Positions 1 through 64,000 of a stretch of 64,000 nucleotides of DNA are shown here, piece by piece. This DNA is from Alicyclobacillus fastidiosus (GTDB lineage Bacteria; Bacillota; Bacilli; Alicyclobacillales; Alicyclobacillaceae): positions 1,736,001-1,800,000 of the forward strand of contig NZ_CP104067.1 of NCBI RefSeq assembly GCF_026651875.1, written 5' to 3'. The translations under genes and the position numbers were made by a program. Within the stretch, counting starts at the first letter, position 1; each line of letters starts with the position of its first letter. The notes under the pieces are model-generated. The model worked only from the letters and a program-made list of their open reading frames with translations, was not told where the DNA came from and made no database searches.

Positions 1-1
1 C

Positions 2-943
2 GAGCTTCTTCAGGATTCAAAACGGTTGAGTGCAAAGGGATATTGGCCGTTCGGCCTGGCACTCGGTCCAGGTGAACAGGACTCAGCACCCAGTTGGTTT
101 GAACGTTACGTCATGACCTCGTTTTTTCAGTCGGACCTCTCGGCATTTGATGTGGATCACAACCAGTTCGAGACCGGGAGCCTCGATTACGCCGTAGGCG
201 TCAAAAAGGGGCTCTTCACAATGAAGGATCCGCGATACGCGGAGGCATTTAAACTTCTGAAGCAATTTTCAACTTATTGGGAACCGAACTCGGTCGATTA
301 CACAAGTGGTCCAAACGGGCAAAATCTCGCTTCGACCTGGCTCATGACGCCCTTTATCGACAACAAGCTGGCGATGGTATTTCTAACGAGCGGTGCATTT
401 TCACAGTTGAAACAGCTCGGCTGGACAGATAGCCAGTACGGTGTGATACCGTTCCCGAATATCACGAAATCGGCGACCCCTTATGCAGGAAATACCGACA
501 TTAGCTATGTGGTCAATGCGCCCACGGCCGATTGGCAGTACTACGTTTCAACAGAGAAGGCGGATCACACAATGACACCCGCGAAGCAGAAAGTCGTAGT
601 GGATTGGTTGAAATACATCACAACGCCAAAACACAGCGAAGAAGTGATCAATCAACGCGGGACGACCGTGCCGACCATGATCGGTACCAAAGCGGTGACG
701 GCTAGCCTGAAAACTGCGATTCAGCCACCTGACACCCTAAAACCCCCTGTTATCGTCGACGGTATCCTCGATAACACGTTGACACCTACGGCGGCCAATC
801 AAGGATACAAAATCCTTACTGGGTATTTGACCAATCAGCTCACATTCTCCCAATTTTCTGAACAGTGGGACGAGTTGATCGAACAGCAGACGGATGCGTG
901 GGCTGCACAAAATCACGTGGACTTGTCCAAATATCTCACGTAG
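2..943 (+). CDS. Sugar ABC transporter substrate-binding protein (5' end outside window)
   Basis: This is the C-terminal ~313 residues of an extracellular solute-binding protein of the carbohydrate-uptake (CUT1) type. The reading frame is open from base 2, so signal peptide, lipobox and start lie upstream of the window. The family captures a sugar outside the membrane and delivers it to a two-permease ABC importer. Visible family features are aromatic-rich stretches such as WPFG and the C-terminal repeats of Trp, Ala and Asn (SEQWDELIEQQTDAWA) common in this group. Two permease genes follow directly in the same direction, which fixes the assignment. No ATPase gene is present here, as usual where a shared MsmX-type ATPase serves several importers. 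The substrate cannot be read from the sequence. Confidence 0.85.
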   Translation, partial: ELLQDSKRLSAKGYWPFGLALGPGEQDSAPSWFERYVMTSFFQSDLSAFDVDHNQFETGSLDYAVGVKKGLFTMKDPRYAEAFKLLKQFSTYWEPNSVDYTSGPNGQNLASTWLMTPFIDNKLAMVFLTSGAFSQLKQLGWTDSQYGVIPFPNITKSATPYAGNTDISYVVNAPTADWQYYVSTEKADHTMTPAKQKVVVDWLKYITTPKHSEEVINQRGTTVPTMIGTKAVTASLKTAIQPPDTLKPPVIVDGILDNTLTPTAANQGYKILTGYLTNQLTFSQFSEQWDELIEQQTDAWAAQNHVDLSKYLT

Positions 944-1011
944 ATGGTTTTTGTTCTACAGGACATGACCACGGCGCATTAACCCATTCCTGTTCAAAGG
1001 AGGATTGTCAA

Positions 1012-1965
1012 TTGGGGAGAAACAGCAGTGTTGTGATTGACGATACGCATCCTGTCGTGGCGCCATCTACACGAGTCAAGAAGTCGAGGAGCAGTTGGCG
1101 GCACGTGCCATGGTGGATGATGCTGCCGTCGTTCATCTTGATCATCTGTTTATACTACTATCCTAGTGCAAGCACGTTAGTCTACTCCTTTTTTAACTGG
1201 AACGGATTTAGCAAGCCTAGCTTTGCGGGGTTAGCGAATTACGCAACTTACCTCAGTGCTCGTACGACACCGTTAGAGTGGTTACACCAGGGCATTATGA
1301 CGATAGGGATGGTGCTGGTCGCACTCGTCGTACCACTCGCCGCGGCGGTGGCGGTGAACGGTATCCAAAATCGGAGATTATCATATATCGTAAAGGTGCT
1401 GCTGGTGTTACCGATGGCCGTCCCATTTATCGTCAACCTGTCCATCTGGGCTTTCATATTCAACCCCTACCTCGGGCCGATCAATAAAATTCTGCGTTTT
1501 CTTGGACTCGGGGCACTTGCGAATGGGTGGTTAAGCGCTCCTCATGTCGCCATCTACGCCCTCATCGGGGTCGGGTTTCCTTGGGTGGCAGGACTCCCGT
1601 TTTTAATTTATCTAGCCGGATTGCAAGGAGTGAGCCATGAACTCTACGATGCGTTTGCCATCGATAGCGGCAGTTCGTGGAAGCGCTTTCGAAACGTCGA
1701 TCTCCCTGCCTTACGTGGCCAAATTAAGCTCGTGGTCATCTTGTCGGTCATCGGATCGATGCAGAACTTCATTATGATCCTCCTATTGACGAACGGAGGA
1801 CCGGGCTACGCCACCCAGGTGCCTGGGCTCTCCATGTATACGGCGGCATTCAACAATGATGAATACGGGCTCGGAGCTGCGATTGGCACGGTGTTGTTCG
1901 TTGTGATTGCGGTCATCACAGTGGTTTATATGATCATGGACAGGAGGCGGGGAGATGAAAAATAG
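1012..1965 (+). CDS. Sugar ABC transporter permease, MalF/UgpA type
   Basis: Integral membrane permease of a CUT1 sugar importer, 317 residues. TTG at 1012 is chosen as start because AAAGGAGG lies at 996-1003 with 8-base spacing; the frame stays open further upstream but over the end of the previous gene. A ~30-residue cytoplasmic Arg/Ser-rich leader is followed by about six membrane segments (WWMMLPSFILIICLYYYPSA first). The EAA loop that contacts the ATPase is visible as ELYDAFAIDSGSSWKRFRNVDLPAL, cut here into ELYDAFAIDSGSSW and KRFRNVDLPAL. It overlaps the next permease gene by 11 bases, indicating translational coupling. Confidence 0.92.
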   Translation: MGRNSSVVIDDTHPVVAPSTRVKKSRSSWRHVPWWMMLPSFILIICLYYYPSASTLVYSFFNWNGFSKPSFAGLANYATYLSARTTPLEWLHQGIMTIGMVLVALVVPLAAAVAVNGIQNRRLSYIVKVLLVLPMAVPFIVNLSIWAFIFNPYLGPINKILRFLGLGALANGWLSAPHVAIYALIGVGFPWVAGLPFLIYLAGLQGVSHELYDAFAIDSGSSWKRFRNVDLPALRGQIKLVVILSVIGSMQNFIMILLLTNGGPGYATQVPGLSMYTAAFNNDEYGLGAAIGTVLFVVIAVITVVYMIMDRRRGDEK

Positions 1966-2782
1966 GAGCTGGAAGGCAGTAGGGCGCCTCGCATTCCTTG
2001 TCATCGTGCTGATTCCAACCTATTATCCGCTGTTTATCATGGTTGAGAATTCCCTAAAAAGTACCACCAACTATGTCAAAGATCCCTTGGGCTGGCCATC
2101 GCAACTGATCTGGCACAACTATGCGGCCGCTTGGAGCGGGGTTCATCAGTATTTTTGGAACACGCTCTACGTTGGGATCCTTTCCGTGATCATCGGTCTT
2201 GTCGCCGCTGCGATGAGTGCCTATGTATTTGCTCGTTACGAATTCCCCGCAAAAGAGGTGTTCTTTGCACTATATCTCGGTTTGCTGATGATTCCTGGCG
2301 TGTTAACACTGATTGGACAATTCTTAGAAATTAAGAACTTCGGGTTAATCAATACGAGGTGGTCGTTGATATTACCGTATGCCGCTGGCTCACAAGCACT
2401 GGGCGTCTTTATTCTGCGCACGTTTTTTTCCTCCATTCCGGAAGACCTGTTTGAGGCTGCACGCGTCGACGGGGCGAGCCCTGCTTATATGTTCTTACGT
2501 ATCGCCGTGCCGCTGGCGATTCCCAGCCTAGGAACGGTATCGATTCTGGGGATCCTCAATGTCTGGGGAGATTACCTCTGGCCGACTTTAGCCCTTAGCA
2601 GCTCCAGTAAATACACCATTTCCGCTGGCATCATGCAGTACGCTGGAAGTTTCACCACCCTGGTCCCGCAAGGAAATATCTTCGCCGCCTACGTGATTGC
2701 CGCAGTGCCCGTGGTCATCTTAATTGGGCTCACGATGCGATATTATCTCTCGGGCATTCTCGGTGGCTCGTTGAAGCTGTGA
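1955..2782 (+). CDS. Sugar ABC transporter permease, MalG/UgpE type
   Basis: Second membrane permease of the sugar importer, 275 residues, six predicted membrane segments. It starts at ATG 1955 inside the end of the preceding permease (AGGAGG-like purine run just upstream), so the pair is translated together and should form the heterodimeric channel. The EAA loop is present (EDLFEAARVDGAS, then the PLAIPSLGT segment). The C-terminus YYLSGILGGSLKL is typical of MalG-type permeases (usual ending near GLTAGAVKG). It is followed by a convergent AraC-type regulator, which probably controls the importer. Confidence 0.93.
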   Translation: MKNRSWKAVGRLAFLVIVLIPTYYPLFIMVENSLKSTTNYVKDPLGWPSQLIWHNYAAAWSGVHQYFWNTLYVGILSVIIGLVAAAMSAYVFARYEFPAKEVFFALYLGLLMIPGVLTLIGQFLEIKNFGLINTRWSLILPYAAGSQALGVFILRTFFSSIPEDLFEAARVDGASPAYMFLRIAVPLAIPSLGTVSILGILNVWGDYLWPTLALSSSSKYTISAGIMQYAGSFTTLVPQGNIFAAYVIAAVPVVILIGLTMRYYLSGILGGSLKL

Positions 2783-2835
2783 CAGCGGGCACAGGGTTCG
2801 CACAGAATTTTGCTGGGTCGGCGGAGGCGTTCACA

Positions 2836-3735
2836 TCACACCTCTGTGCTCTGCTTTTTAAACTGGCCCGGCGTGATTCCAGTGACCGACTTAAAACTGC
2901 GACAAAAGTAATGGACACTAGAATAGCCCAGTGCTTCGGCGGCTTCTTGTGCCGTATCCGTGACGAGGAGCATTTCCTTTGCTCTCTGAATCCGTTCAAG
3001 AATTTGATATTGTTTCGGCGAACGCCCCATCACGTCTCGAAATAGTGTTGCAAAGTAGGTGGGGTGGTAGCCGCAGAGCGTGGCCAATTCAGGAACCGAC
3101 CAATGTTTGTGTGGCGATTGCCGGATAGCGTCTAAAGCAGGGGCAATTCTATGCCTCCCATCTGGTTGTGCCATGTGCTGAATGTGGTGGCGGACGATGG
3201 TGATCAGCAATTCAGTCAGGAGAGCGCGAAGCATCATCCTATGCTCCATCGGTTGCCTTCGATGCTCGTCCACGATGCGCATGAATAGGTCTTCCAGGTG
3301 AGGAATGGTGCAATAGTGCGGAAACTCCACGTCTCCATACTCATCTACAACGATTGCATAGGTCGACGCTACCGCCGACAGTTCCTCCTCGTGACAATCT
3401 CGAATGCCTGTAACGGGGTGAACCGCGGTCAAGGAGTCACTTTTCCAACTGTAATGGATGCTCGTAAACGAGAAGGGATCCGTCTCGGACGACACAATTT
3501 TATGTGGGTTGGTGGGTCCGTAAAAGACACAGTCTCCAGCGCTAAGGGACAACGTCTCACATCCGAGATAGAGAACGGCATTCCCTTTTACGACGTATAA
3601 CAACTGACAATCGGGAATGATTCTAGGCCCCCACGTTTGACCAGGGGTAGTCTGCATCCGATTCGCAAAGTTCACGGTGGGGGTGAGCTCATAAAGTCGC
3701 CCCACAGGTATCCGAATAGTCCGTTGATCGTCCAT
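2836..3735 (-). CDS. AraC-family transcriptional regulator with cupin sensor domain
   Basis: 299-residue regulator. The N-terminal half is a cupin-like sugar-binding domain (CQLLYVVKGNAVLYLG, GDCVFYGPTNPHKI). The last ~100 residues are the double helix-turn-helix of AraC: first helix pair WSVPELATLCGYHPTYFATL with the signature LFRDVMGRSPKQYQ, second QEAAEALGYSSVHYFCRSFK and the closing TGITPGQFKK. It is convergent with the sugar permease operon and divergent from the dioxygenase gene, so it may regulate either. There is no clear ribosome site before ATG 3735, so the start is tentative. Activation by a sugar ligand is family knowledge, not shown here. Confidence 0.92.
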   Translation of the reverse strand: MDDQRTIRIPVGRLYELTPTVNFANRMQTTPGQTWGPRIIPDCQLLYVVKGNAVLYLGCETLSLSAGDCVFYGPTNPHKIVSSETDPFSFTSIHYSWKSDSLTAVHPVTGIRDCHEEELSAVASTYAIVVDEYGDVEFPHYCTIPHLEDLFMRIVDEHRRQPMEHRMMLRALLTELLITIVRHHIQHMAQPDGRHRIAPALDAIRQSPHKHWSVPELATLCGYHPTYFATLFRDVMGRSPKQYQILERIQRAKEMLLVTDTAQEAAEALGYSSVHYFCRSFKSVTGITPGQFKKQSTEV

Positions 3736-3855
3736 GCCAATTGTTTCGCGATGGAGTCGATAAATCCTGCGAAAAGTGCAATTTCATCATTGGAAACTCC
3801 AACGACATACTTGGAAAAGAGATCTACAGTGGTAATAACGATAACTCGTTGTAAA

Positions 3856-3882
3856 TGACACATTGTGTTTTGTGCAATGTCA
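3856..3882. promoter_or_regulatory. Imperfect inverted repeat between araC-type gene and phyH-like gene
   Basis: TGACACATTG and CAATGTCA face each other around a short spacer in the intergenic space between the divergent regulator and the dioxygenase-like gene. It is a candidate binding site for the AraC-type protein. No convincing sigma-A promoter was placed next to it. Confidence 0.3.
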
Positions 3883-3960
3883 AAGGACATGAACTGGCAC
3901 ACAGGATGCGCACCTGCCCCAAAGTTATCGTGTCATTTTGGAATGAGGGAGGAAGACGTG

Positions 3961-4779
3961 ATGCTGACGAAACAACAACTGGAAACGTTCGAGAAAAACG
4001 GGTTTTTAAAGGGTGATGTCGTTTTGCGCGACGAGGAAGTCGACGAACTGCGCAAGGATTTAGACCGGGTCATGGAAGGGAAGTCGGTGAAAAAGCCCGT
4101 ATTGAATCGCAACATGCTCGAGGAACACGGCCACGGCATGGCTATGACCAAAAGACCAACGGTCATCCAAATCGTGAATATGTGGATGACTAGTGACGCG
4201 TATCTTCGCCATGCAGCCAACCCGACTATTTGTGAAGAAGTGGCACAGCTTTGTCGAACAACCGCCCTAAGGATATGGCATGACCAAGTCCAATACAAGC
4301 CGCCTCTAATTGGGGGACCGGGTAACTGGCACCAAGACCATCCGGCGTGGCCCATCATCCAACCAGCAGATCTTGTGAGCGCATGGGTAGCATTGGACGA
4401 TGCCACCGTTGAAAACGGTTGCATGTGGATGGTGCCGGGCAGTCATAAGTGGGGAAATCAGAGTCAATACATCTCGGATACAAATGATTTTAAAGCCATG
4501 CACAACGACCCAACACAATTACCGGACGGTGCCAAGGTTGAATGCGTCCCGTTTGAGATCAAAAAGGGGCAGGTAGGCTACCATCATTGTCTTACATGGC
4601 ACGGGAGTGGACCGAATCGAAGCCAAAGAAAACGCCGCGCCATCGCCGTGCATTACATGCCAGAACACATCCGTTTTGAGCCGAGTGGCCATCATCCAAT
4701 GGAAGACTACATCATGGTTCCAGCAGGAGAGCGCTTAACAGGTGAAAGTTTTCCGCTCGTTTATGAGCGGGACAAATAA
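3961..4779 (+). CDS. Phytanoyl-CoA dioxygenase (PhyH) family protein
   Basis: 272-residue member of the PhyH family of Fe(II)/2-oxoglutarate-dependent oxygenases. ATG 3961 is preferred because GAGGGAGG stands at 3944-3951; an open frame continues upstream without a ribosome site. The facial metal triad is visible: H124 and D126 in NWHQDHPAW, and distal H214 in LTWHGSGPN, followed by arginines (R220, R224 region) that would bind the 2-oxoglutarate carboxylate. The middle contains AWVALDDATVENGCMWMVPG, the usual core strand of the family. In sugar-uptake neighbourhoods such proteins are annotated widely but substrates are mostly unknown. Its own substrate cannot be inferred. Confidence 0.88.
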   Translation: MLTKQQLETFEKNGFLKGDVVLRDEEVDELRKDLDRVMEGKSVKKPVLNRNMLEEHGHGMAMTKRPTVIQIVNMWMTSDAYLRHAANPTICEEVAQLCRTTALRIWHDQVQYKPPLIGGPGNWHQDHPAWPIIQPADLVSAWVALDDATVENGCMWMVPGSHKWGNQSQYISDTNDFKAMHNDPTQLPDGAKVECVPFEIKKGQVGYHHCLTWHGSGPNRSQRKRRAIAVHYMPEHIRFEPSGHHPMEDYIMVPAGERLTGESFPLVYERDK

Positions 4780-4824
4780 TGCGACTTGCCTCACCACCTG
4801 AACGAAACAATGGCCACTGCGAAC

Positions 4825-5742
4825 CTAGTTGCGGTGGCCCAGGTACTTCGTGAAAAATTGTGTCACACGCTGTTCGTAGGTCGCTGGCTCCACGTCGTAT
4901 GCACCCACGTGTTTTGCGCCTGGGACGAGCCACAGGGAATCGTCGGGATCGCGCTGTAGTTCCCGATACAGTTCCTCGCTATTCTGCATGGGGATCGTCG
5001 TATCGGCCTCACCTGCGATAAGTAGGATCGGTCGCGGTTTTGCAGATGCTAAATCTTTGAGTGGATCGGCTTTTGCGGGGTCGAGCTGGAAGAAATGCTT
5101 CATCTCCCAGAAGATCTCATCGTTAAACGGAAATGCGGGCAGGTGCGTCCACACGGTCATGTTTGAATCCAGGTACGTCTGTAAATCGGCGAACGGGCTG
5201 TCGGCGACGGTGGCTTTCACGTCCGTGTCCTCTGCAGTGGCTTCTAACGCGGTGGATGCACCCATCGAATAGCCGATGATGCCAATATTTGAGTAGCCAA
5301 GGGACTTCGCGTAATCAACCGCGCCCAACAAATCGCGCACCTCGTATTCCCCCACGCTGACTTCCTTCCCCGGAGAGTCCCCTTCATCTCGAAAGTCGAA
5401 CAGGATGACAGAAAATCCCGCATCGTGAAGTGCTTTGGCTGTTGGCAACGACGGGTGATCAAGTATGCGATTTTCTCTGTAGCCGTGCGCTTCGATGACC
5501 ACCCTATTCGTCCTCGACGCAGCCGGAATGAGCCAACCGGACAAGGATAGCTTGTCGATTCTCGATGGGAAGTGAATGTTTTGGTACGGCAGCCGAATTG
5601 CGCCCGGCGTTTCTGTCACAGGTTTTGGCGTAGGATGCGTCAGCTTGAAACCGACGATGTAGGAAACCGTCATCGTACCGAGGAATAAGACAATTACAGT
5701 GGAAAGAACGAACGTTCCCAATCTCTTGTACACTCGTCTCAT
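4825..5742 (-). CDS. Membrane-anchored alpha/beta hydrolase
   Basis: Serine hydrolase of the alpha/beta fold, 305 residues from ATG 5742. One N-terminal membrane segment (GTFVLSTVIVLFLGTMTVSY) should hold the domain outside the cytoplasm. The catalytic triad can be read as S160 in GYSMGAS, D247 in GEADTTIP and H278 in AKHVGAY; the oxyanion region is the HGYREN turn. The start is uncertain: AATGGGGA precedes ATG 5742, but the frame is open to 5853 with in-frame ATG 5805 lacking a ribosome site. Similar Bacilli proteins are called cell-envelope or carboxyl-esterase-like hydrolases. Substrate unknown. Confidence 0.85.
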   Translation of the reverse strand: MRRVYKRLGTFVLSTVIVLFLGTMTVSYIVGFKLTHPTPKPVTETPGAIRLPYQNIHFPSRIDKLSLSGWLIPAASRTNRVVIEAHGYRENRILDHPSLPTAKALHDAGFSVILFDFRDEGDSPGKEVSVGEYEVRDLLGAVDYAKSLGYSNIGIIGYSMGASTALEATAEDTDVKATVADSPFADLQTYLDSNMTVWTHLPAFPFNDEIFWEMKHFFQLDPAKADPLKDLASAKPRPILLIAGEADTTIPMQNSEELYRELQRDPDDSLWLVPGAKHVGAYDVEPATYEQRVTQFFTKYLGHRN

Positions 5743-6006
5743 CCTGAAAATCCCCATTCCGCATGGAAGCGCTACCGCCATGAGTAGAAAATACAGATAT
5801 TTCATATAACAGTCAATGGCTTTGCAACCGTTGATGGATGAAGTAAGAGACAAGCTAGTTTCCGCAAACTGCCGGGGGTAAAAAATTCATAGAGGGTGAA
5901 GTTTGCATTATTCGTGGTACATTATGACTGTGACTTACGGGAAAACTATCCATTGTGGATGTTGTTGTACCCGCGAGATATTCAGCTGTATTGGAGGGCA
6001 CACATC

Positions 6007-7887
6007 TTGGTCACAACACTAAAACGGCTGCTCATTGGCCGTCCGTTAAAAACGCGTGAAATTGGCCACGCAAAAATCGGCGTGATCAAGGGGATGGCCG
6101 TGATGACGCCGGACGCGCTTTCTAGCGTCGCTTATGCCACGGATCAAATGGAATTAGTGCTAGCGTCTGTAATTGGTGCGGCAAGTTCGAAAGCGTATAT
6201 CTCGAACGTCTTGGGCTTTTCGATGTTGGGTACGTTTATTATCGTCGCGTTGGCTTTTTTATTGTATTTTGCCTATCGCAGCATCATTCAGGAGTATCCT
6301 CGCGGTGGTGGCGCATATGCCATTGGACTGCACGACTTGGGCAAGTATTGGGGGCTATCTGCAGCCTCGACATTGATTGTGGGCTACACGTTGACCGTGG
6401 CCGTATCGATTGCTGCAGGAATTGACGCGATTGGGCCAGTTATCCCTCTCATCGGTCATCATAAACTGATTGTAAACATCGTATTGACGCTGATGATCAT
6501 GTTGATTAACTTGCGTGGCACGAGTGAGTCGGCAAACGTATTTGTTCCTTTTACTTACATTTTTATTGGTTGTATTCTGCTTCTCGGCGCGACTGCAGTC
6601 GTCAAAGCCCTAATTCATCCTTCCAGCATTCACGTCCCATCTCTGACCGGGATGCATGCCGTACAGGGAATGGGCCTGTTCCTGTTCCTGAGGATGTTCG
6701 CCAGCGGATGTAGTGCGTTGACAGGTGTTGAAGCCGTGTCGAATTCGGTGCCGGTATTTAAAGAGCCTTCGCCTGCCAGGGCGCAGCGGCTTCTCCTCAC
6801 ACTTGTGGTCACTTTGAGCGTCCTGTTCATGATTGTGTCTGGGACATCGATGCTGCATGGCCTGAAGTACAATCCAGATGTGCCTCTCATTAACCAGGAA
6901 TCGATGATTTTGTTTGGAACGCACGGGTTTGGGTACATCGTTACGGTCATCGTTTCGATGTCCACCATGTGCATCTTGGCGATTGCCGCGAACACTGCGT
7001 TTACTGGGTGCCCGGCACTCTGGTCATCGATGGCTCGCGATGGATTTATGCCACGTTGGCTGTTACATAAAGGAGACCGACTCGTTTATAGCAATGGCAT
7101 TGTGTTCCTGACGCTCATTTCGTTGATTTTAACCATTGGCTTTGATGCAAAAGTAAGTGGTTTGATGCCTCTTTATGGTGTGTCCGTCTTTTATACATTT
7201 AGCGTTTCGCAACTTGGGATGCTGGTGCGCACTCTCCGAAACCGAGAGGGAAAATGGGTTTCCCGGGCCTGCGGGAGTGGTTGTGGGTTTGCATTAACCG
7301 CTGCAGCATGTTTGATATTTGGGATCACGCGGTTCACCAGTGGCGCATGGCTCGTGATTGTCTGTGTTCCATTGATGGTCATTATGTTCAGTAAAATTCA
7401 ACGACATTATCGGGAAATACGGGAGGAACTAAAGTACGACTTTTCGCGCCCGCTTCAGCCAGACAGAGACAGTATTACACTTGTACCGATTGCGTCGGTA
7501 AATAAGTCTTCAGTCCATGCGCTCGAGTACGCGCTGGCGAATTTTAAACACGTTGTAGCGGTCTCGGTGATTGCCCAGAACAGCCAAGAAGAGGCGGACG
7601 AGGTGGAACGGACCCTACGGGCACAGTGGGAGCGGTTAAATTCTGGCGTGCGCTTGGTGGTGATTCACTCGCAGTACAGATCTGTAGCCAGACGAATTCA
7701 GCGGTTTGTCGATCTCGAGTTGGACAGGTACGATCCTGAGGACATCACGGTGGTCGTACCGCAGTTTATAACGAAGAAATGGTGGCATACACTGCTCCAC
7801 AATAAAACAGGTAGTATCCTGATGGCGTGGTTGGTCTTGAGTAAGTCTGTGAAGGTCATAGCAGTACCGTATCGACTGAAACGATAG
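6007..7887 (+). CDS. kimA: KimA-type potassium transporter (APC superfamily)
   Basis: 626-residue multi-spanning membrane protein, close in layout to the high-affinity K+/H+ symporter KimA (YdaO) of Bacillus subtilis: N-terminal RLLIGRPLKT, then the DALSSVAYATDQ segment, the PRGGGAYAIG loop and the FASGCSALTGVEAVSN signature, about 12 membrane helices and a ~150-residue cytoplasmic C-terminal domain ending in FITKKWWHTLLHN and PYRLKR, matching the KimA ending. TTG 6007 is taken as start because GGAGG lies at 5993-5997. It is a single-gene unit followed by a hairpin at 7932. In B. subtilis kimA is preceded by a c-di-AMP riboswitch; none was recognised here, though the ~150-base leader is short. 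Confidence 0.88.
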   Translation: MVTTLKRLLIGRPLKTREIGHAKIGVIKGMAVMTPDALSSVAYATDQMELVLASVIGAASSKAYISNVLGFSMLGTFIIVALAFLLYFAYRSIIQEYPRGGGAYAIGLHDLGKYWGLSAASTLIVGYTLTVAVSIAAGIDAIGPVIPLIGHHKLIVNIVLTLMIMLINLRGTSESANVFVPFTYIFIGCILLLGATAVVKALIHPSSIHVPSLTGMHAVQGMGLFLFLRMFASGCSALTGVEAVSNSVPVFKEPSPARAQRLLLTLVVTLSVLFMIVSGTSMLHGLKYNPDVPLINQESMILFGTHGFGYIVTVIVSMSTMCILAIAANTAFTGCPALWSSMARDGFMPRWLLHKGDRLVYSNGIVFLTLISLILTIGFDAKVSGLMPLYGVSVFYTFSVSQLGMLVRTLRNREGKWVSRACGSGCGFALTAAACLIFGITRFTSGAWLVIVCVPLMVIMFSKIQRHYREIREELKYDFSRPLQPDRDSITLVPIASVNKSSVHALEYALANFKHVVAVSVIAQNSQEEADEVERTLRAQWERLNSGVRLVVIHSQYRSVARRIQRFVDLELDRYDPEDITVVVPQFITKKWWHTLLHNKTGSILMAWLVLSKSVKVIAVPYRLKR

Positions 7888-7931
7888 CGGCCAACATCCG
7901 CGCTTTTGCACGCCTCAGTCAACCAGCAAAC

Positions 7932-7957
7932 GGGCAGTCGGTGGATGTGGACTGCCC
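7932..7957 (+). terminator. Hairpin after kimA
   Basis: GGGCAGTC and GACTGCCC form a perfect 8-bp stem 45 bases after the kimA stop, followed only by TTC. It is a probable weak terminator. The rest of 7888-8241 shows no gene. Confidence 0.5.
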
Positions 7958-8241
7958 TTCATAGGGTGCGAATTTTGAACGGTCTAACCAGGTGCTGATG
8001 CTTTAGTTTGCGCAGACAGAACCAAAACATGATAACCAGCCTGGGCAGCCTCAGCTCATTTGCTTCTTGTAGCACTGGTGCTTGTCTTGTTTCTGGTGTC
8101 TGACAACTGTAGTAGCCGCTAAGAGACGATTCCGGCGCTCACGGTATTTTAGATTGTTTAAATTTTCAATGGACCTTCAACATTCATACGATACACTACA
8201 TCTCGTTGATGTGACGATTCACTTTCTAACCCCTTAACTTC

Positions 8242-8271
8242 GCCCTTGCAGAAATGCGAGGGCATTTTTTT
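8242..8271 (+). terminator. Rho-independent terminator with no gene directly before it
   Basis: GCCCTTGCA, loop GAAA, TGCGAGGGC, then a run of seven T. This is a strong terminator. About 280 bases separate it from the kimA hairpin with no open frame, so an unannotated small RNA may end here. Confidence 0.75.
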
Positions 8272-8392
8272 GCTGAGTTGCGAGGTGTCTGTGCATATCG
8301 AGGACTCCACAGCCGTGTTCCCCGCTTTCTGAGTGCGTAAGACGTCACGAGATAACAGGACATCCTATCCCTTGGGAGGAGGTGAGATAAAC

Positions 8393-8497
8393 TTGCAGGA
8401 GACCGTGAAACCTAAACCAGTTCAACCTGTTCAAGCAAAACCGGTAGAGCCCGTGATCAGGGCGAAGCCTCCAAAGCAAAAGCCCGCCAATTTGTAA
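8393..8497 (+). CDS. 34-residue Pro/Lys/Val-rich peptide
   Basis: TTG 8393 follows an excellent ribosome site, GGGAGGAGGTGA at 8374-8385. The product is LQETVKPKPVQPVQ then AKPVEPVIRAKPPK and QKPANL: almost every third or fourth residue is proline, with PxP and KP repeats and a strong positive charge. No signal peptide or membrane segment. A GC-rich hairpin follows seven bases after the stop. The combination of ideal ribosome site, biased composition and following hairpin supports a real gene. No family recognised; low-complexity basic peptides of this kind occur in spores, but that is only a guess. Confidence 0.55.
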   Translation: MQETVKPKPVQPVQAKPVEPVIRAKPPKQKPANL

Positions 8498-8503
8498 CAG
8501 CGT

Positions 8504-8531
8504 GGGGCGGTCACATCCGCGTGGTCGCCCC
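8504..8531 (+). terminator. GC-rich hairpin after the Pro/Lys peptide gene
   Basis: GGGGCGGTCAC pairs with GTGGTCGCCCC, with one mismatch and a short loop. There is no T run, so termination is likely but unproven. Confidence 0.5.
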
Positions 8532-8785
8532 TTGTCGTGGACGCAACTGCAGCACGCTTGCGCCGTTTCAATGTTCTTTCGAGGTAGGTTGTCTATAATT
8601 CATGTTGCCAGGAGTTGCAGTCGCCTAATTTCGACAGACTTCGCTCATGTAACAACGTATACTTGTACTGGGCCTTTTCTAGGTAGGGGCGACGTATGTG
8701 GTCGCCATCGCTGTTAGCGTGATGGTTGGGGCTAGCAGTGGCCCATAGTTACAGTGAACTACAATGGACGAAAGAGGTGTTGAAT

Positions 8786-8911
8786 GTGAATGAAGACGAG
8801 AACTTCCCATTTCTGATAGAGCAGACTGTACAGCGTGTAAGCGCTTACGAGATTACTTCCGATTCCCGGAAGTCTGTGACTGAAACAACACAATCGGAGA
8901 CTGAAGAGTAG
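8786..8911 (+). CDS. Small acidic hypothetical protein (41 aa)
   Basis: GTG 8786 is preceded by AAAGAGGTG at 8771-8779. The product is acidic and hydrophilic (starts VNEDENFPFLIEQTV, ends TETTQSETEE) with no membrane segment. The frame is also open upstream, but the ribosome site favours this start; TTG 8780 is the alternative. No family recognised. It stands alone between hairpins. Confidence 0.45.
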   Translation: MNEDENFPFLIEQTVQRVSAYEITSDSRKSVTETTQSETEE

Positions 8912-8988
8912 ATGTTTGTCGGACGACGAAGGTGACCACGACTGGCGAGGATTGATCTCGGTTGCGCATAATCCGTCGGCCCCCTACA

Positions 8989-9095
8989 CACAATAACGCT
9001 CGTAGGGAGATGATGTGTAATGGAGATGACCGACTGAGGTGTCCTCAAGACCATCGACGACTTACAGAAGGAGACCGCCACGCGCGGTCTTTTTC
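8989..9095 (+). repeat. Dispersed ~107-nt element, copy 1, with mini-ORF and terminator
   Basis: This stretch is repeated at 13206-13313 with about four fifths identity. Both begin CACAATAA, carry a purine-rich ribosome site, then GATGATGTGTAATGGAGATG, a conserved CAAGACCATCGACGACTTAC and a terminal hairpin GACCGC/GCGGTC with five T (9073-9094). An ATG at the right distance from the ribosome site opens a five-codon frame (MEMTD) that stops in both copies. It is likely a short transcript. Function unknown. Bases 9096-9511 after it hold nothing recognisable. Confidence 0.6.
9073..9094 (+). terminator. Terminator of repeat copy 1
   Basis: GACCGC, loop CACGC, GCGGTC, TTTTT. Confidence 0.75.
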
Positions 9096-9511
9096 ATGTT
9101 CGGACCGAAGTTGTGTCGCTCCAGGTGCGTTCAACGTGCGGATGTCAATAAATTCAGCGTCATTCGGTCGATGCCAGAGAATATTTTATTCGCTACTGCG
9201 CAGTATTCATTTTGAAAATTTGATGTTCCCCGTAAAGTGGGTGTACTCCGAATGGTTTTGGTTGTAAATTCTTCAGGCATTGGGTGTAGTTTGCCAACTC
9301 GTTGGTCCGCTCGTGGGACCCCTGTTTGGAGGTCTGCGAAATGCTTCACAATTCCCCCGCTTTCTACCACGTGCCCGTGTCTTCACATGAAAAGGCACCG
9401 CATTGGTGCGTGTATCACGGAGGCGAGGGTTTTAATTTTAGAATCGGGCACGATATCGAAAAAGCAGCGCAGGGGATTGTCGGCGGGGTTCCATTTCGAG
9501 GGGGACAGAAA

Positions 9512-10162
9512 ATGCATTCGCCACACAGACGGAAAAACCTATTTTCTTCCGGAGTGTTTTTAATTTCCTTTTTGATCTCGTTCGCCATATTTGTTGACAA
9601 ATTAGAGCTACATAAGTTGCTGGGCTTCGATATGAAAATCATTCGCGTGGTACAGGCTAGGATTGATCGCTCGAACACACGGCTGATGAAGTGGTTTACT
9701 TTCCTTGGGTCTCCGTTCTCCGTCTCAATGTTGGTCTTATTTTCCACAATTGTTCTGTATTTCAAAGGGAGAAGGCGGGAAGCTGCCAGCCTGTTGGTCG
9801 CAAATGCTGCAGGTGTCGGGTTCAATGAAGTCCTAAAGTTCATATTTCGCCGTCGTCGTCCGGACATTCATCGACTGGTTGTTGAACATGGGTATAGTTT
9901 TCCGAGCGGGCACTCCATGGGTTCTGTGATCTATTACGGAAGCATCACCTATTTTATATGCAGATCGATTCAGAATTCTTTTTGTAAGGTGCTGACCTCG
10001 GCTGTCGGTATGTTCATGGTGTTCATGACTGGCATGAGTCGAATTTATCTAGGGGTTCACTATCCTAGTGACGTCGTATCTGGTTATGCGGCTGGCGGCG
10101 CTTGGTTGAGTGCGTCCATAAAAGGGTTTAATGCCGTTTTACCGAAGCAGAAGCGGTCTTGA
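9512..10162 (+). CDS. PAP2-superfamily membrane phosphatase
   Basis: 216-residue membrane protein of the type-2 phosphatidic-acid phosphatase superfamily, which dephosphorylates lipid phosphates such as undecaprenyl pyrophosphate or phosphatidylglycerophosphate on the outer membrane face. The three phosphatase motifs are intact: KFIFRRRRP, SFPSGHS and SRIYLGVHYPSD. About five to six membrane helices. ATG 9512 follows GAGGGGGA; the frame is open back to 9290, but the extra ~70 residues do not resemble the family. It is a single-gene unit. Whether it acts in peptidoglycan lipid recycling (BcrC-like) or another lipid step cannot be told. Confidence 0.9.
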   Translation: MHSPHRRKNLFSSGVFLISFLISFAIFVDKLELHKLLGFDMKIIRVVQARIDRSNTRLMKWFTFLGSPFSVSMLVLFSTIVLYFKGRRREAASLLVANAAGVGFNEVLKFIFRRRRPDIHRLVVEHGYSFPSGHSMGSVIYYGSITYFICRSIQNSFCKVLTSAVGMFMVFMTGMSRIYLGVHYPSDVVSGYAAGGAWLSASIKGFNAVLPKQKRS

Positions 10163-10245
10163 AGTGCCGCTTCTGGAAATGGAAATGATGGAAATTCAAG
10201 CAGCCCTCCGTCCATTTCCAACCCGTTTGAACACGGTGGGGATAC

Positions 10246-10446
10246 TTAAACCTCAAAGTCGTGGTGTGTGATCTGAATGTACTCGTGCGGTATCAAGGAC
10301 ATCACATATTCAATTGGGGTATTTTTATTTTTTATGTTCATGCGATAATTCCATAACACAGCAAATGGTGTCACCCCGAAAATGATGCACACAAGTACGA
10401 TTGTCAACTGTTTCGCCTCACTCGCTTGGTTGCCCATCAGCCCCAT
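10246..10446 (-). CDS. Possible small membrane protein
   Basis: Up to 66 residues from ATG 10446 (or 63 from ATG 10437). One membrane segment (LTIVLVCIIFGVTPFAVLW) followed by a basic and then His-rich tail (HEYIQITHHDFEV). The ribosome site is poor (GGAATGGGG before the second ATG). The hydrophobic-then-basic layout is that of a real small membrane protein, but no family is recognised and the start is unsure. Confidence 0.35.
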   Translation of the reverse strand: MGLMGNQASEAKQLTIVLVCIIFGVTPFAVLWNYRMNIKNKNTPIEYVMSLIPHEYIQITHHDFEV

Positions 10447-10660
10447 TCCAACGCTGGTGAGCTGTGACGACCACCTCTGTCGTCCTGCCAAAACAAGTGT
10501 ACTTGCGCCATATGAATGCAGTGTGGAATTTTTGTTAAGTGAACACACAGTTATATGTAAAGAATGAAGCGGACTCCAGAGAAGTAACTGGGTAACTGCT
10601 CGTCCCACATTGGAAAGATTTTTTATTTTTGTGGCACATAAAACACAGGAACCACCAATG

Positions 10661-10697
10661 ATAAGAAAATACTATTGTTCCTATTAGTGTTTCTTAT
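10661..10697. promoter_or_regulatory. Inverted repeats overlapping the TSUP promoter (candidate operator)
   Basis: ATAAGAAA (10661-10668) is perfectly mirrored by TTTCTTAT (10690-10697), and inside them a second pair, AGGAAC (10647-10652) with GTTCCT (10677-10682), interleaves. The outer arm abuts the -35 of the promoter at 10697, so a repressor bound here could control the exporter gene. Confidence 0.4.
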
Positions 10698-10725
10698 TTA
10701 CAAATCTGTCTTGCGTCTTTATAAT
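10697..10725 (+). promoter_or_regulatory. Sigma-A promoter for the TSUP exporter gene
   Basis: TTTACA (10697-10702), 17-base spacer, TATAAT (10720-10725), in an AT-rich stretch 43 bases before the start codon. Confidence 0.75.
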
Positions 10726-10767
10726 CCCGGTAAAACGTATATATATAGTTGGGAATGAGACTGGATT

Positions 10768-11532
10768 ATGACCATCGGTATTGTGATCATGGGATTACTT
10801 GTTGGTACTTTAGTGGGACTTACAGGTGTGGGAGCCGCTTCGTTGTTGACGCCTATCCTCGTACTGATGGGTATTCATCCTTCAATCGCTGTTGGCACCG
10901 ATCTCGTGTACAACTCTGTAACTAAGCTCTTTGGTTTTGTTCAACATGCGAGACAAAAGACGGTGAATTATCCACTTGTAAAATACTTAGCATTTGGGAG
11001 TATTCCAGGTGCAGCGGCTGCGGTTGTCGGTCTACATGTATTTAGTGGCTGGTACCATAATGAAGAACAGGTAATTCAATATATATTGGGGTTTGTTTTG
11101 ATGGTTGCCGCCGTTGGAACCTTAATTCGTGTACTATTTGACAGTCGTTTGAAAGTGAACCACCTCCAATCCAAGCCCTTGGAAGAAAAAGTTGGTCTGA
11201 CCATTTTCATTGGCGTCATATTTGGGTTTATCGTTGGGCTAACTTCTATTGGATCCGGTTCATTGTTCGCCCTGGCAATGCTGTATTTGTATCGTTTGAG
11301 TGGGCCCGAAATGGTGGGCACCGATATTGCTCACGCATTCCTCTTGGCAACTGTAGCAGGTGCGCTGAACGCAGGCTTGGGACATGTGAATTACACCTTG
11401 GTAGGTAATCTTTTGGTTGGTTCCATCCCAGGCGTCGTGATCGGTAGTGCGCTTTCCACGAAAGTACCCTCCCGGCCAATTCGTCTGGTCATGTCGGTGT
11501 TAATTTTCTTGAGTGGGTTAAAATTGGTCTAA
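10768..11532 (+). CDS. TauE/SafE (TSUP) family anion exporter
   Basis: 254-residue membrane protein of the TSUP family, about eight helices in two internally repeated halves: GLLVGTLVGLTGVGAASLLTP (in two parts GLLVGTLVGLTG and VGAASLLTP) in the first and FGFIVGLTSIGSGSL in the second, each holding the Gly-rich G-x-G-S/A motif. The family moves sulfite, sulfoacetate, thiosulfate or other sulfur-containing anions. Substrate is not evident. It has its own promoter with interleaved inverted repeats and stands alone. The ribosome site is weak (GGGAATGAG). Confidence 0.88.
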   Translation: MTIGIVIMGLLVGTLVGLTGVGAASLLTPILVLMGIHPSIAVGTDLVYNSVTKLFGFVQHARQKTVNYPLVKYLAFGSIPGAAAAVVGLHVFSGWYHNEEQVIQYILGFVLMVAAVGTLIRVLFDSRLKVNHLQSKPLEEKVGLTIFIGVIFGFIVGLTSIGSGSLFALAMLYLYRLSGPEMVGTDIAHAFLLATVAGALNAGLGHVNYTLVGNLLVGSIPGVVIGSALSTKVPSRPIRLVMSVLIFLSGLKLV

Positions 11533-11564
11533 ACGGGGAAGTCAATGCCCAATGGATGGAGCAA

Positions 11565-11589
11565 CCGCCAGCCCCACCTACGCTGGCGG
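11565..11589 (+). terminator. Hairpin after the TSUP gene
   Basis: CCGCCAGC and GCTGGCGG pair perfectly around a nine-base loop, 32 bases past the stop. No T run follows. Confidence 0.5.
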
Positions 11590-11809
11590 CCATGGCGGCC
11601 ACAATCGCCGCCCTTCCCGAGAACACGAGACGTAGTATATGCAGTCTTAGGTAAAAAGTATGTCGACGTGTCGGGTCTGAAGATTGCGAATATAGAAAGG
11701 GTAGCACACGCTGCCTTTGTGTGTATTTCAGAATCATCACAGTTTATCCGGGTTGAATTAGGGTACTAGGGGAAAGTAAGGTTGCAGCCACAAACCTGGA
11801 GGGAAGCGA

Positions 11810-11980
11810 ATGACAAAATCAAAGGGGCTGGTTCGGCCACGCTGGGGCCTTTATAAGAACGGTGAACTGGTGCTCGTGCACGACAAAAAGGAGATGCTTG
11901 AGGGAAATGTACGGGAATTTATGAAACAAGAAGGGAGTCGCTCGAGCACGTTTGAAATTAAGCCAAACACGATTTTTTAA
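11810..11980 (+). CDS. Small hypothetical protein (56 aa)
   Basis: ATG 11810 follows GGAGGGAAG (11799-11807). The product begins MTKSKGLVRPRWGLYKNGEL, continues with a VLVHDKKEML stretch, and ends FEIKPNTIF. Basic, soluble, with alternating beta-type residues in the middle. No family recognised. The ideal ribosome site and compact frame support it as real. Confidence 0.6.
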   Translation: MTKSKGLVRPRWGLYKNGELVLVHDKKEMLEGNVREFMKQEGSRSSTFEIKPNTIF

Positions 11981-12206
11981 CTTGACTAGAACAATGGTAC
12001 TGCATAGGGCTTAGCTGTTGGATAGAAAATACCGCCACAGCCGATGCCTGGCGGTCAAAGATGAGGGATGGAAAGAAGGAGTGTTAGCTCCATAAACCCA
12101 GTCTCGCCGACGTTTTGGTAGTTCAAACGCAAACATCGTCTTACGGAACTTGCAGAAGTGATCGCCACTCGAGCGACATGTCACGCAAGAGTGGCCCTTA
12201 ACACCA

Positions 12207-12410
12207 TCAGTCGAGAGGTTCAATGGTCACTCGCACACGACGCCCCTCTAAATTCAATAATGAACTTTGCAGACTACGCCCTTGGTGATTCCATATGTCG
12301 CTGCAAAGCATACTCATTCCATCCTCAGTCGTGATCCAATATTGGGACACTTCTCCTTCGATATAGGACGACATCACATACAATCGGTGATCCTCTCTCA
12401 TTTCGGACAT
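12207..12410 (-). CDS. Small hypothetical protein (67 aa)
   Basis: ATG 12410 follows GGAGGG (12418-12423 on this strand). The 67-residue product (MSEMREDHRLYVMSSYIEGE at the start, RRVRVTIEPLD at the end) alternates polar and beta-forming residues (VSQYWITTEDG), as in a small beta-sheet protein. No membrane segment or known motif. The frame is also open 12 codons upstream, but the ribosome site decides the start. Confidence 0.6.
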   Translation of the reverse strand: MSEMREDHRLYVMSSYIEGEVSQYWITTEDGMSMLCSDIWNHQGRSLQSSLLNLEGRRVRVTIEPLD

Positions 12411-12612
12411 CAAAATCCCTCCATTCGTACTGTTGTGCTGCTTCATACATATGCGCTGTTTGTGGATCGTAATTCACCATTAACGCGTGATAAATACGCC
12501 ATTCGAGTGATTGTTACGTGTTTTTCCGGGGAGATTAAATGGAAATCAGGTGGTGCGTTCCGAACGACATTGTTCAATTTTCATATCGAACGTCATCGTT
12601 TCGCATCAATCT

Positions 12613-13161
12613 TCATCCGGAGATAGACTGATACACGCGATTTGTCTGGATCCTCAGATTAAAAATCGCTAATAATACGATGGTTACTGCGGACAAGATG
12701 GCATGAAATATGACGTTGACACTACCTGAGGCGATAACAATACAGCCCCTGAAAGCCAAGCAATGATACCCACTTTCCAGCGAGACGGAGTATGATTCGG
12801 AATCACGTGTCTCGCTCCGATGCGGGTTTTTGAGACAGGAAATTTCATAGCGTATACAACGGTTGCGATGACTACCAGGAAAGTACACACAAGCAGTGGC
12901 GCGGGGGCGACGAAGTTGTGGTATAGATGTATAGGAATACCAAGCATTGATTCCGAGTGCCATTCCATAATCACCAGATCCCAAACTTGGGAAGTGTGGA
13001 TTGACTAAACTTTGGGTTGCCAACCCCTCCTCCAAAACGCCAAAGGCCGCAGCTAACATCAATACACCGGGGGTACCAAGATTTTTCCGACGCGCTATTT
13101 TACGAATGAGGTAAAAAATTCCTCTGCCTGAGGATAGAACTGAGGTGAACGCGCGTGAACC
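12613..13161 (-). pseudogene. Frameshifted multi-spanning membrane protein gene
   Basis: Three stretches in different frames read together as one membrane protein. 13161-~12925: FYLIRKIARRKNLGTPGVLM, AAAFGVLEEGLATQSLVNPHF and GMALGINAWYSYTS. ~12920-12750 in the next frame: HLYHNFVAPAPLLVCTFLVV, IATVVYAMKF and KVGIIAWLSGA. ~12740-12613 back in the first frame: VIFHAILSAVTIVLLAIFNL. At least two frameshifts and no clear start mark it as decayed. The EEGLATQS motif next to a helix hints at a transporter or membrane-protease-like parent, but no family is assigned. Confidence 0.5.
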
Positions 13162-13205
13162 ACGACACTGCCCTGCAGACGGTGTATAAACCGTGATTCC
13201 CTGCG

Positions 13206-13313
13206 CACAATAATGGTCGTAAGGAGGATGATGTGTAATGGAGATGACCGATTAGGGGATTTTCAAGACCATCGACGACTTACAGGAAGAGGCCGCCATG
13301 TGCGGTCTTTTTC
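13206..13313 (+). repeat. Dispersed ~107-nt element, copy 2, with mini-ORF and terminator
   Basis: Second copy of the element at 8989. It has a better ribosome site (AAGGAGG at 13215-13221), one extra base before GATGATGTGTAATGGAGATG, the same five-codon frame MEMTD closed by TAG instead of TGA, the same CAAGACCATCGACGACTTAC block and a terminator (GGCCGC/GCGGTC, TTTTT, 13291-13312). Conservation of the whole unit at two distant sites suggests a functional transcript or a small mobile or duplicated unit. Confidence 0.6.
13291..13312 (+). terminator. Terminator of repeat copy 2
   Basis: GGCCGC, loop CATGT, GCGGTC (one G-U pair), TTTTT. Confidence 0.7.
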
Positions 13314-13354
13314 GTTTCCTCAAGTGTTTGGGCAGCGACTGCTTGACATACAAG

Positions 13355-13386
13355 GATGCCCTCATCCGGCACAGGGTGAGGGCATC
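13355..13386 (-). terminator. Hairpin downstream of the LysM gene
   Basis: GATGCCCTCA and TGAGGGCATC form a perfect 10-bp stem just after the stop of the leftward LysM gene. No T run on either strand. Confidence 0.55.
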
Positions 13387-13391
13387 ACTGA

Positions 13392-13601
13392 TCATTGCTT
13401 GTTCCAGTAGTGACTCATTGACTGATGTTTGTGCTTGACGACTTCGTCGTAATGGGGGCTTGGCACACGCAATACTTGCCCTTTGTGAATGACATTCGGA
13501 TTTCGAATGCCGTTTGCTTTAGCGATGGCCTCGACGGTCGTGTCGTACTTTGCCGCAATCGTCCCCAAGGTGTCTCCACGTTGGACAATATATTTAACCA
13601 T
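13392..13601 (-). CDS. LysM-domain protein (69 aa)
   Basis: A single LysM peptidoglycan/chitin-binding module with a short tail. The domain covers residues 3-48 (YIVQRGDTLGTIAAKYDTTV, IAKANGIRNPNVIHKGQVL) and the tail is His/Lys/Ser-rich (HKHQSMSHYWNKQ). There is no signal peptide, which is usual for single-LysM proteins of the mother-cell or spore-coat SafA/YkvP kind. AGGAGGGG precedes the ATG by nine bases. Likely binds peptidoglycan in the cell or forespore envelope. Confidence 0.88.
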   Translation of the reverse strand: MVKYIVQRGDTLGTIAAKYDTTVEAIAKANGIRNPNVIHKGQVLRVPSPHYDEVVKHKHQSMSHYWNKQ

Positions 13602-13757
13602 AAGATCTAGTCCCCTCCTGGTTTCTTTGGCGATTCTCCGCCATTCACCACAACATATGACACATGTCTAGAAAGCGAGTGTATGCTTGCCTATGGCAGT
13701 GTGAACGCCATAGGCGCCGACAGAAGCAGTTGCATTTAAGACCTTGTCGAAGGGGAC

Positions 13758-13907
13758 ATGTTTGGCGTTCTGTCCAAGCATTTCTACAGCGTGGCGATGG
13801 CCGAAGCATTCAAGGATTTATATCTACTGGCCAACTTCCAGTATTCTGCAGGAGCCATGGCACAATCGATGCAGCTTTTTGGGCGTTCATTTTTGGTCGT
13901 GTTGTAA
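13758..13907 (+). CDS. Possible small protein (49 aa), overlapping the flavin-protein gene end
   Basis: ATG 13758 lies two bases after GAAGGGGA, an unusually short spacing, so the start may be the internal ATG (13797). The product is Ala/Met/Phe-rich and mildly amphipathic (MFGVLSKHFYSVAMAEAFKD, LYLLANFQYSAGAMAQSMQL). Its end overlaps the convergent pyridoxamine-oxidase-like gene by 21 bases. The composition looks protein-like, but there is no family match. Confidence 0.35.
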   Translation: MFGVLSKHFYSVAMAEAFKDLYLLANFQYSAGAMAQSMQLFGRSFLVVL

Positions 13908-14462
13908 ATCGGCTTTTCGAGTACGACCGGGATAAAACATCATCGACATTTGGTTAGGGTTCTCCTTGGCTGTTATTTTCTCTCCCCGTAAACGGTATAC
14001 GGCTACGTGACTGCCTGCTCCCGAGACATAGGATCGTACATGTCCAGAATGCAACGGTGTATCGTAATACCCTGGAACATATTTGCACAGCATGGCTTCC
14101 AGTGCCGAGGTGGCTTCGTCGAAGTCTTCTACAACTGCAATTTTTCCAAATACCATCGCACTGAGATAGGCAGTATCTGTTTTTGCAGGCACGGGATGAG
14201 CGATGGTCCCTACTTCATCTGCAACGGTAAATGTGGCTTTGGGCGAATTCGACATCAAGTTTGCCTTTCTTCCGTACTGTGCACCGTGAACATAAATGCT
14301 ATCTGAATGCCATACAAAGTTGAGCGGAACGACATACGGTTCATCGCCATCGACCAACCCTAAGTAGCCCACTCGACTTGTCCGCAGCAAATGGTCCACA
14401 GCAGTTGCGTCGGTGATGGCCAAGTTTTGCTTGCGTATGCCGTCCGTCGTGATATTCATCAT
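13887..14462 (-). CDS. Pyridoxamine 5'-phosphate oxidase-family flavin protein
   Basis: 191-residue split-barrel flavin-binding protein of the PPOX/NimA-like group: DHLLRTSRVGYLGLVDGDEP and YVVPLNFVWHSDSIYVHGA form the FMN-binding barrel strands, and KANLMSNSPKATFTVADE the following helix. Such proteins reduce small molecules such as nitroimidazoles or coenzyme F420-like cofactors, or bind haem. GGAGG stands seven bases before ATG 14462. It is divergent from a MocR regulator with a shared intergenic inverted repeat, a classic arrangement for MocR/PdxR control of a vitamin-B6 or flavin-linked gene. Confidence 0.88.
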   Translation of the reverse strand: MMNITTDGIRKQNLAITDATAVDHLLRTSRVGYLGLVDGDEPYVVPLNFVWHSDSIYVHGAQYGRKANLMSNSPKATFTVADEVGTIAHPVPAKTDTAYLSAMVFGKIAVVEDFDEATSALEAMLCKYVPGYYDTPLHSGHVRSYVSGAGSHVAVYRLRGEKITAKENPNQMSMMFYPGRTRKADLQHDQK

Positions 14463-14480
14463 AGGGAAACCTCCAAGTCC

Positions 14481-14513
14481 ATTGTTCGGTGAGTCTGCTT
14501 GATCCAGAACAAT
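14481..14513. promoter_or_regulatory. Candidate MocR operator
   Basis: ATTGTTC (14481-14487) and GAACAAT (14507-14513) are inverted with centres 26 bases apart, each extended on one side (CGG, CTGG). They sit between the divergent PPOX and MocR genes, just upstream of the -10 at 14533. Two half-sites on one DNA face fit the two-armed MocR dimer. Confidence 0.5.
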
Positions 14514-14532
14514 CCAAACAAATTTTTAAGAG

Positions 14533-14538
14533 TATAAT
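14533..14538 (+). promoter_or_regulatory. -10 element of the mocR promoter
   Basis: TATAAT. The -35 region is poor and is overlapped by the inverted repeat, consistent with regulated transcription. Confidence 0.5.
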
Positions 14539-14570
14539 GAGAGGGATCGCTTCCGTCAACAACGTAGAGA

Positions 14571-16019
14571 ATGAAGGTTTATGGAATGAGGCTTCCATAT
14601 ATTCGATTGAGAACAGATAGTACAGCACCGAGGTATGTGCAGATTGCAGAACAATTGGTGGAAGGAATTCGCAGACGGGAATGGAAATATGGTGAAAAAT
14701 TACCCGGTGTACGTGAACTTTCCAATCATCTGAACGTGAGCTTGGAAACCATTCAGCGGGCATATCACGTCCTTCAAGAACAGGGATGGGTGGAGAGCAA
14801 ATCGCGGCGAGGGACGACTGTCTCAGCCAATGTTGTTACATCGCCAATTCCCCTGCCTAAACCAGACGCTGAGAAACATGCGCGCTTTGTTCACGAACTG
14901 AGACGAAGTTCGAACCTCCCTGGAATCATACCTGTGTCAGGCGGATCTCCGGGGGCGGACATGGACCAGTTGAAATTTTTTCAGGCCCATGCGCACGAGT
15001 GCGTTAGGTTGGCAACGATGGAAGAATCGTTCGATCCGTTTGGAATTCCCGAGCTCAGATCTCGACTTCAAGGGTGGTTGACACTCTACGGTGCTTATTC
15101 GAGGTTGGAACAACTATGTGTGGTATCAGGTACACAACAGGCGCTGCAGCTCATTGCATCGCTTGAAGTGACACAAGATTCAATTGTGTTCGTCCCAGAA
15201 ATGTGTTACTTAGCAGCTGCAGAAATCTTTCGCGACCATGGTGCTCACATCCGTACGTTATCGATTGGTTCCGATGGCATTGATTTACGTCCTTTGGAGC
15301 AGGCATTAAAATCCAAGCGAGTATCGCTCGTGTACACCATGCCAAACGGCCTCTACCCAACCGGATGGTCTTACTCAATCGATCAAAAGCAGAAACTTGT
15401 TGAGTGGTCCCAAACTTATCAGTTTACATTAGTGGAGGACGATTACTATGCAGGTTTCTATTATCCAGAGAAACCACCTGTATCGCTGCTCTCTTTGGCG
15501 AAGCCAACTACACCTTTATATTACTTAGCATCATTTAGCCACTTGACGCATCCTAGTTTTCGATTAGGAATGATGGTTTGCCCGAATGAAGCGGTTCAGA
15601 AAATGGAGCGAAAAAAGTTCCTGGCCGACAGCCACACCTCGACCCTGAACCAACATTTCTTGCTCAAACTGTTTGAATCCGAATCGTTAGAGGATTCCCT
15701 TTCACTAAAGCGGGCAGTGTATCGTCAGCGGAGGACCGATGCTCTGGTAAGTTGCGCTCGGTGGCTACCCACTGCATGTACATATCATCCGTCAGATTGC
15801 GGATTTAGTTCGTGGGTGACAACACCTCAGAAGCTGGGCTTTTCATTTTTTTACGCATGTTTGGAGGCAGGGGTTCTCGTCATGCCTGACGAGGCATTTT
15901 CCTTGACTGATACGCATGCAGGATTTCAAATCAATTTTGCTGGCATTGAGGCTCAATATTTAGATGAAGGCATTCGACGGATTGCTCGGGTCCTTCACCA
16001 TCTGTACCGTCACAGGTAA
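14571..16019 (+). CDS. MocR-family regulator (GntR HTH fused to aminotransferase fold)
   Basis: 482-residue regulator. Residues ~15-80 are a GntR winged helix (YVQIAEQLVEGIRRREWKYG, EKLPGVRELSNHLNVSLETI); the rest is a type-I aminotransferase fold (VSGTQQALQLIASLEVTQDS, YTMPNGLYPTGWSYS, VEDDYYAGFYYPEKP). At the position of the PLP lysine the protein reads YLASFSHLTHPSFRLGMMVC: the usual SFSK lysine is replaced by H (SFSHLTHPSFRLG), so PLP may not be held as a Schiff base, an oddity for the family. It probably controls the divergent flavin-protein gene. Confidence 0.9.
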   Translation: MKVYGMRLPYIRLRTDSTAPRYVQIAEQLVEGIRRREWKYGEKLPGVRELSNHLNVSLETIQRAYHVLQEQGWVESKSRRGTTVSANVVTSPIPLPKPDAEKHARFVHELRRSSNLPGIIPVSGGSPGADMDQLKFFQAHAHECVRLATMEESFDPFGIPELRSRLQGWLTLYGAYSRLEQLCVVSGTQQALQLIASLEVTQDSIVFVPEMCYLAAAEIFRDHGAHIRTLSIGSDGIDLRPLEQALKSKRVSLVYTMPNGLYPTGWSYSIDQKQKLVEWSQTYQFTLVEDDYYAGFYYPEKPPVSLLSLAKPTTPLYYLASFSHLTHPSFRLGMMVCPNEAVQKMERKKFLADSHTSTLNQHFLLKLFESESLEDSLSLKRAVYRQRRTDALVSCARWLPTACTYHPSDCGFSSWVTTPQKLGFSFFYACLEAGVLVMPDEAFSLTDTHAGFQINFAGIEAQYLDEGIRRIARVLHHLYRHR

Positions 16020-16099
16020 AATAAGTAAGGGAATAGGAAGGTGGCAATCGGGAGGGTTTACCGAATTTATGCAGAAACGTGTAAGCGGGAGGTTTCATC

Positions 16100-16327
16100 G
16101 TGACGTTCAACTATGAAAAAGCGTTCCCGTTGACGCGACATGAGTTATGTTTGGGGTTAGCCTATCTCGCAGGCATCATGCTATCGTCATTTTTCATTGG
16201 CATCGTCATCAGTATGCCGATGCCAAAAGAACTGCGAAAAATTGCTAGGATATTCATAAGCCTTGTGTGTTTTATCGGCACCATGTTTTACTTATTGTAT
16301 CACCCGAGCTCAATTGTGCGTATTTGA
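16100..16327 (+). CDS. Small two-helix membrane protein
   Basis: 75 residues from GTG 16100, with GGGAGG at 16088-16093. Two membrane segments (LGLAYLAGIMLSSFFIGIVI, IFISLVCFIGTMFYLLYH) joined by a short basic loop (PMPKELRKIAR). A good terminator lies on its stop codon. Clear ribosome site plus terminator make it a convincing gene. Family not recognised. Confidence 0.7.
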   Translation: MTFNYEKAFPLTRHELCLGLAYLAGIMLSSFFIGIVISMPMPKELRKIARIFISLVCFIGTMFYLLYHPSSIVRI

Positions 16328-16348
16328 TCCCGCTATGCGGGATTTTTT
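16327..16348 (+). terminator. Terminator of the two-helix membrane protein gene
   Basis: ATCCCGC, loop TAT, GCGGGAT, then six T. Confidence 0.85.
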
Positions 16349-16459
16349 CATTTCTGCTGTTTTGTTGATGGAACATTTATTTCAAGCGACTTTTGTACGA
16401 GGAACAAGAGGCTTCCCTGCAGCAGCGCTTACGCCACTTTTCGGGCAGCCCCTCGCATG

Positions 16460-16708
16460 CTATTTGTCTAATAACGTCGATATGGACTGAACTGCAAGCC
16501 CTGCATCTTCGCCGTCGGCTGCTACGGTGACTGTTTCTCCAGGTGAAATCATCAGTGCGATCAAACCCAAAACACTTTTCGCACTCGCTGTTTTATTCCC
16601 CTTTTCGATGTAGATGTCACTCGTAAACCGATGAGCTTCGCGAACGATTTGAGATGCTTCCTGATGCGTGATACTCGTTTGATGGACAGTCACTTTTTTG
16701 CGGAACAT
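16460..16708 (-). CDS. Crh-like HPr-family protein without the catalytic histidine motif
   Basis: 82-residue HPr fold. The regulatory serine is intact (AKSVLGLIAL, S45, equivalent to Ser46 phosphorylated by HPr kinase), and the helix HRFTSDIYIEKGNK closely resembles Crh. The PTS active-site motif G-[IL]-H-A-R-P-A is replaced by SITHQEA: gapless alignment puts Thr at the His15 position and Gln at Arg17. Crh of B. subtilis likewise lost His15 (Gln). It therefore probably works as a CcpA co-repressor or other regulator rather than a phosphocarrier. CTCTCC/GGAGAG ribosome site precedes the ATG. Monocistronic, convergent to nothing coding. Confidence 0.82.
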   Translation of the reverse strand: MFRKKVTVHQTSITHQEASQIVREAHRFTSDIYIEKGNKTASAKSVLGLIALMISPGETVTVAADGEDAGLAVQSISTLLDK

Positions 16709-16807
16709 TTCAACTCTCCTCCGTATGCATTGTGTTCCCTTACGATATTCGTAACGTTATGCGTATGGGACGGAATACTGAACAGTTGCTCGCTTGTTCA
16801 ATGATGA

Positions 16808-16966
16808 ACCACGAGCCCGCGGCGAGACTTAGGGGCCGCATTCCGTCGACTGCAGGGGGAAGTCATGCTGTACGCAGAGGACGGTGCTGAAATCGCAATC
16901 TACAATGGATGGCTAGAACAACCCCCGATGGCAGATGATCGCAAGGCGTTGGCACGGCACAAATAA
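16808..16966 (+). pseudogene. Orphan C-terminal fragment (DUF3231-like)
   Basis: An open stretch reading AAFRRLQGEV, then MLYAEDGAEIAIYNGWLEQP, PMADDRKALARHK. From memory this resembles the end of DUF3231 ferritin-like proteins of Bacilli (YAEDG..I..NGW.EQPP..DRKAL). There is no start or upstream part, so it looks like the tail of a deleted gene, although ATG 16865 would give a 33-residue peptide. Confidence 0.4.
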
Positions 16967-17021
16967 CAATGTAAGACTTCGACATATGGGATGAACCAAC
17001 ATATATATGGGGGGATTACAC

Positions 17022-17081
17022 TTGAGAGCCTACGTATATATGGTCGCTAACCGCTTAAAAGGCTTAGACATGACAGTCTAA
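17022..17081 (+). CDS. Possible 19-residue peptide overlapping a terminator
   Basis: TTG 17022 after GGGGGGA (17009-17015) opens a 19-codon frame (LRAYVYMVANRLKGLDMTV). Its last codons are the left arm, loop and right arm of the hairpin at 17058-17087. Translation would therefore interfere with hairpin formation. It may be a leader peptide or chance. Confidence 0.25.
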   Translation: MRAYVYMVANRLKGLDMTV

Positions 17082-17087
17082 GCCTTT
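17058..17087. terminator. Bidirectional terminator
   Basis: AAAGGCTTAGAC and GTCTAAGCCTTT pair perfectly over 12 bp around ATGACA, and read as A/T-flanked on both strands. It ends the leftward small gene at 17098 and anything transcribed rightward. Confidence 0.85.
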
Positions 17088-17097
17088 CACTCATGGT

Positions 17098-17229
17098 TTA
17101 CTTTTCATTTGGTTTATCTTTTGCACGTTTGTTCTTAGGTTTCTGGTCGGTGAAACTGCTTACGTTCATCTCATTAGCGGTATAGTCCAACTGCTTTTGC
17201 ATATGAGATTTGTTAGGTAACTTTGTCAC
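17098..17229 (-). CDS. Small basic hydrophilic protein (43 aa)
   Basis: GTG 17229 follows a textbook GGAGGTGATC ribosome site. The product is MTKLPNKSHMQKQLDYTANE, then MNVSSFTDQK and PKNKRAKDKPNEK: hydrophilic, Lys/Asn/Gln-rich, no aromatic core, and it ends at a strong terminator. The composition resembles minor small acid-soluble or Tlp-type spore peptides, but that is inference. No family recognised. Confidence 0.65.
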   Translation of the reverse strand: MTKLPNKSHMQKQLDYTANEMNVSSFTDQKPKNKRAKDKPNEK

Positions 17230-17288
17230 ATTGATCACCTCCAATGGGATTTAAAATACCCCATTGAAAAAAAGCGATGCTGATACTG

Positions 17289-17312
17289 AGCCGTCCTTCG
17301 GGGCGGCTTTTT
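17289..17312 (+). terminator. Strong terminator with no obvious gene before it
   Basis: AGCCGTCC, TTCG tetraloop, GGGCGGCT, TTTT. No rightward gene ends here, so a small RNA between 17230 and 17288 or a longer untranslated transcript may end at it. Bases 17313-17756 hold no supported gene. Confidence 0.7.
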
Positions 17313-17756
17313 GTTTGAAAGGTGGGATTCAAGCTACACCACCTCATTCGTATCTCCTGGTTACCATTTTATGATCAATCTGGACTGATGTATCAGCAAA
17401 GCCGCATCGTACGGACCGATAATATTTCCTGAAACGTAAATGAATTGCGGGGAAACAGAATACATTGTGTGTCAGTAGCGCGATGGTGGGGAGGTCGCAC
17501 GATGCCGCGTCTACATATCGCTAGGATTCGCGGAGATCTCAGTTCTGACGCCTTTTATTTCCCGCTTCATGTGAATCGTTTGTTTCCTGCCGAGGAAGAG
17601 GAGAACGAATTGGACCACAGTCGCAGAAGGGATTAGAAGTCGAAGCAGGATGAAAAAGAATGAACTGACATAACCGACGGCTTTGTACGGTAAAATATGG
17701 GGCCGAAGGGCGAAGTGGTTTCGCAAAGGTAGGTTTGGGGAAGAGGGGATATTAGA

Positions 17757-18593
17757 ATGGCCGGAATTCGCCAGGTAATCAGTACGTTGACTCAAGATGG
17801 CAAAGAACTGATGGGGCCAAATGTGCTTGCCTATCACTATCCGGATAACACCATTATGAATGGATCTCTGTTGACAGTGGAAAGCAATCACTTTGCGGTA
17901 CTGAAATCTCGTGGCGCAATCATGGATGTCTACGAGACGGGCCAGTATACCATCAAGACGCCGGATCGGCCGATCATCGGCACGTTCCAACAGGCATTTT
18001 TCGGAGGCAATAGTCCCTGGCAGTACGAGGTCATCTACATCAATCGCGCCAAGCTCATTCTCGAAGTCGAGGGGATCGCCTATTCACGTGAAATGGCCGA
18101 AATGGGCTACCACGTCAGTTGTTATGTCCATGTAGACACGAAAGACGATGCGTTGAGATTGGTACAACACATGCCAATGGCGGGGCATTACGTGACCATG
18201 AAAGAGGTTGACGCCTATGCTGGACCCGTGATTGAGCAGTCGATTAATAAAATTGTCCAGTTGACCGAACTCGAGCGCGTGAACGAAAAAATGCCTGACA
18301 TTATCGAATTGGTTAAAGACCATTTGCAGGACTTCCTCTCCGTCTACGGATTGACGCTCAATGATGTAAAAGCACTGGTATTTCCCAAGGATGAGCGAAT
18401 GAAGGAATTGATTTCATTGCGTGCATTCGGACTCTCCGAACTGGATGCGGTACGGTATTACACAGCGATGGTGATGGCGCAGCGCGGCATTGTGTCGGCA
18501 CCGAACATGGCGGTTGGCAAGCCATATTATATTGGAAATCCACAAATGAGTCTGGACGCTGCGGGGGGCACTGTGAATGGGCCGACTAAGTAA
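17757..18593 (+). CDS. SPFH/Band-7 domain protein
   Basis: 278-residue SPFH-domain protein of the virion-core/YdjI type. N-terminal residues ~25-230 form the SPFH fold (LAYHYPDNTIMNGSLLTVES, NHFAVLKSRGAIMDVYETGQ, YTIKTPDRPIIGTF). This subgroup lacks a membrane segment and binds the membrane through partners. In B. subtilis ydjI lies with ydjGH and pspA-type membrane-stress genes. Here the C-terminal part carries no zinc ribbon, and the downstream gene overlaps it by 17 bases, so the two proteins should act together. Ribosome site AGAGGGG at 17738. Confidence 0.85.
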   Translation: MAGIRQVISTLTQDGKELMGPNVLAYHYPDNTIMNGSLLTVESNHFAVLKSRGAIMDVYETGQYTIKTPDRPIIGTFQQAFFGGNSPWQYEVIYINRAKLILEVEGIAYSREMAEMGYHVSCYVHVDTKDDALRLVQHMPMAGHYVTMKEVDAYAGPVIEQSINKIVQLTELERVNEKMPDIIELVKDHLQDFLSVYGLTLNDVKALVFPKDERMKELISLRAFGLSELDAVRYYTAMVMAQRGIVSAPNMAVGKPYYIGNPQMSLDAAGGTVNGPTK

Positions 18594-19092
18594 GTACGGC
18601 ATCGCACTGGCGCCATCGGGCGTTATTAGTGGATTGCTCAAGGGCATACTGGATCTCTGGAGCTACGATTACAAGAATCCTGCAAACGCTTTTCGGGATC
18701 AAAGTATTCAACTGCGAAATCTGTGTGACGATGCTTTGGCGCAATACACCACGCAATTGCAAACTGAACTTTATGGACTGCGTCAAAATCTGCCACAGCC
18801 GACACGGGAAAACCCATATCCAGCGATGGAAGGAATCGAGGCGGTTAAAGCTCTGGAGCGCTATATTCGAGAAATTGAAGCACTACGCGTACAAGTTCGA
18901 TCCGCCGTCAGTCCTCCGAACGAATTTGTAAAACGCAGTCAAGCGGAAAACGAGCAGTTCTTGGGGGAACTCGTCGAAGTGGATCGCGAATTGCTTCAGG
19001 CACTATGCGTGATTGACGAAGACGTGATCGTCGAGGTTCGCCGTATCCTGCAGAGGCGGATGGACAGAGTACGAGCATTCGTAGCCAGTTAA
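18577..19092 (+). CDS. Uncharacterised partner of the SPFH protein
   Basis: 171 residues, overlapping the SPFH gene end by 17 bases. After a short, mildly hydrophobic Gly-rich start (IALAPSGVISGLLKGILDLW) it is helical and charged (EGIEAVKALERYIREIEALR, AENEQFLGELVEVDRELLQA), consistent with a coiled coil. No domain is recognised. Translational coupling suggests it is a dedicated partner, possibly the membrane or protein adaptor for the SPFH scaffold. Confidence 0.75.
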   Translation: MGRLSKYGIALAPSGVISGLLKGILDLWSYDYKNPANAFRDQSIQLRNLCDDALAQYTTQLQTELYGLRQNLPQPTRENPYPAMEGIEAVKALERYIREIEALRVQVRSAVSPPNEFVKRSQAENEQFLGELVEVDRELLQALCVIDEDVIVEVRRILQRRMDRVRAFVAS

Positions 19093-19211
19093 CACAGCTT
19101 TCCGCCACTGTAGTGCTCGTTTTTCGCACTGATAGTCCTTATGATCGAATTCGGGGTCTCTCGCATTTTGGAAAAATGGCCGAATGACTAGGGATTTCGT
19201 TATTAGGTATT

Positions 19212-19220
19212 CATACCCTA
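19212..19220 (+). promoter_or_regulatory. Sigma-K-like -10 element before the coat gene
   Basis: CATACCCTA fits the sigma-K -10 pattern CATA-N3-TA and lies 32 bases before the coat-gene ATG. A matching AC -35 at the right distance is not clear. Confidence 0.45.
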
Positions 19221-19252
19221 TGGTATCTTCCGAAAAGGGGCGAATATCCAAA

Positions 19253-19741
19253 ATGACTGAACTACCTGGTGGACATAAGTACCCATATGGAAAGAGCTAT
19301 GTTCCGCATAAGTATTCACACGAATATGAATCTCCCTCTACTCCAGAACCAGAAGAATCGGATTGGGAACACTATGATGTAGAGTCGCAATCGGTCTCTG
19401 TCCAGCCAAAGATGAGCTATGTCCAGTATGGAACGAGCATGCACAAATCCGTGAAGAAAAGCAAAAAGATGAAGAAAGCATACCATCCAGCTTATATGGT
19501 TTCACATCCGGCACCGCATGCGATGCTTCACAAATGTGCACCTATCGTCTGTGACCCACAATACGTCGTTCGAAATTGCTACGTCCCACGTGAAGTTCCC
19601 GTGATCCATCCAATTGTGAATGTGCAACGCCACGTGATTGTGAACGTGCCACGACACTACTACCAGCCAATGACCAAACATGAAGTCGTCGATCCCGGCT
19701 GCCCCGGTGGTCACACACACGGACCAGACTGTGGATGTTGA
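19253..19741 (+). CDS. CotD-like spore coat protein
   Basis: 162 residues. The N-terminal half is Tyr/Pro/Ser/Lys-rich (KYPYGKSYVPHKYSHEYESP, KSVKKSKKMKKAYHPAYMVS). The C-terminal half is the CotD pattern: CAPIVCDPQYVVRNCYVP, VIHPIVNVQRHVIVNVPRHY and a Cys/His/Gly end (GCPGGHTHGPDCGC). CotD proteins belong to the inner spore coat and are made in the mother cell; the sigma-K-like -10 fits. ATG 19253 follows AAAGGGG at some distance; an upstream in-frame ATG (19184) would lie before the putative promoter. Cys and Tyr suggest cross-linking. Confidence 0.75.
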   Translation: MTELPGGHKYPYGKSYVPHKYSHEYESPSTPEPEESDWEHYDVESQSVSVQPKMSYVQYGTSMHKSVKKSKKMKKAYHPAYMVSHPAPHAMLHKCAPIVCDPQYVVRNCYVPREVPVIHPIVNVQRHVIVNVPRHYYQPMTKHEVVDPGCPGGHTHGPDCGC

Positions 19742-19790
19742 AATGTTTGTTCAGGGGCAAATCCCAAACCACCCTCGGTAAAAGTTCAAA

Positions 19791-19829
19791 AAAGCCCTCC
19801 ACTGACTCATTCAGTGAGGGGGCTTTCCT
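19791..19829 (+). terminator. Terminator of the coat gene
   Basis: AAAGCCCTCCACTGA, loop CTCAT, TCAGTGAGGGGGCTTT, then CCTTTTT. Strong stem. Confidence 0.85.
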
Positions 19830-20040
19830 TTTTGCGCTTGAGGGAGATTCTCACGTCGTCATACCGACCTGCGATAACGGACGAGCGGTATTCGAATTTC
19901 TACGATTCAAGTTCGGGTACGAAGGGGGGCGGGGAATTTTACATCTCTACCTGAACGTTCATTTGAGCCTCAAACATGAACCTCAACCCCTGAACAAAGA
20001 TATATATAAAGTACCTTTTGAAGAAGAGGAAGAGACTTAT

Positions 20041-20214
20041 ATGAAGTCAACGGGAGTCATCCGAAAAACAGACGTACTTCCGGTGGAATTGCGCCGGACG
20101 CTTGCGGTCACAGCGTGGGACCGATTCGAAATATTCACCGATGGAGAAACCATCATCTTGAGCAAGTACGATGCCGCCTGTACCTTTTGCGCGAAACTCC
20201 TCTCCCGCTCTTAA
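20041..20214 (+). CDS. AbrB-family protein with deleted DNA-binding loop, truncated
   Basis: 57 residues aligning to the N-terminal swapped-hairpin domain of AbrB: MKSTGVIRKTD then VLPVELRRTL, EIFTDGETIILSKYDAACTF. Compared with AbrB (MKSTGIVRKVDELGRVVIPI), five residues (E-L-G-R-V) are missing exactly in the loop that contacts DNA, including the conserved Gly-Arg. The C-terminal zinc-ribbon type continuation (CTFC...) stops after a few residues. It is preceded by a run GAAGAGGAAGAG as ribosome site and AT-rich promoter-like sequence (ATATATATAAAG). It may be a decaying gene or a dominant-negative partner for full-length AbrB. Confidence 0.7.
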   Translation: MKSTGVIRKTDVLPVELRRTLAVTAWDRFEIFTDGETIILSKYDAACTFCAKLLSRS

Positions 20215-20490
20215 TTTGGGCAAGATGCGATACGTCATCCGACGTTGGTGTTCCACGTTGTTAGCTGGGTGCGCATTTGCGGGTACCTGTGGCGGTCGAT
20301 GAACAAGAGCGACTGTGGTCATCGGGGACAAAAGTAATATCAGACCCTGGTGACGGGACGGTGGGGAACGGCCCAAACGTTGACGGGCGCGGTGGCGATA
20401 CATAAAACGCATAAAACGTGGTACGTGTGTCCTGAACGATGCGAGATCTAAGGCATAACATGATCTCATGTGGTACAGGAAGGAGGGGCC

Positions 20491-20694
20491 ATGGAACGAC
20501 AAATATCTTTTGATCATCACATACGGGATACTGCAGTTGTGTTTTTTACCATTTTTCTGATCATCAACGCGTTACCGGAAAGTGATTTTAAAGAAAGATG
20601 CAAATGTACTTCGATTCTGTTCTGTACCGTGAGAGTGATCCTAGCTGTTCTCATCCTGCTTCCGGCAGAACAGCATGAGGATTTATCGCACTAG
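20491..20694 (+). CDS. Small membrane protein (67 aa)
   Basis: ATG 20491 follows AGGAAGGAGGGG, a very strong ribosome site. Two hydrophobic stretches (TAVVFFTIFLIINALP, SILFCTVRVILAVLILLP) separated by a charged Cys-containing loop (DFKERCKC). No family recognised. Stands alone before the leftward aminotransferase gene. Confidence 0.6.
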   Translation: MERQISFDHHIRDTAVVFFTIFLIINALPESDFKERCKCTSILFCTVRVILAVLILLPAEQHEDLSH

Positions 20695-20817
20695 TAGTCT
20701 ACGTCGAAACACTAATTATGTGCCATAAATGGACGATTAGGAAGGGGGAAGTACACAAAGAAATCACCGCTCATTTTTAAGCCGTCAAATACTCGCCAGA
20801 AGTCGAAACAAAAGCAA

Positions 20818-21993
20818 CTAGCGCGCCATCTGAATTGCGTCACACAAGTAATCAATTCCCTGCTTGAAGTCTTCATATTTACACGTCATGGAGATTCTTA
20901 TAAAGCCGTCACCGGTATCTCCAAATCCTATACCTGGTGCGACCAGCACACCATATTTGTCGAGGAGCATATCGGAGAACTCCTCACAACTCGTGCCTTT
21001 CGGGACAGGTACCCACAAATAAATGGCACCAGCCGGTTTATCAACCGACCAGTTAATTTGCGCAAATTTGTCCAGGGCATAATCTCGCTTTCTCTGATAA
21101 TCGGCACGTTGCTGCGCCAGGAAACTGGTTGGCCAAATGTCTTTTAAGGCGGTTACGCCAGCCCACTGAATAGCGGGGAACATACCTGTGTGAGCCTCCG
21201 CGTGGAATTCGACTAAAGAGCCAACGACATGCCGATTCCCGACGGCGAACGCAAGTCTCCAACCCGACATGTTGAATGCCTTCGAGAAGGTGAAAAGCTC
21301 GATACCGATGTCTTTCGCCCCCTCATATTCAAGAAAACTTGGCGCATGGTTTCCGTCAAATGTCAGTTCTGAGAACGCATTATCGTAACAAACGATGACA
21401 TTGTGTTCTTTCGCAAAAGCGATGACCTCTTTCATGAACTCCGGCGGTGCCATGGCACCCGTAGGGTTGTGCGGATAGTTTAGAAACAATAGTCTAGCTC
21501 GCTTTAGGATGAACAGCGGGATATTATCCAGTTTGGGTAAGTAATGATTCTCTTTACGCAGTGGCAGGCGATAAATGTCGGCACCGGCCATATACGCTCC
21601 GTCGTGGTATGTCGGGAAGGAGGGGTCAGGAATAAGTGCAACGTCCCTCTGCCCCAGGTAGGTGAGTGAAATGTCGAATAACCCTTCTTTGGAACCGAGA
21701 AGTGTGTGTACTTCCGTATCCGGATCGATATCCACTCCAAAGCGTACACGATACCAATTTGCAATTTCTTGACGGAATTCGTTAATTCCTCGGGTAGGTG
21801 CATAGTGACTGTTTTCGGTGATCTGTGAGGCTCTTTGAAGTGCCCAAACCACTTCTGCAGGGGGAGCGCCACTTGGATTCGCCGTGCCACAGTCAATGAT
21901 GTTCTTACCGTTCTGCCTGGCTTGATTCTTTCGTTCCTCTAATCGTCGGAAAATATTCGGCGGTAGATACTCAATCTTAGTGGACTTGAACAT
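20818..21993 (-). CDS. Aminotransferase class I/II, LL-diaminopimelate aminotransferase-like
   Basis: 391-residue PLP enzyme. The internal aldimine lysine is K238 in TFSKAFNMSGWRLAFAVG, with the following Arg; other signatures are NYPHNPTGAMAPPEF (substrate/PLP Asn), YDNAFSEL (Asp-Tyr pair) and the terminal FIRISMTC arginine that binds the substrate carboxylate. Overall it is closest to the DapL/YugH-like group of aspartate-type aminotransferases. ATG 21993 follows AGGGGGT; a longer open frame to 22017 has no site. Monocistronic. The amino donor and acceptor cannot be fixed from sequence. Confidence 0.88.
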   Translation of the reverse strand: MFKSTKIEYLPPNIFRRLEERKNQARQNGKNIIDCGTANPSGAPPAEVVWALQRASQITENSHYAPTRGINEFRQEIANWYRVRFGVDIDPDTEVHTLLGSKEGLFDISLTYLGQRDVALIPDPSFPTYHDGAYMAGADIYRLPLRKENHYLPKLDNIPLFILKRARLLFLNYPHNPTGAMAPPEFMKEVIAFAKEHNVIVCYDNAFSELTFDGNHAPSFLEYEGAKDIGIELFTFSKAFNMSGWRLAFAVGNRHVVGSLVEFHAEAHTGMFPAIQWAGVTALKDIWPTSFLAQQRADYQRKRDYALDKFAQINWSVDKPAGAIYLWVPVPKGTSCEEFSDMLLDKYGVLVAPGIGFGDTGDGFIRISMTCKYEDFKQGIDYLCDAIQMAR

Positions 21994-22271
21994 CTGAAAG
22001 ATGACCCCCTGGTGCAAGTAAGCAAAGCATCACGGATATTCTCTCTACAAATTCGTTGGTTTATCCCTCTACTGCTCATTCCACTTTAGTGCACTTCGAC
22101 TTTGGGAAAGGCGAGGAATCATCGCCGGCGGCTAATAGCACCGTAACCTCGAGCGCTCTGATTGACGTGGATCTCAAGGTTGATCAAGACCTTCGCTATC
22201 CAGTTTTGTCCAGATTTTTGTTTCACATTTAGTTGCACACTATTTGTTATGAACATGGGGAGAAGGAAGGG

Positions 22272-22433
22272 ATGATGGTGGGTCCAGAAATGATGTCCTG
22301 GTTTACGGGGATGGAAAATGACGCCATTTATCGCGAGTGTATGATCGCAGGGACATTTTTTGGCATATGGTACTGGGACAGATTCCTAAACCGTGTTCAT
22401 GAAAATGAAAATATACGTGATCGAATAGAATAA
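22272..22433 (+). CDS. Small hypothetical protein (53 aa)
   Basis: ATG 22272 follows GGAGAAGGAAGGG. The product is Met/Trp/Glu-rich (MMVGPEMMSWFTGMENDAIY, RECMIAGTFFGIWYWDRFLN) with one weakly hydrophobic aromatic segment and a charged tail. It is closed by a strong terminator six bases past the stop, so it is very likely a real single gene. Family not recognised. Confidence 0.65.
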   Translation: MMVGPEMMSWFTGMENDAIYRECMIAGTFFGIWYWDRFLNRVHENENIRDRIE

Positions 22434-22439
22434 CCGTTA

Positions 22440-22464
22440 AGCACCCCGCACCGGGGTGCTTTTC
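22440..22464 (+). terminator. Terminator of the 53-aa gene
   Basis: AGCACCCCG, CA, CCGGGGTGCT, TTT. Confidence 0.85.
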
Positions 22465-22471
22465 AATCGTC

Positions 22472-22576
22472 CTATTCACGGCTCCTCCCTTTGTTTTTGA
22501 AGTACATACTTAAGTAAACTAAGGGCGCTGCCACAATCACAATGCCGCCTACACCCCAAATCCAATCAGCGCTCAT
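22472..22576 (-). CDS. Small single-helix membrane protein (34 aa)
   Basis: ATG 22576 follows AAGGAGGGAG. Product: MSADWIWGVGGIVIVAAPLV, then YLSMYFKNKGRSRE: one membrane helix and a basic C-terminal tail, the topology of many regulatory mini-proteins of Bacilli. It is convergent with the 53-aa gene, and their ends share the terminator region. No family recognised. Bases 22577-23060 upstream of it hold no supported gene. Confidence 0.6.
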   Translation of the reverse strand: MSADWIWGVGGIVIVAAPLVYLSMYFKNKGRSRE

Positions 22577-23060
22577 TAAACTCCCTCCTTGGGTCATCTT
22601 CACGGATATCATTTGCGATTTCTAAATATATATCCGAATAGTAACTTAACAGCCAAATAAAGTGGTTTGATGGAATGCACTTTCGAGGGAGCCCGGTTGT
22701 CTTCAAGACCCAATCGATGCCCCGCTGGAGGATTTACTTGATTGGTTGGGATATCGTACATTCTGTTTCGGTCTCGAGGGAAGCATATTCGGAAACCGGG
22801 TATTCATGCAGTGGCAGAGTATTCGTCGGGGACGGGGGATAGCGCCTGTGACTGAATCCCGTTTTCAAACCGCCAGTGCTACCCCTCGGTTAATACAGAA
22901 TAGTCTGTCTTCTATCTGCGTGGCACCGGCAAGAGCCTATATCATGTGAGAAAACGGTGATGAAGAATGACACGATTGCATTTTGAATTACTGCCCGTGC
23001 TTGTGCAAGTCCATTCGAGTCCCGAGTGGCAGCCTGATTCCCTGCAAATCGGTACGTAAT

Positions 23061-23092
23061 GAAAAAGGCCCATGCAGAACAGAACATGGACC
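23061..23092 (-). terminator. Terminator of the DoxX-like gene
   Basis: On this strand GGTCCATG, ten-base loop, CATGGGCC, TTTTT, eleven bases past the stop. Confidence 0.85.
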
Positions 23093-23103
23093 TAAATCGT
23101 CAA

Positions 23104-24243
23104 TTAAAGCTTGTAGCCGTTCTCTACATGAACCTTTTGGGCATTTACTTCTAATTCCGACCAGAGACCAATTTTACCCCACGCAGCCCAGCGATTTGCA
23201 ATAAAATAATCGAGCGTCCACTTGTCATATAGCGCACTAAACTGTTCGAGCCCCCAAATTGCAGCGAAGACAAAAGCATATATGATTGCAGTTCCAATGT
23301 CTGTTGCTCCTGATGTATAAGGCCCTCCAAAACCCTCTCCAACAGCCCAAATGGTGATCGACAGCAGAATTCCTATTGCGTACAGTAATTTTCGAGCAAA
23401 CCCAAATAGCAAGGAAATCGCCATGAGTGTCTCGAGAACGGCTACAGTGTAGACGAAGAAATGCGGATGCTCCTTCGTTGCAGTTGCCCAAAAGTGGAAC
23501 CATGGGTATAAGAGCTTTGGCTGACCTTGGCCTGCCATTTTTATGTCCATCACGAATTGGGAGCTAAATCCAGGTAGCCATTTCATAATTGCGTCGACTA
23601 ACCAAACAAGTCCAAACACAATACTGAAGACGCGTACTCGTATCGCCAATCTCGCTCCACTCACCATAGATTTTCCTTTTGATAGAGTTTCGGATTTTCT
23701 ATTTTCCACCTGAAGTGCGGTTTCAGGATGATAAATACGCCGAAGCATGACGCACCAGGTGCATACGAACAATGCAGTCAACACTGTGATCACAATATAC
23801 AATCCTGCTTGCGGCATCATTGAGCCTAGCATCGTGCCCATCAGACCACCCATGACTCCAGCCACCATGCCATCCAACGCAGCCATGCCTCGAAACGGCA
23901 ATCCAATCAGCAATCCGAATAGAATACCGATGACCAAACCAGTCACGTAGGCTGCGGATAGTTGATTTTCCATCACTCCACCGAGAGCAGTACAGACGGA
24001 CATCGTCGCAATCATTCCTAGAGTCATTGGGACAGAATGGCGAAATCTTTGGTGTTCACTCAACTCGCCTAATTGACTCTGTTTTTTCCATAGCGTGAAC
24101 ACAATGTGCAACACCATCGCAGCACAAATAGCCAAAATGACCATTGCAAAGTACCCCGATATACCAGCAGACATCGGCGTGTGTCCGGCTCCATGTCCCA
24201 TGTTCATTTTCATGGAGCTCGACATTCCTGTGCTCATGTTCAT
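23104..24243 (-). CDS. Met/His-rich DoxX-like membrane protein of the copper cluster
   Basis: 379 residues in two parts. The N-terminus is Met/His/Ser-rich (STGMSSSMKMNMGHGAGHTP), followed by several helices with Gly/Met-rich stretches (GMVAGVMGGLMGTMLGSMMP). From ~residue 200 it is a DoxX/TQO-subunit-type four-helix domain (VRVFSIVFGLVWLVDAIMKW, LETLMAISLLFGFARKLLYA). Divergent from copZ-csoR-copA, which with the methionine-rich start argues for copper binding or membrane copper handling. Whether this is one natural fusion or a copper-specific branch of DoxX is not known. Terminator follows. Confidence 0.75.
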   Translation of the reverse strand: MNMSTGMSSSMKMNMGHGAGHTPMSAGISGYFAMVILAICAAMVLHIVFTLWKKQSQLGELSEHQRFRHSVPMTLGMIATMSVCTALGGVMENQLSAAYVTGLVIGILFGLLIGLPFRGMAALDGMVAGVMGGLMGTMLGSMMPQAGLYIVITVLTALFVCTWCVMLRRIYHPETALQVENRKSETLSKGKSMVSGARLAIRVRVFSIVFGLVWLVDAIMKWLPGFSSQFVMDIKMAGQGQPKLLYPWFHFWATATKEHPHFFVYTVAVLETLMAISLLFGFARKLLYAIGILLSITIWAVGEGFGGPYTSGATDIGTAIIYAFVFAAIWGLEQFSALYDKWTLDYFIANRWAAWGKIGLWSELEVNAQKVHVENGYKL

Positions 24244-24270
24244 TTTCTCCCCAAATCTCGTATTTGCGTA

Positions 24271-24296
24271 TCGACTATCGCGTTATCGATAATCGA
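24271..24296. promoter_or_regulatory. Inverted repeat before the DoxX-like gene (candidate operator)
   Basis: TCGACTATCG, six bases, CGATAATCGA: 10-bp arms with one mismatch, 28 bases upstream of the DoxX-like start on the other strand. Unlike the CsoR-type sites nearby, so a different regulator is likely. Confidence 0.4.
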
Positions 24297-24399
24297 CATA
24301 TGTACAGCACGATCCATTGTCTGTCCTGGATCACACCTTTATTGTACGAACTCAAGATGAAACTGTCAGTGACCCTTTTGGGCTATTTCCCGGAGCCCA

Positions 24400-24430
24400 T
24401 TGATCATGTACGGTACAGAGGTATAGTATG
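24400..24430 (+). promoter_or_regulatory. copZ promoter overlapping a CsoR-like operator
   Basis: TTGATC (24400-24405), 16 bases, TATAGT (24422-24427). The spacer and -10 contain TACGGTACAGAGGTATAG, which shares TAC[AG]GAGGTAT[AG]G with the site at 25164. Binding of apo-CsoR here would block RNA polymerase and be relieved by Cu(I). Confidence 0.5.
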
Positions 24431-24452
24431 ACGTGGAAGGAGCGTATCAAAC

Positions 24453-24659
24453 ATGACAACGGCAACGATCTTGGTAAAAGGCATGACCTGTAGTGGATGC
24501 GTGAATTCGGTGACGAAAGCTTTGAACGCTGTCGAAGGCGTAGAGAAGGTTGATGTTAGTTTAGAAAAGAATCACGCGACGGTGACCTATGACGAAGCAA
24601 ACGTCACGGAAGAGAAGTTGAAGGAAGTCATTGAGGACGCTGGATACGACGTCGTGTAA
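24453..24659 (+). CDS. copZ: Copper chaperone CopZ
   Basis: 68-residue ferredoxin-fold HMA domain. The Cu(I)-binding motif is GMTCSGC with cysteines 13 and 16, and the typical C-terminal EDAGYDV is present. It carries cytosolic Cu(I) to the P-type ATPase CopA encoded downstream, with CsoR between them. GGAAGGAG precedes the ATG. Confidence 0.95.
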   Translation: MTTATILVKGMTCSGCVNSVTKALNAVEGVEKVDVSLEKNHATVTYDEANVTEEKLKEVIEDAGYDVV

Positions 24660-24728
24660 GTGAGAATTCATTGCCATGGGGCGATCCATATCGATCGTCC
24701 CCACTTTGTGAAAAGCGGGGTTTCAATC

Positions 24729-25022
24729 ATGGCTGGCGAACACAATCACAGTTATGGATCCAATAAATCGGAAATGTTAGGTCGCCTAAAACGCATTGAG
24801 GGACAGGTGCGTGGTATTCAAAAGATGATCGAAGAAGATCGCTATTGTGTGGATATCCTCACGCAACTTGCGGCAGTAAAAAGTGCGACACATCAGGTTG
24901 CGTTAAACCTGCTAGATTCACACATGCACCACTGCGTCAGGGCAGCTCTGACGAGCGGAAACGAAGCAGAAGAGAAGATTGATGAACTGATGGATGTAGT
25001 CCGAAAGGTTACAAAAGGTTAA
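24729..25022 (+). CDS. csoR: Copper-sensing repressor CsoR
   Basis: 97-residue all-helical repressor of the CsoR/RcnR family. The helix-1 signature LGRLKRIEGQVRGIQKMIEE is present. The Cu(I) ligands are a Cys in RYCVDIL and the His and Cys of HMHHCVRAA, giving the Cys-His-Cys (x-H-C) set of copper sensors rather than nickel or sulfide sensors. ATG 24729 is preferred; an open frame reaches back to the copZ stop. It should repress its own cluster through the sites at 24409 and 25164. Confidence 0.92.
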   Translation: MAGEHNHSYGSNKSEMLGRLKRIEGQVRGIQKMIEEDRYCVDILTQLAAVKSATHQVALNLLDSHMHHCVRAALTSGNEAEEKIDELMDVVRKVTKG

Positions 25023-25163
25023 CAAGGGGGACAACGTTTTGCGTCTCTATACGATTCGCACTCCCTCCGATGATACAAATGGGTGTGATTCTCGCAGAGC
25101 ATTGCAAGGAGCCTCATAGAGCTGTTGATCCACGTTCGATGGGACCGTATGTCAATGATGAAT

Positions 25164-25183
25164 TACCCTACGGAGGTATGGTT
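25164..25183 (+). promoter_or_regulatory. CsoR-like operator before copA
   Basis: TACCCTACGGAGGTATGGTT is a GC-centred pseudo-inverted repeat (TACCC...GGTA) of the kind bound by CsoR in Bacilli. It lies 104 bases before the chosen copA start and strongly suggests that the open frame upstream of 25287 is not coding. Confidence 0.6.
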
Positions 25184-25286
25184 ATGGCATGAGCAAAGAG
25201 CAACCACGGCACTCATGGAAGTGATTGCTAATTTACAAAGTGAAACAGAGGCACACGGAATTGGCGCAAGAGGGAGAGCAACATCG

Positions 25287-27794
25287 ATGAAAGAAGCGAA
25301 AGTGTTGACCGTGCCTGTGGAAGGGATGACGTGCGCGGCGTGTGCGGCTCGAATTGAAAAAGTCGTCGCGAAGCTTGAAGGGGTCAGGAACATCAATGTA
25401 AACCTGGCGTCGGAAAAGGCGCATATCGTCATCGAGCCCGATACGGGTTGGAAAAACGTAATTCGGCGAATCGAGAAAACCGGTTACTCCGTGCCTGAAT
25501 ATACGATGGAGCTGACGATTTATGGTTTGGCGGGCCCGTCGAGCGCGGCTCAAATCGAAGAACTTCTCGCCCGGGTGGACGGAGTGGAATCTGTCAAGGT
25601 CGATCCCCACTCTGGTCGAGCGCGAATCAAGTATGTCGCTGGTGTGACGGGCCAGACAGAGTGCATCCGCGTTATCGAGCGCGTCGGATATGAAGCAGTT
25701 GGCGTGTCCCAGACAGATATCTTGGACGCTCACGAGAAGAGAAGACGCGCGTATCGGCGTGATCTTGTGATATTTGTGATCTCTGCGATTGTCGCACTGC
25801 CGTTTTTGGTGGAAATGGTCGCGATGACCGTCATGGGCATCATCATGGCCATTATGATGCTCGGTATGGCAGCGAGCATGAACATGTCGGACCCGAGTGG
25901 AACGACGACAACCGCCAGCATGCCCTTGATGGTTTGGATATCCAACCATAACAACCTGATTCCAGAGTGGTTAGCGCTGGCACTGGCGACGCCGATTCAA
26001 TTCATCACCGGGTGGCGATTCTACCGCGGCGCCTATCACGCACTACGAAATCGGACAGCGACGATGGATGTGCTCGTTGCGCTCGGAACGACGGTAGCCT
26101 ACGTCACAGGCGTTGTCTTGACGTTCTCCACTCACCAGGGCAACAACAGCTACTGCGGAAGCGCAGCCGTCATTATTACACTGGTGTTTTTAGGGAAAGT
26201 TCTCGAGGGTCGGGCGAAACAGAAATCAGGAGCAGCCATCGAAGCGCTCGCACAGTTAAGTGCGAAGGTGGCACACGTCGTACGCGATGGTACAGAAGTA
26301 GATGTACCCGTTGAGGACTTACGGATTGGTGACGTGATTCGCGTTCGAGCTGGCGAAAAGGTGCCTATGGATGGGGAGATTATTCAAGGGACATCGATGA
26401 TCGACGAATCGTTTCTGACGGGTGAATCGCACCCGGTGAAGAAAACGATCGGTGATTCAGTTTATGGCGCAACAGTGAATCAAATGGGACTGCTCTTGAT
26501 TCGTGTATCAAAGACAAGCGCGGACACAGCTCTTGCACAAATCATTCGTATCGTGGACGAAGCGCAGGGTTCAAAGGCTTCGGTTCAACGTCTGGCAGAT
26601 CTAATTTCTCTGTACCTAGTTCCGACCGTCCTTGTTATTGCGTTGGAAGCTTTTCTATTATGGGGATTCTGGGGTACCTGGTCACACGCGTTGCTGGCGA
26701 CTATCTCGTGCCTGGTCGTCGCGTGTCCTTGCTCGTTGGGCCTTGCTACGCCAACCGCCATCATGGTTGCAAGTGGATTGGGTGCAGAAAATGGGATCCT
26801 CATTAAGAGCGGTGAATATCTTGAAGTCGCACACAAAGTAAACACGGTGATTTTCGACAAGACCGGAACGTTGACAGTAGGCAAGCCGACCGTGACCGAT
26901 ATCGTTCCCCGTGAACCGCAGCGTGAAAAACTGTTACTCAAACACGCTGCATCACTGGAATCCTACAGCGAACATCCGTTGGGACGAGCCATCGTCGATT
27001 ACGCGGATCAACAGAAAATTGGTCTGCTTCCGGTTACAGACGTTAGCGTCATCAGCGGCCAAGGTATTATGGGGATGGTTCATGGGTGTTCAGTTATTGT
27101 CGGTAACTCCACATTGCTTGAAATGAACGGCATTCACGGTTTCGAGGATGTAACGACCATGAAATTAGAGCTTCAAGCGAAAACGGTCGTGCATGTGGCA
27201 TCTGGTGGAATCTATTTAGGGGCTATTGCAATAGCGGACAAAATCAAGGACGACGCTATCTCGACCGTACGCAAACTTCAAGAGATGGACATCGACGCTT
27301 GGTTGATCACGGGCGACAATGAACATACAGCTAACGCAGTCGCGAAGGAGATTGGCATACACCATGTCCTGTCGGGCGTATTACCGGCGGACAAAGCAAA
27401 AAAAGTGGAGGAGTTAAGGCAGAGCGGACAAGTCGTGGCTATGGTCGGCGATGGCATCAACGATGCGCCCGCACTCGCAGCCGCACATATCGGCATCGCT
27501 ATGGGAACTGGGGCAGACGTCGCCATCGAAGCAGCGGACATCGCCATCATGCACGCGCGAACAAGCGGCGTCACCGATGCGATTTACCTGTCGAAGAGAG
27601 CGATGCGTACAATTCGTATCAACCTGTTCTGGGCGTTCATCTACAATGCCATCGCGGTTCCGCTCGCGGCACTTGGTGCATTTAATCCGATGATTGCAGG
27701 CGCAGCAATGGCTTTCAGTTCGGTTTCTGTCGTGTCCAACAGCTTGTTGCTCAAGCGTATCAAACTCGGACAGACGGACGGACAACCCACCTGA
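25287..27794 (+). CDS. copA: Copper-exporting P1B-type ATPase CopA
   Basis: 835 residues from ATG 25287 (GAGGGAGAG before it). Domains: HMA1 with GMTCAAC (C16, C19); HMA2 in which GMTCxxC is replaced by GLAGPSS, so it cannot bind metal; eight helices with CPC in [13 protein letters not shown]; phosphorylation loop DKTGTLT; actuator TGES; hinge [17 protein letters not shown] in the nucleotide domain. The second helix hairpin carries an unusual Met-rich segment ([20 protein letters not shown] then a Thr-rich loop). It pumps Cu(I) out of the cell, fed by CopZ. Confidence 0.95.
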
Positions 27795-27818
27795 CGGCCC
27801 CTGTTCGTGCAGGCCGTC
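27793..27818. terminator. Hairpin between convergent copA and response regulator genes
   Basis: GACGGCC and GGCCGTC around a 12-base loop, reaching from the copA stop to the stop of the leftward gene. Confidence 0.5.
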
Positions 27819-28465
27819 TAATCGTTCGAGGCGTGATCGCGCGCGTAAATGGCTAGTTGAACGCGGTTTTTGATATGTAACTTAGCCATGATGTTCTTCA
27901 GGTGGTTCTTGACCGTGTTTTCCGAAATGCAGAGCGCCTCCGCGATGCCCTTGTTGGTGAATCCCTGCTGGACGCATTGAAGAATCTCTCGTTCGCGCGA
28001 AGTCAGTGTGCTTGGAGCGGAGGGGATGTCCTTGGTCGAACTCGCTTTGAACTCGGCGAGGATTTTCTCGGCTATCGGCTGTGTCACAGGGGCATCACCC
28101 TCCAAAATGCCAAGCAAGTACGTGACCCATTCGGCAGGTTGCAGGCTCTTGACCAAATAACCTTGAGCCCCGTTGCGGATAGCTTCAAACAAGTCTGCTG
28201 CGTCGTCCGAGACACTGAGCATGACAACCGTCATATAGGGAAGTTCGCGCTTAATGACCTGGGTCGCCTGAAAGCCGTTGAGCACGGGCATGTTGATGTC
28301 CATCAACACTAAGTCGGGCATCCACTGCATCGCCATATCGACTGCGTCTTTCCCGTTCGTGGCCTCCGCGACCACGCGAAGACGGGGCTCTGCATCAAGT
28401 AGGATACGGATAGCTTTGCGTGCGGTCTCGCTGTCGTCCGCAATTAGAATATCGTAGGTCTTCAT
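27818..28465 (-). CDS. NarL/FixJ-family response regulator
   Basis: 215 residues. The receiver domain (1-~122) has the acidic pair D10 D11 (LIADDSE), phospho-acceptor Asp in LVLMDINMPV, a switch Ser (VVMLSVSDDA) and Lys in GYLVKSL. The C-terminal LuxR-type helix-turn-helix is LTSREREILQCVQQGFTNKG followed by IAEALCISENTVKNHLKNIM. Encoded divergently from a matching histidine kinase. The signal is unknown. Adjacency to the copper cluster is not proof of copper sensing. Confidence 0.95.
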   Translation of the reverse strand: MKTYDILIADDSETARKAIRILLDAEPRLRVVAEATNGKDAVDMAMQWMPDLVLMDINMPVLNGFQATQVIKRELPYMTVVMLSVSDDAADLFEAIRNGAQGYLVKSLQPAEWVTYLLGILEGDAPVTQPIAEKILAEFKASSTKDIPSAPSTLTSREREILQCVQQGFTNKGIAEALCISENTVKNHLKNIMAKLHIKNRVQLAIYARDHASND

Positions 28466-28565
28466 AGAAATCCTCCTGACGCGGGGGGCATTGGATTTTA
28501 ACCCCCATAGTCATAGTATAGTGTAAGTACAACAGGCTTATTGTGAAATGGCCACGGAGGTTCGC

Positions 28566-29399
28566 ATGATTCCTTTACGCATCAAAATCTCCTTGTTTTT
28601 GATACCGGCAATCGTCATCGGCCTATTTGAGACCCTTCGGAATACGTTGTTGGAGAACATTCTACCAACTGAATTAGGAAATTGGCTGACGGCGTGTATT
28701 GATGCGGGTGTGATCGCACTCGTGGCCCGCAGCCTATTTCTCGCGTACGCAAATAAGGAGCGCGAGTTGAGCCAAGAACGGGCCTCCCGAGCAGTGATGG
28801 AGGAGCGTGAGCGATTGGCGCGGGTACTTCACGATCAGATCGCCCAGTCGATTTTTTACTCTGGCGTTCAGGTTTCGGCCGCGAAGGCGAAATTTCAGCA
28901 AGGTAGGCACGGGGACTTGGAACGAAATCTGAATGACGTTCTCCTCTCGTTGCGCGAAATAGATGAGAATGTACGGCAAGCAATATTCAACCTAAAGCAG
29001 GATACCATCGAAGGGTCCAATTTCCGTCAACGCATCCGTTTATTCTTAGATAAGACGCTATCGGAAAAGAGTATTTCATGGGATTTTGAGATGTCAGAAG
29101 GGGATATCGCGCTGAGTCCAGCGGATCAAGTTCAACTGTTCGGGATTCTTCAGGAGGCGATCACAAATATTGTGAAACACTCGAAAGCGACTCGCGTCGC
29201 TGTTCGATTGATGTCGAAGAGTGCAGACCATACGCATTGGGTATTTTCAATTCACGACAATGGGGTTGGATTCAACGTCCAGACCGCTCGAGACGGACGC
29301 TATGGAATGGAGATTATGGCAAGTAGAGCGAGAGATATCGGAGCGGATTTCTTCGTGGAATCGGAGACCGGAAATACCAAGATACGAGTAACGCGATAA
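28566..29399 (+). CDS. NarL-type sensor histidine kinase (HisKA_3)
   Basis: 277 residues from ATG 28566, which is preceded by CGGAGG. Two N-terminal membrane helices (ISLFLIPAIVIGLFETL, WLTACIDAGVIALVARSLFL) with almost no extracellular domain, then a dimerisation helix with the phospho-acceptor His in ERLARVLHDQIAQS, and the ATP-binding domain with N box (LQEAITNIVKHSKATRVAV) and G box (DNGVGF). The lack of an external sensor suggests an intramembrane signal, as in LiaS/DesK-like kinases. It should phosphorylate the divergent NarL-type regulator. Confidence 0.92.
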   Translation: MIPLRIKISLFLIPAIVIGLFETLRNTLLENILPTELGNWLTACIDAGVIALVARSLFLAYANKERELSQERASRAVMEERERLARVLHDQIAQSIFYSGVQVSAAKAKFQQGRHGDLERNLNDVLLSLREIDENVRQAIFNLKQDTIEGSNFRQRIRLFLDKTLSEKSISWDFEMSEGDIALSPADQVQLFGILQEAITNIVKHSKATRVAVRLMSKSADHTHWVFSIHDNGVGFNVQTARDGRYGMEIMASRARDIGADFFVESETGNTKIRVTR

Positions 29400-29557
29400 A
29401 TCAAGGTCAGTATAGTGGGCCCTCTAAATGGATGAATTTCTTCTCACTGGAGATTCTGTCGTATCAAACAGTCTACCGCTGAACGAGTCGTTGAGCACAT
29501 TCGGCCCGTCATATAGAAAAGCATTCAAATGAAGGGCCTTTGTCAATGATTCTAAGT

Positions 29558-29588
29558 CGCAAAAGCACCGTACGTATCAGGGTGCCCG
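29558..29588 (-). terminator. Terminator of the iron ABC operon
   Basis: On this strand GGGCACC, ten-base loop, GGTGC, TTTTGC, just after the ATPase gene. Confidence 0.6.
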
Positions 29589-29598
29589 ATTCTATTCG

Positions 29599-30390
29599 TT
29601 AGGTATTTTCCAACAATCCATATGGAATACATATGGGTACACCCGTGTGCAAACATCCCACTACATCTGCACGAATCCGGAAAACATCGCGTAAGATGTC
29701 CGGGGTTAAGACTTCTGATGGACTCCCTTTACGAACCACGCTTCCAGAGTGAATCACCGTCATATAATCAGCAAAACGCGCCGCATGATTCAAATCATGG
29801 ACGACCATGATAATGGTACAATGCTGTGTCTCATTCAGTCGCTTGAGCAGTTCCAGCACCTCAAATTGATGCGCCATATCGAGAAAAGTCGTCGGCTCAT
29901 CAAGTAAAAGGACATCTGTCCCCTGTGCAATCGCCATGGCAATCCAGGCGCGTTGCCGCTGTCCTCCCGATAATGCATCAACTGGACGGTTCATGAATTC
30001 ATGTACACCTGTTACGTCAATTGCCCATTCAATCATTTCAAGGTCCTCTTTTGACATTCGTCGTATTCCGGATTGATACGGCGAGCGTCCGTAGGAAACG
30101 AGATCACGAACACTTAATCCCTCAGGAGCAATTGGATTTTGGGGTAGTATCGATAGTTTTTTCGCAACGTCTTTCGTCGGATATTGGTGAATACTTTTTC
30201 CATCCAGATAAATGACACCTCGGGATGGTCGCAGGATCCGGGCAAGCGTCTTAAGGATGGTCGATTTACCGGAACCATTAGGTCCGACAAGCGCTGTGAT
30301 CTTTGCTTCCGGTAATGTTAAATTGAGGTCTTTGACAATGATTTTTGATTCGTATGCGATAGACACGCCGTCCATTTGCAATTTTGTCAT
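29599..30390 (-). CDS. Iron-complex ABC transporter ATP-binding protein (FecE/FhuC type)
   Basis: 263-residue ATPase: Walker A GPNGSGKS, Q-loop LPQNP, signature LSGGQRQRAWIAMAIAQGTD, Walker B VLLLDEPTTFLD, switch His in MVVHDLNHAARF. The FecE/FhuC/BtuD subgroup powers uptake of ferric siderophores, haem or cobalamin. It ends an operon with two FecCD permeases and a lipoprotein binding protein. Confidence 0.95.
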   Translation of the reverse strand: MTKLQMDGVSIAYESKIIVKDLNLTLPEAKITALVGPNGSGKSTILKTLARILRPSRGVIYLDGKSIHQYPTKDVAKKLSILPQNPIAPEGLSVRDLVSYGRSPYQSGIRRMSKEDLEMIEWAIDVTGVHEFMNRPVDALSGGQRQRAWIAMAIAQGTDVLLLDEPTTFLDMAHQFEVLELLKRLNETQHCTIIMVVHDLNHAARFADYMTVIHSGSVVRKGSPSEVLTPDILRDVFRIRADVVGCLHTGVPICIPYGLLENT

Positions 30391-30401
30391 ACGCCTTCCC
30401 C

Positions 30402-31427
30402 CTAACGCCGTGTTCGAGAGACAAGATATAGAAAAAATGGGGCACCAAACAGTGAAGTAATCGCCCCGACTGGAAGTCCACTCGCGACATTTCCAAACAC
30501 CAAACTCGCAACTTGGGTAACAAAGTCAGCCAGTAACAGCAGACAAGCTGAGATCAGCATGCTGATCGGAAAAACACGGTATGCATTATGGCCGACAAGC
30601 CGCCTAGCGATGTGAGGTCCAATGAGTCCGATAAAACTGATTGCGCCAACAACCGATACGGCGCTTGCAGTCAACAGTGCGGCAACCAGAAACAAGCTCA
30701 ATCGTGATCGTTGTAGTCGAATACCTAATCCAATGCTGACAACATCCCCCAACTGCAGCACATTCGCTGTACGACAACAACACAGGCTAAGCGGAATGGT
30801 TACCAGTGCCCATGGCCAAATGGTCGACCAATCGGACCATACTTTCGCGTTCAATGATCCGACGATCCAAAGCATTACCGTCGGCAACTTGTCGTTATTT
30901 TGGATCAGGAATAGAGAAGAGGCTGAGGAGAGAATGGCTGATACAACGATGCCCTTGAGCACCAAGACAAATGGCCCGTCCTTAAGTTTATTCGTGATGC
31001 TGTACATGATAATAATTGAACCGATACCGCCGAGTAACGCAGCGATTGGCAACAGATACGGGTACTTTTCCGCATTGGGCACATAAATTAGCCACAACAC
31101 AATTCCTAAAATACTCCCGGAGGACACCCCAGTTAGACTCGGCTCTGCGAGTGGATTACGAGTCAAGGCTTGCATAAGTGCTCCAGCGAGTCCAAGCATT
31201 CCGCCTGCAACAGGTGCAATCAGACTGCGGGGCAATCGTAAATTCCAGACAATCCAACGCTGATATTCCACCGCCGGACAATTGACGATAGCTCGAATGA
31301 CATCCCAAGGAGAAATGTAGACGCTGCCTAAGCCGACATGAAGTACGAAAATAGTCAAAAGCAAGGCTGTACAAACGATGATTGAGAAATAGAATCTTCC
31401 TCTCTGGGCAATAAATACGCCCGTCAT
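30402..31427 (-). CDS. Iron-complex ABC transporter permease (FecCD family)
   Basis: 341 residues, about ten membrane helices. Family signatures include RLPRSLIAPVAGGMLGLAGA, ALTRNPLAEPSLTGVSSGS and the C-terminal GPHIARRLVGHNAYRVFPIS followed by ASGLPVGAITSLFGAPFFLY. It is the second permease of the operon, overlapping the upstream permease gene by four bases, and should form the channel with it. Confidence 0.95.
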   Translation of the reverse strand: MTGVFIAQRGRFYFSIIVCTALLLTIFVLHVGLGSVYISPWDVIRAIVNCPAVEYQRWIVWNLRLPRSLIAPVAGGMLGLAGALMQALTRNPLAEPSLTGVSSGSILGIVLWLIYVPNAEKYPYLLPIAALLGGIGSIIIMYSITNKLKDGPFVLVLKGIVVSAILSSASSLFLIQNNDKLPTVMLWIVGSLNAKVWSDWSTIWPWALVTIPLSLCCCRTANVLQLGDVVSIGLGIRLQRSRLSLFLVAALLTASAVSVVGAISFIGLIGPHIARRLVGHNAYRVFPISMLISACLLLLADFVTQVASLVFGNVASGLPVGAITSLFGAPFFLYLVSRTRR

Positions 31428-32437
31428 GCCTGATTCCTCCCCAAACGGCGTCCTAACAATAGTAACAAAAGAGGGCCACCCAATAACGTTGTCCAGACGC
31501 CAACCGGAATCTCAAGTGGAGAAAATAGTGTTCGCGCTAAAAAATCGGCATAGGTCAAGAGAACAGCACCAACAAGCATGGATACAGGAATGATCCGCAG
31601 CGTATCCTGTGTCCGCAATAGATGTCGTGCAATATGTGGTGCCAACAGGGCGATGTAACTAATTGGCCCACAAGTGGCGACGACCGGCGCGACGAGGGCA
31701 ATCGCCAATATAAAAATGAGCAGGCGAAGCACACTCACCTTCAACCCCAACCCCACAGACAATTCATCCCCTAATTGCAAAGTGTTCAGCTGCCTTGCAA
31801 ATAAGTAAGAGACGCAGAGTATGACAACCCAAGGTAAAATGAGTTCCACTTGCACCCATGTTCTATCCTCAAGTCCCCCGACAAAATAATCGTAGAAAAG
31901 ACTGATTGTATCCTGTTGACCGAGGCTGACGATTGTCGTGATAACGGCGTTTAACAGAGACGAGACAGCCACGCCGATGAGAATGACACGAGCTGGTGCT
32001 TTATCTCGCCAGCTTGCCACGACGACAAAACCGCCGCCGATCACGCCGCCAAGTAGAGCAAGCCAAGGCTGCCATGTATACGAGATGGGCAATTGAAAGA
32101 TAATGATAGCCGCCATGACGGCGGCAGATCCCGAAGACACGCCAAGCAATTCAGGGCCAGCCAGTGCATTTCGCATGACATTCTGAAGCATAACTCCTGA
32201 CACAGAAAGCAGGGCACCAGCAAGACTTCCCAGAACGAATCTGGGAAGTCGCGACTGCATAACGAGCACGTGATTGACAGTATTGTTGCTGCTTGTAAGT
32301 ATGTGCCACAACTGTATCGGTGACAGTAAAGGGGTTCCTACCATCAATCCTACAAACCCGATACATAGGATAAGTAAAAAGCATACTATCACCGTTATCA
32401 CGGTCGCATTCTTTGGATATGTAATGAAGCGGGTCAT
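31424..32437 (-). CDS. Iron-complex ABC transporter permease (FecCD family)
   Basis: 337 residues, about ten helices. Signatures: SRLPRFVLGSLAGALLSVSG, MRNALAGPELLGVSSGSAAV, APHIARHLLRTQDTLRIIPV and FSPLEIPVGVWTTLLGGPLL. First permease after the binding protein. The two permeases are clearly diverged, as in FeuBC or FhuBG pairs. Confidence 0.95.
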   Translation of the reverse strand: MTRFITYPKNATVITVIVCFLLILCIGFVGLMVGTPLLSPIQLWHILTSSNNTVNHVLVMQSRLPRFVLGSLAGALLSVSGVMLQNVMRNALAGPELLGVSSGSAAVMAAIIIFQLPISYTWQPWLALLGGVIGGGFVVVASWRDKAPARVILIGVAVSSLLNAVITTIVSLGQQDTISLFYDYFVGGLEDRTWVQVELILPWVVILCVSYLFARQLNTLQLGDELSVGLGLKVSVLRLLIFILAIALVAPVVATCGPISYIALLAPHIARHLLRTQDTLRIIPVSMLVGAVLLTYADFLARTLFSPLEIPVGVWTTLLGGPLLLLLLGRRLGRNQA

Positions 32438-32456
32438 AAAGATTCCCTTTCACTCA

Positions 32457-33467
32457 TTAGGAAGTCTGGGTCGCTAGGCTTGGATATAATTTGGGCATGG
32501 CTTGATTGAGGATTTGTTCGAGTCCCATCCCTCCCCTGTCATCGTGCCAAACATTGGGGTTTACTTCATAGACTCGGTGTTCTTTGACCGCTTTTAACTG
32601 CTGCCATATCGGATTTGAAGCAAGCTGTGAAGACAGTGTGGGTGCCTTCGGATTATCTAATCGAGCAATTGATTCGACAAATATGACGTCCGGATTCACA
32701 TTCAGGATTTTGTCTAGTGAAATGTTCATCCCCTGCGCGCCGTGTCCACCCCACGGATAATTGCTGATTGCTGCAAGTACGGACGCGGACGGATCGTCAA
32801 TAGTAGGAACTGAAAGTGAAGTCGGTGAATCGCCCCAGATAACTAGGGATGTTTGATTTTTAGGCGACTTTTTAATGTCCGCGTTCAGGTCTTTCGTAAA
32901 TTCATTTACGTCCTGTTCGGCGGTTGCCTTGTGACCTGTTAGAATACCCAGATTGATGAGATCTTGCATAGACTGCTTGTAACCACCGCTGCGTGAAATC
33001 AGGTACATTTGCGCTGCACCTTTTAGTGCAGGTTTAAGTTGTGCGTGCGGGTATGCGTCTCCGATAACTAGATCAGGGTGATCAGCCAGTATGTCCTCGA
33101 CGTTCGGCTGTTCCCACGAACCACCGACAGACTTCATATTTTTAGCGTTATTTCCAAATACCATCTGGGCAAATGATAAATCGCCATTCCCATATGCAAT
33201 ATCTTGCTGGCTTACACCAAGATCTTTCAGCATCTGAATGGAGGATGGATCCAGGCAGACAAAGCTCGTTGCTGGCTTTTTTAGGACGACTTTTGCACCA
33301 GTTCCATCTGTGACAGAAATCGTACTGGCGTTTGTCCCTGTCGTAGATGTGGACTGGGATGTATTTGCGGTTGTATTTGTAGAATCAGTCGTTCCACACC
33401 CTGCTAGGGTTAACGCGAGGCACACCGAAATAACCCCAGTGATTACACCTTTATTTGTCATTTTCAT
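32457..33467 (-). CDS. Iron-complex ABC transporter substrate-binding lipoprotein
   Basis: 336 residues from ATG 33467. A lipoprotein signal (VISVCLALTLAGC, lipobox LAGC) is followed by a low-complexity Thr/Ser linker and a class III periplasmic-binding fold (DILADHPDLVIGDAYPHAQL, HRVYEVNPNVWHDDRGGMGL). It is anchored outside and hands ferric siderophore, haem or a related complex to the FecCD channel. The ligand cannot be told. A 12-bp palindrome lies ~95 bases upstream. Expect iron (Fur) regulation by family; no clear Fur box was found. Confidence 0.9.
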   Translation of the reverse strand: MKMTNKGVITGVISVCLALTLAGCGTTDSTNTTANTSQSTSTTGTNASTISVTDGTGAKVVLKKPATSFVCLDPSSIQMLKDLGVSQQDIAYGNGDLSFAQMVFGNNAKNMKSVGGSWEQPNVEDILADHPDLVIGDAYPHAQLKPALKGAAQMYLISRSGGYKQSMQDLINLGILTGHKATAEQDVNEFTKDLNADIKKSPKNQTSLVIWGDSPTSLSVPTIDDPSASVLAAISNYPWGGHGAQGMNISLDKILNVNPDVIFVESIARLDNPKAPTLSSQLASNPIWQQLKAVKEHRVYEVNPNVWHDDRGGMGLEQILNQAMPKLYPSLATQTS

Positions 33468-33559
33468 ACTAAAGCAACCTTCTTTCAAGAGGCTTGGATC
33501 AACTAGCAATCTGATGCTCCGTTGGCCAAGGGTTCAATAAAATAGGGGTGAGGATATGT

Positions 33560-33571
33560 ATAGTTAACTAT
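33560..33571. promoter_or_regulatory. Perfect 12-bp palindrome upstream of the iron operon
   Basis: ATAGTTAACTAT, 93 bases upstream of the binding-protein start, in otherwise gene-free sequence (33468-33879). A possible operator; it does not match the Fur box. Confidence 0.3.
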
Positions 33572-33879
33572 CTCTCGAACCTCGTCACCGAATACCTGAC
33601 CTTGTGACAATAGACTGAACCGCCGATTCCTCTGTATCGTTCCGATGCCAAACACCTTGTCGACCACTCGATCGATTGTAAGACTAGACCATTCGATTGT
33701 CGCTGACCCTTTCGGGCCATTTACGCAGGAGAATTTGGCGAAGCTTTGAACATTAAAAGGGGTGCAAAATACTCCGTCCTAGATTTGTAAGGTCGAGTAC
33801 GAAATGATGAGGTTGTTTGTTCTTGTAGTACTTTCCAATAAAATAAGTGTACTTTCTGCAAACCGTGCATGGCATGTGG

Positions 33880-34362
33880 TTACGCCTTGCCGACGTGAAT
33901 GTCTTGGAGCGTGAGGCTCTGCGAGGAGTACGGCGTGATCATGCCTTCATTTCCGTAAAGTTTGATGGACAGTTACATTCGTTGGAAGAGAGTGTAGGCA
34001 CTGCAGGTAAACGCTCACCCGTCGTGAAGACGTTTCTTACAGATACTTTGAAACGTCTGGGTGTCGAATACATCGACTTGTATCAGCCGGCTCGAATCGA
34101 TCCCAACATTCCGATCGAGGAAACCGTTGGACAAATTGCCGAGTTGGTGGTGGCTGGATATGTACGTCACATCGGGCTTTCAGAAGTTGGTGTGGAGCTT
34201 ATTCGTCGTGCACACGCTGTCCATCCGATTCGTTGGTTGCAAATTGAGTATTCTTTATTTAACCGCGGGATTGAGTCGAATATCCTGCCGACTCTAAGGG
34301 AGTTAGGTATTTCACTCTCGGCTTATGGTGTGCTCTCAAGGGCTGCGTTCACCGCTGTCCGT
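33880..34362 (+). pseudogene. Aldo/keto reductase remnant
   Basis: The central part of an aldo/keto reductase is clear: DTLKRLGVEYIDLYQPARID, EETVGQIAELVVAGYVRHIG, LSEVG and WLQIEYSLFNRGIES, ELGISLSAYGVLSR. The N-terminal beta strands with the catalytic Asp-Tyr are missing or scrambled, and after GVLSR homology ends although the frame stays open to 34551. With neither the active site nor the C-terminal NADPH-binding part, it is a relic. Confidence 0.75.
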
Positions 34363-34522
34363 CCCTCCTTTTTATCAATCTGTTTCAAATCCCACACTCC
34401 ACAGTCAATACACCCCCGTTCCTCAGTTGTGCATGCTTTAGTATGCTACAGATTTCAAATGGAATGCATATATATTGGATTTGTTCAAATAATTACCTTT
34501 AAAAGCCGCGTTTGGGGAAAGA

Positions 34523-36151
34523 GTGAAGTTGTCTTTGAGGAACATTTTTAATCGTAGGGATCGCCGTAATCGGTATACCGATCGCCCAAAACCGAAAGTA
34601 CCTGACTACAGGGACGCACCAAAGATAACAGGTAAGCTCCAGCAAACATTAACATATATTACCGAAACATCTGGGATGAGTGATGACTTTGTCGTTACGA
34701 GGACGACCGTTGGCGACAAGGATGCCGTCCTCGTCTATTTCCAAACCATTTCGGATCAAAAGCAGGTCCAGAGTATGAAACAGGCACTGCAAAAGCACAA
34801 GTATCAAAAGGTTTCACCTAAGGAAATGCCATATTACTTGGCGCGACATGTCATCCCGTTTGGGGAAGTTATGTTTATGGATAACCTATGGGAGATCCGT
34901 GAGGCGCTGTCGCGAGGGGATATATTACTACTCGTCGATGGGATATCGGAGGCCATCACAGTTGCCTCAGTAGCCATTCCTCATCGCGCAATCGAGCCAC
35001 CACTGCTTGAGTCGAGCACCCGTGGTCCTCAGATTTCGTTCATCGAAAAACTTGATGTCAACATTGGATTGGTGCGTGGCATGCTGATTAGCGACGCTCT
35101 GACCGTAAAGGAACTTCGCGTTGGTTATCGCAGCCGAACTCGGGTTGCGATGTTGTATGAACACGATGTCGCGAATCCGAATTTGGTATCGACTGCGATG
35201 AAGCGAATTCAAGCGGTACACGTCGACAAATTGACGGGAAGTGCCACGTTGGAGCAGCGGATTGTGGATAATCATTGGACTTTGTTTCCTCTGACCCGCT
35301 CCACTACAAGGGTAGACAATTGTGTCAAAGAAGTTGGTCAGGGGAAAGTTTTGATCCTGGTTGATGGAGATCCAACAGGATTCCTGATACCTGGAACGGT
35401 CGTTGATTTTTTTCAAACGATGGAGGACGACCAACATAGCTATTTTGAGGCCACGTTCATGCGCTGGCTTCGATTTGTCTCTTTTATTCTTGGATTTTAT
35501 CTTCCTGCCTTATATATATCCTTTGCAGATTTTAATCCGGAACTCATGCCCCATACACTGGCATTTCAAATTGCCCGTTCCAGAGAAGGGGTACCGTTTA
35601 ACGCTGCGACAGAAGTCATGATGATGCAGCTGGTCATCGAAATTATTCGAGAAGCCGCCTTACGTATGCCCAGAGTGATGGGACAAACAATTGGTATCGT
35701 GGGCGGTTTAGTCCTTGGACAAGCGGCTGTGGAAGCGGGGTTGGTAAGCAGTATTCTCATTGTTGTCATCGCGCTGACTGCAGTATCTGTATTCGTCCTG
35801 CCGAGTTACGAGTTTGCAACGGTACTTCGAATCTTAAGTTGGGGAAATATTTTTGCTGCTTCAATCTTTGGGTTTTACGGTGTGATGCTGGTCGTCATGG
35901 CGGGGTTGTTCCACGTTGCTTCTCTCAAGTCGTTTGGAATCTCTTACCTTGAACCCATATCTGGGGAACACTGGCGGGATTTCTTCCTGGACGGAATCTT
36001 ACGTGCACCTATCCCTATGCTCGATAAGAGAGCATCACACTTACACGATCAAGAAGTGACGAGAGGCTCCGATTACACAGACCCGAATCAACATCCGATG
36101 TTAGAAATTCCGAGTAACCCGAAAAAGCAGCGTAACCGGAGACGGACATGA
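34523..36151 (+). CDS. Spore germination protein, GerAA/GerKA family
   Basis: 542 residues. A hydrophilic N-terminal domain (~300 residues, IRGMLISDALTVKELR-type core, GKVLILVDGDPTGFLIPGTV) precedes five to six membrane helices (WLRFVSFILGFYLPALYISF, TIGIVGGLVLGQAAVEAGLV). It is the A subunit of a nutrient germinant receptor in the spore inner membrane. GTG 34523 is the start, shortly after GGGGAAAGA. It overlaps the C-subunit gene by four bases. Expected to be sigma-G controlled; no convincing promoter placed. Confidence 0.95.
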   Translation: MKLSLRNIFNRRDRRNRYTDRPKPKVPDYRDAPKITGKLQQTLTYITETSGMSDDFVVTRTTVGDKDAVLVYFQTISDQKQVQSMKQALQKHKYQKVSPKEMPYYLARHVIPFGEVMFMDNLWEIREALSRGDILLLVDGISEAITVASVAIPHRAIEPPLLESSTRGPQISFIEKLDVNIGLVRGMLISDALTVKELRVGYRSRTRVAMLYEHDVANPNLVSTAMKRIQAVHVDKLTGSATLEQRIVDNHWTLFPLTRSTTRVDNCVKEVGQGKVLILVDGDPTGFLIPGTVVDFFQTMEDDQHSYFEATFMRWLRFVSFILGFYLPALYISFADFNPELMPHTLAFQIARSREGVPFNAATEVMMMQLVIEIIREAALRMPRVMGQTIGIVGGLVLGQAAVEAGLVSSILIVVIALTAVSVFVLPSYEFATVLRILSWGNIFAASIFGFYGVMLVVMAGLFHVASLKSFGISYLEPISGEHWRDFFLDGILRAPIPMLDKRASHLHDQEVTRGSDYTDPNQHPMLEIPSNPKKQRNRRRT

Positions 36152-37308
36152 AAATCTTCACGAGACGGTGGATCACTCTATCCATATGCATTTGTTTGTT
36201 ACTGCTACTGCCAGGTTGCTGGGATTACGAGTCCATCGCTACACGGGCTTCACTCATTGGCATAGGGATCGATCCGGCTGGTGACGATCCCCAGCAAGTA
36301 CAAGTTACGGTTCAGTTCCCGATCCTTATGCCAGGGGGAGACGGTGGAATGTCCAGTGGCTCCGGGGACAGTTCTGCGAAGAATAATAATAAAACCCTTT
36401 CGACCGAAGCCTATTCCATTTCTGAAGCCATGAAGCAACTTCAACTAAAAGTGGACCGTCAGATTGATACAGCTCAATTGCAGGCGATCGTTTTCAGTAG
36501 TAAATTGTCTTCTGATATGATGAACAGCGTGGTGGGACAACTCATTCGTTTACCAAAGATGAATCGTCTTGCCAATGTCTTCACGACACCTGAATCCGCC
36601 AAAGATGTTCTTGCTACCACGGGAACTGACGCTGCGCCGATGGACTTTCTCGATAAATCGATGACATATCGTCAGCAAGGATTTGCAATACGTAGGCAAC
36701 TATGGGAATACTGGCGAGATGCAACACAAGTCGGGGTTGTCCCCGTTCTACCGATGGTGGAACCTGTTCAGTCCGAAGACAAAAGTGAAGGCGCGCTCAT
36801 GCTCGGCGGAATTACAGTGTACCTAAATAACCAAGCGGCATTTACCTTAAGTCGCCAGGAAACCTTTTATGTAAACCTTTTGCGTGGAAAAGTTCGGAGT
36901 ATGGCGGTTGATGCCCCCATTCATGAAGGAATTGTATCGCTAACCGACGTTCGCTCCAACAATCGCCTTCGTTGTATTGGTGAAGGAAAAAATGTTTTAC
37001 TGGTTGACCGTGTTTCGGTTCGGGCGACGCTTGGTAAACTGGTCGACCCGTCGCCAAAGCCACTACCACCGTCAAATCTAAACAAAATTGAATCCGAAAC
37101 ATCCGAATATCTCACTCAACAGTTAACAAGCACCCTCAAGAAATTACAACAACAGAAGGCCGATATCTGCGGATTTGGGGGGATATACTTTCAGCATCAC
37201 CCAGACGAGGAGCAACGAATGAAGGAGCAATGGGGGCAAATGTTTCAGCATGCCAAGATTGATATCCAAGTGAATGTTGTCATTGTCAGCAGGGGGATGC
37301 TTATCTAA
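36148..37308 (+). CDS. Spore germination lipoprotein, Ger(x)C family
   Basis: 386 residues with a lipoprotein signal (SICICLLLLLPGC, Cys in PGCWDYESI, the hallmark GCWD). Family core: RASLIGIGIDPAGDDPQQVQ, KQLQLKVDRQIDTAQLQAIV and a C-terminal domain of paired helices (MKEQWGQMFQHAKIDIQVNV). It is the outer, lipid-anchored subunit of the germinant receptor. It overlaps both neighbours by one to four bases, so the operon order is A-C-B. Confidence 0.95.
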   Translation: MKIFTRRWITLSICICLLLLLPGCWDYESIATRASLIGIGIDPAGDDPQQVQVTVQFPILMPGGDGGMSSGSGDSSAKNNNKTLSTEAYSISEAMKQLQLKVDRQIDTAQLQAIVFSSKLSSDMMNSVVGQLIRLPKMNRLANVFTTPESAKDVLATTGTDAAPMDFLDKSMTYRQQGFAIRRQLWEYWRDATQVGVVPVLPMVEPVQSEDKSEGALMLGGITVYLNNQAAFTLSRQETFYVNLLRGKVRSMAVDAPIHEGIVSLTDVRSNNRLRCIGEGKNVLLVDRVSVRATLGKLVDPSPKPLPPSNLNKIESETSEYLTQQLTSTLKKLQQQKADICGFGGIYFQHHPDEEQRMKEQWGQMFQHAKIDIQVNVVIVSRGMLI

Positions 37309-38405
37309 TGTATAAGCTTTCTATGTTTCAAGTGATCACCGTTACATGTACCAGTTTTCTCCCACTTCTGTTCTGGATCTTCCCTCGGTATGCAGCGAAC
37401 TACGGTGGGGTGGATGGGCAGTGGGCCATTCTAGCCACCTGTTTGATAGGTCTATTTAGCGCGTGGGTACATGGACTTCTCAATACGCGCTTTCGTACAT
37501 GGTCGGGCGCTGACATGCCAAGACTGGTATATGGGAACGTGATTGGAAAATTAGTAACGTGTATGTATATACCAGGTTACCTTCTGTTTGTAACAGTTAG
37601 TCTGTACTCCTTTTCGGTTACGCTCAAGTCGTTACTTCCAAATACCCCTCGGCTGGCGACGGTCGCCGCATTAACTCTTGTTGCGATGATGGGCGCGATG
37701 TACGGACTAGAGGCCATCAGTCGTGTCGCTTCGATTATATTCCCGGTCACGATTCTTGTCCTAGGTGCATCATTCGTCTTTGTTGTATTTCGAGGCAGTT
37801 GGACAGGTGTTTTCTTGCATCCTGTGAATCTTTCGCGGTCGATTACCGTTGCAGCACAGTTGTTACCGATGTTTTTTGGGCTAGACCTGTACCTTATGCT
37901 GTCTCCCTATTTCGATCACCGTAAACGAAACGCGATATGGCTCCCAATGTTCTGCGTCGGATTTAGCTCGGTGTTAATTTTATCATTGTACGTAATTACG
38001 ATCCGGGTGGTTGGCTATGAAGGCCTGAGAGTGTTGGCGCATCCGATTGATTTTGTGCTGCAACTTGTACAGTTACGCGGACTGATCATTCAGCGCTTCG
38101 GCGTGGTCTTGGTGTTCATCTCAACAATGTTTGAAGCGGTGTTCTTTGCCATTCATTTATGGGCGATGTCAGAACTGACCAGGAGAACGTTGCAACTAAA
38201 AAAATCCAGTGAAAAATGGTTTGTCGTTTCATATGCAGTGCTCATGACGATCATGTTTGAGCTAATCCCCAATCAGCAAGTAGGCGACTGGATAGTTCTA
38301 CATATTTTGGTTCCGTTGAGCTGGTTGTATCTCGTGATTGAGCCCACCGTCACGTTGTCTCTTTCGTACATTCGGTGCAGATACCTACAGTCCGCTAAGA
38401 ATTGA
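37308..38405 (+). CDS. Spore germination permease, GerAB family
   Basis: 365-residue, ten-helix member of the APC-superfamily GerAB/YndE family (FQVITVTCTSFLPLLFWIFP start, SASIIFPVTILVLGASFVFV middle). It is the B subunit thought to bind the germinant amino acid or sugar. It starts on the last base of the GerC stop. With A and C subunits it completes one germinant receptor. The receptor's ligand is unknown. Confidence 0.93.
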   Translation: MYKLSMFQVITVTCTSFLPLLFWIFPRYAANYGGVDGQWAILATCLIGLFSAWVHGLLNTRFRTWSGADMPRLVYGNVIGKLVTCMYIPGYLLFVTVSLYSFSVTLKSLLPNTPRLATVAALTLVAMMGAMYGLEAISRVASIIFPVTILVLGASFVFVVFRGSWTGVFLHPVNLSRSITVAAQLLPMFFGLDLYLMLSPYFDHRKRNAIWLPMFCVGFSSVLILSLYVITIRVVGYEGLRVLAHPIDFVLQLVQLRGLIIQRFGVVLVFISTMFEAVFFAIHLWAMSELTRRTLQLKKSSEKWFVVSYAVLMTIMFELIPNQQVGDWIVLHILVPLSWLYLVIEPTVTLSLSYIRCRYLQSAKN

Positions 38406-38666
38406 AATTTGCCGACTTTAAGAGGGGGCATCCACGTGCTCAAGGATGGTGAGTCCATTTGGACTGGTGTTTTTCTGTTGATCAACCTAACCAAAATACC
38501 TCCAAATTTAAATCTGAGCAGAACCTTCATGTTCGGCCTTTCCTTCTGATTCGGTGAAATCGTTATATAAAAAAAGACGACAAAACGTCAATCATCGATC
38601 CCGTTTGGTCGACGCAAATGAACGTAATGCCGTATAGATAGAGGCAGGAGGTTCATGGAGTTAAAA

Positions 38667-38915
38667 TTACCTACAATGACAATGTTTTTTATGTTTACGT
38701 CTGAGAGCACGCCTGATTTTTTTCAGTTCCTTTTGCATTTGTTCTTGGGCTTGTAATTGTGCTTGGAACTGAGCCTGTAACTGTGCTTGGAACTGAGCCT
38801 GTAACTGTGCTTGCAGTTGAGCTTGTGCCTGTGCCTGTGTATCCGTTATCCGAATTTTAGGATTGGCGTTGACTGATACAGTCACTCTAGGATGTTCGCG
38901 GCGATGGTGGCTCAT
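38667..38915 (-). CDS. Gln-Ala repeat protein (82 aa)
   Basis: After a short N-terminus (SHHRREHPRVTVSVNANPKI) comes a run of Q-A-Q-[LF] repeats (residues ~27-58) and a very basic Cys/His end (RRALRRKHKKHCHCR). The DNA of the repeat contains a perfect 24-bp tandem duplication (38761-38784, 38785-38808). AAAGGAGG precedes the ATG. The Gln-rich helix with a basic His/Cys tail looks structural; a spore-coat role is suggested by the gerA neighbour and by CATACTA at 38985 but is inference. No family recognised. Confidence 0.6.
   Translation of the reverse strand: MSHHRREHPRVTVSVNANPKIRITDTQAQAQAQLQAQLQAQFQAQLQAQFQAQLQAQEQMQKELKKIRRALRRKHKKHCHCR
38761..38808. repeat. Perfect 24-bp tandem repeat (two units) inside the Gln-Ala gene
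   Basis: Unit GCTTGGAACTGAGCCTGTAA plus CTGT, repeated exactly once. Such in-frame repeats change length readily by slippage and would alter the repeat number of the protein. Confidence 0.9.
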
Positions 38916-38984
38916 GAAATATGACCTCCTTTCATGAAAGATAATTTATTCAATGATCAAGGGAGGACAAAGGTTAAGGACAGT

Positions 38985-38991
38985 TAGTATG
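38985..38991 (-). promoter_or_regulatory. Sigma-G/F-like -10 for the Gln-Ala gene
   Basis: CATACTA on this strand, 70 bases before the ATG. No good -35 (TGAATA-like) is at the proper distance, so weak. Confidence 0.3.
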
Positions 38992-39095
38992 AGTGATTTG
39001 CGGAATTTGAAAGCAACGGGATTGTCGACTGTTAAAGTATTTTGATTCACCGAGGCGTTAGATATCAATCGCCCGTTGATGAGGTGTGCAAGATG

Positions 39096-40520
39096 TTACA
39101 CGGTTTTGCGCGGAACATAAAACGCGTATCGATTTTTTCCACGTTCCTTGGCTTGATACAGTGCCTCATCTGCGTTTCGCAACAAATCCGGATAATTCTT
39201 CCCGTCGTCCGGTCGCAGCGCAATGCCCACACTTGCCGTCACTTGAATGACGTTCTTTCCTATTAAAATGGGTCTTTGGAGCATATCCATGATCCGTGCC
39301 GCAATTACTTTGACGTCAGCCACTGACTTTGCGGAGGTGACGAGCAGGATAAATTCGTCGCCGCCGAGTCTCGCCACCATATCCTCCTCGCGCACGGAGT
39401 GGTTTAATCTTACCGCAGTTTCTTTTAACAACTTATCTCCTGTATCGTGACCAAATTTGTCGTTGACTTGTTTAAATCCATCCAAATCCAGCATGAGAAT
39501 TGCACAACAAAATTGTTCGTTTTCGGCTGTGTACAATTCTGCGATTGTCTCTGAAAAGAAACGGCGATTTGCGAGCCCTGTGAGGGGGTCATGATAGGCA
39601 AGGTACGTGATTCTCCACTGTTGAATCGCAAGTTTGCGATAGAGTTGTGTAATGGCCGTAAGGAGCACAGACAACAAGATAAGTGATGCCAACAGACTGT
39701 TGTACCGTGCTACATACCACCCCACCATATACCGTCCACCGGTAAACAGTGTTAGTGAGACGTCCAGCAAAGACGCAAGGGAAGCTAAAGTAACACCGAG
39801 GTGCATAATGGATACGCGTTTAAATCGATATAACATAACGGACACGCAAAATAAGTTGATCAAAAAAACAACTGGCCCAACACCCGACGTCACCAGTAAG
39901 TGATAGTCTCCAGATTGAACTATGGTCGGAAGATGATGCGTTCCTCGAAACGCTAACCAAGATACACCCACTACGCAAATCAAAGTCAGCAACATACCGA
40001 CGACTGCAATTAGAGCAGAATTTTGACGTTTGAAGGAAGGCGAAATGCCTAGATGATTCGACAGCCCATAAAGAGAAAGACCAAGAGGAAATCCGCTGTG
40101 CCAAAACACCCAAAGCCAAATTGCCGTTTGAGATGTAGCATCCATCAATCCTCCATTAGAGAAAACCCCTGGGAACGCCAATAAATGTGGGATGATTATC
40201 ATTCCTGAATACAAGTAAGTGACCGCTAGAATCAGCATGGGCAACCTAGGACTGACAACGAATTGTACAAACAACAAGAACGCCGTAATGAGTTCTGAGA
40301 CAGACATAATGGATAACACGCTCGGGAGAAACGGTGTGACAATCACACTCTGATGTCGCGAAAAAGGCAAAGTCGCGAAAAAAACAAGGAATAGCAGCGC
40401 TGCGATGATGCTTGCAAAATACAATTGCCCTTTCGATGACGGAACGTCAAGGAGGCTGTTCATTCGATCGTTAGAGGTACTCAAGTTCCGATCAACGCCA
40501 AAATCATGGTTTACACGCAT
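39096..40520 (-). CDS. Membrane-bound diguanylate cyclase (GGDEF)
   Basis: 474 residues. About eight membrane helices make an N-terminal sensor (~1-300), then a linker and a GGDEF domain (YLAYHDPLTGLANRRFF start, MLDLDGFKQVNDKFGHDTGD core). The active-site motif is intact (ARLGGDEF), and an inhibitory RxxD site (REED) lies five residues before it, so the enzyme should make c-di-GMP and be product-inhibited. No EAL domain. It stands alone, read away from the germination operon. Confidence 0.95.
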   Translation of the reverse strand: MRVNHDFGVDRNLSTSNDRMNSLLDVPSSKGQLYFASIIAALLFLVFFATLPFSRHQSVIVTPFLPSVLSIMSVSELITAFLLFVQFVVSPRLPMLILAVTYLYSGMIIIPHLLAFPGVFSNGGLMDATSQTAIWLWVFWHSGFPLGLSLYGLSNHLGISPSFKRQNSALIAVVGMLLTLICVVGVSWLAFRGTHHLPTIVQSGDYHLLVTSGVGPVVFLINLFCVSVMLYRFKRVSIMHLGVTLASLASLLDVSLTLFTGGRYMVGWYVARYNSLLASLILLSVLLTAITQLYRKLAIQQWRITYLAYHDPLTGLANRRFFSETIAELYTAENEQFCCAILMLDLDGFKQVNDKFGHDTGDKLLKETAVRLNHSVREEDMVARLGGDEFILLVTSAKSVADVKVIAARIMDMLQRPILIGKNVIQVTASVGIALRPDDGKNYPDLLRNADEALYQAKERGKNRYAFYVPRKTV

Positions 40521-40730
40521 ATTAAATACACAAACTTCTATCGGGTTACTAATCTAAAAGTCGAATGGTGTCATAATTCAACTGTTTGGCACACGCTCCT
40601 TCTTCGATGTACTTGGAATATATCGCAGCAGTGCTTTTTTTTTTGCACTTTGAGCTACCTTTCAGGTTGTTGTACTTTGTCCGTGCTCTATTTTCGTGTG
40701 TAGGTGCAGTGATAAATAGATACAACTGAT

Positions 40731-40778
40731 AGAGACACATACCAAATTGGCTGGTGACCAGGTTGTGTGTCTCTTTTG
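40731..40778 (+). ncRNA. Large hairpin with T run in a gene-free stretch
   Basis: AGAGACACA pairs with TGTGTCTCT (9 bp) and is followed by TTTT. The loop itself holds CCAAATTGG and CTGGTGACCAG palindromes, giving a branched structure. Nothing rightward ends just before it, so it may be the 3' end of a small RNA starting in 40521-40730. Confidence 0.45.
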
Positions 40779-40892
40779 CTCGCAGGTCCATAAACTGAGA
40801 ACAAGGGTGAAAGCAGAAAAAGCATCAATGTAACGGCCTAATCCGTGACGTTAATCGATATATTCAGTAAGAATCGTGGGTGTAGACGTACA

Positions 40893-41045
40893 ATGAACTT
40901 TCGGATCGATCCGGTGTATGAAATGTCACCGGAAGAGTATCTGGTAATGCGGTTAAGGGAAGTCGGGATTGATCAGACAAAGATTGACGAGATATTAAAG
41001 AGGATCCAATCGAGTGAAGAAAAACGGATAGAGAGCACCGAATAA
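40893..41045 (+). CDS. Small hypothetical protein (50 aa)
   Basis: ATG 40893 opens a 50-residue, charged helical product (MNFRIDPVYEMSPEEYLVMR, LREVGIDQTKIDEILKRIQS). It looks like a short helix-rich cytosolic protein. The ribosome site is weak (GTGGGTG at a distance). A GC-containing hairpin (GCCCTCAT...ATGTGAGGC) follows the stop. No family recognised. Confidence 0.45.
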   Translation: MNFRIDPVYEMSPEEYLVMRLREVGIDQTKIDEILKRIQSSEEKRIESTE

Positions 41046-41229
41046 CAGAACGGCCCTCATTTTTCGATGTGAGGCTTATTGGGTGCACACATTTCCCCGA
41101 ATCATAGCCATATTCTCGGCCATCTTATCCGCTTAGTGTATCTAGTGCATGAAACTGTATTTCTGTCCCGTGACGTGACCAACATGGTATCCTATTCCAC
41201 CATCATCGACCAGTGGTGATGCGTATCAA

Positions 41230-41403
41230 GAATGGCTTAAAGCAGTAAACTCAATTCGAACTATACATCTTCTTATAGTTTGACGGAAGCAACTTTTAAG
41301 GTTCCGAGTGTATCAGGAAGTTCTGGTGATGCGACCTGTTCTTGGGTTGGCATTGGTGGAACAGGTAGCTCAAATCTATTCCAAACAGATTTAAATACAG
41401 TTA
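41230..41403 (+). pseudogene. G1 (glutamic) peptidase fragment
   Basis: The frame reads SNYTSSYSLTEATFKVPSVS, GSSGDATCSWVGIGGTGSSN, LFQTD. This is the N-terminal part of the G1/eqolisin catalytic domain (F.VPSV...C.WVGIGG). The catalytic Gln and Glu later in the domain are absent; after ~41400 the sequence is unrelated and ends at a hairpin. It is a relic of an acid-active secreted endopeptidase, a family found in acidophilic Alicyclobacillus. Confidence 0.7.
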
Positions 41404-41444
41404 CCACCATAAAGATTTATTGTTTTACGAATATTATACAAGGA

Positions 41445-41492
41445 AAACAAACCTGCACTATGACCTGTAAGCGCACTTAGGCAGGTTTGTTT
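41445..41492 (+). terminator. Strong hairpin after the G1 peptidase relic
   Basis: AAACAAACCTGC and GCAGGTTTGTTT pair perfectly over 12 bp around a 24-base loop. Probably the terminator of the former peptidase or a neighbouring gene. Bases 41493-41992 hold no supported gene. Confidence 0.6.
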
Positions 41493-41992
41493 CTCCTCCC
41501 AGAATAATGTAATCATCATTTATTGAAACCACATTGAAAACAGATATACAGATTCGCTTTACAGCGAAGATTAGACCACCGATATACATTGTCATCCCAA
41601 CCACAATCGCGTCAGAATCTAATGGTTACGAGTAGCATTTGATGTCGTGCAAAGCACATTCATTGTATTGCTGACTTAAAATTGAGGTTCAATTTCAACG
41701 AACAACAAGGATAGTGACGAATTTTGTCGAATTGTGTAGAACACATTTAAAGGGTACAGCGTAGTTGATGCTCCATAAAACATTGAACAAAACAGGGCGT
41801 TCCATATCGGAACGCTCGCATCACCCCAAAGCCTGAGTGCTCAATTGCCATACAACTTCGTTGTAAGTGAACAATTTGTACATAGAATATATGGAGAAGT
41901 TCTCGAGGATCGCTCGTGCAGGCGACACACGGGGTATCGAACTTGGCATGCACTGACCTTTGACAACAGTCGGCACGGGTTCGAAAAGCCTA

Positions 41993-42022
41993 AAAAGGTA
42001 CTACCATTGGTAGCACCTTTTG
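41993..42022 (-). terminator. Terminator of the SDR gene
   Basis: On this strand AAAAGGTGCTACC, AAT, GGTAGTACCTTTTT: long stem and T run, 12 bases past the stop. Confidence 0.9.
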
Positions 42023-42033
42023 CTCACCAAGAA

Positions 42034-42794
42034 TTATTCAATGGTGCTTTTCATCGCTTGATACATTTTTTCTACGTATGCATCGATTTCGTCACGTGAC
42101 ATGCGCAGGCGATTCACGGACGAGCCATAGCCAATCTCCTGTTTACCCTCTTCGAGTCCTTGGAAAATTCCATCCGTGAACGCATCTAAGGGCTCTCCAT
42201 GCGTATGTAGACCCGATCCACCCAAATCGGTGTTCACTGCCGGTGGAGCCACTTCAATCACTTCTACAGATGTATTCGCCAGTTGGTGTCTGAGACTCAT
42301 CGTAAATGAGTGTAGCGCCGCTTTGGTCGCCGAATAAACGGGGGCAATCGCTAGGGGGTGAAAGCCAACCCAGACGTCACATTCACAATGGCCGCATCTT
42401 CTTTTCTTGCAAAAAATGGGGCGAACAGCATGGATAGATGAATAGGAGCTTCAACATTGACCATGATTTCATTGTTGTAATATCTCCAATTGTCATTTGC
42501 ATTTGCCTTCAACACATGAAAGCGTTGTTGAATCCCTGCATTGTTCACTAATACGTTGACGTCTGGATAGTTCGTTGTCACCCAGTCAAATAACGCTGCA
42601 CGGTCGGATTCAAGTCCAACGTCACAGACGCGAGTAATGAGATTTGGGAACTTCTCCTTGGCATCCTGAAGGGCACTTTCACGTCGTCCGCAGACGATGA
42701 CTGTATTTCCAGCTTTGATAAAGCGTTCTGCAAAAGCAAGTCCGATGCCCGCACTGCCACCCGTAATGAGTATTGTATTTCCTGAAAGTTTCAT
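42034..42794 (-). pseudogene. Short-chain dehydrogenase/reductase, one frameshift
   Basis: Two frames join into one complete SDR of ~253 residues. The first (42794-~42351) has the Rossmann motif TGGSAGIGLAFAERF, NNAG and the Ser region NVTSGLAF. The second (~42353-42034) has the catalytic Y-x3-K in APVYSATKAALHSF and the end. They meet in a run of five G (five C on the coding strand, 42354-42358), where a single missing base breaks the frame. Either a true recent inactivation or a sequencing error in the homopolymer. Everything else is intact. Divergent from a TetR gene with shared operators. Confidence 0.85.
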
Positions 42795-42890
42795 CGAAGG
42801 TCGCCTCCCGAATGAGTCTGTGTTTTGAACACGACGTTGGATTGTGTCATTGTGTATTCTCCATTCTTCATAAGAGTCACCAGATAGTCT

Positions 42891-42963
42891 AACCGACCGG
42901 TTGCTGTAACCTGAAATATAACTAACTGGTTGTTTATATTGTATTTAAAACTAACCAGTTAGT
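42891..42963. promoter_or_regulatory. TetR-type operators between the SDR and tetR genes
   Basis: ACTAACTGGTT (42921-42931) and AACCAGTTAGT (42953-42963) are perfect 11-bp inverted arms. A further palindrome AACCGACCGGTT (42891-42902) carries the same AACC/GGTT core. They fill the space between the divergent start codons and are almost certainly the sites of the adjacent TetR regulator. Confidence 0.75.
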
Positions 42964-43028
42964 CAAATATGTTGTTCGTGTGATATATTGAAAACACTAA
43001 ATTAATGCTTGGAAAAGGTGGGACACCT

Positions 43029-43601
43029 TTGAGAAACGCTGAAGCAACAAGAGAACGGATTTTAGAGGCAGCTATGGAGGAGTTCTCCTCCTATGGCATA
43101 GCGGGCGCACGTGTTGACCGAATTGCTAAAAATGCTGGATGCAACAAGAATCTGATCTACGTTTACTTTGAAAATAAAGAGATGCTTTTTACAACTGTTC
43201 TCCAGAAAAACCTAACGCGCGTTTATGAGGAAATTTCCTTTACACCCGAGGATCTTCCTGGTTATGCGACAAAAGTATTCGATTGGGCTATGACACATCC
43301 AGATATAGTACGGTTAATGACATGGTACAGTTTGGAGCAGAAGGCAGACAATATAACCGAGCGTACCTCTGTCCGCGACAGGAAAATTAAAGCGATAAGG
43401 GATGCGCAAAACGATGGTCTGGTAGGAACGACGTTTACTCCTGGCTTTCTTTTGACTGCAATCATGGCCTTGGCCACCGCCTGGACACCAACACATCCTT
43501 TCGGGCCGTCGCACGACCCAGATGCCGTGAAAATCCCAAGAGAGACGAGGGAGGCAATCGCCAGGGCCGTTAGTCTGATCGCCCAAGGTGAAGAAAGCTG
43601 A
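43029..43601 (+). CDS. TetR-family transcriptional regulator
   Basis: 190 residues from TTG 43029, with AAAAGGTGGG seven bases before. N-terminal helix-turn-helix: ATRERILEAAMEEFSSYGIA, ARVDRIAKNAGCNKNLIYVY, FENKEMLF. The ligand domain is of the TetR_C_33-like set (MTWYSLEQ). It should repress the divergent SDR through the operators at 42891-42963, with an inducer that may be the SDR's substrate. Confidence 0.92.
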   Translation: MRNAEATRERILEAAMEEFSSYGIAGARVDRIAKNAGCNKNLIYVYFENKEMLFTTVLQKNLTRVYEEISFTPEDLPGYATKVFDWAMTHPDIVRLMTWYSLEQKADNITERTSVRDRKIKAIRDAQNDGLVGTTFTPGFLLTAIMALATAWTPTHPFGPSHDPDAVKIPRETREAIARAVSLIAQGEES

Positions 43602-43696
43602 TATGAATTTCGCAGTTAGAGTGAGTTGTGGCTGGAGTTAATTGAGGGGGTATTTCCCCCACTGCCACTGTTCACTGGACACACCGATTTTATAGG

Positions 43697-43723
43697 TACC
43701 GAGGACAGCGGATTCGAACCGCT
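43697..43723 (-). other. tRNA 3'-end-like remnant (T arm)
   Basis: On this strand AGCGG, TTCGAAT, CCGCT forms a T-arm with canonical loop, followed by GTCCTCG and GTA as the 3' acceptor strand would be. No D arm, anticodon arm or 5' acceptor strand can be found upstream, so it is not a complete tRNA gene. Such 3' fragments are often left by integration at tRNA genes. Confidence 0.3.
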
Positions 43724-43809
43724 CATATGTCCCAGTCCTTACGCAACCTAATTATTGGTAAAATCAACCCTTTTTCAGCTTGGAATTCTTCATAACTTAC
43801 GATTACAGA

Positions 43810-44679
43810 TTATGCTCTGTCGAGGATCGGTGGACGACGCTTAAGGCGTTTTCCTCTATTTATCAAATAACGCCATCCTCGTGCTAAACTGTAGACAACA
43901 GCCGTAATCGCGGCCACAAAAAAGCCTACAGGCCATCCGGTATCGTAGGAAAGAAAAATTGAAATCCAAACGGTAACGACGGCGATAGCTACCGACACTC
44001 CTACAGCCCGGATGGGATGATGAGTCAAATAGCGTGCCGCTGCAGCAGGTGCAATCATGAGACTAAAGGTCAACAACGCGCCAACAATAGGCACGGTGAT
44101 AGCGGTCGCGAGGCCCACAATTACAAGGAAGTACATTTCGATTCGACGCACTCGAATGCCCCTTGCTTCGGCGCTCTCGCTCATGACGGACGCCAGCATC
44201 AACGGTCGATAAAGGATAGCCAGCGCCGCAATACAGACAATACCCAAAACGACTGTGTCGACAATTTCTATGCCGCTGACCCCTAGAACTTCCCCGAAGA
44301 GCAGCGAATAGATTTCTGGCGCGTAGACATCATGTAGATTAAGAAACAGAGCACCTGCTCCGAGTAGAAAGGTTAAAATGAGCGCAGTCACCACATCATG
44401 GCGACCGCGTTTCCCGAGCCAACCGATGCTAAGTGCTCCCGCGACAGAAAACACAGCTAGGCCGATCACCGTATTGGCGCCCAACAGGGCAGCACCAGCA
44501 GCGCCAGCAAATCCTCCTTTGGGTAGAGCGTGTGCAACAAATGCCGAGCCACGGAGTACAACAAAAAACCCGACAACCCCGGCGATAACAGCGACGGTCG
44601 TCGCGCCTATCCAGGTGTTGATCATAAAACTTTCCGAGAACATGCCGGGGCTAAGAATTGTGTTCCATACGGTACCCAT
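43810..44679 (-). CDS. Metal ABC transporter permease (ZnuB type)
   Basis: 289 residues of the ABC-3 metal permease family, about eight helices (ATTVAVIAGVVGFFVVLRGS start, GALLTFSLMIAPAAAARYLT signature). Last gene of a zinc/manganese uptake operon. It overlaps the preceding permease gene by 29 bases. With the paralogous permease at 44651 it may form a heterodimeric channel, as in MntCD-type systems. Confidence 0.93.
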   Translation of the reverse strand: MGTVWNTILSPGMFSESFMINTWIGATTVAVIAGVVGFFVVLRGSAFVAHALPKGGFAGAAGAALLGANTVIGLAVFSVAGALSIGWLGKRGRHDVVTALILTFLLGAGALFLNLHDVYAPEIYSLLFGEVLGVSGIEIVDTVVLGIVCIAALAILYRPLMLASVMSESAEARGIRVRRIEMYFLVIVGLATAITVPIVGALLTFSLMIAPAAAARYLTHHPIRAVGVSVAIAVVTVWISIFLSYDTGWPVGFFVAAITAVVYSLARGWRYLINRGKRLKRRPPILDRA

Positions 44680-45592
44680 GCGTCACTACCTCCTTCATCG
44701 AAGACTCTTCTTTGGGTCTCCGTGCCACAACAGGCTGCTGCCTCCTAAAGCGGGAAATCAAATAGAACAAGAGTACCAGGCTGGTCACAAAAAAGCTGAC
44801 CGGCCAACCCCGCCCGGTTGGTGGCCAGTCGTAGCTATCGTAGGCGAGCACGATACCCAGCCATGTCGCCATAGTACCGATTGCTGCAGACAAAATCATC
44901 GCTAAGCCGGTACGCTTCGTCAACCGAATGGCTGTTGCAGCTGGACCGATGAGAAGTGCAGTGCTTAATAATGCACCGATGACTAAGGAAGATTGGCTGA
45001 CGGCCATCGCCATGCAGCACATAAAGAGAAAGCTTACCCAGCGTACTGGAATTCCTCGTGCCTTCGCCAAGTCTGCATCCAGGGAACTGAGTAGCAGTGG
45101 GCGGTAAAGGACCAACAGGAGGACGAGAGTCAGCACCCCGAGGATGACCGTTGTCGGAACGAGCTTCGGATCGATGAGGAAAATCGAACCGAATAGAATC
45201 GTCATCGGTGCCCCCGTGGTGTTCGTGTACGTGGTGTCGAAATACAGAAACAGTGCGCCTAGTCCCATGACAAAGGCGTGTATGACGCCTGTGGTCACAT
45301 CCCGTCCGCGACGGCGGTGCCCCTGCCCTAGGACGTCGACTCCCGCACCTGCGATAAATCCGCCGCCGAGAAATCCCCATAGAGCAGCGAGCCCCAGGAG
45401 AAAGGACACAGACGCCCCCGTTGCGCCAAAATCGCCCAGCGCATGGCCGAGATAAGATTGTCCTCGAATGACGACAAAGACGCCCACCACGCCCGAAATG
45501 ATAGCCACGACGGTACCAATCAAAATCGCGTTACCGACCGATGCATCTGTGAAGAGGCCGGGTGCGAAGAGAACATGGAGCAGTTTAGTCAA
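44651..45592 (-). CDS. Metal ABC transporter permease (ZnuB type), second copy
   Basis: 313 residues, ABC-3 family (VVAIISGVVGVFVVIRGQSY, GALLSTALLIGPAATAIRLT). Clearly related to but distinct from the downstream permease. It overlaps the ATPase gene by eight bases. Ends in a charged Lys/Glu tail (ARRPKEESSMKEVVTHGYRM) that is longer than usual. Confidence 0.93.
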   Translation of the reverse strand: MTKLLHVLFAPGLFTDASVGNAILIGTVVAIISGVVGVFVVIRGQSYLGHALGDFGATGASVSFLLGLAALWGFLGGGFIAGAGVDVLGQGHRRRGRDVTTGVIHAFVMGLGALFLYFDTTYTNTTGAPMTILFGSIFLIDPKLVPTTVILGVLTLVLLLVLYRPLLLSSLDADLAKARGIPVRWVSFLFMCCMAMAVSQSSLVIGALLSTALLIGPAATAIRLTKRTGLAMILSAAIGTMATWLGIVLAYDSYDWPPTGRGWPVSFFVTSLVLLFYLISRFRRQQPVVARRPKEESSMKEVVTHGYRMEHNS

Positions 45593-46442
45593 TCTGTTCC
45601 ATCCCCCTTACTTTCGAGTGGTGTGTTGGTTGAAGCAAATCGGTCGTGGTGTCGTTGCTCCCACCAACCACCAGAATGCGACCGCGCACCCTGAGCACTT
45701 CTACATCGTATCCATACAGACGACTCAGAACGTCGTTTTGAATCACTTCTTCAATCGTTCCGATGGCGGCGTTTCCTGCCGCCAGGTAAACAACTTTGTC
45801 CATCACGTCAAGTAGTGGATTCATGTCGTGTGCCACAAGCAATACAGCGATGCCTTGGCTCTGCGCGATGCGAGATACAAGGCGCACTACTTCATGCGCA
45901 CTGCGGATGTCGAGATTCGACAAAGGTTCATCCAGCAGCAGGACTTTGGGCTGTGTCAATAGGGCTTGTGCAATCAGCAACCGTTGCTGTTCTCCTCCAG
46001 ACAGTCGTCCAACTGGCGCGTCTGCGAAACCGAGGGCGTCGACTGCCCTTAGCACCTCGTCAACTTTTTGTCGGCGCGATCGCGATGGTAGGGGAAGTCC
46101 CCACCGATGTCCATCAAGGCCCAGCGCAACTAGGTCTCGCGCACGAAGTGGCGTATCTGAGTCGAGATGGATTTTCTGTGGCACGTATCCGACAAGCGGG
46201 TTACCGTGTTTTACAGGCTGTCCATCGACGGTTACAGTTCCGTTATTGGGAGACAGTAAACCGAGGATAACTCGGAGCAACGTTGTCTTGCCGGCACCAT
46301 TTGGACCAATCAGCCCCACAAATTCGCCAGGTCGAATGGAGAACTGGATATTTTGTAGCACCAGTCGGTCATCAAACCGCACCTGAATTCCTTTCAACGA
46401 CAGTACATCGTCGCGAATCTTTGCCTCTTTCATTTGCATCAT
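45585..46442 (-). CDS. Metal ABC transporter ATP-binding protein (ZnuC type)
   Basis: 285-residue ATPase: Walker A GPNGAGKTT, Q loop YVPQKI, signature LSGGEQQRLLIAQAL, Walker B VLLLDEPLSNLD, switch His LLVAHDMNP. It overlaps the binding-protein gene by four bases and the permease gene by eight. Drives zinc (or manganese) import. Confidence 0.94.
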   Translation of the reverse strand: MMQMKEAKIRDDVLSLKGIQVRFDDRLVLQNIQFSIRPGEFVGLIGPNGAGKTTLLRVILGLLSPNNGTVTVDGQPVKHGNPLVGYVPQKIHLDSDTPLRARDLVALGLDGHRWGLPLPSRSRRQKVDEVLRAVDALGFADAPVGRLSGGEQQRLLIAQALLTQPKVLLLDEPLSNLDIRSAHEVVRLVSRIAQSQGIAVLLVAHDMNPLLDVMDKVVYLAAGNAAIGTIEEVIQNDVLSRLYGYDVEVLRVRGRILVVGGSNDTTTDLLQPTHHSKVRGMEQID

Positions 46443-47431
46443 GACAGAGTCTCCGTAGACACGTGGTTTTTCAGTGCATTTTGCAAATCCTGTACTTCAT
46501 CCAGCATCCAGGATTGGTATGTGTGGCCAGTCGGCATGGTTTCATACACACCAACTACAGGAATGTGGTTCTGTTTTGCCAAATTCAACAGGGACGTTGT
46601 CATTGGGTCAACTACTTGCTGATTATACAAAAACACTTTGACTTTGTGCTGCTTAAACAAGTTCTCTTGAAGAGTAACATCCTGCGGGGCCGGATCCGTC
46701 CCGTTCATGACGGCTGCTTGAAAGGCCCACGGTGTCATATTCTTCATGCCGCTCGCTTCAAGCATGTAGTCGCATACGGGCTCGGTGGTCGCGACTGGCG
46801 CGTTCGGAAACTCTTTCTTGACGGTGGCCAATTCCTTGTACCAAGGTTGCAAGGATTGTTCGAATTTCTGTTCATTGTCCTGAAAATAGGAAGCCTGTGC
46901 TGGGTCTATCGCTGACAAGTCCTTCACAATCGCCTTCGCAACTTGTGGCATCGTAGTCGGTTTGTACCATAGGTGAGGATTGGGGGTACTGTCCGGTAAA
47001 CCAAGCAACGTTTGAACGTCAATAACCTTGCGGTTTGCGTTCGTTGATGCTGACTCCAGTTTGTTCATGAAATCATCGTAACCAAGTCCATTTTGGATAA
47101 CTAGTTGGGCTCCAGCAATGGCCTTTGCGGTTTGTGGACTTGCTTCGTACGTGTGCGGATCGGTATTTGGATCGCTCATGATGGCTGTCACATGAACATA
47201 TGTACCACCAATTTGAGAGACGACATTCGCGTATTCATTTTCTGCTGCGACCACTTGGATAGGGGACGTGTTTGCCGCTGAGCCAGTATTTTTTTGACTT
47301 GCTGCAACGTTATTGTTGGCCTGTGAGGGTGTCGACTGTGCCGTACCGCACCCGGCAATACCCGCTAATGCGAATCCTAGTGTTCCTCCAACCAAAGCGA
47401 TCTGTTTCCCGCGAATCTTCAACAAGTTCAA
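46439..47431 (-). CDS. Zinc/metal ABC transporter substrate-binding lipoprotein (ZnuA type)
   Basis: 330 residues. Lipoprotein signal with lipobox LAGIAGC. Cluster A-1 metal-binding fold: first His in NTDPHTYE, second in NPHLWYKP, a third ligand region in TTEPVCDYML (Glu/Cys in place of the usual His), and acidic residues near the end. The typical His-rich loop of ZnuA is absent. Zur-like boxes in front support zinc as cargo. It is the first gene of a four-gene operon. Confidence 0.92.
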   Translation of the reverse strand: MNLLKIRGKQIALVGGTLGFALAGIAGCGTAQSTPSQANNNVAASQKNTGSAANTSPIQVVAAENEYANVVSQIGGTYVHVTAIMSDPNTDPHTYEASPQTAKAIAGAQLVIQNGLGYDDFMNKLESASTNANRKVIDVQTLLGLPDSTPNPHLWYKPTTMPQVAKAIVKDLSAIDPAQASYFQDNEQKFEQSLQPWYKELATVKKEFPNAPVATTEPVCDYMLEASGMKNMTPWAFQAAVMNGTDPAPQDVTLQENLFKQHKVKVFLYNQQVVDPMTTSLLNLAKQNHIPVVGVYETMPTGHTYQSWMLDEVQDLQNALKNHVSTETLS

Positions 47432-47468
47432 CTCCCCGTGCGTTCAAATCTCAACTACCTTAGTCAGT

Positions 47469-47512
47469 ATATCGACATGATTACGATTTGTAAATAGGAA
47501 TTATTACGATAC
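47469..47512 (-). promoter_or_regulatory. Tandem Zur-like boxes before znuA
   Basis: On this strand AAATCGTAATCATGTCGATA (47489-47470 side) and TATCGTAATAATTCC. Each has one perfect half-site TCGTAAT with a degenerate partner. They lie 38-81 bases before the znuA start, where Zur would block transcription when zinc is plentiful. Confidence 0.6.
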
Positions 47513-47605
47513 ACAAGTAGCGCATTTAGGCTTTTGAACCGCCGGTTATTACAGTAGAAATAGAAAGGGATCGACGATTATGCTTAACGAAAATACCTTT
47601 TTTAA

Positions 47606-48331
47606 TTATCGCAGTAGGTGGCTCACTGCTTCCCAGGAAACGAAACACCCAATCAGAAACACGAGCAAAGAAGATAGTGACGTCAACGTATCTGTCACCC
47701 GCCAGTGATCAAGCCGTGAAATGGTATCACCCGTCGTGACTACGACTAGACCAATAGTGCACATCATTAAGGCCATTCCGATGGAAAATGCCATTACCAG
47801 GGTCATTCCTATAGAAGCGTGATGAAGTCCAATCGATGATAACAGAATGGCCAGTGCGCTAGGACATGGAATAAGGCCGGTAAAGAAACCAACCGTAAAT
47901 AAGCGCCCAATGGAAGAAGGTGGACTATCCTTGTGGGAATGGTTGGAATGGACGTGATGATGATGATGTGGATTCGTACACGTCTCTGCCTGCGCGAGGC
48001 CCAGCTTTCTAACCACGACAACTTCAGGTCGGAATTTCTGATACAGCATTCGTGCACCTATCCAACTGACCGCCAAACCCGAGCCAAGTTCAATGAACGA
48101 AATCAAATGCTCGGGTATGAACGCATCGATGGACGATGTGGCTACGAGGGCGAGCATCAGAATCGAAAACGTATGTGCAACTGCAGAAACAAAGCCAATT
48201 AGCATGGCATCTTTAGGCTTTCCCTGATTCGAAATTAAATAGGCAGAAATAACCCCCTTCCCGTGACCAGGTTCCAAAGAGTGCAGTGCACCCAAGCCCA
48301 TCGCGACTGGAATTGCATAAACAAGTTGCAT
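47606..48331 (-). CDS. NicO/UreH-type metal transporter
   Basis: 241 residues from ATG 48331, with GGAGGAGG before it. Six helices and the family motif HSLEPGHGKGVISAYLI plus the partner GLIPCPSALAILLSS. The cytoplasmic or external loop between helices is His-rich (NPHHHHHVHSNHSHKD), suited to Ni2+, Co2+ or Zn2+. The NicO/RcnA group includes both uptake and efflux proteins. The Zur box directly upstream suggests import or handling under zinc shortage. Confidence 0.85.
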   Translation of the reverse strand: MQLVYAIPVAMGLGALHSLEPGHGKGVISAYLISNQGKPKDAMLIGFVSAVAHTFSILMLALVATSSIDAFIPEHLISFIELGSGLAVSWIGARMLYQKFRPEVVVVRKLGLAQAETCTNPHHHHHVHSNHSHKDSPPSSIGRLFTVGFFTGLIPCPSALAILLSSIGLHHASIGMTLVMAFSIGMALMMCTIGLVVVTTGDTISRLDHWRVTDTLTSLSSLLVFLIGCFVSWEAVSHLLR

Positions 48332-48395
48332 GATAAACCTCCTCCAAATGGCTCTGTTGTCAAGCCTATGCTGAAGGACGACCCTCATTCCAAAT

Positions 48396-48416
48396 AAATC
48401 GTAACTTTTACGGTTT
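48396..48416. promoter_or_regulatory. Zur box (NicO gene)
   Basis: AAATCGTAA, CTT, TTACGGTTT: a 9-bp inverted repeat with one mismatch, matching the Bacilli Zur pattern. 65 bases before the NicO start. Confidence 0.75.
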
Positions 48417-48450
48417 ACATTTTTGAATCATCTGGATATACTCAAAATGC

Positions 48451-48471
48451 AAATCGTAATTATTACGAAAT
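48451..48471. promoter_or_regulatory. Zur box ([2Fe-2S] operon)
   Basis: TCGTAAT-T-ATTACGA is a perfect inverted repeat flanked by AAA and AAT, the best Zur match in the window. It lies 23 bases before the GTG start of the rightward operon and 35 bases from the other box, so the divergent pair may be co-repressed. Confidence 0.85.
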
Positions 48472-48493
48472 ATAACCCGTAGGAGCGATCGCG

Positions 48494-48841
48494 GTGACCA
48501 CCAGAAACCTGAGCACGGTAGAGCACCACTTTTTGATGTGCAACGGTGCGACATGCATGCGCAACGGAGGAGAGGAAGTGACGCAAGCCATACGTGATGA
48601 GATCGCACGACATGGTGCCGATGAGCGGATCCACACCACACGCACCCGATGCAATGGGCGATGCGACGATGCATGTGTCGCGATTGTCTACCCTGAGGGT
48701 CATTGGTTCCGCCATACCACGCCAGAATCGGGACGGGAAATGGTACGGGCGTACCTGGAAGGCTACATACCAAGCAGTCCTTGTCTCTCTCATCATTTTT
48801 ATGACGGACGCTTTACGCAAGTTGCGCCCCCGTTTGATTGA
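48494..48841 (+). CDS. Thioredoxin-like [2Fe-2S] ferredoxin domain protein
   Basis: 115 residues from GTG 48494 with AGGAGCG before it. The cluster ligands read C-x4-C (CNGATC) and C-x3-C (CNGRC), followed by the conserved VYPEGHWF strand, as in the (2Fe-2S) ferredoxin domain found alone or fused to cobalamin-biosynthesis enzymes. It is the first gene of a Zur-box-controlled operon with a methyltransferase and COG0523 GTPases, a pairing seen in zinc or cobalt homeostasis loci. Confidence 0.85.
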   Translation: MTTRNLSTVEHHFLMCNGATCMRNGGEEVTQAIRDEIARHGADERIHTTRTRCNGRCDDACVAIVYPEGHWFRHTTPESGREMVRAYLEGYIPSSPCLSHHFYDGRFTQVAPPFD

Positions 48842-48853
48842 GGAGTTGCTTTG

Positions 48854-49720
48854 ATGAGAAACGGTAAACTCATTCGTGCGTTGCGTGAACAGTATCAAAT
48901 TGATTTTGAGGCACTCTGGCGCCAGGCTTGCAAAACGTCATCAGAGGCGTTTCCGTCACGACTGGTGGATGATTTGGCAGAACAAGCGTTTTGGAAAGAT
49001 GCAGCTAAGAGGTATGACGATACTCCCAAACTCATTGACTATGCGCCCGAAGTTGCAGTGAAGATTCGTTCGCTGCTTGGCGAGGTAAAGCGGGTTCTGG
49101 AGATCGGATGTGGTACAGGTAAGTTTACTGTGCCACTTGCCAGATATTTTGAAAAAATCTTTGCAGTGGATTTGTCACAAGACATGCTGGAGCAATTGCA
49201 TATCAAACTATGTGACCAAGGCATTCACAACGTTCGAACGGTACAGGGCAAATGGGAGGATGTCCAGCTTGACAGAGTTGATGGAATTTTTCTTGTCAAT
49301 GCAGTTTATCGAATGTTGGATATCCGTAGATGCCTCGCAAAAATGAACGAAATCGCACGTCAACGTGTTGTGTTGGTGTGGACCCAGCCATGGTCACGAT
49401 TCGAACAACTGTTTTGCCAACTTGGTATCTCGGGAGAAGGGGTTAGTCGAGATTACATAAACCTGTTGCTGATTTTGTATGAAATGGGCATTGACCCAAC
49501 GCTTGAGTTCTTTGACGTTGAAAAACGTGTTCACTACAAAGAAATTGAAGAACTGCGTGAATCGATCCGTCAATCTGTTCCTGCAGATAAATACACCCCT
49601 GAGTGTGTCGAGAGGTTTATAGCGGAAAACACGACTACCACTAGCGAAGGTGTCGAATTTCGCTTTGGACAGAAAATTGCCTTTATTCACTGGAAACCCG
49701 TTGAATTTCTTCAGATTTAA
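48854..49720 (+). CDS. Class I SAM-dependent methyltransferase
   Basis: 288 residues from ATG 48854 (GAGGAG before it). The SAM motif I is VLEIGCGTGKFTVPLARYFE, with the acidic ribose ligand in FAVDLSQDMLEQL and motif IV in VDGIFLVNAVYR. Substrate unknown. It lies 12 bases after the ferredoxin gene and before a COG0523 GTPase; in some genomes such methyltransferases sit with zinc-responsive GTPases, but no function is established. Confidence 0.85.
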   Translation: MRNGKLIRALREQYQIDFEALWRQACKTSSEAFPSRLVDDLAEQAFWKDAAKRYDDTPKLIDYAPEVAVKIRSLLGEVKRVLEIGCGTGKFTVPLARYFEKIFAVDLSQDMLEQLHIKLCDQGIHNVRTVQGKWEDVQLDRVDGIFLVNAVYRMLDIRRCLAKMNEIARQRVVLVWTQPWSRFEQLFCQLGISGEGVSRDYINLLLILYEMGIDPTLEFFDVEKRVHYKEIEELRESIRQSVPADKYTPECVERFIAENTTTTSEGVEFRFGQKIAFIHWKPVEFLQI

Positions 49721-49769
49721 TCATTGCGTGGATAAGAACGGTTGTTCATTTTGAAAAGGAGTGTTGAGA

Positions 49770-50777
49770 ATGGCAGTTGAGATGAACACAGTGTCACGAG
49801 AGAGGATTCCGGTCACCTTATTAACTGGATTCTTGGGTGCAGGCAAAACCACATTGTTGAACCACATTCTATCGGCAAACCATGGGCACAAAATCGCTGT
49901 AATTGTCAACGAATTCGGTGAGGTAGGTGTTGATAATAAACTGGTAGTCGGTGCTGATGAAGAAATCTTTGAAATGAACAACGGATGTATTTGTTGCACA
50001 GTACGTGGCGATTTAATTCGGATACTTGGCGAGTTGCGAGATGCGCGGATTGGAAAGAATGGACGGAAGGTCGACTTTGACCGAGTACTCATAGAGACTA
50101 CGGGTTTGGCCGATCCTGCACCAGTCATTCAGACCTTCTACGTCGACCAAGAAGTTGACGATGCGTATTCGCTCGATGCCGTGGTAACAGTTGTTGATGC
50201 AAAGCACGCCGAACAACACTTGGATGATGGACATGAGGCACAGGAGCAAGTCGCCTTTGCTGACGTGCTGCTCCTAAACAAGATTGACTTGGCCTCCGAG
50301 GATGAGGTAAAGAGTCTTGAAAACAGACTGCGGTCGATGAACCCGTATGCCAGAATCTACCGCACGGAGAAATCGAATATTGAGACGGAAAAGATACTGG
50401 GAATCAATGCGTTTGATATTTCTAAGAAGCTTGAAATTGATCCCGGTTTCTTAGAGGAAGAGGATCACGAGCACGATAATTCTGTAACATCCATTGTTTT
50501 GCGTGAAGAAAAACCGCTGGACCTCCGTAAAGTGGAGAAGTGGCTGTTTGGCTGGCTAACCACTCACGGGGCTGATGTATTTCGATACAAAGGGTTTCTC
50601 TACATTAACAACGTAAAACAAAGGGTTCTCATCCAAGGGGTTCATATGCTATTCGAATCAGCTGGAGACCGACCTTGGAAGGATGGCGAAGAAAAGATCA
50701 GCGAACTTGTTCTCATTGGCCGCAATCTGGATAGTAGTTGGTTCCAGAAAGGATTTGAAGAGTGTGTCGCTCACTAG
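49770..50777 (+). CDS. COG0523 (CobW/ZNG-type) metallochaperone GTPase
   Basis: 335 residues from ATG 49770 (AAAAGGAG before it). G1 motif GFLGAGKTT, metal motif NGCICCTVRGD (CxCC), Walker B ETTGLADPAP, G4 LLLNKIDL. An acidic/His stretch EEEDHEHDN before the C-terminal domain is typical of zinc-linked members. Such GTPases load zinc or other metal into client enzymes under starvation. The C-terminal CobW_C domain is complete (LVLIGRNLDSSWFQKGFEEC). Confidence 0.93.
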   Translation: MAVEMNTVSRERIPVTLLTGFLGAGKTTLLNHILSANHGHKIAVIVNEFGEVGVDNKLVVGADEEIFEMNNGCICCTVRGDLIRILGELRDARIGKNGRKVDFDRVLIETTGLADPAPVIQTFYVDQEVDDAYSLDAVVTVVDAKHAEQHLDDGHEAQEQVAFADVLLLNKIDLASEDEVKSLENRLRSMNPYARIYRTEKSNIETEKILGINAFDISKKLEIDPGFLEEEDHEHDNSVTSIVLREEKPLDLRKVEKWLFGWLTTHGADVFRYKGFLYINNVKQRVLIQGVHMLFESAGDRPWKDGEEKISELVLIGRNLDSSWFQKGFEECVAH

Positions 50778-50823
50778 ATAAAACTTGATAACGGCGCGGA
50801 GTTAGTCGTATTGAAAAGCTAAC

Positions 50824-51162
50824 ATGGGTAATTCCGCGCCCACTGTTTCCTGGGTAACACGTCGGAATAGATTAGCAGTGATTGAATGTCTACTCCTCCG
50901 TATTGTAGCCAAGGGGGCGGATTTCATGGACAGCGCTACGGATATGATATTGGACGAGCTCAAAAGTGTGGGTTCAGCTAAGTACCGATTGGCATGCGAA
51001 ATTGAGCATCACCACCACCTAATATGTTTGCGCTGTGGTTCGACTGTCGTACTTGATAAGTGCCCTATGGCGGACGTATTGGCCACAATAGATGATTTTA
51101 CAATCATAAACCATCGTTTCGAGGTTTACGGGCACTGTACTTCATGTGCTCAGGTTTTGTGA
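50824..51162 (+). CDS. Shortened Fur/Zur-family protein with reduced DNA-binding domain
   Basis: 112 residues instead of ~140. The C-terminal dimerisation and metal half is intact: EIEHHHHLICLRCGSTVVLD, C in DKCPMAD, YGHCTSCAQVL, giving two CxxC pairs and the HHHH cluster. The N-terminal winged helix is largely missing: between RLAVIECLL and ATDMILDELKSVG about 40 residues expected for helices 2-4 are absent, as is the LVR..GDG wing. The frame is clean. It may be a pseudogene or a metal-binding or heterodimer-forming variant. Confidence 0.75.
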   Translation: MGNSAPTVSWVTRRNRLAVIECLLLRIVAKGADFMDSATDMILDELKSVGSAKYRLACEIEHHHHLICLRCGSTVVLDKCPMADVLATIDDFTIINHRFEVYGHCTSCAQVL

Positions 51163-51294
51163 ATCATGGATGTACTATCGAATCACGAAGTCGAATTATG
51201 AGTTAGCACGCTATTTGAGAATCTAATTTGATGGAAGCCAAGCAAGCTTCGCGATGACATGTAGAGAACCTATGTGTGAAAAGAGTCTTTAAAA

Positions 51295-52506
51295 ATGAAG
51301 CAACACAAAATTCCGGTTACGGTTCTAAGCGGTTATTTAGGAGCAGGTAAAACCACTGTCCTAAATTATGTTTTAAACAACCGAGAAGGTCTTCGAGTTG
51401 CGGTTATTGTGAACGATTTGAGTGAAGTGAACATTGATGCCAATTTGATTAAGCAAGGAGCAACACTTTCTCGTACCAATGAAAAACTAGTGGAGATGTC
51501 AAACGGATGTATTTGCTGTACGTTGCGGGAGGATCTCTTGCGCGAAGTAGAACGGTTGGCGAAGGAAGGTTTGTTTGACTATATTCTGATAGAATCGACA
51601 GGCGTTGGAGAGCCAGTTCCTGTAGCTCAAACTTTTACCTACATTGACGAAGAAAACGGCATCGATCTTACTTCTATTTGCCGACTGGACTGTATGGTGA
51701 CGGTAGTCGATGCTTACCGTTTCTGGCACGATTTTTCGTCCGGCGAAAGTTTGCTAGACCGGAAGCAGGCAGTTGGCGAAGAGGATACCCGCGAAGTGGT
51801 TGACCTTTTAATTGACCAAATTGAGTTTTGCGACGTTCTTGTTTTGAATAAGTGCGACATGGTGAGCGAACAGGAGTTGCAAGGACTGGAAGGGGTTCTT
51901 AGAAAACTCCAACCTAATGCCAAAATCATCAGAACTTCCTATGGAAAAATCGACCCCAAGGAAATTCTCAACACCGGTCTTTTTGAATTCGACAAGGCAG
52001 GTCAATTAGCTGGATGGCTTAAGGAACTACAAATGGAGAACCACACTCCAGAAACTGAGGAATACGGGATTACATCATTTGTGTATCGCCAGACAGTACC
52101 ATTTCACCCTGAACGTTTGGCCCAATGGCTGGAGGATTATCCTGTGGAAGTCGTTCGAGCTAAGGGGATCCTTTGGTTATCCAGCCGAAATGATGTCGCC
52201 ATAAACCTCAGCCAAGCGGGCCCTTCCATACAATTCGGACCAGCTGGTTATTGGGTGGCGTCACTTCCTGAAGAGGAAAAGCAAGACATCTTTAACGAAG
52301 AGCCTGAATTGCTGCAATCATGGGACCCGGTATGGGGGGATCGTATAACGGAAATCGTTCTGATCGGAATTGAAATGAATCAGGGCGAGATTGCCCTTTC
52401 GTTGGATACCTGTTTGTTGACGGAAGAGGAAATGGGTCTAGATTGGCGAGAGTTTCACGATCCGTTGCCCCAATGGGATATGGAACTGGAAGAAGAACTT
52501 GCTTAG
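51295..52506 (+). CDS. zagA: ZagA/YciC-type zinc-responsive GTPase (COG0523)
   Basis: 403 residues. G1 GYLGAGKTT, NGCICCTLREDLL, ESTGVGEPVP and LNKCDM are in order. The long C-terminal part WDPVWGDRITEIVLIGIEM, LDTCLLTEEEM and DWREFHDP is diagnostic of the YciC/ZagA branch, which is repressed by Zur in B. subtilis and supports zinc-dependent enzymes such as folate-pathway GTP cyclohydrolase during starvation. It is directly followed by an L33 gene start, as in other Zur regulons. No ribosome site stronger than AAAGAG is seen before ATG 51295. Confidence 0.92.
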   Translation: MKQHKIPVTVLSGYLGAGKTTVLNYVLNNREGLRVAVIVNDLSEVNIDANLIKQGATLSRTNEKLVEMSNGCICCTLREDLLREVERLAKEGLFDYILIESTGVGEPVPVAQTFTYIDEENGIDLTSICRLDCMVTVVDAYRFWHDFSSGESLLDRKQAVGEEDTREVVDLLIDQIEFCDVLVLNKCDMVSEQELQGLEGVLRKLQPNAKIIRTSYGKIDPKEILNTGLFEFDKAGQLAGWLKELQMENHTPETEEYGITSFVYRQTVPFHPERLAQWLEDYPVEVVRAKGILWLSSRNDVAINLSQAGPSIQFGPAGYWVASLPEEEKQDIFNEEPELLQSWDPVWGDRITEIVLIGIEMNQGEIALSLDTCLLTEEEMGLDWREFHDPLPQWDMELEEELA

Positions 52507-52521
52507 AAGGAGGATTACGAA

Positions 52522-52572
52522 ATGCGCGTTGTTGTTTCTCTCGCGTGCACCGAATGTCCAAAATCAAAATAA
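52522..52572 (+). pseudogene. rpmG: Ribosomal protein L33 gene, cut after 16 codons
   Basis: A strong site (AAGGAGGA) precedes MRVVVSLACTECPKSK and a stop. MRV..(T/S)LACTEC is the exact start of L33. About 75 bases later, in another frame, NRTFITIRPRNELN resembles the continuation of L33 (RNYITTKNKRNNP). So the gene seems split by an inserted or rearranged ~75 bases. Zur-controlled L33 copies that can replace zinc-containing ones commonly lie next to ZagA. Confidence 0.7.
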
Positions 52573-52697
52573 GATCCTGCGTCACGAAGTAGTGAATTTA
52601 ATACCAAGGGCAGATATTACAACGATGAGCAATAGGACATTCATTACAATTAGACCCAGAAATGAACTCAATGTAGAGGCGTTACTATGAAGTCTAG

Positions 52698-53561
52698 ACT
52701 GATCCAGACTCAAACACACATAGTGGATTTGAACAACTCGAACGTAGTATTCGCAAATTACAACAAGCTCACAAATTGAATGATGTCGTTGTTGGAATGG
52801 AGAGAACGGGACACTACTGGTTTAACATTGCCAACTGGCTTATTGAACGCGGCATTGATGCCGTTCTTGTGAATCCCATGACAACAAAGCGTAATAAGGA
52901 AAACCGTGATAACTCGCCATCCAAAAGTGATCCAAAAGACGCGATTATTATTGCAGATGTGATCAGTCGTGGGTACTACACCGCATTCCGCCCTAGCGAT
53001 GAAGTATTCCGCCGTCTTCAAGTTCTAGTTAAGAATCGTGAACACTGGGTTGTTGAATCTGGGCGCATAGAGAATCGAATTACACGCTGGCTAGACATTC
53101 GATTCCCTGAGTACACAAAGGTTTTCAAAGAGATATCCATCCCACGATCCCTAGCAACATTACGTAGCTTTCCGTCTCCATCTGACTTAACATCTCTGAC
53201 ACTAGAGCAAGTTATTGAGGCTTGGTCAGAACATATGTCACGCCCAGGTGGTACTCGGGGTATGCGCAAAGCGACTCAACTAATTGCAATAGCTAGGAAT
53301 AGCGTGGGCGATGTATGCGCCCTCGAGGAGGACAAATGGGAACTTCAGTATTTGCTTGACGCGTATGAGAGAGTACGGAAAATCATTGCTGAATCTGATC
53401 AACGTATTCAACAACTACTCCCACAAGTTCCATGCGCAGACTTAATTAGGTCTGTTGGCGCAACTGTGCCAGCAACGGCTGCAATACTGGCTTTTGGAGG
53501 GGATCTACATGAACTAAGGCATGGCAATCAACTGCTACGTAAAGCTGGTTTCGTATTATGA
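52698..53561 (+). mobile_element. IS110-family transposase, truncated at both ends
   Basis: Homology begins at SNTHSGFEQLERSIRKLQQA, skipping the first ~45 residues with the first catalytic Asp. The RuvC-like DEDD domain follows (VVVGMERTGHYWFN, SDPKDAIIIADVISRGYY) and the linker coiled coil. The C-terminal Tnp_20 domain with its catalytic Ser is cut shortly after ATVPATAAILAFGGDLHELR (QLLRKAGFVL, stop). The cut coincides with a perfect hairpin at 53560. It cannot be active. No IS ends were identified. Confidence 0.8.
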
Positions 53562-53595
53562 GGTCAACCAATTCGGGCACGGATTGGTTGACCTC
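53560..53595 (+). terminator. Perfect 13-bp hairpin at the end of the IS110 remnant
   Basis: GAGGTCAACCAAT, ten bases, ATTGGTTGACCTC, then TTTG. Could be a terminator or the tip of another element. Bases 53596-54020 hold no supported gene. Confidence 0.6.
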
Positions 53596-54020
53596 TTTGA
53601 GTTTAAGAGGTTTATTTCCTGTAGTCGGGTCGAACGTCCGGGGGCGAATCCGGGGATTAAAATGTTCACCCCTACTTGTAGAAGCATGTTTGAAGCTGGT
53701 TGGGGGAATGACCTCGTATAACAAGCGATGCTATGAACTGCAAGATAGGTAGGAATGTTCACCAGTAAGAATCGAGTCGCGCGTCAGATGCAACGCAGGG
53801 ACTAGTCGAGGTATCCTGGAAGAGAAAATTCCGGATAAAGGTAACACCCAAGCTGCGTCAGAAGCTTTAGCATCGCCACCAAACTTGTCCAACTCGTACA
53901 AAGTAATGCTCGACAGTCTGCCACAAAGGAAGGGCTTGAGATGGAGCAGGGTCGATGAGCCACACAAGTGCAAGTCCGCCTACGACTCAACAAAATCAGT
54001 GGACACTGTGAGATGCTATC

Positions 54021-54300
54021 CTTTCGGAACCGTTGCTCAAGCTGCCTACGGAACTGGAGTACGTAGATCGAATCCTATATGATGAACGGTTCATGCTCCA
54101 GTTTCCTTGAGAACTTCAATACAGCAAATTGGACGCCCAACGGTTCCGGAGCAACCGTATTTTCGTCTCATGTATCTTAAATTTCGGTACCAGCTAGGAT
54201 ACGAACCGCTAGTACAGGAAGTGAGCGACAGTGTTGTTTGGCGGCGCTTCTGCCATCTCTCCATTGACGGAAAAGGGCCAGATGTCGGCACGCTCATCAA
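54021..54300 (+). mobile_element. Transposase remnant (DUF772/IS5-like N-terminus), frameshifted
   Basis: First LSEPLLKLPTELEYVDRILY, DERFMLQFP, then a stop. In another frame IQQIGRPTVPEQPYFRLMYL, KFRYQLGYEPLVQEVSDSVV, WRRFCHLSIDGKGPD. This is the N-terminal DUF772 region of an IS5/IS1182/ISNCY-type transposase (GRP.VP......YLK.RY..GYE.L..EVSDS..WRRFC). Homology stops at ~54300, where it runs in-frame into the beta-helix gene without a stop. Confidence 0.75.
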
Positions 54301-54343
54301 AGCAAGGAAGCGGTATTTTGGCTTTATGGGAGGCGGGAATCAA

Positions 54344-55402
54344 ATGAGTGATGTTTCCTTTGGTGGAAGAAGTGATTGGATCGATATAAGAAACTATCAA
54401 ACACCGTCTGTAAACGGAGTGCAAGATGATACGCAAGCGTTTGCAACTGCTGCCTACATGGCAAATGGAAAAGCAATTCAACTTAGTCCAGGAACATATT
54501 ACGTGCAAAACATCCAACTCATTTCTGGACTTGTCATTCGTGGTTCAGGACGGAACGCAACAACTATTGTCCATACGGGATCAGGGAAAGCCATTAGTAA
54601 CAATACAGGAACATCCATTGGGAACATTGAACTAGCCGATTTTACACTTATCTGTAATCCACATAGCACGATTGGTATTGAATTCTCTATGGTGTATCAA
54701 TCTATCGCCTCAAGAATCAATATCCTTCAGTCAAATGGGGGTAACACGAATTTCACAGGTGTATCGTTTGACCATGGGGACACGGGCACCAGCTACTACA
54801 ACACCATGACAGACGTATCTGTCAATGCTGGGTCCACGAATACAATTGGAACAGGGTATTTGTTTCAAAACAAAGCAAACAGCAACCGACTAATTGGATG
54901 TCGCACGAACGCCGTCACAACAGCTGTACAAATTGCCAAATCCACAACAGACCATATTGTAGTCATTGGCTGTACATTTGAACAGTTTACAAACGGGATT
55001 ATCGATAATGGGTACAGAAATGTATTTGTGGGGAACCGTTTTGAAAACAGTGGTTCAGCATCTGGAACCGGCATTATCCTGTCCAGTACGACAACCAATG
55101 CACTGATGGCCGGAAATCAATATATTAACCTGACGACAGCGTTTACCAACGGAAATATGTCTGGCGCGAATATGATCATGGATCACTCCCAGCTGAATGC
55201 GAAGTACATTAGTCATGATTCAGGCGGCGGCTGGAATAGTGTCATGAACATGCGGAACTACGGGATTCAGAGTGCGGGGTATCTTGGACTGTCAACATTC
55301 CCATCATCGAGAGCACCCAGCAACAGTATATTTGTCAACTCAGCAGACAACAAATTGTATTTCAAGGACAGTGCAGGGGTATTAACTGCACTTACACTCT
55401 AA
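54344..55402 (+). CDS. Right-handed beta-helix protein (pectate-lyase-3/tail-spike type)
   Basis: 352 residues from ATG 54344, with GGGAGG before it; the frame is open upstream through transposase DNA, which is not part of the protein. It starts with WIDIRNYQTPSVNGVQDDTQ, AFATAAYMANGKAIQLSPGT, YYVQN, the hallmark of the pectate lyase 3 / GH55-like superfamily, followed by beta-helix repeats (ASRINILQSNGGNTNFTGVS). The C-terminus SNSIFVNSADNKLYFKDSAG is typical of phage or surface appendage proteins. No signal peptide. Likely binds or cleaves a polysaccharide. Confidence 0.82.
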   Translation: MSDVSFGGRSDWIDIRNYQTPSVNGVQDDTQAFATAAYMANGKAIQLSPGTYYVQNIQLISGLVIRGSGRNATTIVHTGSGKAISNNTGTSIGNIELADFTLICNPHSTIGIEFSMVYQSIASRINILQSNGGNTNFTGVSFDHGDTGTSYYNTMTDVSVNAGSTNTIGTGYLFQNKANSNRLIGCRTNAVTTAVQIAKSTTDHIVVIGCTFEQFTNGIIDNGYRNVFVGNRFENSGSASGTGIILSSTTTNALMAGNQYINLTTAFTNGNMSGANMIMDHSQLNAKYISHDSGGGWNSVMNMRNYGIQSAGYLGLSTFPSSRAPSNSIFVNSADNKLYFKDSAGVLTALTL

Positions 55403-55406
55403 TATT

Positions 55407-55423
55407 CCCCGGCATAGCCGGGG
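55407..55423 (+). terminator. Hairpin after the beta-helix gene
   Basis: CCCCGGC, ATA, GCCGGGG, flanked by TT and AGAA. No T run. Confidence 0.5.
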
Positions 55424-55499
55424 AGAACATTCATTAGGCCTAAAAATCCCCTTTACCCAAATCCTCTTTTATCCTTCTCTGTCCGCCAATAATGCCCCA

Positions 55500-55622
55500 T
55501 CAGAATTCCTCCACATACTCCGCAGCGATTGATTCTGGAGGATTGGTGTAGCGATGAATATAACGCTGTGAACGATGGCCAAGACGACTGGCCAACTGAA
55601 AATATGATGTCTCGACCCTCAT
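55500..55622 (-). mobile_element. Tyrosine recombinase C-terminal fragment
   Basis: 40 codons: FQLASRLGHRSQRYIHRYTN, PPESIAAEYVEEF. This is the final box of a XerC/phage-integrase-type recombinase (LGH.S...I..RYT), including the GH and the active-site region around Tyr. Nothing of the rest of the gene lies next to it. Confidence 0.65.
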
Positions 55623-55683
55623 AAGTAGTCGAATTACGTCGAATCACTATGGTAATCAATAACTCATAAGGAGGGATTTATCG

Positions 55684-55977
55684 GTGAATAAAGTTCTGGG
55701 AAAAGTTATCGTAGGTTTTACAGCATCTGCAACAGTTGCGACAATGAGTATTACATCGGCATTCGCGGCCACAACATCGTTCGATAGCCAGTACCAAGCT
55801 AATTCGAACACGGAAAAATCTCTATTGGCACAGGTTTCATCTTCGTCGTCAAACACGACGATTACTGATTTGCTATCCACTGTAAAAAACACTCAAGTGG
55901 CAGCATTATATGCAGCAGAACAAGCATTATCCAGCGCTAATTCATCGAATCCTCACGTACATACACTTAGTGACTAA
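55684..55977 (+). CDS. Secreted Ser/Ala-rich protein (97 aa), possibly truncated
   Basis: Signal peptide VLGKVIVGFTASATVATMSI with cleavage near AFAA. The mature part is Ser/Thr/Asn/Ala-rich (DLLSTVKNTQVAALYAAEQA) and ends HVHTLSD. AAGGAGGG precedes the GTG start at 55684. The fragment at 56037 may have belonged to the same longer protein. Family not recognised. Its neighbours (beta-helix protein, chitinase) are also surface proteins. Confidence 0.65.
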   Translation: MNKVLGKVIVGFTASATVATMSITSAFAATTSFDSQYQANSNTEKSLLAQVSSSSSNTTITDLLSTVKNTQVAALYAAEQALSSANSSNPHVHTLSD

Positions 55978-56036
55978 ATAAGGCAACTCGAAATGAAACG
56001 TGACAATATCTTAAACAGTCAAACGTACATTGGAAG

Positions 56037-56255
56037 TTGGTTGAAAAATACGAACATCATTCTCAAGACAAGAACTTACTGCAAAAGTGCTTGAAAGAAC
56101 ACGAGCCAATTGAAAAGAAATTGTTGCAAATGAATCGTCAAATAACTGCTAGCAATACCGATAATGGGTGGAATACAGCCCCCTACAATGGCGGATTGAA
56201 AGAGTTACAGAATTCTATCTTGAAACTTCAGTCGTCTGCTATTCACTACACATAA
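56037..56255 (+). pseudogene. Possible detached part of the secreted protein gene
   Basis: 72 codons, charged and helical (VEKYEHHSQDKNLLQKCLKE, LLQMNRQITASNTDNGWNTA). No ribosome site before the TTG. The sequence between it and the secreted-protein gene is gene-free, and a hairpin-like CCCCCCA...TGGGGT follows at ~56345. Best read as a remnant; it could also be an independent small gene. Confidence 0.35.
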
Positions 56256-56412
56256 GAAGCAATTGCTCTTGAAAAGTCATCAGCAACAATGACTACAAAC
56301 ACGAATGGTATTGTTACGGGTAACACCTATAACTTAATTTGGTAACCCCCCACTTTATCGCCGTACATCATGGGGTAGTTTTCCCTAAATATTCTTATAA
56401 GAGAGGTAATGT

Positions 56413-57957
56413 ATGACGATCAATCGAGGTAAATTCGCAGCTACAAAGGCACTTGCTTTTGGTTCAGCAGCCATGCTTGGATTTGGGGTCTTCTCTCATC
56501 CAGCGTTAGCGGACACCGCTGGCGAAAATCAACAACCGGCCTCGCCTACAAATGTACAGGTATCGAACGTAACGGAGACAGGTGCTACGCTTTCTTGGAC
56601 AGGTACAGGGAATGGTACTGGGGATGTGTACGAGGTTATAAATGACGAATCGGTTGCGATTCCAGGACAGCCAAACTCGAGTTCTCCGTCTATCCTCATC
56701 AAAACTTCCTCCACGTCGGTTCAACTGTCCAATCTACGTCCGAACAAGACATATTATCTTGTAGTCAAAACCCTTGATGCTAAGGGGAATTCTTCGACAA
56801 CGAGCAACCCCGTTATTTTTACGACGGGAAATCCTTTGGAGCGGAAGAGCAAAATAGTCGGCTATTACGCCAACTGGGATACATATAGTGGTTATCAGGT
56901 TTCAGATATTCCGGCGAATGAATTAAATGTGATCAACTATGCCTTTGCGGTAATCGACAGTGATGGGAAAATTGCACTGAGCGATCCTTATGCGGACATC
57001 GGACAATCATCTTCAGGCGACTCGTCTGACGCGAATGCGATTAAGGGAAACTTTGGTCAACTGATTAAACTGAAGAAACGATACCCAAACCTGAAGACGA
57101 TCATTTCAGTCGGGGGATGGAGGAATTCAGCTCAATTTTCGCAGGTCGCTGCGACGCAAAAATCACGCGATACATTTGCAGACAGTGTCGTTCAATTCAT
57201 TAAAAAATACGACTTTGACGGTGTTGACATTGACTGGGAATATCCTCTCCAGGGTGGCTCCTATCCAAATGACCAGCACAACCCAAATGATCCCCAGAAC
57301 TACACATTACTATTAAAAACAATTCGCGGAAAATTTGACACGCAGGGCGCTCTGGATCATAAGCACTATTACCTTACCATCGATGCCGCAGCCAACACGA
57401 CTTATGCGACTAAAGACACAAACTTGGTTGCCATGCAAAAGTATGTTGATTGGTTCAATTTGATGACCTATGACATACACGGAAGTTGGGGTTCCTACAC
57501 AGGTCTAGTGGCACCGATCAATACGGATCCAGCTGATCCTGGGAAGTGGTCAGACAACAACGCGGTGCAACTTTATTTAAAGCAAGGTGTAAACCCAGAC
57601 AAAATCGTGATGGGTGTGCGATTTTTCGCGTATGAGTACCTGGGCGTCAGGGATCAGAACAACGGCCTATATCAACCGTATCAAGTTGGCACGGGCACTT
57701 CGATTCCCTACAACAAATTGGTCACGCAGTATTTGAATCAGAAGAACTATAGTGGGTTTACCTATCATTGGGATTTATCGGCCAAGTCGCCATATCTATT
57801 TAATGGAGACGATTTTATTAGTTTTGAAGACCCCGCCTCCATCTTTATGAAAACTGAATATGTAGACGAGCACAATTTAGGCGGCGTCATGATATGGAAA
57901 TTGGGGCAGGACTACAAAGGCCAACTTCTATCAACTATCTATGACAATCTTAAGTAG
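56413..57957 (+). CDS. Secreted GH18 chitinase with fibronectin type III domain
   Basis: 514 residues. Signal peptide (KALAFGSAAMLGFGVF, cleavage near ALADT), an Fn3 domain at ~43-138 (ASPTNVQVSNVTETGATLSW, LRPNKTYYLVVKTLD), then a full GH18 barrel from KIVGYYANWDTYSG. The catalytic DxxDxDxE motif is intact as FDGVDIDWEY (general acid E276); the substrate-binding FNLMTYDIHG and the final MIWKLGQDYKG strand are present. It should hydrolyse chitin or N-acetylglucosamine polymers outside the cell. It is read in line with the glmU relic and hasA-like gene. Confidence 0.95.
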   Translation: MTINRGKFAATKALAFGSAAMLGFGVFSHPALADTAGENQQPASPTNVQVSNVTETGATLSWTGTGNGTGDVYEVINDESVAIPGQPNSSSPSILIKTSSTSVQLSNLRPNKTYYLVVKTLDAKGNSSTTSNPVIFTTGNPLERKSKIVGYYANWDTYSGYQVSDIPANELNVINYAFAVIDSDGKIALSDPYADIGQSSSGDSSDANAIKGNFGQLIKLKKRYPNLKTIISVGGWRNSAQFSQVAATQKSRDTFADSVVQFIKKYDFDGVDIDWEYPLQGGSYPNDQHNPNDPQNYTLLLKTIRGKFDTQGALDHKHYYLTIDAAANTTYATKDTNLVAMQKYVDWFNLMTYDIHGSWGSYTGLVAPINTDPADPGKWSDNNAVQLYLKQGVNPDKIVMGVRFFAYEYLGVRDQNNGLYQPYQVGTGTSIPYNKLVTQYLNQKNYSGFTYHWDLSAKSPYLFNGDDFISFEDPASIFMKTEYVDEHNLGGVMIWKLGQDYKGQLLSTIYDNLK

Positions 57958-57986
57958 GAGCTCGAAGTGGTCACGGAGGAGATTAT

Positions 57987-58644
<658 letters not shown>

Positions 58645-58756
58645 CTTATCCAAACTTATTAACGAACAATCCAAACGGTGTCACTCCTCAACGTCTTGAT
58701 CGTTCGCAAGCGATGACCGCCGATATGGATCATGTCAACAAAAGGAGCAATCAAAG

Positions 58757-60061
58757 GTGATAGAGCATCGAGTGGATGATTCGAATTTACAATTGTTTAA
58801 AAATAACGGAAATCGAAAACCTATGTCATTAATCAGTCGGATCTTTATTTTTATACTTTTTTTAGTGTTTGTCACGGCCATGATTTATGTTAATTCAAAA
58901 GCTCATGGACGTCTCGACTTCACGCTTGGAATATATGGCTCCGTCATGGTTACTTATTTACTTGGGAAAATGGTTCTTTCATTTTTTTACAAACCATTTA
59001 AAGGAACTGCATTGGATTTTAAAGTGACAGTAATTGTCCCATCATTCAACGAAAAGGAAGAAGCGGCACGCAGCACTGTAGAGAGTTTGCTAAGACAGAC
59101 ACATCGAGTACATGAAATTTTCTTCATCGATGATGGTAGCAAAGACTTGTCGGCTTATCACGCAATTCAGTTGTTAAAGGAGCAAACTGGTGCTGAAAAC
59201 CTACACGTACATCGTTACGAAGATAATAGGGGAAAGCGCCATGCACAAATCTACGGATTTGAACGTGCTACAGGAGACATTATCTTCACCACAGACTCAG
59301 ATGGCTATGTATACCCAAATGCCATAGAAAAAATGTTGATACCTTTTAGGGACAAAAAGGTGATGGCGGTAACAGGTCACATCAATGCGCGAAATAGGAC
59401 GGAGTCATGGTTAACACGTTTACTTGATATGCGTTATGATAATGCATTTCGTGTTGAGCGTGCTGCTCAATCAGTAACAGGTAATGTGCTTGTCTGCTCT
59501 GGTCCGATTAGTTGCTATCGTAGTGAAGTAATCCTAGATAATTTGGAACGTTATCGGCACCAGACTTTCTTAGGTGAACCTGTCCAATTCGGTGATGACC
59601 GTTGCTTGACGAACTACGCAATTGAGCGCGGAAAAACGGTCTATCAGGAAAATGCGATATGTCTAACCGACGTTCCACCCACACTACGTCAGTTTGTAAA
59701 ACAGCAAATACGTTGGAATAAATCGTTTTTCAGAGAAAGCTTGCTGGCATTTAAGTTGGGACTTAAAAAGCCAAAGGTGCTCATGTGGGTTTTATTAGAG
59801 ATGTTATTATGGATAACCTTCGGAGTTGCGTTGTTCGCAGGCGTCATTCTTAAGGCTCGGACGATGGGCTTGGTTTTGCTCAGCTATTATGGAGCGTATA
59901 TCTGTCTATCAGCGTACGCCAGAAATGTGTACTACATATTGAAGCGACCTCTTGTATTTCTATTGGCACCACTTTATGGGATTGTTCATTTGGGGCTATT
60001 GTTTCCGCTACGGATATATGCTTTAGCAACGCTTAAAGTCACACGTTGGGGCACAAGATAA
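58757..60061 (+). CDS. hasA: Class I hyaluronan synthase-like glycosyltransferase (HasA type)
   Basis: 434-residue membrane GT2. Two N-terminal helices, cytoplasmic catalytic domain, then three to four helices ending KVTRWGTR, as in streptococcal HasA (..DWGTR). Motifs: FIDDGS (123-128), DSD (180-182), NVLVCSGPISCYR (244-255), FGDDRCLTNYA (278-288), QQIRWNKSFFRES (316-328). This set, especially CSGP and QQ-x-RWNKS, is that of class I hyaluronan synthases, which polymerise GlcNAc and GlcA and extrude the chain. Chitin/NodC-type synthases share DSD and QxxRW but not the whole set. AAAGGAG precedes the GTG at 58757. Confidence 0.88.
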   Translation: MIEHRVDDSNLQLFKNNGNRKPMSLISRIFIFILFLVFVTAMIYVNSKAHGRLDFTLGIYGSVMVTYLLGKMVLSFFYKPFKGTALDFKVTVIVPSFNEKEEAARSTVESLLRQTHRVHEIFFIDDGSKDLSAYHAIQLLKEQTGAENLHVHRYEDNRGKRHAQIYGFERATGDIIFTTDSDGYVYPNAIEKMLIPFRDKKVMAVTGHINARNRTESWLTRLLDMRYDNAFRVERAAQSVTGNVLVCSGPISCYRSEVILDNLERYRHQTFLGEPVQFGDDRCLTNYAIERGKTVYQENAICLTDVPPTLRQFVKQQIRWNKSFFRESLLAFKLGLKKPKVLMWVLLEMLLWITFGVALFAGVILKARTMGLVLLSYYGAYICLSAYARNVYYILKRPLVFLLAPLYGIVHLGLLFPLRIYALATLKVTRWGTR

Positions 60062-60081
60062 GTAATTGGAGGTAATTAAAT

Positions 60082-61410
60082 ATGGCAATTTCTATTCAAG
60101 ATACTAACGTGCAGGCAATGACGTTGATGGAAAAGATCGAGAGAAAGACAGCAAAAATCGCGATTATCGGACTGGGCTATGTTGGTCTACCAAATGCTGT
60201 CGCAAAGGCGCAGGAAGGCTTCTGCGTTATCGGTTATGACCTATCGGTCGATAAAGTTCATAAAATTACAAGTGGGGTAAGCTATATCGATGATGTTACG
60301 TCCGAATCTATTCTTGAATTGATTAATTCAGGGAATTTGACTGCAACATATGACGCGAATCATTTATCAGACGCAGATGTCATCGTTATCTGTGTGCCAA
60401 CACCAGTTGATGAATACAAGCATCCCGATTTACAATTCGTAGAAAGCGCGTGTTGTGATGTTAAAAATTTCGTAAAAGCAGGCGCTCTAGTGATTTTGGA
60501 AAGCACCACATACCCAGGTACTACCGAGGAAATCTTAGTGCCAATGCTTCAAGAGCGGGGACTTACAATTGGTAAAGACGTTTTCATAGCGTATTCACCG
60601 GAACGGATCGATCCCGCGAACAAAAACTTTAACATCCATAATACACCTGTCGTTGTCGGTGGGGTGACCGCTGTCTGTGGAAAGTTAGCTTGTATGTACT
60701 TTGGAGAATATGCAATTCAAGTATCATCCCCGTCGGTTGCCGAGATGACCAAGATATACGAAAATTCCTTCCGATACGTGAACATCGGTTTTGCGAATGA
60801 GATGGCACTCATTTGCGAGAATATGGGTATTGACATATGGGAAGTTATCAATGCAGCGAGTACTAAACCATTTGGATTTATGCCGTTTTACCCTAGTAGC
60901 GGTGTGGGCGGGCACTGTATTCCGGTGGATCCCTATTATTTAAGTTGGAAAGTACGATCATTAAATATGCAAAGTCGTATGATTGAAACGGCCGGTGACA
61001 TCAACTCAAATATGCCTCGATATACCTGTCAACGTATCATGGAGGTATTGAACGAAAGAGGTTTAGTCATCCATGGAAGTAATATCCTTATCGTCGGTAT
61101 CACCTACAAAAAGGATGTTAGTGACGTACGAGAATCTCCAGCACTGGAGTTGATTGCTGAATTAGAGCGACTTGGTGCAAATGTTACGTTTTGGGATGAC
61201 CATGTGACCAGTGTAACTGTACATGGCAAGACGTATCACAATGTTAGAGATACAGAAACTGCCATTGTAAATTCGGATATAACCGTTGTGGTAACAAATC
61301 ATTCAGATGTTGATTATACTTTAATTGGGGAAAATGCGACGGTTCTCTTTGATACGAAAAACGTACAAAATATGCTTGGTACAATTAAGGGAGAATACAT
61401 TCGGTTATAG
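60082..61410 (+). CDS. UDP-sugar 6-dehydrogenase (nucleotide-sugar dehydrogenase)
   Basis: 442 residues. NAD site GLGYVGLP, middle signature NSFRYVNIGFANEMALICEN, catalytic Cys C279 in GVGGHCIPVDPYY, and C-terminal domain (VGITYKKDVSDVRESPALEL). It oxidises C6 of a UDP-hexose to the uronic acid with two NAD+. By sequence it is nearer to WbpA/WecC-type enzymes (UDP-GlcNAc or UDP-ManNAc) than to streptococcal HasB, so the product may be UDP-GlcA or UDP-HexNAcA. Twenty bases after the HasA-like gene, with GGAGG site; strong terminator follows. Confidence 0.93.
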   Translation: MAISIQDTNVQAMTLMEKIERKTAKIAIIGLGYVGLPNAVAKAQEGFCVIGYDLSVDKVHKITSGVSYIDDVTSESILELINSGNLTATYDANHLSDADVIVICVPTPVDEYKHPDLQFVESACCDVKNFVKAGALVILESTTYPGTTEEILVPMLQERGLTIGKDVFIAYSPERIDPANKNFNIHNTPVVVGGVTAVCGKLACMYFGEYAIQVSSPSVAEMTKIYENSFRYVNIGFANEMALICENMGIDIWEVINAASTKPFGFMPFYPSSGVGGHCIPVDPYYLSWKVRSLNMQSRMIETAGDINSNMPRYTCQRIMEVLNERGLVIHGSNILIVGITYKKDVSDVRESPALELIAELERLGANVTFWDDHVTSVTVHGKTYHNVRDTETAIVNSDITVVVTNHSDVDYTLIGENATVLFDTKNVQNMLGTIKGEYIRL

Positions 61411-61414
61411 TATA

Positions 61415-61463
61415 ACGCAGGGGTAATGTCCCATATAAAAATTTTGGGACGCCACCCCTGCGT
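61415..61463 (+). terminator. Terminator of the hasA-dehydrogenase operon
   Basis: ACGCAGGGGT pairs with ACCCCTGCGT, and an inner GTCCCA with TGGGAC, giving a stacked double hairpin directly after the stop. Confidence 0.8.
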
Positions 61464-61494
61464 GTTACATATTCACGAGTAACTGGCGTCTCTT

Positions 61495-61740
61495 TTGCTG
61501 AGTGCTACCGTTATACAGCAGATATCTCGACTCACCTCAGATGGTAGGACAGATATACTCATTATCGACGATTCGCTGTTTAGTCGCAGTCGTAGCAAAA
61601 AAGTCGAATTGTTCTCCAGGATTTATGACCATGTTTCTCACAACTTTACTCGTGTTTTTCGAATACTCACTCTGGGTCTGATCATATGAGAATTCATTTG
61701 TTACTCTCACCTTTTCGTTGCTCAGTTAAAAAAGCGCAAT
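61495..61740 (+). mobile_element. DDE transposase remnant (IS4/IS1380-like), frameshifted
   Basis: RTDILIIDDSLFSRSRSKKV, ELFSRIYDHVSHNFTRVFRI, LTLGLII, stop; then, shifted, FVTLTFSLLS. The DDSL...RSRSKKVELL..VYDH pattern is the second catalytic-Asp region of an IS4-type DDE transposase. Both ends of the gene are missing. Confidence 0.7.
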
Positions 61741-61746
61741 GATGCG

Positions 61747-62061
61747 ATGGGATCTATTGTCCCCGACCTACCCTTAAAAGAACGAAGAATTTGTCGAAAA
61801 ATATACCGTAATCTTTTCGTCATTCAAGAAAAGGGGTTTGATATTATCCGTACTTGTGGTGAGGTAAGATTGCGTCATTTACCAAAAAACGTGCAAAAAA
61901 CACTGCGTTATATCCGTCAGGACGCAACCCTAGATCAACTGGATGATATTGAGAAAAACGTCCTTCGTATGATCCATGTTCGGCGTAGACGCCTGTTGGC
62001 CGAATCATCGAAATCGACCTCAAACAATCGTGAGGTGGGCGTAACACCTTCAGGAATATAG
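61747..62061 (+). CDS. Hypothetical charged helical protein (104 aa)
   Basis: Clean frame from ATG 61747, very basic and helical (ERRICRKIYRNLFVIQEKGF, GEVRLRHLPKNVQKTLRYIR, DDIEKNVLRMIHVRRRRLL). No ribosome site, and it starts inside decayed transposase DNA, so it may be part of that element or an orphan. No family recognised. Confidence 0.35.
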   Translation: MGSIVPDLPLKERRICRKIYRNLFVIQEKGFDIIRTCGEVRLRHLPKNVQKTLRYIRQDATLDQLDDIEKNVLRMIHVRRRRLLAESSKSTSNNREVGVTPSGI

Positions 62062-62147
62062 CAATTCAATGAACCTCCTCATTCTCTCGATAAAACAATA
62101 CAGATTTAGACCTACTACATTAAAACAAACGAGGTCGTACACAAGCG

Positions 62148-62996
62148 ATGGAGTTTTTTGCAAAACTTAAGTTGAAAAAGGTCAGATATCGAGCTTTCCT
62201 GCTACTAACAATAACAATCCTATTTCTTGTTATTGTCGTTCTAATGGTTCCTAAAGAGAGTGCCAACAAGGTAATCCACATCACCCATATCGAACCAACA
62301 AAAAATCTTATTCCAAAGAATCCGCCAGCATTTGACCAAGAGTTCAATACATCGTCAGACTTGAAGGCATGGAGAATAGTGTCACAGCCATGGCCCTATA
62401 GTAACGAATTACAATACTATTCCAAGCAAAATGTGTATATCCGGGATGGAAAATTGATTATTGAGGCTGACCACGCATCCTATCACGGAAGGGACTACAT
62501 TTCTGGAAGAATTGACACAAAAGGGCGTTTTGAATTTACGTATGGAACGGTTGTGATTCGAGCAAAATTACCGGCCGGGAAAGGGATATTCCCCGCTTTG
62601 TGGCTCAAACCGGTAGAAGATCCTGTTTATCCTGAAATAGATATGATGGAATACCTTGGGTCCAAGACGAACAACGCATATGCCACGTTTCACGCTGCTC
62701 CGACTGGGCCTTACAAGAGTGTCGGAGTGACGGCCATCATGCCGTTTAATTTGTCTCTCAACTATCATACATACACGCTAGTCTGGAAAAAGAACGATTT
62801 GACGTGGTACATCGATGGACAACAGATTTTCCGCATGACAAAGTTTGTACCCAACGAGCCGATGTATCTGACAATAAACAATGCGGTTGGCGGTATGGCA
62901 GGGATGCCTACAAAGGAAACGCAATTCCCAGCATTTTTAAAAATCGATTATGTTCATATCTACACTTCAAATATAAGCAAGAACAGTCTTATATAA
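62148..62996 (+). CDS. Membrane-anchored GH16 family glycosidase
   Basis: 282 residues. One N-terminal membrane anchor (FLLLTITILFLVIVVLMVP), then a GH16 beta-jelly-roll: FDQEFNTSSDLKAWRIVSQP, SNELQYYSKQNVYIRDGKL, catalytic ExDxxE as EIDMMEYLG (E163 nucleophile, E168 acid/base) and the end VDYVHIYTS typical of the family. It hydrolyses or transglycosylates beta-1,3/1,4-glucans or galactans on the outside of the cell. Close to HasA and the chitinase, it may trim or remodel a surface polysaccharide. No ribosome site is obvious. Confidence 0.9.
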   Translation: MEFFAKLKLKKVRYRAFLLLTITILFLVIVVLMVPKESANKVIHITHIEPTKNLIPKNPPAFDQEFNTSSDLKAWRIVSQPWPYSNELQYYSKQNVYIRDGKLIIEADHASYHGRDYISGRIDTKGRFEFTYGTVVIRAKLPAGKGIFPALWLKPVEDPVYPEIDMMEYLGSKTNNAYATFHAAPTGPYKSVGVTAIMPFNLSLNYHTYTLVWKKNDLTWYIDGQQIFRMTKFVPNEPMYLTINNAVGGMAGMPTKETQFPAFLKIDYVHIYTSNISKNSLI

Positions 62997-63109
62997 TTTC
63001 ACTATCGCTCTACGCTAATTTTATTCAGTAAAATTCATTCGTCGGGGTAGGCGTATTGCCTCTCCAAAGCCCCGGAATACGCAAGAAGTTCTCATGGGAG
63101 GTTGGACTT

Positions 63110-63454
63110 ATGAATCTTTCTCAGGCGTCCGAAGCATTTTTGACTGTTCGAGGTCAGGAGGGATTCTCGCCGTTTACGATTCGCGCCTATCGGCAGCAAC
63201 ATAAATTGTTGATGCGGGACATCGGGGACATACAGGTGGAAGATGTGACACTGAGTATACTGCGAAATCATCTTAGTCATAACGAACTCTTAAAGCCCTC
63301 AAGTCTCGGCCATAAAATCCGAGCCATCAAGAGTTTGTTCGATGAAGAAACGCAGTGTTTATACATCATTACATATTTTTATGCAGTTGTCGAGATAGGG
63401 GATTCTGTCGCTAAAGACCCACGAGGGAGCGACAGAGTAAGAGTGTTTCTCTGA
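63110..63454 (+). mobile_element. Tyrosine recombinase N-terminal fragment
   Basis: ATG 63110 with GGGAGG before it. The SAM-like core-binding domain is clear: MNLSQASEAFLTVRGQEGFS, PFTIRAYRQQHKLLMRDIGD, LGHKIRAIKSLFDEE. After ~residue 80 the sequence is unrelated and stops at 114; the catalytic domain is missing. The N-terminal counterpart to the C-terminal fragment at 55500, though not necessarily of the same gene. Confidence 0.75.
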
Positions 63455-63517
63455 CCACAAAATTTCCGCTTCATGGCGCTAAGCCATGACCGAGCGGTCA
63501 ACCTCTAGTGGTGGGAC

Positions 63518-63852
63518 TCACTTATGCTCACTTAGAAAGAGCCCCACATCACCGCTCATTCCAAACGGTATTTCTTTGTTTCCTTCTTTCGTGTATCCAT
63601 CTAATTCAAATTCAGGCTCATTAAAATCAAGTAGTTTCGAATCACCAAACACTTCTTTTATTGGAGCATCAAAAATGAACTGTATGGATTTTCCTTTTTT
63701 CAGATTAGCTGTTGGGTCGTTTGGTTGACCTTTCACAGCAAACGGATTCCACTTTGAACCATTAGGTGTTTTTATTGTGCATAACTCAGATACATTGTAA
63801 GATGGGTTAATTCCATAGGCGATGTACTGCTGATTTGAATCGCATATACTTC
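63518..63852 (-). CDS. Hypothetical protein, C-terminal part (start unclear)
   Basis: The frame is open for ~110 codons: QYIAYGINPSYNVSELCTIK, GSKWNPFAVKGQPNDPTANL, KSIQFIFDAPIKEVFGDSKL and ending VGLFLSEHK. It is beta-rich and soluble with no motif I can name. No ATG occurs in its first half; GTG 63736 is the first start with reasonable spacing. Its beginning overlaps the end of the next gene in another frame, so it may be a second cistron or the shifted end of the same gene. Confidence 0.45.
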
Positions 63853-64000
63853 CTCACTCGATTAGAACGCCAATTGAATACAAAAACATTAAGTGATAAA
63901 GCAGCCATTAACAATAGCGAAGAAAGGATTGCTGGGATCGCCCAGTCATGCTGTATATGAAATATAGAAGCCTCTCTCAAACCGTCATAAATTGGTTGGG
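63808..64000 (-). CDS. Membrane protein, C-terminal end (continues past window)
   Basis: Open from the right window edge to a TAA at 63808-63810. IYDGLREASIFHIQHDWAIP is followed by one membrane helix (AILSSLLLMAALSLNVFVF) and a basic tail (NWRSNRVRKYMRFKSAVHRL). The amino part lies outside the window. Family not recognised. A frameshift joining it to the overlapping downstream frame is possible. Confidence 0.45.

Follow-up and report, generated by a model that had tools for sequence, protein, structure and literature searches.

Two repeat units in the window (the whole 64,000-nucleotide stretch of Alicyclobacillus fastidiosus DNA that was analysed) are well supported as members of a free-standing, previously uncatalogued small-RNA family. 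A small regulatory RNA family had been among the suggestions of the first-pass annotation, and it was borne out by the units' own promoter, conserved fold, own terminator, lack of a fixed neighbour, and many copies in many genomes. The function that we favor, tentatively and with somewhat less than even confidence, is that of a free-standing forespore small RNA (sRNA) that may engage ribosomes via a hairpin-gated mini-ORF, the ribosome role being one that we infer from sequence.

Layout and distribution of the repeat units

The two units are real and lie at the positions first given for them, 8989-9095 and 13206-13313. Their local alignment spans 136 columns with 112 identities, 19 mismatches, and 5 gaps, and the BLAST comparison of unit 1 with unit 2 (E = 8.6e-29) rules out a chance resemblance. 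Their start had been drawn too far downstream, however, since homology already begins at the -35 elements (8966-8971 and 13184-13189), and the first ~13 bases of the units as originally delimited are promoter and not RNA. The RNA is predicted to be ~95 nt long in the window copies and is longer in other genera. Both window units share the mini-ORF pattern ATGGAGATGACCGA[CT]T[GA][AG]. The features of the two units are as follows.

8966..8971, + strand: sigma-G-type -35 element of unit 1, GCATAA (from the unit consensus, set against ssp promoters)
8989..8995, + strand: sigma-G-type -10 element of unit 1, CACAATA (from the consensus across units)
9002..9095, + strand: predicted RNA of unit 1, hairpin and terminator (start placed ~7 nt after the -10 element)
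9005..9014, + strand: Shine-Dalgarno core of unit 1, GGGAGATGAT, 5' strand of the hairpin
9020..9037, + strand: mini-ORF of unit 1, ATG GAG ATG ACC GAC TGA (MEMTD, stop)
9046..9065, + strand: invariant block of unit 1, CAAGACCATCGACGACTTAC, 3' strand pairing with the 5' strand
9073..9095, + strand: intrinsic terminator of unit 1
13184..13189, + strand: sigma-G-type -35 element of unit 2, GTATAA
13206..13212, + strand: sigma-G-type -10 element of unit 2, CACAATA
13219..13313, + strand: predicted RNA of unit 2, hairpin and terminator (start likewise predicted)
13222..13232, + strand: extended Shine-Dalgarno core of unit 2, AGGAGGATGAT
13238..13255, + strand: mini-ORF of unit 2, ATG GAG ATG ACC GAT TAG (MEMTD, stop)
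13264..13283, + strand: invariant block of unit 2, CAAGACCATCGACGACTTAC, 3' strand of the hairpin
13291..13313, + strand: intrinsic terminator of unit 2

Two copies had been described, and both stand, but they are not the only ones. The A. fastidiosus chromosome contains six good copies, and the same genome also carries a decayed copy, located on the small contig C3, and one divergent type B copy. The search for more copies in this and related genomes, which had been proposed as a check, returned many. They were present in 15 of 15 Alicyclobacillus genomes and in 36 of 41 genomes across the family Alicyclobacillaceae, and several species possess tandem modules within one transcript. No convincing copy was encountered in the sister family or in ~360 other genomes of the class that were searched; a class-wide spread was rejected, with the sole extra matches (G382 and G260) resembling the sigma-G-type promoter and ribosome-binding site of ordinary protein genes. 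Rfam 15 gave no family match for the window units and 16 other loci, the sole overlap being STnc390 at a chance-level E of 0.91, under the cut-off. A search of plasmid and phage collections with the unit also gave no match, and a mobile element reading was set aside on this basis.

Promoter, fold and Shine-Dalgarno core

The sigma-G consensus comprises GNATR and CATNNTA-like -35 and -10 elements at a spacing of 17-18. The units carry the pattern GNATA-N17/18-CANNNTA, and we found GNATR-N15-19-CANNNTA in 35 of the 53 units compared to 0.26 in shuffles, with spacers of only 17 or 18 in the matching units. It was noted that this promoter also precedes spore-protein (SASP) genes of A. fastidiosus, for example GTATAA-N18-CACAATA upstream of L077, and that the genome possesses a sigG gene. 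Assignment of the unit promoters to the sigma-G (forespore) class is well supported, and this promoter type points to transcription in the forespore.

By computation, each RNA folds into a single rod-like hairpin with an intrinsic terminator behind it, and the rods have a mean body MFE z of -3.2 in type A units (n = 38) and -3.9 in type B units (n = 15). Several Watson-Crick pair types were recorded at positions -13, -12, -2, +6, +7, and +11 in type A and at position +5 in type B, and the terminator pairs show changes on both sides. Mostly unpaired purines at -5/-4 are kept in both types while the rest of the rod is paired. The middle region is variable, and the apical loop differs between genera.

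Along its 5' strand the hairpin presents an extended Shine-Dalgarno sequence, AAGGAGG-N-UGAU, that hardly varies among copies and whose predicted duplex with the 16S rRNA 3' end involves 11-12 bases of the latter. In nearly every copy this duplex comprises two blocks of 4-7 bp with a small bulge between them. Its energy is -12 to -16 kcal/mol compared to about -8 to -12 for shuffles, and the pairing persists where the core sequence deviates (GGGAAGGUGAU, GGGAGGGUGAU). The 16S tail sequence itself was found 15 times in this genome. The Shine-Dalgarno sequences of the units do not exceed in strength those that precede this genome's own spore-protein genes (-12 to -17 kcal/mol), and they therefore give no pointer to a decoy over ordinary initiation. 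The burial of the core inside the predicted hairpin counts against a ribosome reading, and the conservation of UGAU could stem from its pairing within the hairpin. Type B copies retain the core and the rod without a start codon.

The mini-ORF and its surroundings

Across 12 genera, 38 of the 41 type A units have a start codon at the same place, ~10 nt downstream of the Shine-Dalgarno. All 38 of these ORFs end after 4-14 codons, with a mean over the 12 genera of 6.9 compared to 17.7 in shuffles; 0 of 1000 shuffles were as short, a comparison that corrects only partly for shared ancestry. All three stops are used (TGA 17, TAG 14, TAA 7), and the type A copies G13b and G4b, in which the start was lost, have lost the stop too. 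Judged by these patterns, the short ORF of type A is kept by selection. The early stop could nevertheless be selected merely against ribosomes unfolding an otherwise untranslated sRNA. Type A has the arrangement of a minigene, with Shine-Dalgarno, start, and stop within a few codons, and type B, from which the mini-ORF is absent, does not. Further copies without a mini-ORF or terminator had been named as evidence against the initial proposal; G13b and G4b do lack the mini-ORF, but they keep the promoter, hairpin, and terminator.

The encoded peptides vary in length and sequence (MEMTD, MATH, MLPQAYVSRVSA, MIKDITSNSTKTSS). A longer ORF from an upstream ATG (ATG TGY GAT GGT GAC..) was considered and rejected. 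Read by eye, it stops after 3 or 10 codons in certain genera but runs long in others, and this difference in length indicates that no common protein is encoded.

The units had also been suggested to form a leader with a tiny peptide or a recoding (readthrough) gene. From the leader proposal, the tiny ORF under selection survives in type A, but its peptide sequence is not conserved and it leads into no gene. The ORFs that follow the units belong to different families and lie at varying distances and in either orientation, and a cis-leader was rejected on account of this mixture. The in-frame silent or conservative changes noted past the stop do hold for the window pair but for no other copies. 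Further copies of this genome lack 1 base directly after the stop, close orthologues carry 1-base indels past it, and the stop position ranges from codon 5 to codon 15. Codon conservation beyond the stop is broken by these indels, neither frame nor peptide is kept there, and what looked like an invariant coding block forms the 3' strand of the RNA hairpin. Readthrough was rejected on this frame break, and we assign next to no probability to an attenuator, leader or recoding gene, which the stop codon and the conservative changes between the window copies had seemed to favor.

Candidate roles and comparison with known systems

In the ribosome-engaging reading, RNA polymerase with sigma-G would transcribe each unit, and hence would do so in the forespore, as the promoter match suggests. 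Once the hairpin is opened or invaded, a 30S subunit could load; the mini-ORF, whose sequence would be unimportant, would then be translated and terminated, and the ribosome would afterwards be released or re-initiate. The RNA would act through ribosome engagement without a functional peptide, and either ribosomes would be occupied or held back in the maturing spore or the RNA would shield itself from nucleases. We also consider, as an unlikely proposal, a family-wide forespore-specific RNA that captures or parks ribosomes by means of a hairpin-gated extended Shine-Dalgarno, a peptide-irrelevant mini-ORF, and several copies or tandem modules; it would put a brake on translation at dormancy or keep ribosomes in store, primed for germination.

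To our knowledge, little is understood at the RNA level about how translation is shut down in the forespore or about the state in which dormant spores keep their ribosomes. The sRNA would provide a simple, deletable handle on both, given its near family-wide presence, forespore promoter type, ribosome-binding site, and selected, sequence-free mini-ORF. Even as an ordinary antisense sRNA, it would be a conserved sporulation RNA that Rfam lacks, and its host family is one of food-spoilage spore formers.

Such a trans-acting forespore antisense sRNA, whose variable middle or purine-rich 5' strand would pair with target mRNAs, is possible but unlikely. The rod would be a stability scaffold and the mini-ORF a by-product, in keeping with the own promoter and terminator, the lack of a fixed neighbour, the variable middle, and several paralogues per genome. 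However, the near-invariant part is a Shine-Dalgarno, which is poorly suited to specific mRNA pairing, the apical loop varies from genus to genus, and the selection on start and stop is left without explanation. It appears quite unlikely that the RNA is a scaffold whose purine internal loop binds a protein, with the early stop only keeping ribosomes, drawn by accidental start signals, from unwinding the rod and terminator. The -5/-4 purines kept in an otherwise paired rod in both types, the loop retained in type B without a start codon, and the duplicated modules in some transcripts agree with this, but there is no candidate protein, and a start codon at a fixed distance would be easier to lose than to guard. 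It is very unlikely that the units encode a functional micro-peptide produced in the forespore: the retained start codon (38/41 type A units) and the M-V/A/I-T-x-T common to many peptides are set against wide variation in length (4-14 residues) and sequence and against its absence from type B, G13b, and G4b.

The six-codon mini-ORF of espADB and the axe-txe minigene are known strong-Shine-Dalgarno mini-ORFs, for which transcript stabilisation by a bound ribosome and repeated re-initiation have been reported (PMC8708949). Like the units, they join a strong Shine-Dalgarno to an ORF only a few codons long, the peptide being immaterial; they lie in the leaders of real genes, whereas those of the units stand by themselves in a structured RNA that has a promoter and a terminator of its own. 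SR1 of B. subtilis is a dual-function sRNA that encodes the small protein SR1P (PMC8501984). It is likewise an sRNA of sporulating Bacillota with an internal Shine-Dalgarno and a small ORF, but the ORFs of the units comprise 4-14 codons and are not conserved in sequence.

Marchais et al. 2011 reportedly found that forespore sigma factors drive CsfG expression in B. subtilis. CsfG (the ylbH RNA element, RF00516) is one conserved locus adjoining ylbH, with CU-rich loops (PMC3574147). The units resemble it in being small, intergenic, free-standing, and conserved (across spore formers in the case of CsfG), but they are purine-rich on the 5' strand, multi-copy, located elsewhere in the genome, and equipped with a mini-ORF. 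Searched on either strand, the RF00516 covariance model matched neither the window units (E cut-off 10) nor 16 other loci (E cut-off 1), and membership in CsfG or a CsfG antisense was rejected for want of an Rfam match at the units. A sponge for CsfG, whose CU-rich loops would pair with the GGAGG core, is highly improbable; these genomes do contain a CsfG-like element, below the Rfam cut-off, with a conserved stretch that includes UCCUCC, but in predicted duplex energy with CsfG the units generally did not surpass their shuffled versions. This CsfG-like locus is separate from the units, which lie in unrelated places and not beside ylbH.

The window units and their relatives

The two repeat copies in the window share 112 identities over 136 alignment columns (BLAST E 8.6e-29). 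It was noted that every feature described in the first-pass annotation occurs in both: a ribosome-binding site, ATG GAG ATG ACC GA[CT], a stop, an invariant 20-mer and a terminator. The supposed beginning of each unit is really the -10 element of a promoter, and the extents were placed as follows.

Unit 1: 8966-9095
Unit 2: 13184-13313
-35 element: 18 (unit 1) or 17 (unit 2) bases upstream of the -10, measured from the final A of G[CT]ATA

The search for further copies in this and related genomes, proposed in that annotation, was made with a covariance model (R1) and then with a sequence model of the promoter and 5' half (R2). We found six good copies in the 6.04-Mb A. fastidiosus genome, which also holds a decayed copy (on a 68-kb contig) and a divergent one. 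The element was present in 15 of 15 genomes of the genus and 36 of 41 of the family, and the same searches gave no convincing match in the order's sister family (18 genomes). Of 398 genomes drawn from across the class, just two outside the family gave matches below E 0.001; these resemble a sigma-G-type promoter and ribosome-binding site ahead of protein genes. Named records of Alicyclobacillus suci, A. contaminans, A. pomorum and A. mengziensis also carry the core, the extended Shine-Dalgarno sequence of the 5' strand, and the genus and family are presumably Alicyclobacillus and Alicyclobacillaceae. No Rfam 15 family and no plasmid or phage record matched the units. The earlier idea of a small RNA family was supported: this is a new, family-wide family with a forespore-type promoter, a conserved rod-like hairpin and a terminator.

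Decaying copies were also encountered. One (L028, A. fastidiosus contig C3, 68.5 kb) has a broken Shine-Dalgarno core with ATG GTG ACA ACC GCT TAG still in place; another, L024 in genome G007, has lost its -10 region.

Promoter, types and predicted fold

Just upstream, 35 of 53 units carry the strict pattern GNATR-N15-19-CANNNTA, where dinucleotide shuffles predict 0.26. Spacers in the matching units were 17 or 18 only, though 15 to 19 were allowed, and the remaining units were mostly one or two bases off. Spore-protein (SASP) genes, classic sigma-G targets, carry the same elements in this genome (e.g. L077, GTATAA-N18-CACAATA), and a sigG gene is present. Because the sigma-F and sigma-G consensus sequences overlap, "forespore" is a safer label than sigma-G alone; judged by promoter sequence, the units would be expressed in the forespore.

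Type A copies read GTAAGGgAGGcTGATGTGyGATGGtgACG, a variable middle, CCTTAC and a terminator. Type B copies, found in Alicyclobacillus only, read cAGGAGGTTGATGTnCCGC..aACGA..TCGT..TGTGGTnGTGTCAACaGCCT and a terminator, with no start codon at the type-A start site. The type-B copy of A. fastidiosus (L124, G000:C1:3999350-3999760, minus strand; orthologue L125 in G007) lacks the mini-ORF start and retains promoter, Shine-Dalgarno core, rod and terminator. Tandem modules in one transcript were found as A-A in the A. mengziensis group (L068, L074, L101) and as B-B in L046, and genome G005 has two B modules with apparent tRNA genes between them.

From its inferred start, the RNA is predicted to form a single long, imperfect hairpin that is closed by GUAAGG/CCUUAC and followed by the terminator. 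Mean folding z was -3.2 in type A (38 bodies) and -3.9 in type B (15 bodies), the terminator being left out save in a few type-B bodies with an overlong cut. Variable 5'-strand positions retained pairing with different Watson-Crick types (type A, position -2: CG 11, GC 3, UA 3; position +6: UA 21, CG 8, GC 2; type B, position +5: AU 5, GC 5, CG 2), with partners taken from per-sequence MFE folds, which bias toward finding pairs. In a narrower within-genus alignment, whole-structure counts were just modestly higher than in column shuffles, and alignment-based covariation was strongest in the terminators. In the predicted fold of types A and B alike, an internal loop takes up two of the Shine-Dalgarno purines.

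Leader, peptide or ribosome-loaded RNA

Genes 3' of the units differ in family, distance and strand, which argues against the earlier suggestion of a leader. Nor is a coding explanation needed for the invariant CAAGACCATCGACGACTTAC, since this block forms the rod's 3' strand. The suggested leader included a tiny peptide, on which the evidence divides. A start codon (ATG, once TTG) stands 8-9 bases after the G of core GATG in 38 of 41 type-A units, and all 38 have an in-frame stop after 4-14 codons (TGA 17, TAG 14, TAA 7), at positions that differ between genera. Mean mini-ORF length was 6.9 codons across 12 genera versus 17.7 in shuffled sequences (0 of 1000 as low); frame +1, closed early by the fixed motif GGTGA, is no independent control, and frame +2 is mostly open. 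Start and stop were lost together in the type-A copies G13b and G4b. The mini-ORF is therefore under statistical selection in type A, but the encoded peptides are too diverse to be the relevant product. Alternatively, the early stop could be kept to protect the RNA fold from ribosomes.

Ribosomes may load onto the RNA. In nearly all copies, including those with a differing core sequence, the 5' core is predicted to pair with the 16S tail GGATCACCTCCTTTC (15 occurrences in this genome) in two blocks with a small bulge between, at energies (-12 to -16 kcal/mol) more favourable than those of shuffles. Spore-protein genes have ribosome-binding sites at least as strong, and so the core does not demonstrate a special decoy function. 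Leaders are known to carry mini-ORFs with strong Shine-Dalgarno sequences whose effect comes from ribosome occupancy (PMC8708949), whereas the present one sits in a free-standing RNA, for which the literature searched gave no precedent.

In genus g5, L126 and L127 hold a short spore-protein-like ORF (MPRNN...HLVSNASNALEQMKYEIATEFG) whose ribosome-binding site, AAGGAGGTGATGTGAAATG, resembles the 5' core minus its extra base. The RNA may derive from a 5' region of this kind.

Neighbouring genes and a CsfG-like element

Downstream of unit 1 comes a PAP2 phosphatase gene, and the stretch between the two units holds a TauE/SafE exporter gene. Since G007 has two copies 10 kb apart, with a relative of the exporter upstream of the unit 2 orthologue, the pair is older than the split from G007. 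Two of the A. fastidiosus copies, c1201 and c5197, adjoin paralogous proteins of ~100 aa (MRIFVVSYEL...; L004:1640-1960, minus, and L005:1170-1463, plus) with no Pfam match, which suggests that RNA and neighbour were duplicated as one. Clusters of tRNA genes adjoin the RNA in several species (L060, L061, L046, L121), and Rfam assigns a selenocysteine tRNA gene to L068:1164-1256 (minus strand), near the tandem copy of the A. mengziensis group.

The nearest functional analogue is the sporulation RNA CsfG (RF00516), from which the present RNA differs as a separate RNA at a separate locus (PMC3574147). A CsfG-like element with the conserved CU-rich stretch CTTCCTCCGGTTTTCTCCTCTCCCAG scored below the RF00516 cut-off in A. 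fastidiosus (L141, G000:C1:3813700-3814200). Such elements were found in most relatives, and RF00516 may thus be drawn too narrowly to cover Alicyclobacillaceae.
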